Counted from the first letter of the stretch, positions 1 to 40,075 are shown. The stretch is 40,075 bases of DNA from an uncultured Chlorobiaceae bacterium (GCA_903887845.1 CAISRC010000090.1:1-40075), one strand, 5' to 3'. The notes: generated by a model not told the origin, from the letters alone. Numbers and translations: made by a program.

Positions 1-258
1 ACGAACCCGAAGCATAAACTCTTCAGATGGAAAACACTCGAACATAAACCTGATAACAAAGTCCGCACGACCTATTTCAGTCACACACTCTGTAAGATAA
101 TAGACCAGATCTTCATCAAGATCCTTTTTATGATATGGTGCCGTCTTGTCAAAGTTCTCATACAGATCCTCAACACGCTGTGCTGCGACATCAATAATAA
201 CGCTACCGGCAGCCGTATGTTCGTACCGGTCAAGTATTCTTTTTTTCACAAATCCCAT
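1..258 (-). CDS. Hypothetical protein, 5' part only (runs off the left edge)
   Basis: Reading the minus strand from the ATG at 258-256 gives 86 open codons that continue past the left edge. The protein starts MGFVKKRILDRYEHTAAG and goes on with a charged, probably helical segment containing AAQRVEDLYENFDK and acidic residues, followed by a segment rich in Phe and Cys. I do not recognise a family. The start is supported only by it being the first ATG of an uninterrupted frame; no strong ribosome binding site is visible. No function is proposed. Confidence 0.6.
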   Translation of the reverse strand, partial: MGFVKKRILDRYEHTAAGSVIIDVAAQRVEDLYENFDKTAPYHKKDLDEDLVYYLTECVTEIGRADFVIRFMFECFPSEEFMLRVR

Positions 259-595
259 TAGCTTCTTATGATTTCTTGGCAACGTCAAGCATACAAAAAA
301 TATCGGATTTATCGTTGTTATATTTCAAGAATGAGTTGCAAAAAAGCCTGCTGAGAGTCTTACAATTGATGATTTAACAGAATTGTTGCATGATCTTAAC
401 CATTCCCCAACACTAACTTGTTTTCTTACTATTGTAAAGTTCAAGGTTCTTGATCAACATCATCGCACAGTCACGATGAAGAATCTGAATCGGGTATAGT
501 GTTTTGTTTCACGCTACAGTCCTGTTCCCTTGTGAGAAAACTAATCTGCACGTTTTCTGGTCAAAGAAGGAAGCTCTATGCAGCATCATAACTAA
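259..595. other. Intergenic stretch of 337 bases
   Basis: No RNA gene or confident ORF was seen. One frame on the plus strand is open from 335 to 499 (54 codons, ending TAG) and reads like protein, with SLTIDDLTELLHDLN near its start, but it has no ATG and begins right after a stop. It could be the remnant of a small gene. The end of the stretch, 564-595, carries a purine-rich site and a five-codon mini-ORF listed separately. Confidence 0.4.
578..595 (+). other. Five-codon mini-ORF (leader-like) abutting the next start codon
   Basis: ATG CAG CAT CAT AAC TAA encodes MQHHN. It sits about 7 bases after AAGAAGGAAG, the best Shine-Dalgarno-like sequence in this area, and its TAA is immediately followed by the ATG of the 596-868 gene. 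This arrangement would suit termination-reinitiation coupling. It may also be chance, with the purine run serving the downstream ATG from an unusual distance. Confidence 0.25.
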
Positions 596-868
596 ATGGA
601 AAACTTCATGTTGCGACTTGATGAATTAAAAAAGGAAATAAACGCGGAGTTTTATTTACATGATGAACTAATCAATCATGACATCAAAAAAGTTGATGCA
701 CTGGCAGATATGATTATAAAACCTTCCGGAAAAAAAGACTTGCTGAAACTTCTGCACTTGCTGCAGAAATCAGGGAATCCTCATATTGTCATTAATTCAA
801 AAGGGCGGGTAATCTTCCCTGACAGACGGTTTCATGGAACAATTGTTGTTTCCGACCTGAAGCTATAA
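596..868 (+). CDS. Small hypothetical protein, 90 aa
   Basis: The 90-residue product is charged and probably mostly helical. It contains LDELKKEINAEFYLHDELINHDIKK-type residues near its N-terminus, then a Leu/Lys-rich segment (KKDLLKLLHLLQKSG) and a short C-terminal part with NSKGRVIFPDRRF. There is no signal peptide or membrane segment, so it is probably cytoplasmic. I do not recognise the family. The ATG at 596 directly follows the stop of a five-codon mini-ORF that has the only good ribosome binding site nearby; a second in-frame ATG at 608 is an alternative start. The gene stands alone, with about 130 bases before the next ORF. Confidence 0.5.
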   Translation: MENFMLRLDELKKEINAEFYLHDELINHDIKKVDALADMIIKPSGKKDLLKLLHLLQKSGNPHIVINSKGRVIFPDRRFHGTIVVSDLKL

Positions 869-998
869 AAAAGTATTAAAAATTGTTCACTATCTCGCCA
901 CATTGCTGTAACGGTAACTTAACACTATGAAGAGTACCTTGGTGCACTCACAAATCAGTGAGGACAAAAAAGTTTAATGAATAAAGAGAGAAACTTAT

Positions 999-1271
999 AT
1001 GTCTCATAAAAAAATCGTCATGGTACAGGACAAGAAGATCACTCTTGTTGCGCATGACAACAAGAAACGTGATTTATTGGAATGGGCGATGTTCAATCGA
1101 GAGCTTCTCGCCAATCATATTGTTTTCGCTACTGGCACGACCGGTGATGCCCTGGGAGGTAAATTAGGGTTGACAATCAATAAACTCCAGAGCGGTACTT
1201 TCTTAACTATCCATCCCTTTTGTTCACAAGCTTGTTGCATGCTCGTAACAATTCCTCAACAGAACAAATAG
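999..1271 (+). pseudogene. mgsA: Truncated methylglyoxal synthase remnant
   Basis: The first 65 or so residues match the methylglyoxal synthase fold: KKITLVAHDNKK corresponds to the first strand and its conserved His, FATGTTG is the phosphate-binding loop, and GLTINKLQSG leads towards the catalytic loop. In intact enzymes QSG is followed by P(L/M)GGDQ, with the catalytic Asp, and then by about 60 more residues including a second Asp and a His. Here the reading frame turns into unrelated sequence (FLTIHPFCSQACC) and stops after 90 residues, against the usual 120-155. None of the missing part is found in the 80 bases after the stop. A ribosome binding site (AGAGAG) precedes the ATG. The protein should not convert dihydroxyacetone phosphate to methylglyoxal. 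The family is fairly certain; whether the stump is expressed is unknown. Confidence 0.7.
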
Positions 1272-1352
1272 TATGTTCTCTGGCACCTGAAGAATATAAA
1301 TGAATTCAGAAATTTTAATGCTTAAGTCAAAAAAACCAACCAAATATTTGTT

Positions 1353-2531
1353 ATGAAAAAAGTTGCAATGATAGTCGGTCTGGCCGCTGCCCTCGGCTTC
1401 AACAACGCGAAAGCGGCTGACTGGAACTGGAAAGGAGATGTCCGTGAGCGTTGGGAATACCAGAAAAAACCAGTAGTTTCGAACCCTGATATTCCAAGCA
1501 CTTCACGAGCACGTACCCGTGTTCGTCTTGGTGTTTATCCCTGGATCAATGACGAACTTTCTGCTGGTGTGCAAATTTCGACTGGTAACGATGATCCTTT
1601 GGAAACAATTTCACGTAACCAGAACTCCGGCAGCCTTTTCCAGCCAAAAAGCATTTACCTCAATGAAGAGTTTATTGATTATCATCCAACATTCCTTGAC
1701 AACAAAGTTAACCTGATTCTGGGTAAGCGGGATGATTCAAGCACGATTATCAGGGTGGACAATCTGGTTTACGATTCCGATCTCACTTTTGAAGGCGCAA
1801 CACTTCAATACGGAAAGGATTCCGATGGAAAAGAAAAAGATGGTCCAATCGCAATTGCTGGTTACTATCTGCTTAACTCCTGGTCATCAGCGACATACCA
1901 CGATCCGGTACTTTATGTAGTACAGGGTGCTTACAAGGGAGAAATTAATGATTTGAGCTATTTGGTTGGCGCTGGTTTCAATTACTATGAAAACCTGAAC
2001 AACCTGCAAGTTACCGGTGACCTTTCGGCTATTGGGACAGCAACCAACAGTAATTACAATAAAACTCCATCGGTAACACCATTTGCAAATTCTGCCTACA
2101 AGATTGTTGAACTGTTTGGCAAGATTGGCGGCCAAGTCACAGAAAAGCTTCCATGGAAGGTATATGGGCAGTACGCATTCAACACTGCCAATGCTCAATC
2201 CATCAATGAAAACAGGAGGAAAGCTTTGCTTGCAGGTGTAACCATCGGCGATGCAAAACAGGTAGGGGATTGGTCGATTGATTTCAAATACGATCGGATT
2301 GAGAGAGATTCCGTCTTTCCGTTGTTTACCGATTCAGACAGAAAAGTCGGAAGTGCTACCCTTCCTGCTACAGCAATTGTTAACATAAAGGGTTACGAAA
2401 TTGCCGGGAATTACCATCTTGTCCAGAATTTCATCCTTGGGGCCAGATACTTCCGTTATAACAATATTGATAAACCAACAAGCAATCCGAAGCTTAACCA
2501 GTTGCAGCTTGATGCCCTTGTAAAGTTCTAA
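1353..2531 (+). CDS. Putative outer-membrane porin
   Basis: The 392-residue protein begins with a signal peptide (MKKVAMIVGLAAALGF, cleavage probably after NAKA near residue 21). It continues with alternating polar and hydrophobic strands typical of a beta-barrel, including WKGDVRERWEYQ at the mature N-terminus and RVRLGVYPWINDELSAGVQ, and ends in a terminal Phe (DALVKF), as outer-membrane proteins do. It resembles the uncharacterised phosphate-selective-type porins of Bacteroidota and Chlorobiota, but the selectivity cannot be read from the sequence. The next gene encodes a phosphate-binding protein, which suggests a role in phosphate uptake across the outer membrane. No clear ribosome binding site precedes the ATG. 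Confidence 0.75.
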   Translation: MKKVAMIVGLAAALGFNNAKAADWNWKGDVRERWEYQKKPVVSNPDIPSTSRARTRVRLGVYPWINDELSAGVQISTGNDDPLETISRNQNSGSLFQPKSIYLNEEFIDYHPTFLDNKVNLILGKRDDSSTIIRVDNLVYDSDLTFEGATLQYGKDSDGKEKDGPIAIAGYYLLNSWSSATYHDPVLYVVQGAYKGEINDLSYLVGAGFNYYENLNNLQVTGDLSAIGTATNSNYNKTPSVTPFANSAYKIVELFGKIGGQVTEKLPWKVYGQYAFNTANAQSINENRRKALLAGVTIGDAKQVGDWSIDFKYDRIERDSVFPLFTDSDRKVGSATLPATAIVNIKGYEIAGNYHLVQNFILGARYFRYNNIDKPTSNPKLNQLQLDALVKF

Positions 2532-2583
2532 TAAAATTTGTGTGTGTTGTTCTTTCTTCTGGTTGTGTGTGTAGCTGGTTTGC

Positions 2584-2614
2584 AAGACTGATCCTGCTGC
2601 TGAAGGACAGTCTT
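2584..2614 (+). promoter_or_regulatory. Intercistronic hairpin between porin and pstS-like gene
   Basis: AAGACTGATCC and GGACAGTCTT can pair over 10 base pairs with one bulged A, leaving a 10-base loop. There is no T-run after it, so it is not a standard terminator. It could protect or separate the porin message from the downstream pstS message. The structure is seen in the sequence; the role is inferred. Confidence 0.4.
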
Positions 2615-2673
2615 GCTGAACCGGTATATAATCAGCAAACTCTTTTACGTCTTTATCATCGATTAACTCAATT

Positions 2674-3504
2674 ATGACAATCAACATGAAATTCTTCAGA
2701 AAAATACTATTAAATGCCACGGTGTTCGGAATTATGGCTTCCGGCACGGCTGTAGCTGCCGGTAAAATCGTTATTGACGGCTCGACGACGGTCGGTCCTA
2801 TTGCCAAAGCTTTTGCTGGCTACTATACCAAGTCCACTGGCGTACAGGTGACGGTAAGTGAGTCCGGTTCGGGTAATGGTGCAAAAAGCCTTATCAACAA
2901 AACCTGTGACATTGCAACTATGTCACGCGCCATGAAAGAAAAGGAAGAGGCCGCAGCAAGAAGCAAAGGCGTCAACCCTGTTGAACATATAGTTGCTCTT
3001 GATGGCCTTTCAATTGTTGTTCATCCGAGCAATCGTATCAATGCACTCTCAAAGGCACAGATTCGCGGTATTTACATGGGCAAATATACCAACTGGAACC
3101 AGCTTGGCGGAGCCAATTCGCCTATAGTGGTCATCCAGCGTGAATCGAACAGTGGCACTGCTGATTCCTTTAAAGAACTGGTTATGGGCAAGGAGAACCC
3201 GATTTCCAAAAGAGCTGAAACTCAGTCAAGCAACGGCGCAATCAAGAGTCGTGTTGCGTCAACGCCTGCGGCAATCAGCTATATCGGACTCGGTTTTGTT
3301 GACAGTTCTGTCAAAGCTGTTCTGGTTGACGGTGTTGAGGCTGACGTCAGGACGGTGAAAAACGGTACCTATCCGATCACACGCCCACTCTTTATGTACA
3401 CGAACGGGAATCCTACTGGCGCTGTCAAGCAATTCATTGACCTGCCAAAAACGCCCGAAGGCAAACATATTATCAGCGAAACCGGGTTTGTCAACTACTA
3501 TTGA
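2674..3504 (+). CDS. pstS: Phosphate ABC transporter substrate-binding protein (PstS family)
   Basis: This is a periplasmic binding protein of 276 residues with an N-terminal signal peptide ending around SGTAVAAG. The mature protein starts KIVIDGSTTVGPI, carries the PstS phosphate-binding signatures (DGSTTV, SESGSGNGAKSL) and later has VVIQRESNSGTADSFKEL, the second phosphate loop. The overall order matches the PBP-like domain of PstS. An in-frame ATG at 2686 (MKFFRK) is an equally good start. The porin gene lies upstream in the same direction, so the two may deliver phosphate together. No pstC, pstA or pstB is present in the window, so the membrane partner must be elsewhere. A strong terminator follows at 3543. 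Confidence 0.85.
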   Translation: MTINMKFFRKILLNATVFGIMASGTAVAAGKIVIDGSTTVGPIAKAFAGYYTKSTGVQVTVSESGSGNGAKSLINKTCDIATMSRAMKEKEEAAARSKGVNPVEHIVALDGLSIVVHPSNRINALSKAQIRGIYMGKYTNWNQLGGANSPIVVIQRESNSGTADSFKELVMGKENPISKRAETQSSNGAIKSRVASTPAAISYIGLGFVDSSVKAVLVDGVEADVRTVKNGTYPITRPLFMYTNGNPTGAVKQFIDLPKTPEGKHIISETGFVNYY

Positions 3505-3542
3505 TTGCTGAACAAAACAGCTCCCTTGACAACATTGAACAA

Positions 3543-3578
3543 CGAAAAAGCCGTCTTGAATACAGGACGGCTTTTTCG
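3543..3578 (+). terminator. Rho-independent terminator after pstS
   Basis: Perfect 13-bp arms (CGAAAAAGCCGTC / GACGGCTTTTTCG) enclose a 10-base loop. The GC-rich core is followed by five T's within the right arm. It lies 39 bases after the pstS stop codon. Confidence 0.8.
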
Positions 3579-3734
3579 CGTCTTAATTGCCAACATACCG
3601 CTCCTGCGAAGCTGAAGAACAGCTATTTCCAAAAAATAATAGACATCATAGATGCGCCTCTCTGAGTTGAGGAAAAATGTCCATTGTTTTCCCTACTTTG
3701 TTGTGTTGATATTAACAACCATAACCACAGGGGA

Positions 3735-5429
3735 ATGAGAGGAACTCTCAAGCAAAAGATAGTTGGTGCCACGACAATATTGTTGATACTTGTTGGAATT
3801 ACTGCCTGCCGCCAGAATAATAATGAGTTGCGGCGTGACCGGATTGTTACTGCAATTTCGGCTGATTTCGACTATCTCAATCCTCTGCTCATCCAGTTTT
3901 CGATGTCACGCGAGGTGTGCAAGTTGCTCTACCCTTCGCTGGTGAAACCCACTTATGACAAAATAAAGGGTGGGATTACCTTTCTTCCAAACACCGCCAA
4001 AAGCTGGAATTTTTCTGAAAATGGTAAAAAAGTCACCTTCCATCTGCGAAGTGACGCACTCTGGGAAGATGGTAAAAAGGTGACGTCGCATGATTTCAAG
4101 TACTCCTATACCTTATACAAGAACCCGGGAATTGCCAGTTCCCGGCAGCACTATCTCAATGAACTTGTTCTGCTGCCGGATGGAAGCGCAGATATTGCTC
4201 GCGCTGTCGAAACTCCGGACGATTCAACCCTGGTGCTGCATTTCAGTAAACCTATGGCGCAGGAGATTGTGCTTGATCATTTTAATGATCTGATGCCGGT
4301 CGCCGAGCATGTGTTCAAAGCCTTTTCTCCTGATGAAATCCGCTCGAGGGCTTCCGAAATACCCGTCGTAAGCGCTGGCCCCTTCAAGGTAAAATTGTGG
4401 AAACGTCAGGAAAAACTTGAGCTTGTCAGGAACCCTTCTTCAACGCTGCCCCATCCAGCCACCATCACAAACATGGTTTTTATGGTGGTTCCTGAATACA
4501 CTACCCGGCTTGCCATGCTGAAATCCGGCCAGATTGATGCCATGCTTTCGGCTGGAGGCATTAATCCTAAAGATATTAAAGAGCTGTCCAAAAGCTCGCC
4601 TTCGATTATCATCAGACCGGTACAGAACCGTTACTTCGACAGTATTGTCTGGCTGAACATCGACGGAGAGGTGTACCGCCGTAACCATCAGATAAAACCG
4701 AATGCCCTGTTTGGCGACAAGCTGGTACGCCGGGCGCTAACCATCGCCATTGACCGGCAATCGATTATTGACGGATTCATGGGGCCGGAGCACGCCACTA
4801 TCGTCAACACCTCTCTTTCACCCGCTTACCTGGAGCTTGCCGACTCGTCGCTTGATCCATACAGTTTTAATCCCCAAAAAGCTTCTGCCCTGCTGCGCGA
4901 GGCGGGGTGGGAACCTGGCCCGAATGGTATTCTGCAAAAAAACGGGAAGAAATTTTCTTTCGAGCTTGCGGCTCCGGTGGGCAACCCAAGGCGCAACTAT
5001 GCCGCAACAATTATTCAGCAAAACCTCCGAGAAATTGGTATTGACTGCCGTCTGAAATTTGATGAAGGACTGATTTTTAATAAATACCAGAATGAGTTTC
5101 GCTATGATGCCGCTCTTTCAGGGATGGCTGCTGAAACCCTTCCCTTTCAGCTTGTCATCTGGGGATCCGACTTCGCGAAGCGTCCGTTCAACTCTTCAGC
5201 ATTCAGGAGCAGCGAACTCGACACCATTATCGATGAACTCAGCAGACCGCTTCCGGAAGGACGCGAAATTGCACTCTGGAAACGCTACCAGAAGATTCTG
5301 AACGACGAACAGCCGAGAACGTTCCTCTATTATTATGATGAGCTTGAGGGATTCAATCGCCGCATCCAGAATGTTGATGTCAACCTGATCTCCACGCTTT
5401 ATAACGTGTTTGAGTGGAAGATCAAGTGA
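3735..5429 (+). CDS. Peptide/oligopeptide-type ABC transporter substrate-binding lipoprotein (SBP family 5)
   Basis: From the ATG at 3735 the protein has 564 residues and a lipoprotein signal: basic start MRGTLKQK, a hydrophobic stretch, and lipobox ITAC with the modified Cys at residue 25. The mature part fits the OppA/DppA family (SBP_bac_5): DFDYLNPLL near the start, TFHLRSDALWEDGKKVTSHDF, YKNPG, and RRALTIAIDRQSIIDGF followed by the C-terminal lobe. An upstream TTG at 3684 would give 17 more residues but places the signal peptide badly, so the ATG is preferred. No oligopeptide permease or ATPase genes lie beside it, so it is an orphan in this window, and its ligand is unknown. Confidence 0.85.
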   Translation: MRGTLKQKIVGATTILLILVGITACRQNNNELRRDRIVTAISADFDYLNPLLIQFSMSREVCKLLYPSLVKPTYDKIKGGITFLPNTAKSWNFSENGKKVTFHLRSDALWEDGKKVTSHDFKYSYTLYKNPGIASSRQHYLNELVLLPDGSADIARAVETPDDSTLVLHFSKPMAQEIVLDHFNDLMPVAEHVFKAFSPDEIRSRASEIPVVSAGPFKVKLWKRQEKLELVRNPSSTLPHPATITNMVFMVVPEYTTRLAMLKSGQIDAMLSAGGINPKDIKELSKSSPSIIIRPVQNRYFDSIVWLNIDGEVYRRNHQIKPNALFGDKLVRRALTIAIDRQSIIDGFMGPEHATIVNTSLSPAYLELADSSLDPYSFNPQKASALLREAGWEPGPNGILQKNGKKFSFELAAPVGNPRRNYAATIIQQNLREIGIDCRLKFDEGLIFNKYQNEFRYDAALSGMAAETLPFQLVIWGSDFAKRPFNSSAFRSSELDTIIDELSRPLPEGREIALWKRYQKILNDEQPRTFLYYYDELEGFNRRIQNVDVNLISTLYNVFEWKIK

Positions 5430-5442
5430 AACAGGGCCCTGT

Positions 5443-5471
5443 TTGCCGCCTGCACCTATTTTTGCTATATT
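5443..5471 (+). promoter_or_regulatory. Candidate promoter of the bchFCX operon
   Basis: TTGCCG at 5443-5448 and TATATT at 5466-5471 are separated by exactly 17 bases and lie about 40 bases before the bchF ATG. They resemble a housekeeping sigma-factor promoter (four of six and five of six consensus positions). The site falls just after the stop of the upstream lipoprotein gene. Confidence 0.5.
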
Positions 5472-5511
5472 CAACCACTTTATCAACCACCACCCGCGAA
5501 CTTATTGTAAT

Positions 5512-5985
5512 ATGCCCCGTTACACACCCGAGCAGCTTGAACGCAGAAACGCGTCAGTCTGGACAAAAGTGCAGGGAATCCTTGCGCCTATCCAGTTCGT
5601 CATGTTTCTTGCCGGCCTGACCGTCACCTGGCTCTACCAGTCCCACAACGGTATCGACAACTTCGCCTGGATCACCTTTTTTGTCACCCTGAAAACCCTC
5701 ATGCTTGTCCTGATTTTTGTGACCGGCGGCTTTTTTGAACTTGAGGTTTTCGGTCAGTTTGCCTTTGCTCATGAATTCTTCTGGGAGGATTTCGGCAGCG
5801 CCATTGCCATGGTGGTGCATCTCTCCTACTTTGTCCTCTTTTTTATCGGTCTTGATGAAACCACACTTATATGGACAGCACTGCTCGCCTATTTGAGCTA
5901 TCTTGTCAATGCCGCACAATTCGTCATTCGTCTGCTTCTTGAAAAGCATAATGAAAAGAAACTCAAGCAGCGTCAGGCGGCCTGA
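5512..5985 (+). CDS. bchF: 3-vinyl bacteriochlorophyllide hydratase
   Basis: The 157-residue protein begins MPRYTPEQLERRNASVWTK, matching the start of BchF proteins, and has about four predicted membrane segments (around residues 20-40, 52-75, 95-112 and 118-140). BchF adds water to the 3-vinyl group of chlorophyllide-type pigments, giving the 3-hydroxyethyl group that BchC later oxidises. A longer frame opens at a GTG at 5410, but it overlaps the previous gene and lacks homology, so the ATG at 5512 was chosen. The next gene, bchC, begins 24 bases after the stop. The family is recognised from N-terminal and membrane pattern, length and neighbours. Confidence 0.88.
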   Translation: MPRYTPEQLERRNASVWTKVQGILAPIQFVMFLAGLTVTWLYQSHNGIDNFAWITFFVTLKTLMLVLIFVTGGFFELEVFGQFAFAHEFFWEDFGSAIAMVVHLSYFVLFFIGLDETTLIWTALLAYLSYLVNAAQFVIRLLLEKHNEKKLKQRQAA

Positions 5986-6009
5986 TCACCTTTGACAACG
6001 CACAATGTT

Positions 6010-7014
6010 ATGAAAGCAAAAGCCATTGTCTTCACGGATGTTCGCCAGATTGAACTCAGTGAGGTGACCCTGAAGCCCGTTTCGTCAACGGATGTCCTGG
6101 TTGAAACCTGGTGGTCATCAATCAGTACCGGCACGGAAAAAATGGCTTATAACGGCCTTATCCCTTCTTGGCCCTTTATTTTTCCCTTTATTCCCGGCTA
6201 TGAAACGGTCGGAAAGATCATTGAGGTGGGTGAGCATGTCAACGAAAGCCTGATCGGCAAGTTTGCCTACGTAGCCGGATCATTCGGGTATGAAGGTGTC
6301 AATGCCGCGTTTGGAGGAGCCTCGGAGTATATTGTCTGCCCTGTCGAGAGCATAACTGTTCTCGACAACATAGACCACCCGGAGTCAGGCATAGCCCTGC
6401 CGCTTGGCGCTACAGCCCTCCATATTGTTGATCTTGCACAAGTTGAAAACAAGAAAGTACTGGTGCTCGGCCAGGGTGCAGTCGGCATTCTCGCTGCCGA
6501 ACTGGCACAGCTTATGGGCGCAAAACTGGTCGCCGCAACCGAACCCAACAAGAACAGACTGAACCTCTCAACTGCCGACCTGAAGGTTGACCCTGAAACA
6601 GAGGACGTTTCGGCGGCACTTGCCGGACACGAGTTTGATGTGTTGATCGACAGTACCGGCATCATGAGCGCGATTGATACCGGCCTCCGGTTTTTGAAAT
6701 TTCACGGAACCGTGATTTTTGGAGGTTATTATCAGAGAATCAATATCGATTACTCACAGGCCTTTCAAAAAGAACTCTCCTTCATTGCAGCCAAACAGTG
6801 GGCCAAGGGTGATCTGGAACGGGTCAGGGAACTTATCGCACAACACAAGCTTAATGCAGAACGGATTTTCACCCATCAGCATACCGTTGAGAAGGATATC
6901 ACAGAGGCATACGTGCAGGCCTTCACCGATCCGGACTGCCTCAAAATGATCCTGCTCTGGAAAACCGGCACAGCGCAGGAGGGAAAGGAACCTCCTGTCA
7001 CAGCACAACCATAA
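6010..7014 (+). CDS. bchC: Bacteriochlorophyllide a dehydrogenase (3-hydroxyethyl oxidation)
   Basis: The 334-residue enzyme belongs to the zinc-type alcohol dehydrogenase superfamily. It has the GroES-like N-terminal half (ETWWSSISTGTEKMAYNG, IPGYETVGKIIEVG) and a Rossmann fold with VLVLGQGAVGILAAELAQLMGA as the nucleotide-binding loop. BchC oxidises the 3-hydroxyethyl group of the bacteriochlorophyllide to the 3-acetyl group, in the late steps of bacteriochlorophyll a synthesis. The TTG at 5992 would add six residues; the ATG at 6010 (MKAKAIVFTD) fits the family better. It lies between bchF and bchX, with 10 bases before bchX, so the three are one operon. Confidence 0.9.
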   Translation: MKAKAIVFTDVRQIELSEVTLKPVSSTDVLVETWWSSISTGTEKMAYNGLIPSWPFIFPFIPGYETVGKIIEVGEHVNESLIGKFAYVAGSFGYEGVNAAFGGASEYIVCPVESITVLDNIDHPESGIALPLGATALHIVDLAQVENKKVLVLGQGAVGILAAELAQLMGAKLVAATEPNKNRLNLSTADLKVDPETEDVSAALAGHEFDVLIDSTGIMSAIDTGLRFLKFHGTVIFGGYYQRINIDYSQAFQKELSFIAAKQWAKGDLERVRELIAQHKLNAERIFTHQHTVEKDITEAYVQAFTDPDCLKMILLWKTGTAQEGKEPPVTAQP

Positions 7015-7024
7015 GCAGCGCAAG

Positions 7025-8128
7025 ATGACAGCAAGAACCATCGCTATTTACGGCAAGGGCGGCATTGGCAAAAGTTTCACGACAACGAACCTCAGCGCCA
7101 CGTTTGCCATGATGAACAAACGGGTATTGCAACTTGGCTGCGACCCGAAGCACGACTCCACAACCTCGCTTTTTGGAGGCATTTCACTGCCGACAGTGAC
7201 TGATGTTTTTGCAGAAAAGAATGCACAGAACCTGCAGGTCGCCATCAAGGATATTGTTTTCCGACGGGATATCGCTGATTTCCCGCAGCCAATTTATGGC
7301 ATTGAGCTTGGCGGGCCACAGGTTGGCCGGGGATGCGGCGGCAGGGGCATTATCTCGGGATTTGATGTGCTTGAAAAACTTGGCATCTTCAAGTGGGAAC
7401 TTGACGTCATCCTCATGGATTTTCTTGGTGATGTTGTCTGCGGAGGATTCGCCACGCCACTCGCCCGCTCGCTCAGTGAGGAGGTTATTCTTGTCACCAA
7501 TAACGATCGCCAGTCTATCTTTACCGCGAATAATATCTGCAAGGCGAATAACTATTTCAGAACCATCGGCGGCAAATCACGGCTGCTTGGCCTGATCATT
7601 AACCGCGACGACGGGAGCGGTATTGCTGAAAAATATGCCGAGGCTGCCGGGATCACCATCCTAATGAAGTTGCCATACCTTGCTGATGCCCGCGACAAGG
7701 ATGACAGCTTCGACTTTGCCATCCGGCTGCCTGAACTTCGGGAAAAATTCCAGACACTGGCCAGTGATATTCTTGAAAACCGTATCACCCCCTGCGAAGC
7801 TGTCGGGCTTGACTTTATGGGGTTTGTGCGGATTTTTGGGGAGGTTAGTAATGATGCTCCGCTCGCGGCAACGGCTGATGAGTTGTTTGGGAACTCAAAG
7901 AGTCTTCCCATTGCTGAAAAAAATAGCTCACTGGGAAGTGATAACCTGAAGATGCAGCGCTGTATTGAAAAACTTGGAGCTGAAGAGCAGGAGGTGTACA
8001 GAATGGTTGAGCAGGGGCAGAGAGCTATCGACGAGGTTGCTGCGCTGACGCATCGTGAAGAGTCAGCGGTCAGAGAGTTGCTTGCGAGCGCACGGAAAGA
8101 GCTGAAAAGGCTTTTTTTTGAGGTGTGA
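7025..8128 (+). CDS. bchX: Chlorophyllide reductase iron protein (subunit X)
   Basis: This 367-residue protein is a nitrogenase-iron-protein homologue. It has a P-loop, GKGGIGKS, at residues 10-17, the CDPKHDST switch region, and the two cysteines that bridge the 4Fe-4S cluster between subunits: Cys104 in GRGCGGRG and Cys139 in DVVCGGFA. BchX gives electrons with ATP hydrolysis to the BchYZ catalytic part, which reduces ring B of chlorophyllide a. BchY and BchZ are not in the window. It closes the bchF-bchC-bchX operon. The C-terminal 90 or so residues after the BchX/NifH core (around SSLGSDNLKMQRC) form a charged extension. Confidence 0.93.
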   Translation: MTARTIAIYGKGGIGKSFTTTNLSATFAMMNKRVLQLGCDPKHDSTTSLFGGISLPTVTDVFAEKNAQNLQVAIKDIVFRRDIADFPQPIYGIELGGPQVGRGCGGRGIISGFDVLEKLGIFKWELDVILMDFLGDVVCGGFATPLARSLSEEVILVTNNDRQSIFTANNICKANNYFRTIGGKSRLLGLIINRDDGSGIAEKYAEAAGITILMKLPYLADARDKDDSFDFAIRLPELREKFQTLASDILENRITPCEAVGLDFMGFVRIFGEVSNDAPLAATADELFGNSKSLPIAEKNSSLGSDNLKMQRCIEKLGAEEQEVYRMVEQGQRAIDEVAALTHREESAVRELLASARKELKRLFFEV

Positions 8129-8256
8129 CGATTTATTTCGGCTGTCGCAAGCCTGCATGTAAACCAGGATGACACTCACTATTCTTATCATCATCCAAGA
8201 CTGACTTTTCGGTTGCTTGCCAGGGCCGTCCGGTCGTTCATTGGGTTGAATGCTCT

Positions 8257-9656
8257 TCATCGTTGCGTCAGAAATTGTAACTGTTTTATCCGAAGATCAG
8301 CGCGAAGAAGATCGGGATCGCTCGTGCCCAATGCTGATTCAAGCTTTTGACGTAAAACTTTTGTTTGATCGGTATCATGTTCTTGATTTTCCACTGCCTG
8401 CCAATATTCAGCTAATTGTTGGACTGTATCAATATGTTGAGGTTGCGGGCAAGTACCAAATACCTCGACAAGAACTCGGGAGTTATCTGCTCCGTATGTG
8501 CCTACGTCAGCCGGGATAAGATCAAACTGATGGTCACCGCCAAGCAGTTTGATATGTTCGCGGCGTACAATGGTGAGCACCGCCGGGCTGTTCGTCGAAA
8601 CAATGAGATGGGTGTTCGGGAAAACTGCCCGGACAGCGGGAATGACCTTCTGCTGCCATCGGGGATGAAGATGCAACTCAATCTCGTCAATAAGCAGAAT
8701 GCCCGGAGCTTCAAGCGGGTTTGAGCTGTTTGGATTGTCTTGGGCAAGTCGACGAGCAAAGTCGAGCACCAGCGCGAGCAGGTTACGATAACCGTCGCTC
8801 AGTTGCGCCAGCTCGAATGCACGCAAAGTGCCATCGAATTCCCGGATTTCAACCATCAGTCAGGGCGGGCTGCCATCAAAATAGACTCGTTCCAGCCCTT
8901 CGATGGTAAGTTTCCATGCCTGTCGAACAGCACGCAAGTCCGCAAACTCCTTGCTGTCGCCATTCTGGGCGTTTACATTGGCACGAAGTTAGGCGTTCTC
9001 ACGCAAATAGAACCACTGGCACATGACAGTAAAATTGGCTGCCGCATCGAGAGCGCTTACAAATGCCTTGTCTCTGGCCAGGTCAAGTTTGAAGATATCT
9101 CCAAGTTCAGGCATTCCGTCCATCCTTCTGGTCGCACGGTAGTACGCCACAACGGGCAAAGGAATCAGCGTTTGCGGACTTTTGCGGATTTCCAACCAGA
9201 GTGTCTTGACATAACGATGGAGTTCAGATACTCTTTCCGATGCACTGGTATCGTATGAAAATGTGGTTGGAGCACTATAAACTATCTGTTCTGTCCACTC
9301 GAGCAGCGCGTTTTGTCCGTCAGGTGTTTTTCCTGTGAATTCTTTGACTGGATAGTAATCCGTCGCCTTTGCACTTATCTGTACGACTTGCTTGCGACCA
9401 ACGAAGGACTCATTCAGTGAAGGATCAATGAAAATATCCTTAGCCTGAAGTGCCGCTCCCTCCATTTTTTGCTGGGTCTTCCCTCTCCCCCACCATTTGC
9501 AGCAACGATTTCATACAGTGCAATAGCGATGGCATCAAGAATGCTGCTTTTACCTGCGCTATTAGCACCCACGATGACATTAATATCCGGATTGAGTTCG
9601 ACTGCAAGAGATTCAAAGCAGCGAAACCAGGTGATATCGACTGTAGCAAGTTTCAT
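8257..9656 (-). pseudogene. Broken AAA ATPase gene (OLD/RecF/PtuA-like)
   Basis: Three pieces on the minus strand make up one former gene. The N-terminal piece (from 9656) has TWFRCFESLAVELN and a Walker A motif, VGANSAGKSS. The central piece begins after a frameshift at an A-run (9465-9470), where adding one base restores the frame. The C-terminal piece has LSDGYRNLLALVLDFA, the Walker B site GILLIDEIELHLHP and the switch IVSTNSPAVL. In the restored frame the protein is interrupted by TAA at 8991-8989 and TGA at 8862-8860. With three independent lesions the gene is dead, although each piece still reads clearly, so decay is recent. Intact relatives act in defence systems (OLD nucleases, Septu, retron ATPases); which system this one came from is not known. 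Its 3' end faces bchX. Confidence 0.88.
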
Positions 9657-9657
9657 T

Positions 9658-10150
9658 GGGATACCTCAACACGGACAAAGAGATCAGCAAAATTGCAATT
9701 TACACTACAGAGAGCAAAATCGGGCAGGCAAAGAAACGAACGAAGATTATGTAACGACCCCTGATACAGGTCAGCTTCACCGTGGACATCGGGAAACTTA
9801 AAACATTAAAAAACATTTGCATCGCGAAAAGGCTTTCTGCACCGGGATTCAATTCTCTCAACGCTGTTGAGAGTGTTGGCGGATTGAGCACGGCGCTCTC
9901 AAAAAAAGCGCTCTCTATCTGTCGGGCAACTTCACAGACAGACCAACATTGCTGGATAGTCATGCGCAGATAAGACTCCTGCTCTTCCGGCCGTTTTGTT
10001 TTAGCAATGTTGACCATTGTAATTGTCGCAACAGCGTTGCGACTTTTTCGTGCTCGCGACAGATCTCATAAAACTAGCGCTTCCGTCACAAATTCTGAGA
10101 AGGCCAGCTAGCTGTGCCTTTTCTTCATCATCCAGAATACTTTTTTTCAT
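9658..10150 (-). pseudogene. Degraded YhcG/DUF1016-family nuclease gene fragment
   Basis: Family sequence is spread over all three minus-strand frames. It starts with MKKSILDDEEKAQLAGLLR from an ATG at 10150 with an upstream GAGGG. A second frame from 10073 reads FYEICREHEKVATLLRQLQWS. A third frame from 10017 reads KTKRPEEQESYLRM, WSVCEVARQIESAFFES and LSTALRELNPGAESLF. A fourth segment from 9793 reads PDVHGEADLYQGSLHNL. In order these match the DUF1016 N-terminal domain of PDDEXK-type YhcG proteins (VATLLRQLSW, KRPEER, W..RELERQI, LPDVHSEADLYQG). The catalytic C-terminal nuclease domain is missing. The last bases read FADLFVRVEVSQ with a stop overlapping the ATG of the ATPase gene, which may be the tail of a different, deleted gene. 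Identification rests on recalled family motifs. Confidence 0.7.
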
Positions 10151-10235
10151 CCCTCTACCCTCATGTATTTGGTTGTAGCTTTTCTACGGGAAATAATTGT
10201 CTTGATAAAATGCCTGTGCGCGCTTTGCATTGCCC

Positions 10236-11534
10236 TCACTTTGTAGCAGCATAAGCAGCATAGAGCGGTAAAAAAGTGATTTTCTGCTCAGGGAGATCTG
10301 CATAAGGGCGATCAGAAAAGACAAGCGCCTTGCCACACTCGGGATATGAGGCCAGAAAAAGATGCAAACTTCTCAAGCTGCCTGTGGCACCGCTTTTTAC
10401 CTCTACCGGATGAATTCTGCCATCAAGAACAGCCAGATAATCAACCTCGGCGGAGCTGCTTTTCGCCTGCCGATCCCAGTAATAGAGAGCCCCTTTTTGC
10501 GACACCAGCATCTCCTGACCCACAAATTGCTCAGCCATGGCCCCTCGATACATGGTGAGCAGGTTCCCCTTGGCATACTCAATATCGTCAGGCATACCAG
10601 AGAGATAACGCATCAATCCAAGATCAAGCATGAGCGCCTTGAACACCTTGGCCGAAGCGCTCGCCCCCAGAGGGAGTGCCGTGGGATCAGCCGAAGGAAT
10701 CCGGCGGGCAAGCTGAGCCAGACATAACGCATCAAAAGCCTTTTTCAACGTCAGATTGCTGTATCCCTCTCCCAGCCGTGCATATTTTATCTGATCTCCA
10801 ACACGTTGTGCAAGTGAGGTAAAGACCGAGTCGAGGCAGTAACGGTCTACCTGTGGCGTATATTTGGCAAAATCCATTCGGTATGATTCGACAATCTCCC
10901 CCTGCACTTCATAAGCATCCCTCATCGAACCATGTTCCACATAAGCATTGACCGCAGAAGGCATACCACCAATAAAAAAATAGCGCTTCACCTCATCGCG
11001 GAGCAGTTCATGCACAACAGGTGAGATTTCAGCCGGATTGCCAAGCAGAGCCGAAGCCGCAAGAGTATTGCCAATCGCCTCCAGATATTCGGCAAAACAG
11101 AGCGGATAGAGGTTAAGAAACTGAACTCTGCCGACAGGAAACGAAGCCTCCTTAAGCGCAAATTCAAGGAGTGACCCTGCCGCCACCACATGCAGCTCCG
11201 GCATCTCCTCATAAAAGTAGCGCAAGGCGGTTATAGCGCGAGGAGCAGCCTGGATTTCATCAAAAAAGAGCAGAGTTTTTCCCGGAGTAATCTTCTGCCG
11301 AAGCAGCACCTCAAGATCAGAACAGATACGCGCCGCATGAAGATCGCCATCAAACACCCGCCGCAGAGAAGGGTTGCGCTCCAGATCAACCAGAGCAAGC
11401 GATTCAAACCGGTTTTTCCCAAACTCCTTCAGCGACCATGTTTTACCAACCTGTCGTGCTCCTCGCAGAATCAGCGGTTTTCGCCTTGTACTCACCTGCC
11501 AGCTCAGAAGTTCGTCGTCAATAAATCGACGCAT
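10236..11534 (-). CDS. AAA+ ATPase with DUF4143 domain
   Basis: From the ATG at 11534 (MRRFIDDELLSW) the protein has 432 residues. Residues 25-32 form a Walker A motif (GARQVGKT) and residues 87-94 a Walker B motif (LLFFDEIQ). A sensor-like AAGSLLEF follows. The C-terminal third is a DUF4143 domain with AEVDYLA and HPVEVKSG, the arrangement of a PD-(D/E)XK nuclease-like site. Such proteins are common in bacteria and archaea, often in accessory regions, and their role is poorly understood. The frame stays open 162 bases further upstream, but the extra sequence looks noncoding. The gene is intact, unlike its two downstream neighbours. Confidence 0.85.
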   Translation of the reverse strand: MRRFIDDELLSWQVSTRRKPLILRGARQVGKTWSLKEFGKNRFESLALVDLERNPSLRRVFDGDLHAARICSDLEVLLRQKITPGKTLLFFDEIQAAPRAITALRYFYEEMPELHVVAAGSLLEFALKEASFPVGRVQFLNLYPLCFAEYLEAIGNTLAASALLGNPAEISPVVHELLRDEVKRYFFIGGMPSAVNAYVEHGSMRDAYEVQGEIVESYRMDFAKYTPQVDRYCLDSVFTSLAQRVGDQIKYARLGEGYSNLTLKKAFDALCLAQLARRIPSADPTALPLGASASAKVFKALMLDLGLMRYLSGMPDDIEYAKGNLLTMYRGAMAEQFVGQEMLVSQKGALYYWDRQAKSSSAEVDYLAVLDGRIHPVEVKSGATGSLRSLHLFLASYPECGKALVFSDRPYADLPEQKITFLPLYAAYAATK

Positions 11535-11697
11535 TGTTTGTCTGATTAAGTGCCTGAATAATTTCACAAGGCAAATTATCATTTTCCGAATCAGAAATAC
11601 AATGCTTTTTATGTTTACTCCTCTTGGAAGTGCTCTTGACTGGTATATCCACAAGTAGTAGATGTCGCCATAAAGGAGTAATATCGCGGTAGACACA

Positions 11698-11910
11698 CTA
11701 TTGAGACCACCTTCCTGCGGACGAGTTGAACTCTACCAGCTTTTTCCAGTTAATTGCTCCGTTGGCCTCACAATACTCCACACCAAATTGCTGACTAAAC
11801 TTGTTGATCATCTGCGCATAAGAGTGACAAAATTCGTCGTTATTCTCCCGTGCTGTGTGCCCCAATGGCTCAATAAGGTCGGTGTAAAGATTAAGGGCAA
11901 GTGGGGTCAT
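11698..11910 (-). CDS. Short ORF overlapping the methyltransferase; possible stump of a restriction endonuclease
   Basis: The ATG at 11910 lies 20 bases inside the 3' end of the methyltransferase gene in another frame, giving 70 residues that begin MTPLALNLYTDLIEPLGHTA and include KFSQQFGVEYCEANGAINWKKL. The overlap and direction are what one expects for a restriction endonuclease gene coupled to its methyltransferase, but endonucleases are normally 200 residues or more. No continuation in any frame could be read in the 160 bases before the ATPase gene, so a deletion is likelier than a point lesion. I do not recognise the sequence; the restriction role is only from position. It could instead be a small complete protein. 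Confidence 0.45.
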   Translation of the reverse strand: MTPLALNLYTDLIEPLGHTARENNDEFCHSYAQMINKFSQQFGVEYCEANGAINWKKLVEFNSSAGRWSQ

Positions 11911-12748
11911 AATCGTCTTTTTGTTCCAGCAGATAGAGTTCAACAGGTTTCAACTCTTTTTGTACCATAAAGTAGTACTCCTCTACAATTTCAATGCCGA
12001 TGGAGTGCCGCTTCATTCTTTGTGCTACTGCATTGGTTGTCCCTGAACCCATAAAGGGATCGAGAACTGTATCGCCCTCTTGGGTAAAGAGTTTGATAAA
12101 CCATTCGGGAAGAGCTTCAGGAAATGCGGCACTATGTTTTTTATTGTTGCACTCCGTCGCAAGGTGCAACACGTTGGTCGGATAGGCCATATCCCGGTCA
12201 AGCCAGTTTGAGATGTTTTTTCCGAATCCACTCCCAACCTTCGACGCATCTCGTATTTTATCAGTATCACTCAGGTTTTTGAGCCGACTCTTTGACCAGT
12301 CGCCCATCGGTACCATAACTGCTTCCTGATCCATGTAAAACTGTTTACTCTTGTTGAACTGGATCAGCCGTTCCCATGAATCCCTGAAGCGGTTTGGCCA
12401 TTTACCCGGATAAGAGTTTTTTTTGTGCCAGATAAACTCTTCAGTCCAGAACCACCCTTGCTTTCTCATCTCCAGAATGAGTTCCATCACGTAGGTACTC
12501 CGTTCACCATTAACTACCTTCTCCTTGATGTTCAGCACAAAGGTACCGGTTGGTTTGAGCACCCTCAGCAGTTGCTCTGATATCGGTAAAAACCACTCGA
12601 CGTAGTCATCTGGATGAAAGCCGCCATAAGTCTGCTTTCTCTGGTCAGCATAAGGAGGAGAGGTAAATACCAAGTCTACAGAGTCATCCGGCAGATCTGT
12701 GAGTACTTGTGTGCAGTCTCCAAGATGGAGATCCGTTCTTATTTCCAT
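11891..12748 (-). CDS. Site-specific DNA methyltransferase (beta class, N4-cytosine or N6-adenine)
   Basis: The 285-residue protein has the catalytic motif IV TSPPY at residues 29-33 near the N-terminus and the cofactor motif I DPFMGSGTT at residues 230-238 near the C-terminus. This order marks the beta class of amino-methyltransferases; SPPY is more often seen in N4-cytosine enzymes, but adenine is not excluded. The middle part (about residues 120-200), with many Lys and Arg, is probably the target-recognition region. S-adenosylmethionine is the methyl donor. All motifs are intact. The gene overlaps a short downstream ORF that may be the remains of its restriction partner, in which case this would now be an orphan methyltransferase. 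Confidence 0.88.
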   Translation of the reverse strand: MEIRTDLHLGDCTQVLTDLPDDSVDLVFTSPPYADQRKQTYGGFHPDDYVEWFLPISEQLLRVLKPTGTFVLNIKEKVVNGERSTYVMELILEMRKQGWFWTEEFIWHKKNSYPGKWPNRFRDSWERLIQFNKSKQFYMDQEAVMVPMGDWSKSRLKNLSDTDKIRDASKVGSGFGKNISNWLDRDMAYPTNVLHLATECNNKKHSAAFPEALPEWFIKLFTQEGDTVLDPFMGSGTTNAVAQRMKRHSIGIEIVEEYYFMVQKELKPVELYLLEQKDDYDPTCP

Positions 12749-13199
12749 AGGTGGTCGTTCAAAATCATCAAATGTTCATGGGTCAAGTTTAATATCAAGG
12801 TAGTTTAAATCAGTATTATTTCGTAATTATTACGTTACCGTCAATAACCAAAGCATCAAAACTTAACATCATCCTGCACTGGGAAGCGATCCTGTGTCAC
12901 AACAGCTTATCTCAATCGACCCCAGGTAATAAAGCAAAATTTACTATTTTTTTGGTGAGATTATCTCTCCCAACTTCTGATATTCTTATGAGCAGCAATC
13001 TCAAAGAGTTACTCTTGCAGAGACGTTTTTCACTCCCCTTAGACCGCTGCACTTCTCTTTTCAGCGTCGGTTCACGTTGAGAGTAATGTTCTTTTTCAGG
13101 AAATCGGCATGGCGTGCACCATGGTATCAAGAGGGGATGAAGGGAGGAATCAGCCTCCCGGGAGCTGCTTGTGAGCACCCGGAGAGAGCTGAGACGAAA
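12749..13199. other. Intergenic stretch of 451 bases between the methyltransferase and typA
   Basis: No gene is supported. An 88-codon frame on the minus strand (13178-12912) is rich in Ser, Arg and Pro and has no recognisable domain. Two structures are visible: a perfect 6-bp palindrome CGTAAT-T-ATTACG at 12822-12834, about 75 bases upstream of the methyltransferase start and a possible operator, and a GGGAGG/CCTCCC hairpin at 13142-13159 just after typA. No tRNA, tmRNA or SRP RNA signature was found. Confidence 0.5.
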
Positions 13200-15026
13200 C
13201 TAGGCGTTGGCCTTTTTGGTGGCTTTTGCCCGGAGGTTCACATCAAGAATCTTCTTTCTGAGCCTGATGCTCTGGGGTGTTACCTCCAGCAACTCATCAT
13301 CATTGATAAATTCAAGCGCCTGTTCGAGAGAAAGAATTTTCGGCGGAGTAAGACGAAGCGACTCATCCGTGCCTGAAGAGCGCATGTTGCTTAACTTTTT
13401 GGTTTTGCAGACATTGAGCGTAATATCAAGACCTCGGGTTGATTCACCGACAATCATTCCACCATACACCTTGGTGTTCGGCGACACAAAGAAGGTGCCT
13501 CGATCTTCAAGAGCGCTCAGCGCATAAGCAACGCAGATACCCGCCTCGGAGACGACAAGCGCGCCAGTCTCACGCGATGGCAGCTTGCCCTTGAAGGGCT
13601 GGTAGTTATAAAAGACGTGCGACAACATGCCCTCACCTTTCGTATCGGTGGTAAACTCAAGATTGTAACCAATAAGACCTCTTGTAGGAATTTCAAATTC
13701 AATTCTGACCATTCCACCGCGAAGCGTGCCCATGTGGGTCATTTCAGCCTTTCTGCGTCCCATCTTTTCGATAATCACACCGGTGTACTCTTCGGGAATA
13801 TCAATGGTGACATGCTCAATCGGCTCAAGCAAGTTACCGTCCTCATCGTCGTGCATGATAACCTCGGGCCTTGAGATGGCAAGTTCATAGCCTTCACGCC
13901 TCATGGTCTCAATGAGAACCGAAAGGTGAAGCTCTCCCCTTCCTGAAACACGGAAGGTGTCAGGGCTCTCCGTCTCCTCGACGTTGAGCGCAACATTGGT
14001 CATCTTCTCTTTCATCAGTCGCTCGCGAATTTTGCGGCTGGTCACCTCTTTACCCTCCAGGCCTGCAAACGGGGAATCATTCACCGAAAAAAGCATGGAA
14101 AGTGTCGGCTTGCTGATGTCAAAAGAGGCAAGTGAGACAGCATCGTCAACCGAGGCAAGGGTCATTCCTACTGTGGCATCAGGAATACCGGCAATAGCGA
14201 TAATGTCACCCGACGTCGCCTCTTTGGACTCAATTTTCTGAAGCTTGTCAAAAAGGAAGACTTTTGTGACCGTCCCCTTGCCCATCACTCCGTCAGGGCC
14301 GACGACTGCAAGCTGGCTGCCGGGGCTGACCTTGCCGCGCTGGATACGGCCAATGGCGATTTTGCCAATATAATCGCTGTAGTCAAGCGTCGTCACCAGC
14401 ATCTGGAAGCCTCCCTCGTCATGGGCGACCGGTGGTGGTATCTCCTTGACAATCATGTCAAGAAGCAGGCTCATATCGCCATCCTCGTCGTCCATGCTGT
14501 ATTTGGCAACACCATGTTTGGCCGAGGTAAAGATATAGGGAAAATCAAGCTGATGCTCTTCGGCGCCAAGGGCAATGAAAAGGTCAAGTACCTGATCGTG
14601 AACCTTGACGGGATCAGACTGAGGGCGGTCAATCTTGTTGATGACGACAATCGGCTTCAGGTGCAGCTCAAGAGCTTTGCGCAGCACAAATTTGGTCTGC
14701 GGCATAGGCCCTTCAAAGGCATCAACGAGAAGGAGTACCCCGTCGACCATCTGCAGAATCCGCTCAACCTCACCACCGAAATCGGCGTGTCCCGGTGTGT
14801 CAACAATATTGATCTTGTGATCTTTATAGACTGCAGCGGCGTTTTTAGAAAATATGGTGATGCCCCGCTCTCTCTCCTGTGGATTTGAATCAAGTACCCT
14901 GACGTTTACCTGCTGGTTATCCCTGAAGGCTCCCGTCTTCTGAAAAATCGAATCAACGAGTGTTGTTTTTCCATGGTCAACGTGAGCAATAATCGCTATA
15001 TTTCTGATATTCTTTGTGGATCTCAT
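13200..15026 (-). CDS. typA: Translational GTPase TypA/BipA
   Basis: The 608-residue protein starts [26 protein letters not shown], with the GTP-binding P-loop AHVDHGKT, switch [16 protein letters not shown], and the G4 motif NKIDRP. It continues with EF-G-like domains II, III and V and the TypA-specific C-terminal domain ([27 protein letters not shown]). Its length is normal. TypA binds the ribosome and helps ribosome assembly and growth under stress. The ATG at 15026 was chosen over a longer frame because it has AAGGGAA at the right distance and is the conserved N-terminus. It is transcribed away from the hemX cluster, with about 170 bases of divergent promoter region between. Confidence 0.95.
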
Positions 15027-15196
15027 CTTTTTCCCTTGTAAATAAGTATATTTATATCCTGTGATGGCCGGAATATACAATATTAATTAGTAACTCTTGC
15101 CACAATCTTTGGCCCTTGGTGACGTGGGGCTCAGTGGTTTATTGCCCTTTTCTAAAGCGACCTTGTTAATGCCAATTCACCTCCTTAATTCAGATA

Positions 15197-16042
15197 ATGC
15201 ATAACATATTACTCAACAATATCCCTCTGCTGGTTCTCAACCAGCTTGTTTCAATGCTGTACTTGGTTACAACATTTTTGTATGGCGCCCATTTTTTCAG
15301 GGATATGCCGCTTGCAATAAAATATAAACAACCATTTCTCGTGGTAACTGTTCTGACCCATGTTGTCTATCTTGGACTTCTGACCTCTCTTGAAGGCTAC
15401 AAAATCAGCTACTCAACAGTAAACCTTATGACCATGGTGGGACTGACCCTGACCACCACCTATCTTTTTACCGAGTTTACCACCAAAAGTGACAAGACCG
15501 GCTTTTTTATCATCTCTTTTGCTGCCGGGGCACAGCTTATCTCATCAATTCTGACAACACAAATACAAACCACGGGCATCACCTTCAGCGGAATTGGAAT
15601 CGGTGTACATCTTACTGCCGCCATCTTTGGCTTCAGCGCCATTGCAATTGCCGGCATCTACAGCATTCTCTATCTGCTCCTCTTCCGCCAGATTCAACAG
15701 AACCGGTTTGAACTGTTCTTCCAGCGCCTGCCGAATCTTGAGATTCTTGAAAAACTTACCATGCATGCTGTCTCTCTGGGATTTCTTTTTCTCACGATTA
15801 CCATTTTTGCCGGTGTCCTGGAGCAAAGGGCTTCAGGTGAAGCGATAACCCTTTTCGAACCAAAGCTTGTCACTCTGGTCATTATCTGGATGCTTTACGG
15901 AACAGGCATTATCATTAAGCCGATCATTGGATGGGACATCAAACACATGGCCTATCTTTTCATTTTTCTGTTCCTTTTTATCACCATATTGATCGTCTTG
16001 ATGACGTTTTTTTCACCGACATTCCATGGGGTGACCTTTTAA
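15197..16042 (+). CDS. hemX: HemX/CcsA-type cytochrome c assembly-like membrane protein
   Basis: The 281-residue protein has about eight hydrophobic segments and little else, so it is an inner-membrane protein. Conserved histidines occur in membrane segments (IGVHLTAAIFGF, TMHAVSLGFLFLTI), and KPIIGWDIKHMAYL resembles the end of the CcsA/HemX core. The classical WGxxWxWD heme-binding motif of CcsA is not visible, which fits HemX better than a true cytochrome c synthase. Its position upstream of hemA, in the same direction, matches the hemX-hemA arrangement known in other bacteria, where HemX affects the amount of glutamyl-tRNA reductase. The gap to hemA is 101 bases. Confidence 0.75.
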   Translation: MHNILLNNIPLLVLNQLVSMLYLVTTFLYGAHFFRDMPLAIKYKQPFLVVTVLTHVVYLGLLTSLEGYKISYSTVNLMTMVGLTLTTTYLFTEFTTKSDKTGFFIISFAAGAQLISSILTTQIQTTGITFSGIGIGVHLTAAIFGFSAIAIAGIYSILYLLLFRQIQQNRFELFFQRLPNLEILEKLTMHAVSLGFLFLTITIFAGVLEQRASGEAITLFEPKLVTLVIIWMLYGTGIIIKPIIGWDIKHMAYLFIFLFLFITILIVLMTFFSPTFHGVTF

Positions 16043-16143
16043 AACGGCGAGTTGTATTTGAAAATATCGGCTTTTAAGATATATTAATTGACTTAGAATT
16101 GCTGTGCATTGAATTGGTATCAGATCACTTAAACAACTTTGCT

Positions 16144-17421
16144 ATGAACATCATTTCAGTTGGTGTCAACCACAAGACTGCACCTATTGAAATCCGTGAA
16201 AGAATCTCCCTTTCAGAAGTTCAAAACAAGGAGTTCATTACCGGCCTTATTTCGAGCGGTCTTGCCCATGAAGCCATGGTAATTTCCACCTGTAACCGCA
16301 CAGAGCTCTATGTAGTTCCTGCCATGCAGGAAGTCACGGGAGAGTTCCTCAAAGAGTATCTCATTTCCTATAAGGACGCCCGCAAGGAGGTTCGCCCTGA
16401 ACACTTTTTCAGCCGTTTTTACTGCGGCACAGCGCGCCATATCTTTGAAGTTGCAAGCGCAATTGATTCGCTTGTCCTTGGCGAAGGACAGATTCTTGGT
16501 CAGGTCAAAAATGCCTACCGCATTGCGGCCGAGGCACAGACCGCAGGCATCCTGCTCACCCGCCTCTGCCATACCGCCTTCAGTGTTGCAAAGAAGGTCA
16601 AGACAAAAACCAAAATCATGGAGGGGGCTGTTTCGGTCAGCTATGCTGCCGTTGAGCTTGCCCAGAAGATATTCTCCAACCTTTCGCTCAAGAAGGTGCT
16701 GCTTATAGGCGCAGGTGAAACCGGCGAACTGGCAGCGAAACATATCTTTCAGAAAAACGCCCGGAATATTGTCATAACAAACCGGACTCTTTCCAAAGCC
16801 GAAGCGCTTGCTGAAGAGCTCGGAACACACCAGGTTCTACCGTTTGAGTCGTTCAAGAATCATCTCCACGAGTTCGATATTATCATGACTGCAGTCAGCA
16901 CCAAGGAGTATATTCTCACGGAAGCTGAAATGCACCAGTGCATGATCAAACGCAAGCTGAAGCCTGTCATTATTCTTGATCTCGGACTGCCGAGGAATGT
17001 TGATCCTGATATTGGAAAGCTGCAGAACATGTTCCTCAAAGACATTGACGCGCTCAAGCATATTATCGATAAAAACCTTGAAAAACGAAGCCGCGAACTG
17101 CCGAAGGTCAATGCCATCATTGAAGAGGAGCTTGTCGGTTTTGGACAGTGGACAAATACCCTGAAAGTCAGGCCCACAATTGTGGATCTTCAGTCGAAGT
17201 TCATTGAAATCAAGGAAAAAGAGCTTGAACGTTACCGTTACAAAGTCAGTGAGGAAGAACTCCAGAGAATGGAACACCTGACAGACAGGATTCTGAAAAA
17301 GATTCTGCATCACCCTATAAAAATGCTCAAGGCGCCTATTGACACAACTGATTCTATACCAAGCAGGGTCAATCTTGTGCGCAACGTTTTCGATCTTGAA
17401 GAACCAAATCAGTCACACTAA
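16144..17421 (+). CDS. hemA: Glutamyl-tRNA reductase
   Basis: The 425-residue enzyme makes glutamate-1-semialdehyde from glutamyl-tRNA with NADPH, the first committed step of tetrapyrrole synthesis by the C5 pathway. The catalytic Cys50 lies in STCNRTELY, followed by the conserved [14 protein letters not shown] and by the NADPH-binding loop [17 protein letters not shown]-terminal dimerisation helix region is present. The longer frame from 16099 lacks homology; the ATG at 16144 ([13 protein letters not shown]) is the conserved start. The hemC gene follows after 19 bases. In a green sulfur bacterium this enzyme feeds heme, bacteriochlorophyll and cobalamin. Confidence 0.95.
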
Positions 17422-17440
17422 ATAAAAATCAGTAATCGCT

Positions 17441-18382
17441 TTGAAAAAACAGCTTATCATCGGTACCAGATCCAGCCCGCTCGCATTGTGGCAGGCAGAA
17501 TTCATTAAGGCGGAACTCTCCAGGCATTACCCTGAACTGGATATCACCCTGAAACTGGTTAAAACGACCGGTGACGTCCTTCTTGACTCTCCTCTCTCCA
17601 AAATCGGGGATATGGGGCTTTTCACCAAGGACATTGAAAAACATCTGATTACCAAAGAGATTGATCTGGCCGTTCACAGTCTGAAAGATGTGCCTACAGC
17701 TACTCCTGAAGGGCTTATCATCACCTCCTTTACAGAGCGAGAGGATACAAGGGACGTCATCATTTCAAAAAACGGCATCAAGCTGAAAGATCTGCCACAG
17801 AATGCGAAAATGGCAACCAGCAGTCTCCGCCGTATGTCACAGTTGCTGAGTCTTCGCCCTGATCTTGATATCCGCGATATCAGAGGCAATCTCAATACCC
17901 GTTTCCAGAAGTTTGACAACGGTGAATTCGACGCTATGATGCTTGCTTATGCCGGTGTGTTCCGTCTGAATTTCAGCGACCGTATCTCCGAAATCCTTCC
18001 GCACGAGGTTATGCTTCCTGCTGTTGGACAGGGTGCGCTTGGCATTGAGACCCGTGTTGACGATGAGCAGACAAGAGAGATTGTGAGAATTCTCAACCAC
18101 TCGACAACAGAATATTGTTGCCGTGCTGAACGTGCCCTTCTCCGTCATCTGCAGGGTGGCTGCCAGATTCCTATCGGTGCCTACGGCTCGTTTAAAAATG
18201 GCACACTCAAACTGCTTGCCTATGTCGGATCGGTTGATGGCAAAGTTGGATTGCATAACGAAATCACAAAAACAGGTCTGACATCACCAGAACAGGCTGA
18301 AGAAGCAGGAATAGCACTGGCTGAGGAGCTGCTGAAGCAAGGTGCAGAAAAAATTCTGTCGGAAATCCGCAAAACCCGCTGA
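17441..18382 (+). CDS. hemC: Hydroxymethylbilane synthase (porphobilinogen deaminase), TTG start
   Basis: The 313-residue enzyme joins four porphobilinogen units into hydroxymethylbilane. It has the N-terminal [16 protein letters not shown], the ASSLRR-type arginine motif ([13 protein letters not shown]), and Cys241 in GGCQIPIG, which holds the dipyrromethane cofactor. The only possible start is TTG at 17441: the frame has a stop 18 bases upstream and no ATG between, and the sequence already aligns with the family N-terminus. The gene begins 19 bases after hemA and its stop overlaps the hemD start (TGATG), so the two are translationally coupled. Confidence 0.95.
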
Positions 18383-19125
18383 TGAAATCCGTTCTTGTTA
18401 CCCGCCCGAAAGATCAGGCAGCATCATTTGTAAAGAAACTGGAAGAGTATGGTCTGAAATCGGTTGTCTTTCCGACAATCGAGATCAGACCCGTCTCCGG
18501 CTGGTCAGTCCCCGACCTTGGCCGCTTTGATGGAGTTTTTTTTACAAGTCCCAACAGTGTCAGCTTTTTCATGGAGAGACTGCTGAAAGAGAGCCCTGAT
18601 GAGCTGAAAAATCTCCAAAAGCTCAAGGTTTGGGCTGTCGGAAAAACAACCTCCTCCGACCTTGCGGCACACGGCGTAAAGACCGAACCAATACCGAAAA
18701 TTGCTGATGCCGTCACGCTCATGGAGGAGATCGACGCCAACACCATCAGTGGGCGCAGCTTTCTTTTTCTGAGAGGAAGCCTGTCATTGGGAACCATTCC
18801 TGAGGTGATCAACAAACGGGGAGGAAACTGCACTGAATTGACCGTTTACGAAAACCTTCCGCCATCGCTTGAAGAGAGTACAAAAATAAAAGCGCTGCTT
18901 GAGCAAGGTGAACTTTCCTGCCTCTCATTTACCAGTCCTTCGACGGCTGTCAATTTTTTTGAAGCCATGGGGACAACCGCGATTCCTGAAGGAGTAAAAG
19001 TTGCCGCCATCGGAACAACGACCGCTGCAGCCCTGAAAAAACTTGGTCTTCAGGTTGACATCATCCCCGAATCATTCGATGCTCCAGGGTTCGCACAAGC
19101 AATAGCGAAAGCAATAATCAATTGA
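18382..19125 (+). CDS. hemD: Uroporphyrinogen-III synthase
   Basis: The 247-residue protein closes hydroxymethylbilane with inversion of ring D, giving uroporphyrinogen III. As usual the family is poorly conserved; visible features are [21 protein letters not shown] at the N-terminus, [15 protein letters not shown], the second-domain start [15 protein letters not shown], and [15 protein letters not shown]. Its start overlaps the hemC stop by one base. It ends the hemX-A-C-D cluster and meets the convergent phosphatase gene after only three bases, with no room for a separate terminator. Confidence 0.92.
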
Positions 19126-19128
19126 CAA

Positions 19129-19893
19129 TTATCTCTTGCCAATTGCGGCAAGAAGTGCTGTGCCAATTGCCTTGTTTGCACTGACCAGTCCTTGACCTGC
19201 TATAGTAGTCACTCCCCTGTAGTCGAAACAGCAACCTCCGGCTTCCGTCACTATAGGTATAAGAGCGGCACAATCCCACGGACTCATGATTTTATCGATT
19301 GAGACTTCAGCACGGCCTGACGCAACCAGCATGTGGCCATAACAGTCGCCCCAGCCACGGACAAGGCACGCTTCATGGCGCAGCGAATCCACAGGATGAA
19401 GGGAAGATGAATCAAGCAGATACTCCTTTTCAGTATAGAGCACTGTTGCATCCGCAATGTTTGATATGGAAGAAACAGTTATCGGCGAACCGTTTAGAAA
19501 AGCTCCACATCCAAGTTCAGCATAATAGAGATCACCAAGTGCCGGAAAATTGACTACGCCAAGCCTCACAATTCCATCCACCTCAAGCGCAATCATAACA
19601 CCATACAGCGGAACACCATGAATAAAAGCCTTGGTTCCATCAATGGGATCGATAATCCATCGGCGGCCATTCATGGAGGGTCGCTCTTCAAATTCTTCTC
19701 CAAGCACTCCATCTGCCGGATTGTGTAGCATTATGGCACTTCGGATAAGCTCTTCGGCATTCCTGTCCGCATCGGTAACCGGAGAAGCATCTCGTTTGGT
19801 AAAGATTTGGAGGGATTTACGGGAAAAATAGGTAAGAGTTAACCGGCCAGCCTGTTCGGCCATTTCAACGGCAAGCTGAAGATCAGGATTCAT
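19129..19893 (-). CDS. hisN: Inositol-monophosphatase-family phosphatase, probably histidinol-phosphatase
   Basis: The 254-residue protein has the metal-binding signatures of the family: GEEFEE near residue 70, WIIDPIDGTKAFIHG near residue 85, and SPWDCAALIPIVTEAGG towards the C-terminus. The DGTKAF..GVP variant is typical of histidinol-phosphatase-type members (HisN), which remove phosphate from L-histidinol phosphate; inositol monophosphatase or 3'-phosphoadenosine phosphatase activity is possible. The ATG at 19893 was chosen because the 64 residues upstream have no homology and an AAAGAAAG site precedes it. No other his gene is nearby. Confidence 0.82.
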   Translation of the reverse strand: MNPDLQLAVEMAEQAGRLTLTYFSRKSLQIFTKRDASPVTDADRNAEELIRSAIMLHNPADGVLGEEFEERPSMNGRRWIIDPIDGTKAFIHGVPLYGVMIALEVDGIVRLGVVNFPALGDLYYAELGCGAFLNGSPITVSSISNIADATVLYTEKEYLLDSSSLHPVDSLRHEACLVRGWGDCYGHMLVASGRAEVSIDKIMSPWDCAALIPIVTEAGGCCFDYRGVTTIAGQGLVSANKAIGTALLAAIGKR

Positions 19894-19910
19894 CAGAATA
19901 TTACTTTCTT

Positions 19911-19938
19911 TTGACGTTATAAAGGAAATAAATATAAC
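19911..19938 (+). promoter_or_regulatory. Candidate promoter for the decarboxylase operon
   Basis: TTGACG (19911-19916) and TATAAC (19933-19938) are 16 bases apart, each matching five of six consensus positions. Transcription from here would give a leader of about 220 bases before the start at 20165. Confidence 0.4.
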
Positions 19939-19963
19939 ATTATTCAGAACAGAATACCGACAA

Positions 19964-20032
19964 CTGCGGTTATTCCCTTTTTTTTTCCAATATTCAGCAG
20001 ATTCAAAAGCAAAACAGGGAAAAAAGCCGCAG
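19964..20032 (+). promoter_or_regulatory. Possible leader hairpin upstream of mmdA
   Basis: CTGCGG (19964-19969) can pair with CCGCAG (20027-20032), and TTCCCT (19973-19978) with AGGGAA (20016-20021), leaving a small internal loop and a 37-base terminal loop. It lies in the leader predicted from the promoter at 19911. It may be a regulatory RNA structure or chance pairing; no riboswitch class was recognised. Confidence 0.25.
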
Positions 20033-20164
20033 AGATAAGGCAAAAGCTGCATATACTGCATTCCTGCATAACCGGGACAGCGCAATGGCTCACAATAATA
20101 AAAGGCTGTTCAGACAAGATACTGTCGCCCGGCAAGTTAGTTAATCAATATCGTAATAGACACA

Positions 20165-21706
20165 ATGAAACGCTTGATTGCGGAACGCGACAAAGCTCGC
20201 CTCGGAGGCGGACAAAAGCGCATAGATTCACAACATAAAAAGGGCAAGTTTACGGCTCGCGAACGCATCAATTTGCTGCTTGATGAAGGCAGTTTTGAAG
20301 AGTATGACATGTTTGTCACGCATCGGACAACTGATTTTGGTCTTGACAAGCAAAATTTTCTTTCCGATGGAGTCATTACCGGACACGGTACCATTGATGG
20401 GCGTCTTGTCTATCTTTTCTCCCAGGACTTTACCGTTCTTGGCGGTTCACTTTCAGAAACCAACGCACTGAAAATCTGCAAGGTGATGGACCAGGCCATG
20501 AAAGTCGGAGCGCCCTTCATCGGAATCAACGACAGCGGTGGTGCAAGAATCCAGGAAGGCGTTCGCAGTCTATCCGGGTATGCAAGTATTTTCCAGAGAA
20601 ACGTCATGGCATCGGGGGTCATTCCCCAGATATCGGCCATTTTCGGTCCCTGTGCGGGCGGTGCGGTTTACTCCCCTGCGCTTACTGATTTCGTGGTCAT
20701 GGTCGAAAAAACAAGTCACATGTTTGTCACCGGTCCAAAAGTTGTAAAGACCGTTACCGGAGAGACCATCACTGACGAGGATCTTGGAGGAGCTTCTGTT
20801 CACGCAACAAAATCAGGAGTCACCCATTTTGTAGGCGCGGATGAAACCGAAGGAATCCTGCTGATCAAAAAACTGCTCAGCTACCTCCCGCAGAACAATC
20901 TTGAGGAACCACCTCTTGCTATTTGTGATGATCCGGCTGACCGCCTTGACGACAAGCTGAACTCCATCATACCTGAAAAGCCGTCCATCCCCTACGATGT
21001 CAAGGATATTATCTATTCGATTGCCGATAATGGAGAGTTCCTCGAAGTACAGCGTCAATATGCAAGAAACATTGTTGTCGGCTTTGTCACCTTTAACGGC
21101 ATCTCAACCGGTATCGTCGCCAACCAGCCCAACTACCTTGCGGGGTGTCTGGATATCAACGCATCGTGCAAAGCGGCAAGGTTTGTCCGATTCTGCGACG
21201 CCTTCAATATCCCCCTTGTCACTCTTGTCGATGTTCCGGGCTTCCTTCCCGGCAGTGCGCAGGAGTTTGACGGCATTATCACCAACGGTGCAAAACTGAT
21301 TTTCGCTTATGCAGAGGCCACAGTGCCGAAGATCACCATTATCCTGCGCAAAGCTTATGGTGGAGCTTACATCGTCATGAGCTCCAAGCAGCTTCGCGGT
21401 GATGTGAATTATGCATGGCCGACGGCCGAAATCGCTGTTATGGGCCCGATAGGCGCCATTGAGGTACTCTTCAACAGGGATCTGAATGCCATCGAAGATC
21501 TGGAAGAGCGTGCAAAGTTTGTTGCTGAAAATGCAGCGGAGTATCGTGAAAAATTTTCCAATCCTTATGAGGCGGCAAAATTCGGCTATATCGATGATAT
21601 CATCGAACCGCGCAATACCCGTTTCAGGATCATCCGCGCCCTTCAGACGCTTCTGACGAAAAAAGATAATAATCCTCCCAAAAAGCACTCGACCATACCA
21701 TTGTAA
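20165..21706 (+). CDS. mmdA: Methylmalonyl-CoA decarboxylase alpha subunit (carboxyltransferase)
   Basis: This 513-residue acyl-CoA carboxyltransferase has [22 protein letters not shown] at the N-terminus, the first oxyanion loop [25 protein letters not shown], and the second-domain motifs VDVPGFLPG and [14 protein letters not shown]. The same family includes propionyl-CoA carboxylase beta chains. The decarboxylase assignment comes from the next three genes, which encode gamma, biotin-carrier and sodium-pump beta subunits, and from the absence of a biotin carboxylase gene. It moves the carboxyl group of methylmalonyl-CoA to biotin. The next gene starts 13 bases later. The substrate could be another CoA ester. 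Confidence 0.88.
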
Positions 21707-21719
21707 ACGGAAAAAATCC

Positions 21720-22100
21720 ATGCCATCGATCATTCAATATTTTCCGGTCAATCTCTCGGCGATCCAAAGTCAACATCTGGCATTGGCAGTCACAGGATAC
21801 AGTGTCGTCTTTCTTTCATTTTTCCTGCTTGCGCTGCTCTTCAGCGTGATACCTAAAATCCTCTTCTGGAATGTCAGAAGAACATTTGACAATGAGGGAG
21901 ACGAGACAAAAAAAGCCCTGGCTGGAAACACAATTCCCGGAGAGGTCAGCGCTGCCATCGGTATGGCGATTTCGCTCTATCTTGATGAGCTTCACGATCA
22001 GGAAACGGCAATTCTGACAATCAGGAAGGTTGGCAAAAGCTACTCACCCTGGAATTCAAAAATCTACAATGTCATTAATTTCAAAGGGTTTCAAGGATGA
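21720..22100 (+). CDS. mmdD: Decarboxylase gamma/delta subunit (OadG-like)
   Basis: The 126-residue protein has one membrane segment (about residues 22-48, VTGYSVVFLSFFLLALLFSV) and a polar cytoplasmic tail containing GEVSAAIGMAISLYLDE, typical of the small subunit of sodium-translocating decarboxylases. This subunit anchors and stabilises the complex. It lies between the carboxyltransferase and biotin-carrier genes and overlaps the latter by four bases (ATGA). The family is short and variable, so the call leans on gene order as well as the membrane pattern. Confidence 0.75.
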   Translation: MPSIIQYFPVNLSAIQSQHLALAVTGYSVVFLSFFLLALLFSVIPKILFWNVRRTFDNEGDETKKALAGNTIPGEVSAAIGMAISLYLDELHDQETAILTIRKVGKSYSPWNSKIYNVINFKGFQG

Positions 22101-22516
22101 GAAAATATAAATTCACAATCAGCGGAAACCGCTACAATGTCGAGATAAAATCCTTTGAGGAGAACAACGCCGAGATCGAAGTAAACGGTACCTCCTATCA
22201 GATTCAGCTTGGACAGGAGATCAAAAGACCGCAGACCCCTAAACTGGTCCGCTATACCCCCCCAACTCCCTTGAAACCGCCACAGCCACTCAACACCCCT
22301 GGACTGAGCATCGTCAAGGCACCGCTGCCGGGTACTATTATTGCCCTCATGGTCCAACCCGGTTCAAAGGTAAGGCGCGAAGAGCCCATTCTGGTTCTGG
22401 AAGCCATGAAAATGGAAAACAATATTTTTGCAGAAAAATCCGGAACTGTCAAAACGGTGAAGGTCGGAGTAGGCGACACAGTCATGCAGGGTGATATCCT
22501 GATAGAAATTGAATAA
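22097..22516 (+). CDS. mmdC: Biotin carrier subunit of the decarboxylase
   Basis: The 139-residue protein ends in a biotinyl/lipoyl domain with the biotinylation motif EAMKMEN, the modified lysine being residue 105. A proline-rich linker (about residues 54-68) separates it from an N-terminal beta-rich segment. It carries the carboxyl group from the carboxyltransferase to the membrane beta subunit. Its start overlaps the gamma-subunit gene and the beta-subunit gene begins within 8 bases after its stop, so the four genes are one tightly coupled operon. Confidence 0.9.
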   Translation: MRKYKFTISGNRYNVEIKSFEENNAEIEVNGTSYQIQLGQEIKRPQTPKLVRYTPPTPLKPPQPLNTPGLSIVKAPLPGTIIALMVQPGSKVRREEPILVLEAMKMENNIFAEKSGTVKTVKVGVGDTVMQGDILIEIE

Positions 22517-22523
22517 CACCATT

Positions 22524-23660
22524 ATGGACGGACTTGTACAGTTTTTCGGGTATTCAGGTTTTGCCAATGCAACACCGGGGCACCTGTTGATGATTCTTGT
22601 CGGAATGGTGTTCATCTATCTGGCCATCCGCTATGAATATCAACCGATTCTTCTGGTTCCGATCGGGTTCGGCATCCTGATCGGCAATACCCCGTTTATA
22701 GAACATGGCGGAATGGCACTTGGCATCTATCAGGATGGCAGTGTGCTGAACTACCTCTACCAGGGAGTGCTGAAAGGAATCTTTCCGCCACTGATTTTTC
22801 TTGGAATCGGAGCCATGACCGATTTCTCGCCGCTGATTTCAAATCCGAAGCTTATCCTGCTTGGAGGAGCAGCGCAGCTCGGAATTTTCATGACCTATCT
22901 CGGAGCTATCTCCCTCGGCTTTACCAATCCTGAATCCGCTTCGATCGGCATCATCGGCGGCGCTGACGGCCCGACGGCAATCTTTCTTTCCTCCCGCCTC
23001 GCTCCGCATCTGGTTGGTTCCATTGCCATTGCAGCCTACACCTACATGGCGCTTGTGCCGCTTATTCAGCCGCCGATCATGCGCCTGTTGACAACCCAAA
23101 AAGAGCGCAGAATCAAAATGAAACCGCCTCGTTCGGTGAGCAAAATCGAAAAAGTCATGTTTCCCGTCTTTGGTCTGCTCCTGACCGGTTTTATCGCACC
23201 CGGATCACTGCCGCTTCTCGGCATGCTTTTTCTGGGCAATCTGCTCAAGGAATCAATGGTCACAAAACGACTTGCCGATACGGCCAAAAATGCCATGATC
23301 GACATCGTCACCATCATTCTTGGCGTTACCATTGGTGCTTCAACACAAGCGACAACATTTCTGACGCATAGCTCTGCGCTTATTTTCATTCTTGGCGCAA
23401 CAGCATTTATGTTCTCAACGGCTGGCGGAATTCTTTTTGCGAAGTTAATGAACCTCTTTCTTTCAGGGGAGAACAAAATCAACCCGCTGATCGGAGCCGC
23501 AGGAGTTGCTGCTGTGCCTGAAAGCGCGCGCGTTGTGCAACTTGAGGGACTGAAAGCTGACCCCGACAATCATCTGCTCATGCATGCCATGGCTCCGAAT
23601 GTTGCCGGTATAATTGGTTCAGCCGTCGCAGCAGGCATTATGATGAGCTTTTTGCTGTAA
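22524..23660 (+). CDS. mmdB: Sodium-pumping decarboxylase beta subunit
   Basis: The 378-residue membrane protein has about ten hydrophobic segments. It carries the conserved region GAMTDFSPLISNPK, the ion-site motif GIIGGADGPTAIF with its Asp, and MHAMAPNVAGIIGSAVAAG at the C-terminus. These are marks of the OadB/MmdB/GcdB family, which decarboxylates carboxybiotin and moves sodium ions out of the cell. A TTG at 22509 could add five residues; the ATG at 22524 was preferred. In a phototroph the complex may run in either direction. It ends the operon; hemB starts 83 bases later. Confidence 0.92.
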   Translation: MDGLVQFFGYSGFANATPGHLLMILVGMVFIYLAIRYEYQPILLVPIGFGILIGNTPFIEHGGMALGIYQDGSVLNYLYQGVLKGIFPPLIFLGIGAMTDFSPLISNPKLILLGGAAQLGIFMTYLGAISLGFTNPESASIGIIGGADGPTAIFLSSRLAPHLVGSIAIAAYTYMALVPLIQPPIMRLLTTQKERRIKMKPPRSVSKIEKVMFPVFGLLLTGFIAPGSLPLLGMLFLGNLLKESMVTKRLADTAKNAMIDIVTIILGVTIGASTQATTFLTHSSALIFILGATAFMFSTAGGILFAKLMNLFLSGENKINPLIGAAGVAAVPESARVVQLEGLKADPDNHLLMHAMAPNVAGIIGSAVAAGIMMSFLL

Positions 23661-23668
23661 CCTTTTAG

Positions 23669-24730
<1,062 letters not shown>

Positions 24731-24738
24731 GCATTGAA

Positions 24739-24776
24739 AAAGCCCCGGCTGCACCCTCATCACGCAGCCGGGCTTT
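24739..24776 (+). terminator. Rho-independent terminator after hemB
   Basis: AAAGCCCCGGCTGC and GCAGCCGGGCTTT form a 13-bp stem with one bulged C and an 11-base loop, ending in three T's. It starts 9 bases after the hemB stop and lies just before the aroC start. Confidence 0.75.
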
Positions 24777-24793
24777 GTAATTTAATAAAGCCA

Positions 24794-25987
24794 ATGATAC
24801 GATACTTTACCGCTGGCGAATCGCATGGTCCGGCTCTTTCGGCAATAGTAGAAGGAGTGCCGGCAGGTGTCTCCATCACCATGGAAGAGATAAACCATCA
24901 GTTAACCCGCCGTCAGCAGGGATATGGACGAGGCGGACGGATGAAAATCGAGACCGATCAGGCGGAAGTGTTATCCGGCATCCGGTTTGGCAAAACCATC
25001 GGGTCACCCATCTCACTCATTATTAAAAACCGTGACTGGGCAAACTGGATAACCTCCATGGCCCAGTTTGAAAATAACAATGATACGGTTCCAAAAATCA
25101 CTATTCCAAGACCTGGTCATGCCGACTTGGCAGGCCTGATCAAGTTCGGTTTTGATGATATTCGTCCTGTCATTGAACGTTCATCAGCAAGAGAGACTGC
25201 TGCAAGAGTGGCCGCAGGAACACTGTCAAAAGTGTTTCTGAAGGCACTTGGCATTGAAATCGGCAGTTATATATCGGCCATTGGAGCGGCTGCAGAACCC
25301 TCTGCCGATCTGCAGCTTGCCGGACTTCTCGGCGAAGGCGCAGAAGCGATCTCCCGGCAGGCCGACCTCTCTCCCGTTCGGATGCTCAGCAACACAACTG
25401 AGGCCGAAGCTGTAAAGGCCATTGATGAGGCAAAAAAAAGAGGTGATACCCTCGGCGGGATTATCGAAATATTTATCACCGGCGTTCCTGTTGGATTTGG
25501 CAGCTATGTACAGCACGATCGTCGGCTTGATGCGGCACTCGCCTCGGCTATCCTCTCCATTCAGGCCATCAAAGGCGTTGAAATAGGAACCGCCTTTGCA
25601 AATGCCCGAAAACCAGGTTCAGAGGTTCATGATGAACTCCACCTCTCACCCGAGGAAGGTGTGATCAGAAAAACCAACCGGGCTGGCGGTCTTGAGGGAA
25701 GCATGTCAAGCGGCCAGACCATTCACCTGCGGGCTGCAATGAAACCGATCTCCTCGCTGGTCACTCCCCTGCAGTCGTTCGACATCGAAACCCTGCAGCC
25801 ACTTCCCTCAAGATTTGAGAGGAGCGATACCTGTGCAGTTCCCGCTGCCGGCATCGTTGCCGAAGCCGTTGTTGCGCCGGTTATCGCCAATGCTCTCATT
25901 GAAAAGCTGGGTGGCGACCATCTTGATGAAATCCGCCAAAGACTTGACCTTTATCGGCAAAGCATCCGCAACACGTTTTGCGCCTGA
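24794..25987 (+). CDS. aroC: Chorismate synthase
   Basis: The 397-residue enzyme converts 5-enolpyruvylshikimate 3-phosphate to chorismate with reduced flavin, the last step of the common aromatic pathway. Signatures are AGESHGPALSAIVEG at the N-terminus, RQQGYGRGGRMKIE, and the conserved RSSARETAARVAAG. The longer frame starting at 24734 includes the terminator hairpin, so the ATG at 24794 (MIRYFTAGE) is the start. The length is normal. The convergent ndh gene ends 30 bases downstream. Confidence 0.96.
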   Translation: MIRYFTAGESHGPALSAIVEGVPAGVSITMEEINHQLTRRQQGYGRGGRMKIETDQAEVLSGIRFGKTIGSPISLIIKNRDWANWITSMAQFENNNDTVPKITIPRPGHADLAGLIKFGFDDIRPVIERSSARETAARVAAGTLSKVFLKALGIEIGSYISAIGAAAEPSADLQLAGLLGEGAEAISRQADLSPVRMLSNTTEAEAVKAIDEAKKRGDTLGGIIEIFITGVPVGFGSYVQHDRRLDAALASAILSIQAIKGVEIGTAFANARKPGSEVHDELHLSPEEGVIRKTNRAGGLEGSMSSGQTIHLRAAMKPISSLVTPLQSFDIETLQPLPSRFERSDTCAVPAAGIVAEAVVAPVIANALIEKLGGDHLDEIRQRLDLYRQSIRNTFCA

Positions 25988-26016
25988 CCTGTTGAAAACA
26001 TCCCCCCCCTTTGGCT

Positions 26017-27387
26017 TCAGAAACTCTTCTCTGAGTTGTCAAGGTTACCTTTGAGCGCCAGGTCACTCGAATCCAGAACACATGCGTTATCGGCGATCAG
26101 CTCCTCCTTCTCTGCTGGTTCGGCTGGTTCAGGAAGATTGGGATAAAACCTCCACTCTTTGTTGACAATACGGGCGCCATGACCAAACGTGAAGTATGAC
26201 CATCCCCACTGCATGAGCACAAATAAACGGTGTTTAACGCTGCTGAGATAGTAGATATGAACCCCGAGCCAGATAATCCATGCCGGCAGACCAGAAAGTT
26301 TAACATTACCCCTTTCGGCAATTGCCGAGTTTTTACCTATGGTCGCCATCTGACCCTTGTCGTTGTAAACAAACGGCTTTCTGCGTTTGCCCTGAAGATC
26401 AAGCAGGATATTCCTTCCAATAGACTGCCCTTCCTGAAGAGCAACAGAAGCAAGCCCGGGAAGTGTTCCTCCATCCTGCAGAGCAAAACATGCCTGATCG
26501 CCTCCAACAAAGACATCGGGATAGCCGGGCACACTTAGATCTTCAGCGACAATAATTCTCCCCGACTGATCAGTAGAAAACCCGATAGTTTTCCCTATGC
26601 TTGTCGCCCTGACACCCGCTGCCCAGAGCACGGTTCCGGCCTCAATTCTCTCATGGCCAATCTCCACACCATTGGCATCAATATTAGTAACCTTGCAGCA
26701 GGTCAAGATCTGGACACCCAGCTTTTCGAGGGCAAGGGTCGCCTTGGCCGAGAGTTCCGATGAAAACGTATGAAGAAGAGCAGGAGCCGATTGGGCAATA
26801 AAAATTCGAATCTCTTTCGGATCGATATTCTTGAAATATTTCGATAGATAGTAACGGTTCATCTCCCCGATTGAACCGGCAAGTTCAACACCGGTCGGAC
26901 CACCACCAACGATGACAAACGTCAGAAGCTTTCGTTTTTCTTCAGGATCCTGAGATCGTTCGGCATTTTCATACGCCTCCATGACCCTTCTCCGAATTTC
27001 AGCCGCCTGGGCAATTGTTTTAAGACCAGGAGCAAACTCTTCCCACTCATTATGGCCGAAATAATGATGCTTCGCTCCACAGGTCATGACAAGACTATCA
27101 TACTCTATTTCACCAAAATCCGTATAGACTATCTTGTTATAAGGATCAACTGTTTTTACAACTCCCTTGAAAACAGTCACATTCTTATACTTCGAAAGCA
27201 TCATGCGCAGCGGATAGGCAATTTCTCCCGCATTGAGGGCCGCCATGGCAACCTGGTAGAGAAGGGGCTGAAAGAGATGAAAATTATTCTTGTCGATCAG
27301 AGTAACCTTGATTTCCTTTCGATTACCAAGCTCTTTGGCAACATTGAGTCCTGCAAATCCGCCACCGACGATAACGATATGCTTCAT
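26017..27387 (-). CDS. ndh: Type II NADH dehydrogenase (NDH-2)
   Basis: The 456-residue flavoprotein oxidises NADH and reduces quinone at the inner membrane without pumping protons. The first Rossmann loop, IVGGGFAGLNVAKEL, binds FAD; the second, VIVGGGPTGVELAG, binds NADH; GGDQACF is the second FAD contact. The C-terminal part contains a hydrophobic membrane-anchoring segment (around WIIWLGVHIYYL). The ATG at 27387 (MKHIVIVGGG) fits the family; the longer frame adds 12 residues without support. The last 40 residues are Glu/Pro-rich and variable. Confidence 0.93.
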   Translation of the reverse strand: MKHIVIVGGGFAGLNVAKELGNRKEIKVTLIDKNNFHLFQPLLYQVAMAALNAGEIAYPLRMMLSKYKNVTVFKGVVKTVDPYNKIVYTDFGEIEYDSLVMTCGAKHHYFGHNEWEEFAPGLKTIAQAAEIRRRVMEAYENAERSQDPEEKRKLLTFVIVGGGPTGVELAGSIGEMNRYYLSKYFKNIDPKEIRIFIAQSAPALLHTFSSELSAKATLALEKLGVQILTCCKVTNIDANGVEIGHERIEAGTVLWAAGVRATSIGKTIGFSTDQSGRIIVAEDLSVPGYPDVFVGGDQACFALQDGGTLPGLASVALQEGQSIGRNILLDLQGKRRKPFVYNDKGQMATIGKNSAIAERGNVKLSGLPAWIIWLGVHIYYLSSVKHRLFVLMQWGWSYFTFGHGARIVNKEWRFYPNLPEPAEPAEKEELIADNACVLDSSDLALKGNLDNSEKSF

Positions 27388-27702
27388 TAAACAAAATTGG
27401 AAATTTACCAGCATTACACACACAATTCCTTAGAACTGTAAATAATATATCGAAAATTATTTTGTCTGCTATAAAACGGCTGACTCATATCCATCTTTGC
27501 CTGAAAAAGCACTCCCTTATACCGGCAAAAACCTTAATATTTTCATTTTCTCTGCTATCGGTACCAACAAATAGAAAAATTCTTCATCTTTGCACTTTTT
27601 TAATACTCTTTTTTTACGTAAATAAAGTAAACGCGCTGTCGTATTAAAAAAGCAATGGTCTGGTTATAATAAATTTGACCTGAAATTTTAACATGCATTG
27701 CA
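27388..27702. other. Divergent intergenic region between ndh and tpsA
   Basis: This AT-rich stretch of 315 bases separates two outward-facing genes and must hold both promoters. A perfect TATAAT is present at 27665-27670, 32 bases before the tpsA ATG, but no good -35 box lies 16-18 bases upstream of it. No ORF or RNA gene is supported. Confidence 0.5.
27665..27670 (+). promoter_or_regulatory. Candidate -10 element of the tpsA-tpsB operon
   Basis: TATAAT matches the consensus in all six positions and would give a leader of about 25 bases. The matching -35 region (around 27642) is poor, so activation by a regulator or chance occurrence is possible. Confidence 0.3.
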
Positions 27703-30700
27703 ATGAAGAACACTTTTCACGTTATCTGGTTAAACACCAAAGATTCCTTTATTATCGCTGCCGTTGTCACACAATCATTGCTTGCTGGAACAAGAGCTTT
27801 TGCTTTACCTGCCGACGGGCAAGTCGCTGCCGGGCAGGCCACCATCAGTACGCCATCATCTACGACAATGCAGATAGGACAGGAGAGCAACCATGCTGTC
27901 ATCAACTGGAACTCTTTCGGTATCGGCAAGGGGGAAGCCGTCAACATTATTCAACCTGAATGCCAGTCCACCCTGCTCAACCGGGTATCAGGTAACGATC
28001 CTTCATCAATTTTCGGGACACTCACAGCAAACGGCAGGGTCTTTCTGGTAAACCCCAACGGCATTCTGTTTGCCCCCGGCGCAAGCGTGAACGTCGGTGG
28101 ACTGGTGGCTTCGACGCTCGCCATCAACGACAACGACTTTCTTGGCGGAAAATACACATTTTTTCAGAACGGCGGAACAACATCAGTTATAAACCAGGGT
28201 TACTTGAAAGGCGGCTTCATCGCTCTGCTCGGAAACAATACGACAAACACGGGAAGCATTATCACAACCAAAGGTTCAACCGGCCTCGGTGCCGGATCTG
28301 GAATTACCCTTGGTCTGGATGCTTGCGGCCTGGTATCAATAAAGGTTGACCAGAGTGAATATAACGCCCGGATCACGAACAACGGAGTCGTAGAAGCTGA
28401 CGGGGGAGCTGTCATAATAACTGCTTCTGCTGCCAATGAGCTGCTGGGCTCGGTGGTGAATAACAGTGGCAAGATACGTGCAAGCAGCATAACAGAACGA
28501 GATGGCAAAATCGTCATCGAAGGAGACGCCATCATCAACACTGGTACGATAAGCTCTTCCGTCATCAACGCCAGTGCAAATAATTTTGTCGATTCTGGCA
28601 CATGGAATGCCGACGACATCAACAGGGGTGGCGCCATAAGCATTAATGCGACAGGCAGCATCGAACAAACCGCCACCAGCCTTATGACTGCTGATGGCAG
28701 CAGTGGCGGCAGTATCAGCATCCAGGCAGGAGAAAAACTGTACCTCTCCGGTACCATCAGTACAAACGGCAGCTCGATACAAGGAGGCCAGATCACCATC
28801 ACTGCGCCACAAACACTTCTTGCAGGCGCCTGCGTATCGGCTGATGGCCAGACAGGAGGAGGCAGCATCCTTATTGGTGGTGGCTGGCAAGGCAAAGACG
28901 CCTTGCTTGCCAACGCAACAAACACCGTTATTACAAAAAGCAGCAGGCTGAACGCCAACGCTCTTGACAACGGCAACGGCGGCACTGTTGTGGTCTGGTC
29001 GGAGCAGTCAACCGCTTTCGCTGGCGCTATTGAAGCGAAGGGAGGAACAAACAGCGGCAACGGGGGAAAGGTCGAAGTATCTGGACATGAAAACCTTGCC
29101 ATGAGCGGACAGATCACCATGACCTCACCATACGGCGAAAACGGACTGCTGCTGATTGATCCACGGAACATCACTATTGACGCTACAACAACGAACACTC
29201 TCTTCTCTCTCATTTCGCTGTCTGATGCCAATCCGGCAGAAGGTGACCAGCATGGCTCCGGCAACATCGTCGAACTTCTGAACGGCAATATTATTGTTGC
29301 CAGCCCTCTGGATGATTTTGTCGCAACCGATGCCGGAGCGGTCAGACTCTATAAACCCGACGGCACACTGCTTTCAATGCTGAGCGGTTCAAGTGCCAAT
29401 GATCTTGTTGGTGAAAAAGTGTCCGCCCTGACGGGCAATAACAACGCCGTCACCATAACACGAAAATGGTCGAACACTGGTGTAGGTGGTGTCGGAGCCG
29501 TAACCTGGATTGATGGCACTACGGGTGTCAGTGGAATCGTTGCCGAAACGAACAGCCTTATCGGTTCTGCGCTCAATGATGGCGCTCTCTCTACTCTGAC
29601 AACGCTAACAAACGGAAACTACGTGGTCTGCTCCCCATCCTGGGATAATGGCTCTGTTGTTGATGCAGGAGCCGTAACCTGGGGAAATGGAACAACAGGA
29701 ACTGCCGGGGTGATAAGCGCAGCCAACAGCCTGGTCGGTTCAAAGACAAGTGATGGGGTTTCATCCAAAGTAACCGCATTGACAAACGGCAACTACGTTG
29801 CGTCGTCATTGCTTTGGGACAATGGGTCTACAACCAACGTAGGCGCAGTAACCTGGGGGAATGGACTCAGCGGCACCGTCGGCGTAATAAGCGCAGCCAA
29901 CAGCCTCATTGGCTCCAAAGGCGGAGATAATGTCGGCGCCGTCACTGCCTTGGCGAACGGAAACTACGTGGTAAATTCGCCTCTCTGGAATGGCAGCACT
30001 ACTGATGCTGGAGCTGTGACCTGGGGAAATGGGCTTGGTGGCACGGTAGGAACAATCAATGCATCCAACAGTCTGGTTGGTTCTACAGCAAGTGACAAAG
30101 TTGGTTCGGCGATAACCGCACTATCCAACGGTAATTACGTTATTAACTCGCCGATGTGGGATAATGGAACAACCATCGACGCAGGGGCGGTGACCTGGGG
30201 GAATGGAGACGGGGGAACTTTCGGGTTGGTCAGTACAGCCAACAGCCTGATCGGTTCGTCGGCCAATGACGGTTTATCATCAACGGTGATGGCCCTGGCA
30301 AACGGAAACTATGTTGCAGGTTTTCCCAATTGGGACAATGGTATGATGGTGAATGCCGGTGCTGTAACGTGGGGAGATGGCACAAGAGGCACTGTCGGAA
30401 CGATAGGTATAACCAACAGCCTGGTCGGTTCGTCAGCCAATGATGGCATATCCTACACCATGGCAGCCCTGTCAAACGGAAACTATGTCATAGGCTCACC
30501 ACATTGGGACAACGGAACTGCCCTTGACGTGGGAGCGGTAACCTGGGGAAATGGGGGTGGAGGCACCATAGGGACTATAAGCGTAGCCAACAGCCTCATT
30601 GGTTCTGCCACAAATGACGGCTCTGTTTATAACATAATAGCTCTATCAAATGGCAACTACGTGATTGGGTCTCCCAATTGGGACAATGGCGCTGCCACTG

Positions 30701-33700
30701 AAGCAGGCGCTGTGACTTGGGGAAATGGAGACGGGGGAACTTTCGGAACAATAAGCATAGCAAACAGCCTGGTTGGATCAATAAAAAATGACTTTATCGG
30801 ATCAGATAACTCCAGCTCAAACAAAATAACAGCCCTGACAAATGGTAATTACGTTATCTCCTCCAGCGCATGGGACAAGGGATCTGTCGTCAATGCAGGG
30901 GCCGTAACCTGGGGAGACGGGCTTGGCGGCACGGTGGGAGAGATAAGCGCTGCCAACAGTCTGGTCGGTTCTAAAACCGGTGATCAGGCAGGCGCAATAA
31001 CGGTAGCACTGCCAAACGGCAATTATGTGACGGGCTCATCAACTATGGACAATGGTTCTCTTTCCAATGCAGGATCCGTTACCATGGGAAATGGAGACAG
31101 CGGCCTCGTCGGTGCGGTCAGCACAGCTAACAGCCTTATGGGCTCCAGCAAAGATGATCAACTGAGTTCCGGCGGCATTACACCTCTCAAGGTCGGCAGC
31201 ATGAACGGCAGTTTCGTTGTCAGTTCCATGAACTGGTCAAATAATACCGGCAAAGTGGAGATTCTGACATCTCAAGCTGTACAGGAGTCTTTGCTGCAAG
31301 AAGATTATACATCCAGCCCAGGCACAGACAACACCTTTACTCCAAACCAGATTACAAAGCTGCTCAATGCCGGTGACAATGTCATGCTGAAGGCCAACAA
31401 CAACCTCACCGTCAATTCAGCCATCGTCACTGAAAACCCCGTTGGTAATGGCGGTAATCTTGATCTTTATGCAGGACAAAGCATACTGATCAATGCCAAT
31501 ATCACGACTGACAGCGGAAACCTGACACTTGTTTCCAATGATACGCAGGCAAACGGTGTCGCTGATGCCTGGCGATCGGCAGGTATCGCTGTCATCACCA
31601 TGGCTGCCGGAACTTCAATCAACGCCGGAACAGGTAACGTGACCATCGAACTTCGGGATGGGGCAGGAAACACTAATAGTGAGAGTGGTGACATCACTCT
31701 GCGCACTATCTCTGCTGGCAGCATCAGCGCAGTGAACTACGGGACAACGGCTGGATCAGGCATCACACTCGCTTCGGGCACTCTTGCGGCAATCACAAAC
31801 AGCGGCAACAGCATCGTTCTGGCCGGCAAAGATTTCAACAACAGCGCGGGTGTAATACTCTCAACTGCCGGAACAGCACGATGGCTGGTCTATTCAGCAA
31901 ACCCAGCCTCAACCATCAAAGGCTCCCTGACATCTGACTTCCGTCACTACAACGCAACTTACACAAACGATGCCCCTGTCAAGGTGAGCGAATCCGGCAA
32001 CGGGTTCATCTACTCTTGTGTTCCAGGCCAGCTTTCCGTCAACATGACACTTGCAAGCGGCAAAAGCTACAGTTATTACGGAGATCAGCCAGATGCCACA
32101 TACAGTTATACCCTGACGGGGTTTTCAGATAATGAGGATAATGCTGAAAATATCGGCTTGACGGGCACCATGATAGTGAGTGGTCTTCCAACAACTGCTT
32201 CAAATACAGGCAATTACACTATTAACTATGCCAGTGGTTTATCAAGCAGCAGCGGTTTCACCTTTGCTGCGGGCAATGGACTCCCCTATACCGTTAAACC
32301 CCTGCCGATTGATATTTCCGCTGATGATCAGGACAAAACCTATGATGAAAATGACCCGCCCTTGACATGGGATACTGAAACCCAAAGTAACGGACGCGGT
32401 CTTCTTGCCGGCGACATTTTCAGCGGCGAACTGGCCCGAGTGCCGGGAGAAGATGTCGGCAGCTATGCGATCACCCTGAACACACTGAACAACAGTAACT
32501 ATGCCATCAACTATACAGGTGCCAACCTGACTATCAATCCGCGCCCGATTACTTTGAGTGCCAGGAATGCAAGTACGATCTATGGGGAGAGGGATCCTGC
32601 ACTGGAGGTTACCATCACCAACGGCAGCCTCGGCAGTATTACTGTAAGTGATGCGTTGACCGATGTCACGGGCATCCTGAGTCGGCAGACAGGTTCCAAT
32701 GCAGGCAGTTATGACATCAACCTCGGCTCAGGAAGCAAGGCTGGCAACTACAACATCAGCTTTGTTACCGACAACAATGCCTTCTCTATTACCCAGAGAC
32801 CAATCAATATTTCAGCAGGTGCACTAAACAAAACCTATGGTGACGCCGATCCGACACTCACCTGGTCAGCCGAAGAGCAAAGCAGCGGACGCGGTCTTCT
32901 TGCGGGTGACAGTTTCAGCGGCGAGCTCAGCCGGGCAGAAGGAGAAAATGTGAGCAATTACGCCATCGTCCTGAATACACTGAATAACAGCAACTACGCG
33001 ATCAACTACACTGGCGCAAGGCTGACCATCAATCCGCGGCCCCTGACGTTGATGGCCAAAGCAGCGAGCACAACCTATGGTGAACCGGATCCTGCGCTGG
33101 CGGTCACCATCACCAGCGGCAGTCTCGGCAGTGTAACAGTGAGTGACGCATTGAGCGACATCACCGGCCTTTTGAGTCGGCAGAGTGGATCTAATGTCGG
33201 CAGTTACGATATCAACCTTGGTTCTGGAAGCAAGGCCGGCAACTACGACATTACCTTTGTGACCGACAATAATGCTTACTCAATCACCAAACGCCCGATA
33301 AACATTTCGGCCAATGCTCTCAGCAAAATTTACGGTGACGTCGATCCGATGATGACCTGGCAAGCTGAAGCTCAAAGCAGCACCCAACAGGCGCTCAGCC
33401 TGAATCAAACATTCTATACAGCCAGTGAGATCTATCTCAATCCAGACTACACTCCCGGCATGATCTCACAAACATCTGAACCTGTGAAAACCGCCGCCGA
33501 TTTGCTATCCATAACAAACGACCGGAATGACGGCGAGAAGACAACAATAGAATCCGAACTCACTTTCGCAAACCGATCCGGAAACACCTCTAATGGCAGT
33601 TTTATTGCTGTCAGCGGGATAGAAGTGCCTGAACCTGCAGAAAAATTCTTCATCTTTTCCTTACCAGAGAGCATGTTCAATCACAGCAATCCAGATGCTG

Positions 33701-33888
33701 TAATCTCTCTTGAAGTAGCCTCGGTTAATGGCTCATCAATACCGTCATGGATGTCGTTTGATCCTGAACGGAAGATCATAAGCGGAACACCACCAAAAGA
33801 GGCCGCAGGAGAATATCGGGTTGAACTTATCGCCAAGGACCAGTTTGGAGGCGAAGTACTGACAGTGGTACTGATCAAAGTCGGATAA
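27703..33888 (+). CDS. Two-partner secretion exoprotein (TpsA, filamentous-haemagglutinin type) with repeat regions
   Basis: The 2061-residue protein has an extended signal peptide (cleavage probably near TRAFA, about residue 35) and a TPS secretion domain at residues 40-270 with NWNSFGIGKGEAVNI, GRVFLVNPNGILFAPG and GGLVAST. Residues 270-520 are Gly/Asn-rich beta-helix sequence. Residues 560-1160 hold ten 58-residue repeats built on NGNYV..S..WDNG and GAVTWGNG..G, resembling FG-GAP/integrin-type propeller blades. A second beta-helix part (1190-1430) ends with RWLVYS. Then come MBG-type domains (YGD.DP..TW) to about 1895, and a C-terminal cadherin-like domain (about 1960-2061, with IPSWMSFD and ISGTPP). 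TpsB recognises the N-terminal domain and exports the protein to the cell surface, probably as an adhesin. tpsB follows after six bases. Confidence 0.9.
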   Translation: MKNTFHVIWLNTKDSFIIAAVVTQSLLAGTRAFALPADGQVAAGQATISTPSSTTMQIGQESNHAVINWNSFGIGKGEAVNIIQPECQSTLLNRVSGNDPSSIFGTLTANGRVFLVNPNGILFAPGASVNVGGLVASTLAINDNDFLGGKYTFFQNGGTTSVINQGYLKGGFIALLGNNTTNTGSIITTKGSTGLGAGSGITLGLDACGLVSIKVDQSEYNARITNNGVVEADGGAVIITASAANELLGSVVNNSGKIRASSITERDGKIVIEGDAIINTGTISSSVINASANNFVDSGTWNADDINRGGAISINATGSIEQTATSLMTADGSSGGSISIQAGEKLYLSGTISTNGSSIQGGQITITAPQTLLAGACVSADGQTGGGSILIGGGWQGKDALLANATNTVITKSSRLNANALDNGNGGTVVVWSEQSTAFAGAIEAKGGTNSGNGGKVEVSGHENLAMSGQITMTSPYGENGLLLIDPRNITIDATTTNTLFSLISLSDANPAEGDQHGSGNIVELLNGNIIVASPLDDFVATDAGAVRLYKPDGTLLSMLSGSSANDLVGEKVSALTGNNNAVTITRKWSNTGVGGVGAVTWIDGTTGVSGIVAETNSLIGSALNDGALSTLTTLTNGNYVVCSPSWDNGSVVDAGAVTWGNGTTGTAGVISAANSLVGSKTSDGVSSKVTALTNGNYVASSLLWDNGSTTNVGAVTWGNGLSGTVGVISAANSLIGSKGGDNVGAVTALANGNYVVNSPLWNGSTTDAGAVTWGNGLGGTVGTINASNSLVGSTASDKVGSAITALSNGNYVINSPMWDNGTTIDAGAVTWGNGDGGTFGLVSTANSLIGSSANDGLSSTVMALANGNYVAGFPNWDNGMMVNAGAVTWGDGTRGTVGTIGITNSLVGSSANDGISYTMAALSNGNYVIGSPHWDNGTALDVGAVTWGNGGGGTIGTISVANSLIGSATNDGSVYNIIALSNGNYVIGSPNWDNGAATEAGAVTWGNGDGGTFGTISIANSLVGSIKNDFIGSDNSSSNKITALTNGNYVISSSAWDKGSVVNAGAVTWGDGLGGTVGEISAANSLVGSKTGDQAGAITVALPNGNYVTGSSTMDNGSLSNAGSVTMGNGDSGLVGAVSTANSLMGSSKDDQLSSGGITPLKVGSMNGSFVVSSMNWSNNTGKVEILTSQAVQESLLQEDYTSSPGTDNTFTPNQITKLLNAGDNVMLKANNNLTVNSAIVTENPVGNGGNLDLYAGQSILINANITTDSGNLTLVSNDTQANGVADAWRSAGIAVITMAAGTSINAGTGNVTIELRDGAGNTNSESGDITLRTISAGSISAVNYGTTAGSGITLASGTLAAITNSGNSIVLAGKDFNNSAGVILSTAGTARWLVYSANPASTIKGSLTSDFRHYNATYTNDAPVKVSESGNGFIYSCVPGQLSVNMTLASGKSYSYYGDQPDATYSYTLTGFSDNEDNAENIGLTGTMIVSGLPTTASNTGNYTINYASGLSSSSGFTFAAGNGLPYTVKPLPIDISADDQDKTYDENDPPLTWDTETQSNGRGLLAGDIFSGELARVPGEDVGSYAITLNTLNNSNYAINYTGANLTINPRPITLSARNASTIYGERDPALEVTITNGSLGSITVSDALTDVTGILSRQTGSNAGSYDINLGSGSKAGNYNISFVTDNNAFSITQRPINISAGALNKTYGDADPTLTWSAEEQSSGRGLLAGDSFSGELSRAEGENVSNYAIVLNTLNNSNYAINYTGARLTINPRPLTLMAKAASTTYGEPDPALAVTITSGSLGSVTVSDALSDITGLLSRQSGSNVGSYDINLGSGSKAGNYDITFVTDNNAYSITKRPINISANALSKIYGDVDPMMTWQAEAQSSTQQALSLNQTFYTASEIYLNPDYTPGMISQTSEPVKTAADLLSITNDRNDGEKTTIESELTFANRSGNTSNGSFIAVSGIEVPEPAEKFFIFSLPESMFNHSNPDAVISLEVASVNGSSIPSWMSFDPERKIISGTPPKEAAGEYRVELIAKDQFGGEVLTVVLIKVG
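29400..31220 (+). repeat. Ten in-frame 58-codon repeats inside tpsA
   Basis: The Val codon of the GAVTW core occurs at 29500, 29674, 29848, 30016, 30190, 30364, 30538, 30712, 30904 and 31078. Seven of the nine spacings are exactly 174 bases (58 codons); the others are 168 and 192. The consensus is roughly LxNGNYVxxSPxWDNG, then AGAVTWGNG, then GTxGxISxANSLVGS. The last copy is degenerate (GSVTM) and half copies flank the array (GAVRLYKPDG, GKVEILTS). Confidence 0.95.
32300..33381 (+). repeat. 495-bp tandem duplication of paired MBG-type domains inside tpsA
   Basis: Matching sites are exactly 495 bases apart: GGACGCGGT at 32392 and 32887, the SYDINLGSGSK segment at 32704 and 33199, and GGTGACG at 32839 and 33334. 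A third copy begins in register and stops matching after CAAAGCAGC at 33373-33381 (second copy 32878-32886), where unrelated sequence takes over. Each unit holds two different domains of about 80 residues. Confidence 0.9.
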
Positions 33889-33894
33889 ATAAAA

Positions 33895-35604
33895 TTGAAA
33901 AATACAGCCTGTTGTATGACGGCATCATTGAACATACTTCCCTTCATCTTAGCCTTTACGGCCAGCACCACTTTCGCGGCTAATCTGCCTGATGCTGGCC
34001 AACTTCTCAAGGAAAGTACTCCCAGGCCATCGTTTGTGCCTCAGCACGCTTTACCTGATCATCAGAAACAAATTAGCCAGGGGAAACAACATCAAAGTAC
34101 AACTCGCATTACAGTTACAGGCTTTACCTTTACCGGTAACACCCTTTTTTCCGACAGTGAGCTTTCTACGCTCATGGCTGATTATAAAGGACAGGAACTG
34201 ACGCTCACCGAGCTGGATCATGCAGCCTTAACAATCACCAATGCCTATCGAAAAAAAGGATATTTTCTTGCATCCGTCTTTTTCCCCCCTCAAACACTGA
34301 CCCCCGGCACACCTCTTGTCATTGAAGTTATGGAAGGCGTCCTTGAAACGATACGCGTTGAAACCAACCCTGCTGTTACAAGAACACAGAAAGCTCTTTT
34401 GGAATATTATGCCAAGCAGGTGCCCTCCGACCAGCCTCTTGAAAATGGATCCCTTACCTCCATGGTCATGAAAACCAATGAACTGCCCAATATCTCTTCA
34501 CGTATCCTGCTGGAACCAGGCTCAAGACCCGGCACAACAAAAGCAACCCTTGAAGTCATCGAAGGCAAACCCTACGCCTTCTCAGTGAACATTGACAACT
34601 ATGGAAACGAAGCAACAGGCGCTAATCACTTCGGCGGCTGTATGGAACTTTTTTCTCCTCTGCATCTTGGTGATCATTTAACCCTGCGCATACAGACATC
34701 AACAATCGGAGAGCTGCAGAATGTGCAAACAGGCTATACAATACCAGTCACTCCGTACGGAACAAAAATGGGATTTAACTACAACTACGTCACTTATCAG
34801 ATGGGCGGATTATTCAAGACATTAAATGCTTACGGCGATGCCCACAACATCTGCTTTTCCCTAACCCAGCCAATCATACGAAACAGAAATCTTATCCTGA
34901 ATGCAACATTTGCCGGAGAAGGTAAAATATTGGACGATCGAATTGAAAGTGCACAATACAGTAATCAACGACTTTCGGCATCTTGTCAGACAGGGCTTAC
35001 CGGCATACAGATGGATAACATACTTGGTGGAGGCTCCACCTCCCTCTCCCTTGGTTTTATCAGAGGACAATTGGGTCTCAATGATGCCGAAACGCTTTCA
35101 AGAGACCAATCATCAAACGGATTGCACACCAATGGAGGTTATGCCAAGTTTAACATGAGTCTTGCCCGTACCCAGACAATTTCTCATGGCTGGACTCTTT
35201 ATGCCGGGGCTTATGGGCAATGGAGCAATAAAAACCTGAACAGCTCAGAACAACTCTCACTGACTGGACCCAGCGCGGTACGTGCTTGGCAAACAAGTGA
35301 GTCCTGCGCCGATCAAGGTTTTATTGCAACCGCTGAACTGCGCTATCTTTTTGACTCAACAGGGGAACTTCCAGGCAAACTGGAACTCTCCGCGTTTGTT
35401 GACCATGGTTATGCGACACTTCATAACACCCCCCTTCCCGATGCAGGCAATAACACCAGCAACCTGATCGGAGCTGGATTTGGGGTAAAATGGTTTGTTG
35501 CCAAAAACTATAGCCTGCAGTCGACAGCCGCATGGAAAATTTCAGGCGCAAGTTCTCCAGCCGAAATTCCCATGGTATATGCGCAGGCAATAAAAAGTTT
35601 TTAG
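33895..35604 (+). CDS. TpsB outer-membrane transporter (ShlB/FhaC/HecB family)
   Basis: The 569-residue protein has a signal peptide (cleavage near TFAA), then a POTRA domain (about residues 65-145: TRITVTGFTFTGNTLFSDSELSTL, RKKGYFLASVFFPPQ) and a second periplasmic segment, followed by the C-terminal beta-barrel with the conserved SVNIDNYGNEATG and a final Phe. It secretes the upstream TpsA protein through the outer membrane. The start given is a TTG six bases after the tpsA stop, which provides a Lys-containing signal peptide; an ATG at 33916 (MTASLNIL) is an alternative. The close spacing shows co-transcription with tpsA. Confidence 0.92.
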   Translation: MKNTACCMTASLNILPFILAFTASTTFAANLPDAGQLLKESTPRPSFVPQHALPDHQKQISQGKQHQSTTRITVTGFTFTGNTLFSDSELSTLMADYKGQELTLTELDHAALTITNAYRKKGYFLASVFFPPQTLTPGTPLVIEVMEGVLETIRVETNPAVTRTQKALLEYYAKQVPSDQPLENGSLTSMVMKTNELPNISSRILLEPGSRPGTTKATLEVIEGKPYAFSVNIDNYGNEATGANHFGGCMELFSPLHLGDHLTLRIQTSTIGELQNVQTGYTIPVTPYGTKMGFNYNYVTYQMGGLFKTLNAYGDAHNICFSLTQPIIRNRNLILNATFAGEGKILDDRIESAQYSNQRLSASCQTGLTGIQMDNILGGGSTSLSLGFIRGQLGLNDAETLSRDQSSNGLHTNGGYAKFNMSLARTQTISHGWTLYAGAYGQWSNKNLNSSEQLSLTGPSAVRAWQTSESCADQGFIATAELRYLFDSTGELPGKLELSAFVDHGYATLHNTPLPDAGNNTSNLIGAGFGVKWFVAKNYSLQSTAAWKISGASSPAEIPMVYAQAIKSF

Positions 35605-35741
35605 CGAAATATTGTTTGGGGTTGAGCACCTGGCGGCACTATTGACAAGAAAACAGAAATTCGTGAAACAGTAATTTTTTGCGTACACTTTGCTTGCCAC
35701 TGCCGACAAGGGAAACCGGTAACGACAATCATTGTAAACCC

Positions 35742-36170
35742 ATGCGTATTTCACGAAAAATAGAGATCGATTACGGCCATACACTTCCAAACAGCTTTTC
35801 TTTCTGTAATCAACTGCACGGCCATCGTGGGGTGATTGTCGCCACCATTGAAGGTGAGCTGATTAAGCGCAAGAATGACAGTGAAGAGGGAATGGTGATG
35901 GATTTCAAGTTTTTAAAAGAGATCATGCTGGAGCACATTCACGACAAACTTGATCATGGATTCGCGGTATGGAAAAATGATCATGAAGATCTTGACTTCA
36001 TCATGAAACGCAATTCAAGGGTTCTGGTGACTGATGAACCCCCAACGGCTGAATGCCTTGCCAAATGGGCGTTTAACCAGATCCAGCCTCATTTACCTGA
36101 AGGCGTAAAGCTTAAACGGCTTCGCTGGTATGAGACGCCAAACAATTGGGCGGAGTCTGACGGGAACTAA
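35742..36170 (+). CDS. queD: 6-pyruvoyl/6-carboxy-tetrahydropterin synthase homologue (PTPS/QueD family)
   Basis: The 142-residue protein has the family zinc ligands: the His of YGHTLPN and HGH in CNQLHGHRG, with the catalytic Cys four residues before HGH. PTAECLAKW and RWYETPNNWAE carry the conserved pterin-binding Glu residues. It acts on 7,8-dihydroneopterin triphosphate, either towards queuosine (QueD) or biopterin (PTPS). The nearby sepiapterin reductase gene at 37376 makes a biopterin role plausible; motif alone does not decide. The ATG at 35742 (MRISRKIEIDYG) is the conserved start. The gene is alone between tpsB and radC, same strand. Confidence 0.83.
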   Translation: MRISRKIEIDYGHTLPNSFSFCNQLHGHRGVIVATIEGELIKRKNDSEEGMVMDFKFLKEIMLEHIHDKLDHGFAVWKNDHEDLDFIMKRNSRVLVTDEPPTAECLAKWAFNQIQPHLPEGVKLKRLRWYETPNNWAESDGN

Positions 36171-36234
36171 AAATACGCTCTATTTACAATGATAAAATTG
36201 CGATTATTCGGCGATTTCAATAAAAACAGAAAAA

Positions 36235-36903
36235 ATGCGTCTTCATGATTTTGACCCAGAAAACCGACCAAGAGAGAGGTTTCTCAGCAGCGGACCATCC
36301 TCACTTAGTCCGGCCGAACTGTTGGCAATCATCCTGCGTTTCGGCTCAAGAAAACTCAATATTGTTGACACCTGTAACGAAATTATTGCAAGGTTTACTC
36401 TGGAAAAGCTTGTCAATATAACCATCGGGGAACTTCAGGAGATTGAGGGTATCGGAGAGACCAAAGCCATGCAAATTGTAGCTATCTTTGAATTGAACAA
36501 GCGGTTGCACTACACCCGGAACAACAATAAAAAAATCCAGACGGCACGAGATATTTTTGAATACATGGCAGGCCGCATCCCTGATGAAACAAAAGAACAC
36601 CTCTTCGTCCTGCACCTGAACACCAAAAATCAGATCATTAAAACTGAACTCGTTTCTGTAGGAACGCTTAACGCCGCCCTCATTCATCCAAGAGAGGTGT
36701 TCAAGGCTGCAATAAAGGAAAGCTCACATGCCATTATACTCGTGCACAACCACCCTTCCGGCGACGTTGAGCCAAGCAATGCTGACAAACAGGTCACCAA
36801 CCTCCTCAAACAAGCAAGTTCCGTTATCCAGATCGACCTGCTTGACCATGTCATTATTGGTAAAACGGAATGGTTCAGCTTTAGGGAAAGCTCCCTGCTC
36901 TAA
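36235..36903 (+). CDS. radC: DNA repair protein RadC (JAMM/MPN+ family)
   Basis: The 222-residue protein has an N-terminal helix-hairpin-helix-like part ([30 protein letters not shown]) and a C-terminal JAMM metalloprotease-like domain with the metal motif [16 protein letters not shown]. The family was named for a repair phenotype later traced to another gene, and its real function is unsettled. Length and motifs are normal. It converges on the cold-shock gene with nine bases between the two stops. Confidence 0.92.
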
Positions 36904-36912
36904 CAACAATCT

Positions 36913-37167
36913 CTAAGCGAACGAGACCTGAACTGGCTGAACATTTGCTGATCCGCTCTGAAAAATCTCACGAACATTCTTTGCCTGCAATCCTTTTCCG
37001 GTTTTGTCGAGCTCAAAATCCACTTCAGCATCTGGATTCAGTACCTTGAAACTTTTTTCCGACTGGATCGCCGAAAAATGAACAAAAATATCCTCTCCTC
37101 CATCGGGATTCAGAAGAAAACCATAGCCCTTTTTACCATCAAACCATTTAACTTTAGTAATAGCCAT
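36913..37167 (-). CDS. Cold-shock domain protein (CspA family)
   Basis: The 84-residue protein is a single cold-shock domain that binds RNA or single-stranded DNA. The RNP1 motif (KGYGFL) and RNP2 motif (DIFVHFSAI) are intact, in the order KVKWFDGKKGYGFL then GGEDIFVHF. A short C-terminal tail after VREIF is extra to the usual 65-70 residues. The ATG at 37167 (MAITKVKW) is chosen; a frame seven residues longer has no support. Confidence 0.92.
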   Translation of the reverse strand: MAITKVKWFDGKKGYGFLLNPDGGEDIFVHFSAIQSEKSFKVLNPDAEVDFELDKTGKGLQAKNVREIFQSGSANVQPVQVSFA

Positions 37168-37375
37168 GATAAACACAGAATTCACCATTTTTCAAAAAGA
37201 GCAAAGCGACATGAGAATGACGCCCTTGCGGCTTATTTACCCATGAAATATATATTTTTTCTCAAAATTCTCACACATTACCGCATATTACACAATCATA
37301 TTACATCACACACGCAATCCAAAAGAAAGCAAGCGTTTTTCGTATACATAAAAACAGCTCCCCATCTTTATTAAA

Positions 37376-38107
37376 ATGAAACATATCATCATCATAACCG
37401 GTGCGGGCAAAGGAATCGGCAAAGCTATCGCCATTGACTTTGCTCGCGCAGCCGGAATTCAAAACAACTTTAATCCTGTGCTGATCCTTGTTTCCAGAAC
37501 GCTTTCCGATCTTGAAACCGTTGCTGACACCTGCCGTTCTTACGGTGCAGATGCAGATATCATTCAGGCGGACATTGCCGACACCGCACAGATTGACCAG
37601 CTCGTTACTGCCACGCTTGAGCGCCACGGCACGATTGACTGTCTTGTGAACAATGCCGGAGTCGGCAGGTTCAAACCACTTGCGGAACTGACCGAGGAAG
37701 ATTTTGAGTATACCATATCGACAAACCTGAAAGGCACGTTTTTCCTGACGCAGAAGGTCTTTCCGGTCATGGAAAAGAATAAATCCGGTCACATTTTTTT
37801 TATTACCTCTGTTGCTGCAGAAACAGCCTTCAAGAGCTCTTCGATCTACTGCATGTCAAAGTTTGGTCAAAAAGGACTTGTAGAAGCGATACGGTTATAC
37901 GCAAAAACGTGCAATGTTAGAATTACCAATGTCATGCCTGGCGCAGTCTATACTCCAATGTGGGGAGAGGTGCCGGAAAAGATGAAAGCAACCATGATGA
38001 TGCCGGAAGATATTTCAGGCCCCCTTGTCAACGCCTATCTCCTGCCACAACGAACATCAGTGGAAGAACTTGTCTTGAGGCCGGTGTGCGGTGATATCAA
38101 TGAATGA
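37376..38107 (+). CDS. Sepiapterin reductase (short-chain dehydrogenase)
   Basis: The 243-residue protein starts MKHIIIITGAGKGIGKAIA, with the TGxxxGIG NADP-binding loop. It has NNAGVG and the catalytic Tyr-Lys pair in SSIYCMSKFGQKG, with the Ser in ITSVAAE. It closely resembles the structurally studied sepiapterin reductase of Chlorobium tepidum, including MPGAVYTPMWG, MMMPEDI and the C-terminal RP..GDI, as I recall that sequence. That enzyme reduces a 6-pyruvoyl-tetrahydropterin side chain to a threo-biopterin, which Chlorobium species glycosylate. A PTPS/QueD homologue lies 1.2 kb upstream. A general ketoreductase role is less likely. Confidence 0.85.
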   Translation: MKHIIIITGAGKGIGKAIAIDFARAAGIQNNFNPVLILVSRTLSDLETVADTCRSYGADADIIQADIADTAQIDQLVTATLERHGTIDCLVNNAGVGRFKPLAELTEEDFEYTISTNLKGTFFLTQKVFPVMEKNKSGHIFFITSVAAETAFKSSSIYCMSKFGQKGLVEAIRLYAKTCNVRITNVMPGAVYTPMWGEVPEKMKATMMMPEDISGPLVNAYLLPQRTSVEELVLRPVCGDINE

Positions 38108-38196
38108 AGAAGGCAAAAGCTCTTGCGTTGTGGGAAAGCAGGTTTTTTTCCTGTATTTTCTGATTCTTCTTTAATAAATTTTGAGTGGACCCCATC

Positions 38197-38655
38197 ATGA
38201 GTCTGAAGGAAAAAATAGATCTGGATCTGAAAAATTCGATGAAAAGCGGCGATAAAACCCGCCTGAACGCCATACGCTCCATTCGCGCCGCACTGCTTGA
38301 AAAAGAGGTTTCCATTCGCGTTGGCGGCATCGCCGTACTGACGGAAGAGCAGGAACTGGAAGTGCTGGTGAGTCTCGCAAAAAAACGGCGTGACGCCATT
38401 GAGCAGTTTACCGCCGGGAATCGTCTCGACCTTGCTGAAACTGAGCAGGCAGAGTTGGTCGTGCTTGAGGAGTATCTTCCAGCGCCAGTCTCCGACGAGG
38501 AAGTAACAACCGTCATACAGAATATCATCACAAAAACAGGCGCTGTCTCCATGAAAGAGATGGGCAAAGTGATGGCAGAAGCCATGAAAGCACTTAAAGG
38601 AAAAGCTGACGGCACCAAGGTTCAGCAGATTGTCAAGTCACTGCTTTCAGCATAA
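38197..38655 (+). CDS. YqeY/GatB-related protein
   Basis: The 152-residue protein is a YqeY-family (GatB/Yqey domain) protein: [32 protein letters not shown] at the start, then an acidic, helical segment, and [26 protein letters not shown] near the end. The domain is related to the tRNA-binding tail of the amidotransferase subunit GatB, but the role of the free form is unclear. The ATG at 38197 is used; a GTG four codons upstream is possible. serS begins 19 bases after its stop, and the pair is likely co-transcribed, linking it to translation. Confidence 0.88.
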
Positions 38656-38674
38656 CCCATTCGCACTCACCATC

Positions 38675-39961
38675 ATGCTTGATATCAACTATATCCGCCA
38701 GAATCCGGACGAGGTTGTTGCCATGCTGCACAACCGGCAGCTCTCTGTGGAAGAGCCGAAACTTCACCAGTTACTTGAATTGGACAAAAAACGCAAGGAA
38801 CTTGTAAGAGAATCAGATGATCTGAAAGCCTTGCGCAACAAGCGGTCAAAAGAAATTGCCGAAATGAAAAAAAGCGGCATAAGCTCTTCTGAATTAGAAA
38901 AACAAATCATCTTGAATGTCGTTACACCCGGAGAGATTGCACGAATAGATGAAACACTCAGTCAGCTTGAAAAAGAGATGGAGGATATCCTTCTTGCCCT
39001 TCCCAACAAACTGCATCCGTCAGTTCCAGTCGGACGAAGCGCTACCGACAACCAGGTTTTCGGAGAGCCGGTAACTTTTGCATACGACCTTGATTTTTCG
39101 GTTAAAAATCACCTTGAACTGGGCAAATCCCTCGGAATTCTAGATTTCGAGCGTGGTGCAAAGGTGAGCGGCGCCGGATTTCCCGCCTATATTGGCAAAG
39201 GCGCCCGTCTTGAGCGCGCCCTGATCAATTTCATGCTCGACACGCATAGCGAACGTCATGGCTATACCGAGGTTTTTCCACCATTTCTGGTCAACCAGGA
39301 GTCGCTGCGAGGCACCGGACAGTGGCCGAAATTTGCCGACCAGGTGTACCACATCGGTGAAGATGACCTCTATGCCATCCCGACCGCAGAGGTACCGGTC
39401 ACCAACCTCCATCGGGGTGAGATGCTTGAGACCGCAAGTCTGCCCATCTCTTATGCCGCCTATTCAGCCTGTTTCCGGCGTGAAGCGGGAAGTTATGGCA
39501 AGGATACCAGAGGCTTCCTCAGGGTGCATCAGTTCAACAAGGTGGAGATGGTGAAATTTTCCCGTCCAGAGGATTCTTATGCAGCGCTTGAAGAGATTCG
39601 CTCTCATGCCGAAGCAATTCTTGTTGCACTGAAGATTCCCTACCGGGTACTGCTGCTCTGCAGCGGCGACATCAGCGCCAACGCTACGAAATGTTACGAC
39701 ATTGAGGTGTGGTCACCGGCGGAACAGAAATATCTTGAGGCATCAAGCTGCTCAAACTTTGAGGATTACCAGGCAAGAAGATCAAATATCCGCTTCAAGC
39801 CTGACAACAAGTCCAAACCGGAGTTTGTACACACCCTGAACGGTTCAGGCCTCGCAACCTCACGGCTCATGGTCTCCCTGCTTGAGCACTACCAGACCCC
39901 TGAGGGCAACATAAGGGTGCCCGAAGTATTGCAGCGCTATACCGGATTTGAGGAGATATAA
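38675..39961 (+). CDS. serS: Seryl-tRNA synthetase
   Basis: The 428-residue class II enzyme charges tRNA-Ser with serine. It has the long N-terminal coiled-coil arm (about residues 27-105), motif 2 ([23 protein letters not shown]), the [12 protein letters not shown] segment, and motif 3 ([16 protein letters not shown]). It begins [15 protein letters not shown], the usual N-terminus; an upstream GTG frame overlaps the previous gene and is not supported. Length is normal. Confidence 0.96.
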
Positions 39962-39971
39962 AACCTGGGAA

Positions 39972-39994
39972 CCTGGGAACGCCGAGCTCCCAGG
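39972..39994. terminator. Possible hairpin between serS and the convergent partial gene
   Basis: CCTGGGA and TCCCAGG pair over 7 bases around a 9-base loop. The sequence CCTGGGAA occurs twice in tandem at 39964-39979. The hairpin lies between convergent genes and could end either transcript, but there is no strong T-run on either strand. Confidence 0.35.
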
Positions 39995-40000
39995 CCAAAA

Positions 40001-40075
40001 TCATGATTCAAGACGATCAAGAAAATTCCGCACCATACCGCTGACCGTTGCGACATCTATAAGGAACGCGTCGTG
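40001..40075 (-). CDS. 3' end of an unidentified gene (runs off the right edge)
   Basis: Reading the minus strand from the right edge gives 24 open codons, HDAFLIDVATVSGMVRNFLDRLES, reaching a TGA at 40003-40001; the frame reads like protein and lies convergent to serS. The fragment is too short to assign a family. Confidence 0.4.
   Translation of the reverse strand, partial: HDAFLIDVATVSGMVRNFLDRLES

Follow-up and report, generated by a model that had tools for sequence, protein, structure and literature searches.

The tpsA product encoded in the window (the whole stretch of DNA analysed, 40,075 nucleotides from an uncultured Chlorobiaceae bacterium) is, as judged from its sequence, a TpsA filamentous exoprotein of the two-partner secretion (TPS) class paired with a transporter, TpsB, and it carries twelve blade-like units of the Pfam repeat DUF5650 between the two arms of its beta-helix-like shaft. 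Our overall reading, to which we give a probability of about 0.65, is that these FG-GAP-like blades are inserted in the shaft as a lateral ligand-binding head. Neither the protein class nor the repeat family is new, and the two are commonly combined in the genus; the apparent novelty lies in assigning a fold to DUF5650, in the insertion site that relatives share, and in the series of blade numbers among them. A literature search found no paper on DUF5650 by name, although this is weak evidence since most subscription journals lay outside the search.

Architecture, insertion site and distribution

The assignment to TpsA draws on a TPS domain that scores 108 bits against the curated Pfam cut-off of 33.5, on an NPNG motif (NPNGILF, residues 117-123), and on the cognate TpsB, with its POTRA domain and ShlB barrel, that adjoins tpsA (Table 1). 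An earlier note on this DNA had called the product a two-partner secretion exoprotein with MBG domains and a cadherin-like end, and Pfam agrees on both counts, finding four MBG_2 domains and, at residues 1979-2052, He_PIG; the NCBIfam matches in the product are to the TPS N-terminus only. The pair is flanked in the window by housekeeping genes (23744-27423 and 35679-39961), namely ALA dehydratase, chorismate synthase and an NDH-2-like oxidoreductase, then PTPS, RadC, a short-chain dehydrogenase and seryl-tRNA synthetase.

Table 1. Features of tpsA and its partner gene, in coordinates of the window, with the basis of each assignment.
Feature	Position	Strand	Basis
tpsA, 2061-residue TPS exoprotein	27703..33888	+	ORF call, Pfam
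TPS secretion domain with NPNG motif, residues 40-284	27820..28554	+	Pfam PF05860 (E=7.5e-31); TIGR01901
First putative beta-helix arm, residues 285-494, ending in GLLLIDPRNITID	28555..29184	+	Sequence; homologous flank in TpsA with and without the block; beta-helix fold taken from the family
DUF5650 block, twelve blade-like units, residues 501-1190	29203..31272	+	Pfam PF18888 (E=5e-198); blade count; AlphaFold model (pLDDT 88, pTM 0.84)
FSLIS strand at the N-terminal end, residues 501-505, which may close the last blade	29203..29217	+	DSSP strand, pLDDT ~85; presumed pairing partner
First, divergent blade, FG-GAP-like NGNIIVASP..DAGAVRLY	29218..29421	+	Sequence, alignment, AlphaFold model
Last blade (GSFVVSSMNWSNNTGKVEILT), three strands only, no fourth strand of its own	31174..31272	+	Alignment, AlphaFold model
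Second putative beta-helix arm, residues 1207-1440, from TFTPNQITKLLNAGDNVMLKANNNLTV	31321..32022	+	Conserved flank in relatives; matching coil in TpsA without the block; presumed fold
Four MBG_2 (YGX) domains, limits approximate	32050..33357	+	Pfam PF18676 (E=2.2e-56), 4 stretches
He_PIG, putative Ig / cadherin-like end, residues 1979-2052	33637..33858	+	Pfam PF05345 (E=7.8e-10)
tpsB, outer-membrane transporter, directly downstream of tpsA	33895..35604	+	Pfam ShlB (E=6.9e-30), POTRA_2 (E=1.5e-17)

The block of Chlorobiaceae relatives lies between LLxDPxNITI, the end of the first arm, and TFTPxQITxLLNxGxNVxL of the second, and both flanks are conserved around it across the genus. In TpsA proteins of the same genus that lack the block, L118 and L120 of this genome among them, the corresponding motifs are joined by short linkers (e.g. 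LFDPYNVTIT-...-ILNSDITSRLDAGTNVTV and LLDPADVTIS-...-VTTLQTALSTGNVIITT). Because the same motifs flank either the block or a short linker, the block is, on this comparison, a large domain inserted where the beta-helix shaft tolerates it, at a single point between two coils. TpsA proteins of Pseudomonadota have the block at that point too (an Agrobacterium tumefaciens strain, Gallionella, Comamonadaceae and an alphaproteobacterium). The earlier note had the block interrupting two beta-helix arms; the interruption stands, and the arms are beta-helix-like and homologous to those of other TpsA proteins, from which their fold is presumed. With FHA, HMW1 and HxuA the protein shares a TPS domain with NPNG motif, a beta-helix-like shaft and a neighbouring TpsB, but it differs from exoproteins of that ordinary class in having a big blade domain where those have a short linker.

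Two further proteins bear on the surroundings of the site. A TpsA of the same genus on L123:1-15000, at least 3572 residues long, shows the empty site; among TpsA proteins without the block, its TPS domain lies closest to those of the clade that has it, and the protein continues downstream into MBG-like and long serial repeats. An Oscillochloris (Chloroflexota) protein (L047:8477-14011) keeps the beta-helix flanks, the block and the MBG domains, with no TPS domain by Pfam.

Among the 61 genomes of the genus searched for the TPS domain and DUF5650, 44 have the former and 39 the latter, and all 39 with DUF5650 also have TPS. The view that such a block is unusual in a TpsA holds within the source genome, where one of five TPS ORFs carries it, but not for the genus at large (39 of 61 genomes), nor with the Pseudomonadota proteins in view. 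In most of the genus loci examined, contig ends apart, the locus is syntenic, lying after ALA dehydratase and chorismate synthase and often before PTPS and RadC, with tpsB downstream of tpsA. A tree of TPS domains places blocked and unblocked TpsA proteins largely apart, with three label changes, although long branches blur the number of insertions. The block also stands right after a signal-peptide-like start in stand-alone secreted proteins without TPS (Anaerolineaceae, Verrucomicrobiaceae, Acidobacteria and Chitinophagaceae), and it is therefore not tied to filamentous adhesins. Plasmid relatives amount to one record, from Hymenobacter, with 44% identity over 90% of the query.

The four other TPS-domain ORFs of the source genome, on contigs C130, C82, C46 and C136 (L117-L120), contain no DUF5650, and at least two of them have autotransporter-like GTLTLSGxNxYTG passenger repeats. 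A Synechococcus ORF (L064:3734-16387) of 4218 residues holds about 25 diverged DUF5650-like units, and its C-terminus resembles, by eye, a CHAT protease domain.

Repeat family and predicted blade fold

The block is, by its Pfam match, a member of the named repeat family DUF5650 (PF18888), catalogued as of unknown function and named in the earlier note as a candidate to search. The match covers 11 stretches of the product and scores 641 bits against a gathering cut-off of 25 (E=5e-198). At the level of sequence the block does not differ from the family; our additions are a predicted fold and the position that the block takes within TpsA. The motif NSL[VIM]GS occurs ten times (at residues 617, 675, 733, 789, 847, 905, 963, 1021, 1085 and 1143) with steps of 58, 58, 56, 58, 58, 58, 58, 64 and 58 residues, so that the near-constant 174-base step reported earlier is found exactly in seven of the nine spacings, and the motif [LM].NG[NS][YF]V has nine copies in the protein and at most 0 in any of 1000 shuffles. 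Ten repeats is nevertheless a slight undercount, because the degenerate first, second and last units bring the total to twelve over residues ~501-1190. Tandem Repeats Finder missed the array in the DNA because neighbouring units are only ~60-67% identical where in register, a divergence from which it follows that the array is old.

Membership of FG-GAP, to whose blades the earlier note had likened the repeats, is not borne out. We find no PF01839 match in the tpsA product at E<=1 or across the whole genome at E<=0.001, and no DxDxDG-type calcium-binding loop within the block (0 matches). A comparison by hhalign of the block with the FG-GAP alignment is weak (E 0.009, probability 4.6), with the corresponding motif on the first blade aligned, and single units reach E 0.013 over 20 columns only; a PDB sequence search with the block profile gave no match at E<=10. 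The resemblance lies in the layout, since G..V..L.NGN.VV.SP.WDNG...GAVTW of the block parallels FG.SVA.GDVNGDG..D..VGAP.YDNG..DEG.VFVY of bacterial FG-GAP proteins, with the segment VxSPxWDNGxxxxAGAVTW close to VGAPxYDNGQxDEGxVFVY.

The AlphaFold model of residues 481-1217, made from 23 aligned sequences, has a mean pLDDT of 88 and a pTM of 0.84 for the block. The short strands of each modelled unit are predicted to follow one another as in a four-stranded blade (V.AL, NYVV.S, AGAVTWG and NSLVGS), and the structure prediction that the earlier note had proposed as a check thus yields propeller-type blades, as that note supposed, rather than ordinary beta-helix coils. When the model is compared with the PDB by Foldseek, integrin-alpha propellers rank first (E 4.5e-10, probability 1.0), and matches in a viral library include FG-GAP proteins. 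TM-scores, however, do not exceed 0.26 by query or 0.38 by target, and the rmsd is mostly above 10 Å. A geometric model of rings gives the observed rmsd as that expected for seven blades of a roughly twelve-fold ring, although this is a rough guide only, as the model is crude and its toy TM-scores exceed the observed ones. From the Foldseek ranking, the low TM-scores and the large rmsd, we read the individual blades as integrin-like and the overall predicted curvature as unlike that of a seven-bladed ring; a seven-bladed propeller is set aside on the count of twelve units and on the TM-score to seven-bladed propellers (<=0.38). The block is therefore FG-GAP-like without being FG-GAP or seven-bladed: it shares its predicted blade topology with FG-GAP and integrin-alpha propellers, its best PDB matches, but has a low global TM-score (<=0.26 by query), twelve units instead of seven, no FG-GAP match in Pfam and no DxDxDG loop. 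It may still work as FG-GAP blades do.

Closure and variation of the blade array

We put forward, tentatively, a single-chain twelve-bladed closed propeller whose ring size has drifted between 9 and 15 by gain and loss of blades while it keeps to a single beta-helix site in different phyla. Aligned blocks, from TpsA and stand-alone proteins and from other phyla, have a lone strand at the start and, at the finish, a blade that lacks the fourth strand, and in our model the lone N-terminal strand is placed at a pLDDT of ~85. A lone first strand together with a three-stranded last blade is the ring-closure (velcro) pattern, which in alignment and model favors closure. Ph1500 is a twelve-bladed beta-propeller described as the largest known (PMC9218822), and the block would match its blade number if it closes, but Ph1500 reaches twelve by oligomerization whereas the units here are all on one chain. 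Such a ring could possibly exceed any single-chain natural propeller named in the literature compared here, a claim on which we would not wager heavily.

The blades could instead line up as a blade solenoid, either an open arc or a superhelix, in which the unit number could vary freely, and we regard this as a live option at somewhat below even odds. Blade number, counted in relatives by the C-strand motif and by eye (the motif misses some last blades, and a looser unit HMM without filters gave noisy counts that a recount replaced), is 12 in the source protein and close relatives, 13 in L097, 9 in L107, 15 in L134, and 11 in the Agrobacterium-type protein, a spread consistent with an arc. The model of the nine-unit relative, with PDB matches of the same kind as those of the twelve-unit block, also departs from seven-bladed integrins by an rmsd of roughly 11-15 Å, about the same as the twelve-unit model, where the geometric model, crude as it is, expects ~6 Å for a nine-bladed ring. 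The nine-unit model is, however, the poorer one (pLDDT 79, last blade disordered), and the strand pattern at the two ends of the block is that of a closing ring. We also note that L107 and L134, the extremes for Chlorobiaceae here, belong to a second lineage with another type of locus in which tpsB is upstream.

Folding as two smaller propellers (e.g. 6+6) is unlikely. There is a precedent in 15 WD40 blades predicted as rings of 7 and 8 (PMC9218822), but the twelve blades are modelled at a pLDDT of ~90 with no weak linker in mid-block, and among the PDB matches listed neither known rings nor two-propeller proteins exceed a TM-score of 0.38.

The differences in blade number among lineages could also be taken to reflect a fast-varying array, with recombination of blades providing antigenic or specificity variation, which we consider quite improbable. 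Relatives 84-88% identical have their blades in the same order, one for one, and 11 of 12 blades still correspond at 72% identity, which shows no shuffling of the array over that span of divergence; the low DNA identity of neighbouring units also speaks against it. This blade-for-blade order in close relatives suggests instead that individual blades have kept distinct roles. That ordinary beta-helix coils simply continue through the block, as beta-helix-like flanks and the frequency of repeats in TpsA proteins might lead one to expect, is scarcely credible given a separate Pfam family, a four-strand blade pattern, the integrin matches, and a unit of ~58 residues that is far longer than one beta-helix coil.

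Proposed working of the blade head

The most likely role for the block, by analogy, is as a lateral head for ligand binding on a filamentous adhesin. The TPS domain would enter TpsB and the chain would cross the outer membrane and fold outside the cell into the beta-helix shaft, and both secretion via TpsB and subsequent folding outside the cell are established TPS biology (PMC5422565). The blade domain would fold as a lateral head on the shaft, with the MBG and Ig-like domains serving as a stalk, and the head would bind a ligand, glycan or protein, leading to cell-cell or surface contact. We infer a lateral binding head because of this TPS biology, because in HxuA, itself a TpsA protein, an extra-helical M loop makes the functional contact (PMC5422565), and because roles in carbohydrate recognition or protein contacts are typical of VCBS-like propellers (PMC9218822). 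A closed ring serving a single function would not usually range from 9 to 15 blades among relatives, and this variation counts against the reading.

The analysis suggests a fold for DUF5650, a repeat family still of unknown function, and relatives with 9 to 15 blades offer a testable system for the blade capacity of propellers. One loop of the TPS beta-helix also emerges as a reusable place for inserting a large domain. Giant RTX-type adhesins and pili are the structures to which cell-cell contacts of green sulfur bacteria have mainly been ascribed (PMC4053972, PMC7762298), and TpsA proteins with DUF5650 would be a widespread second candidate for this role.
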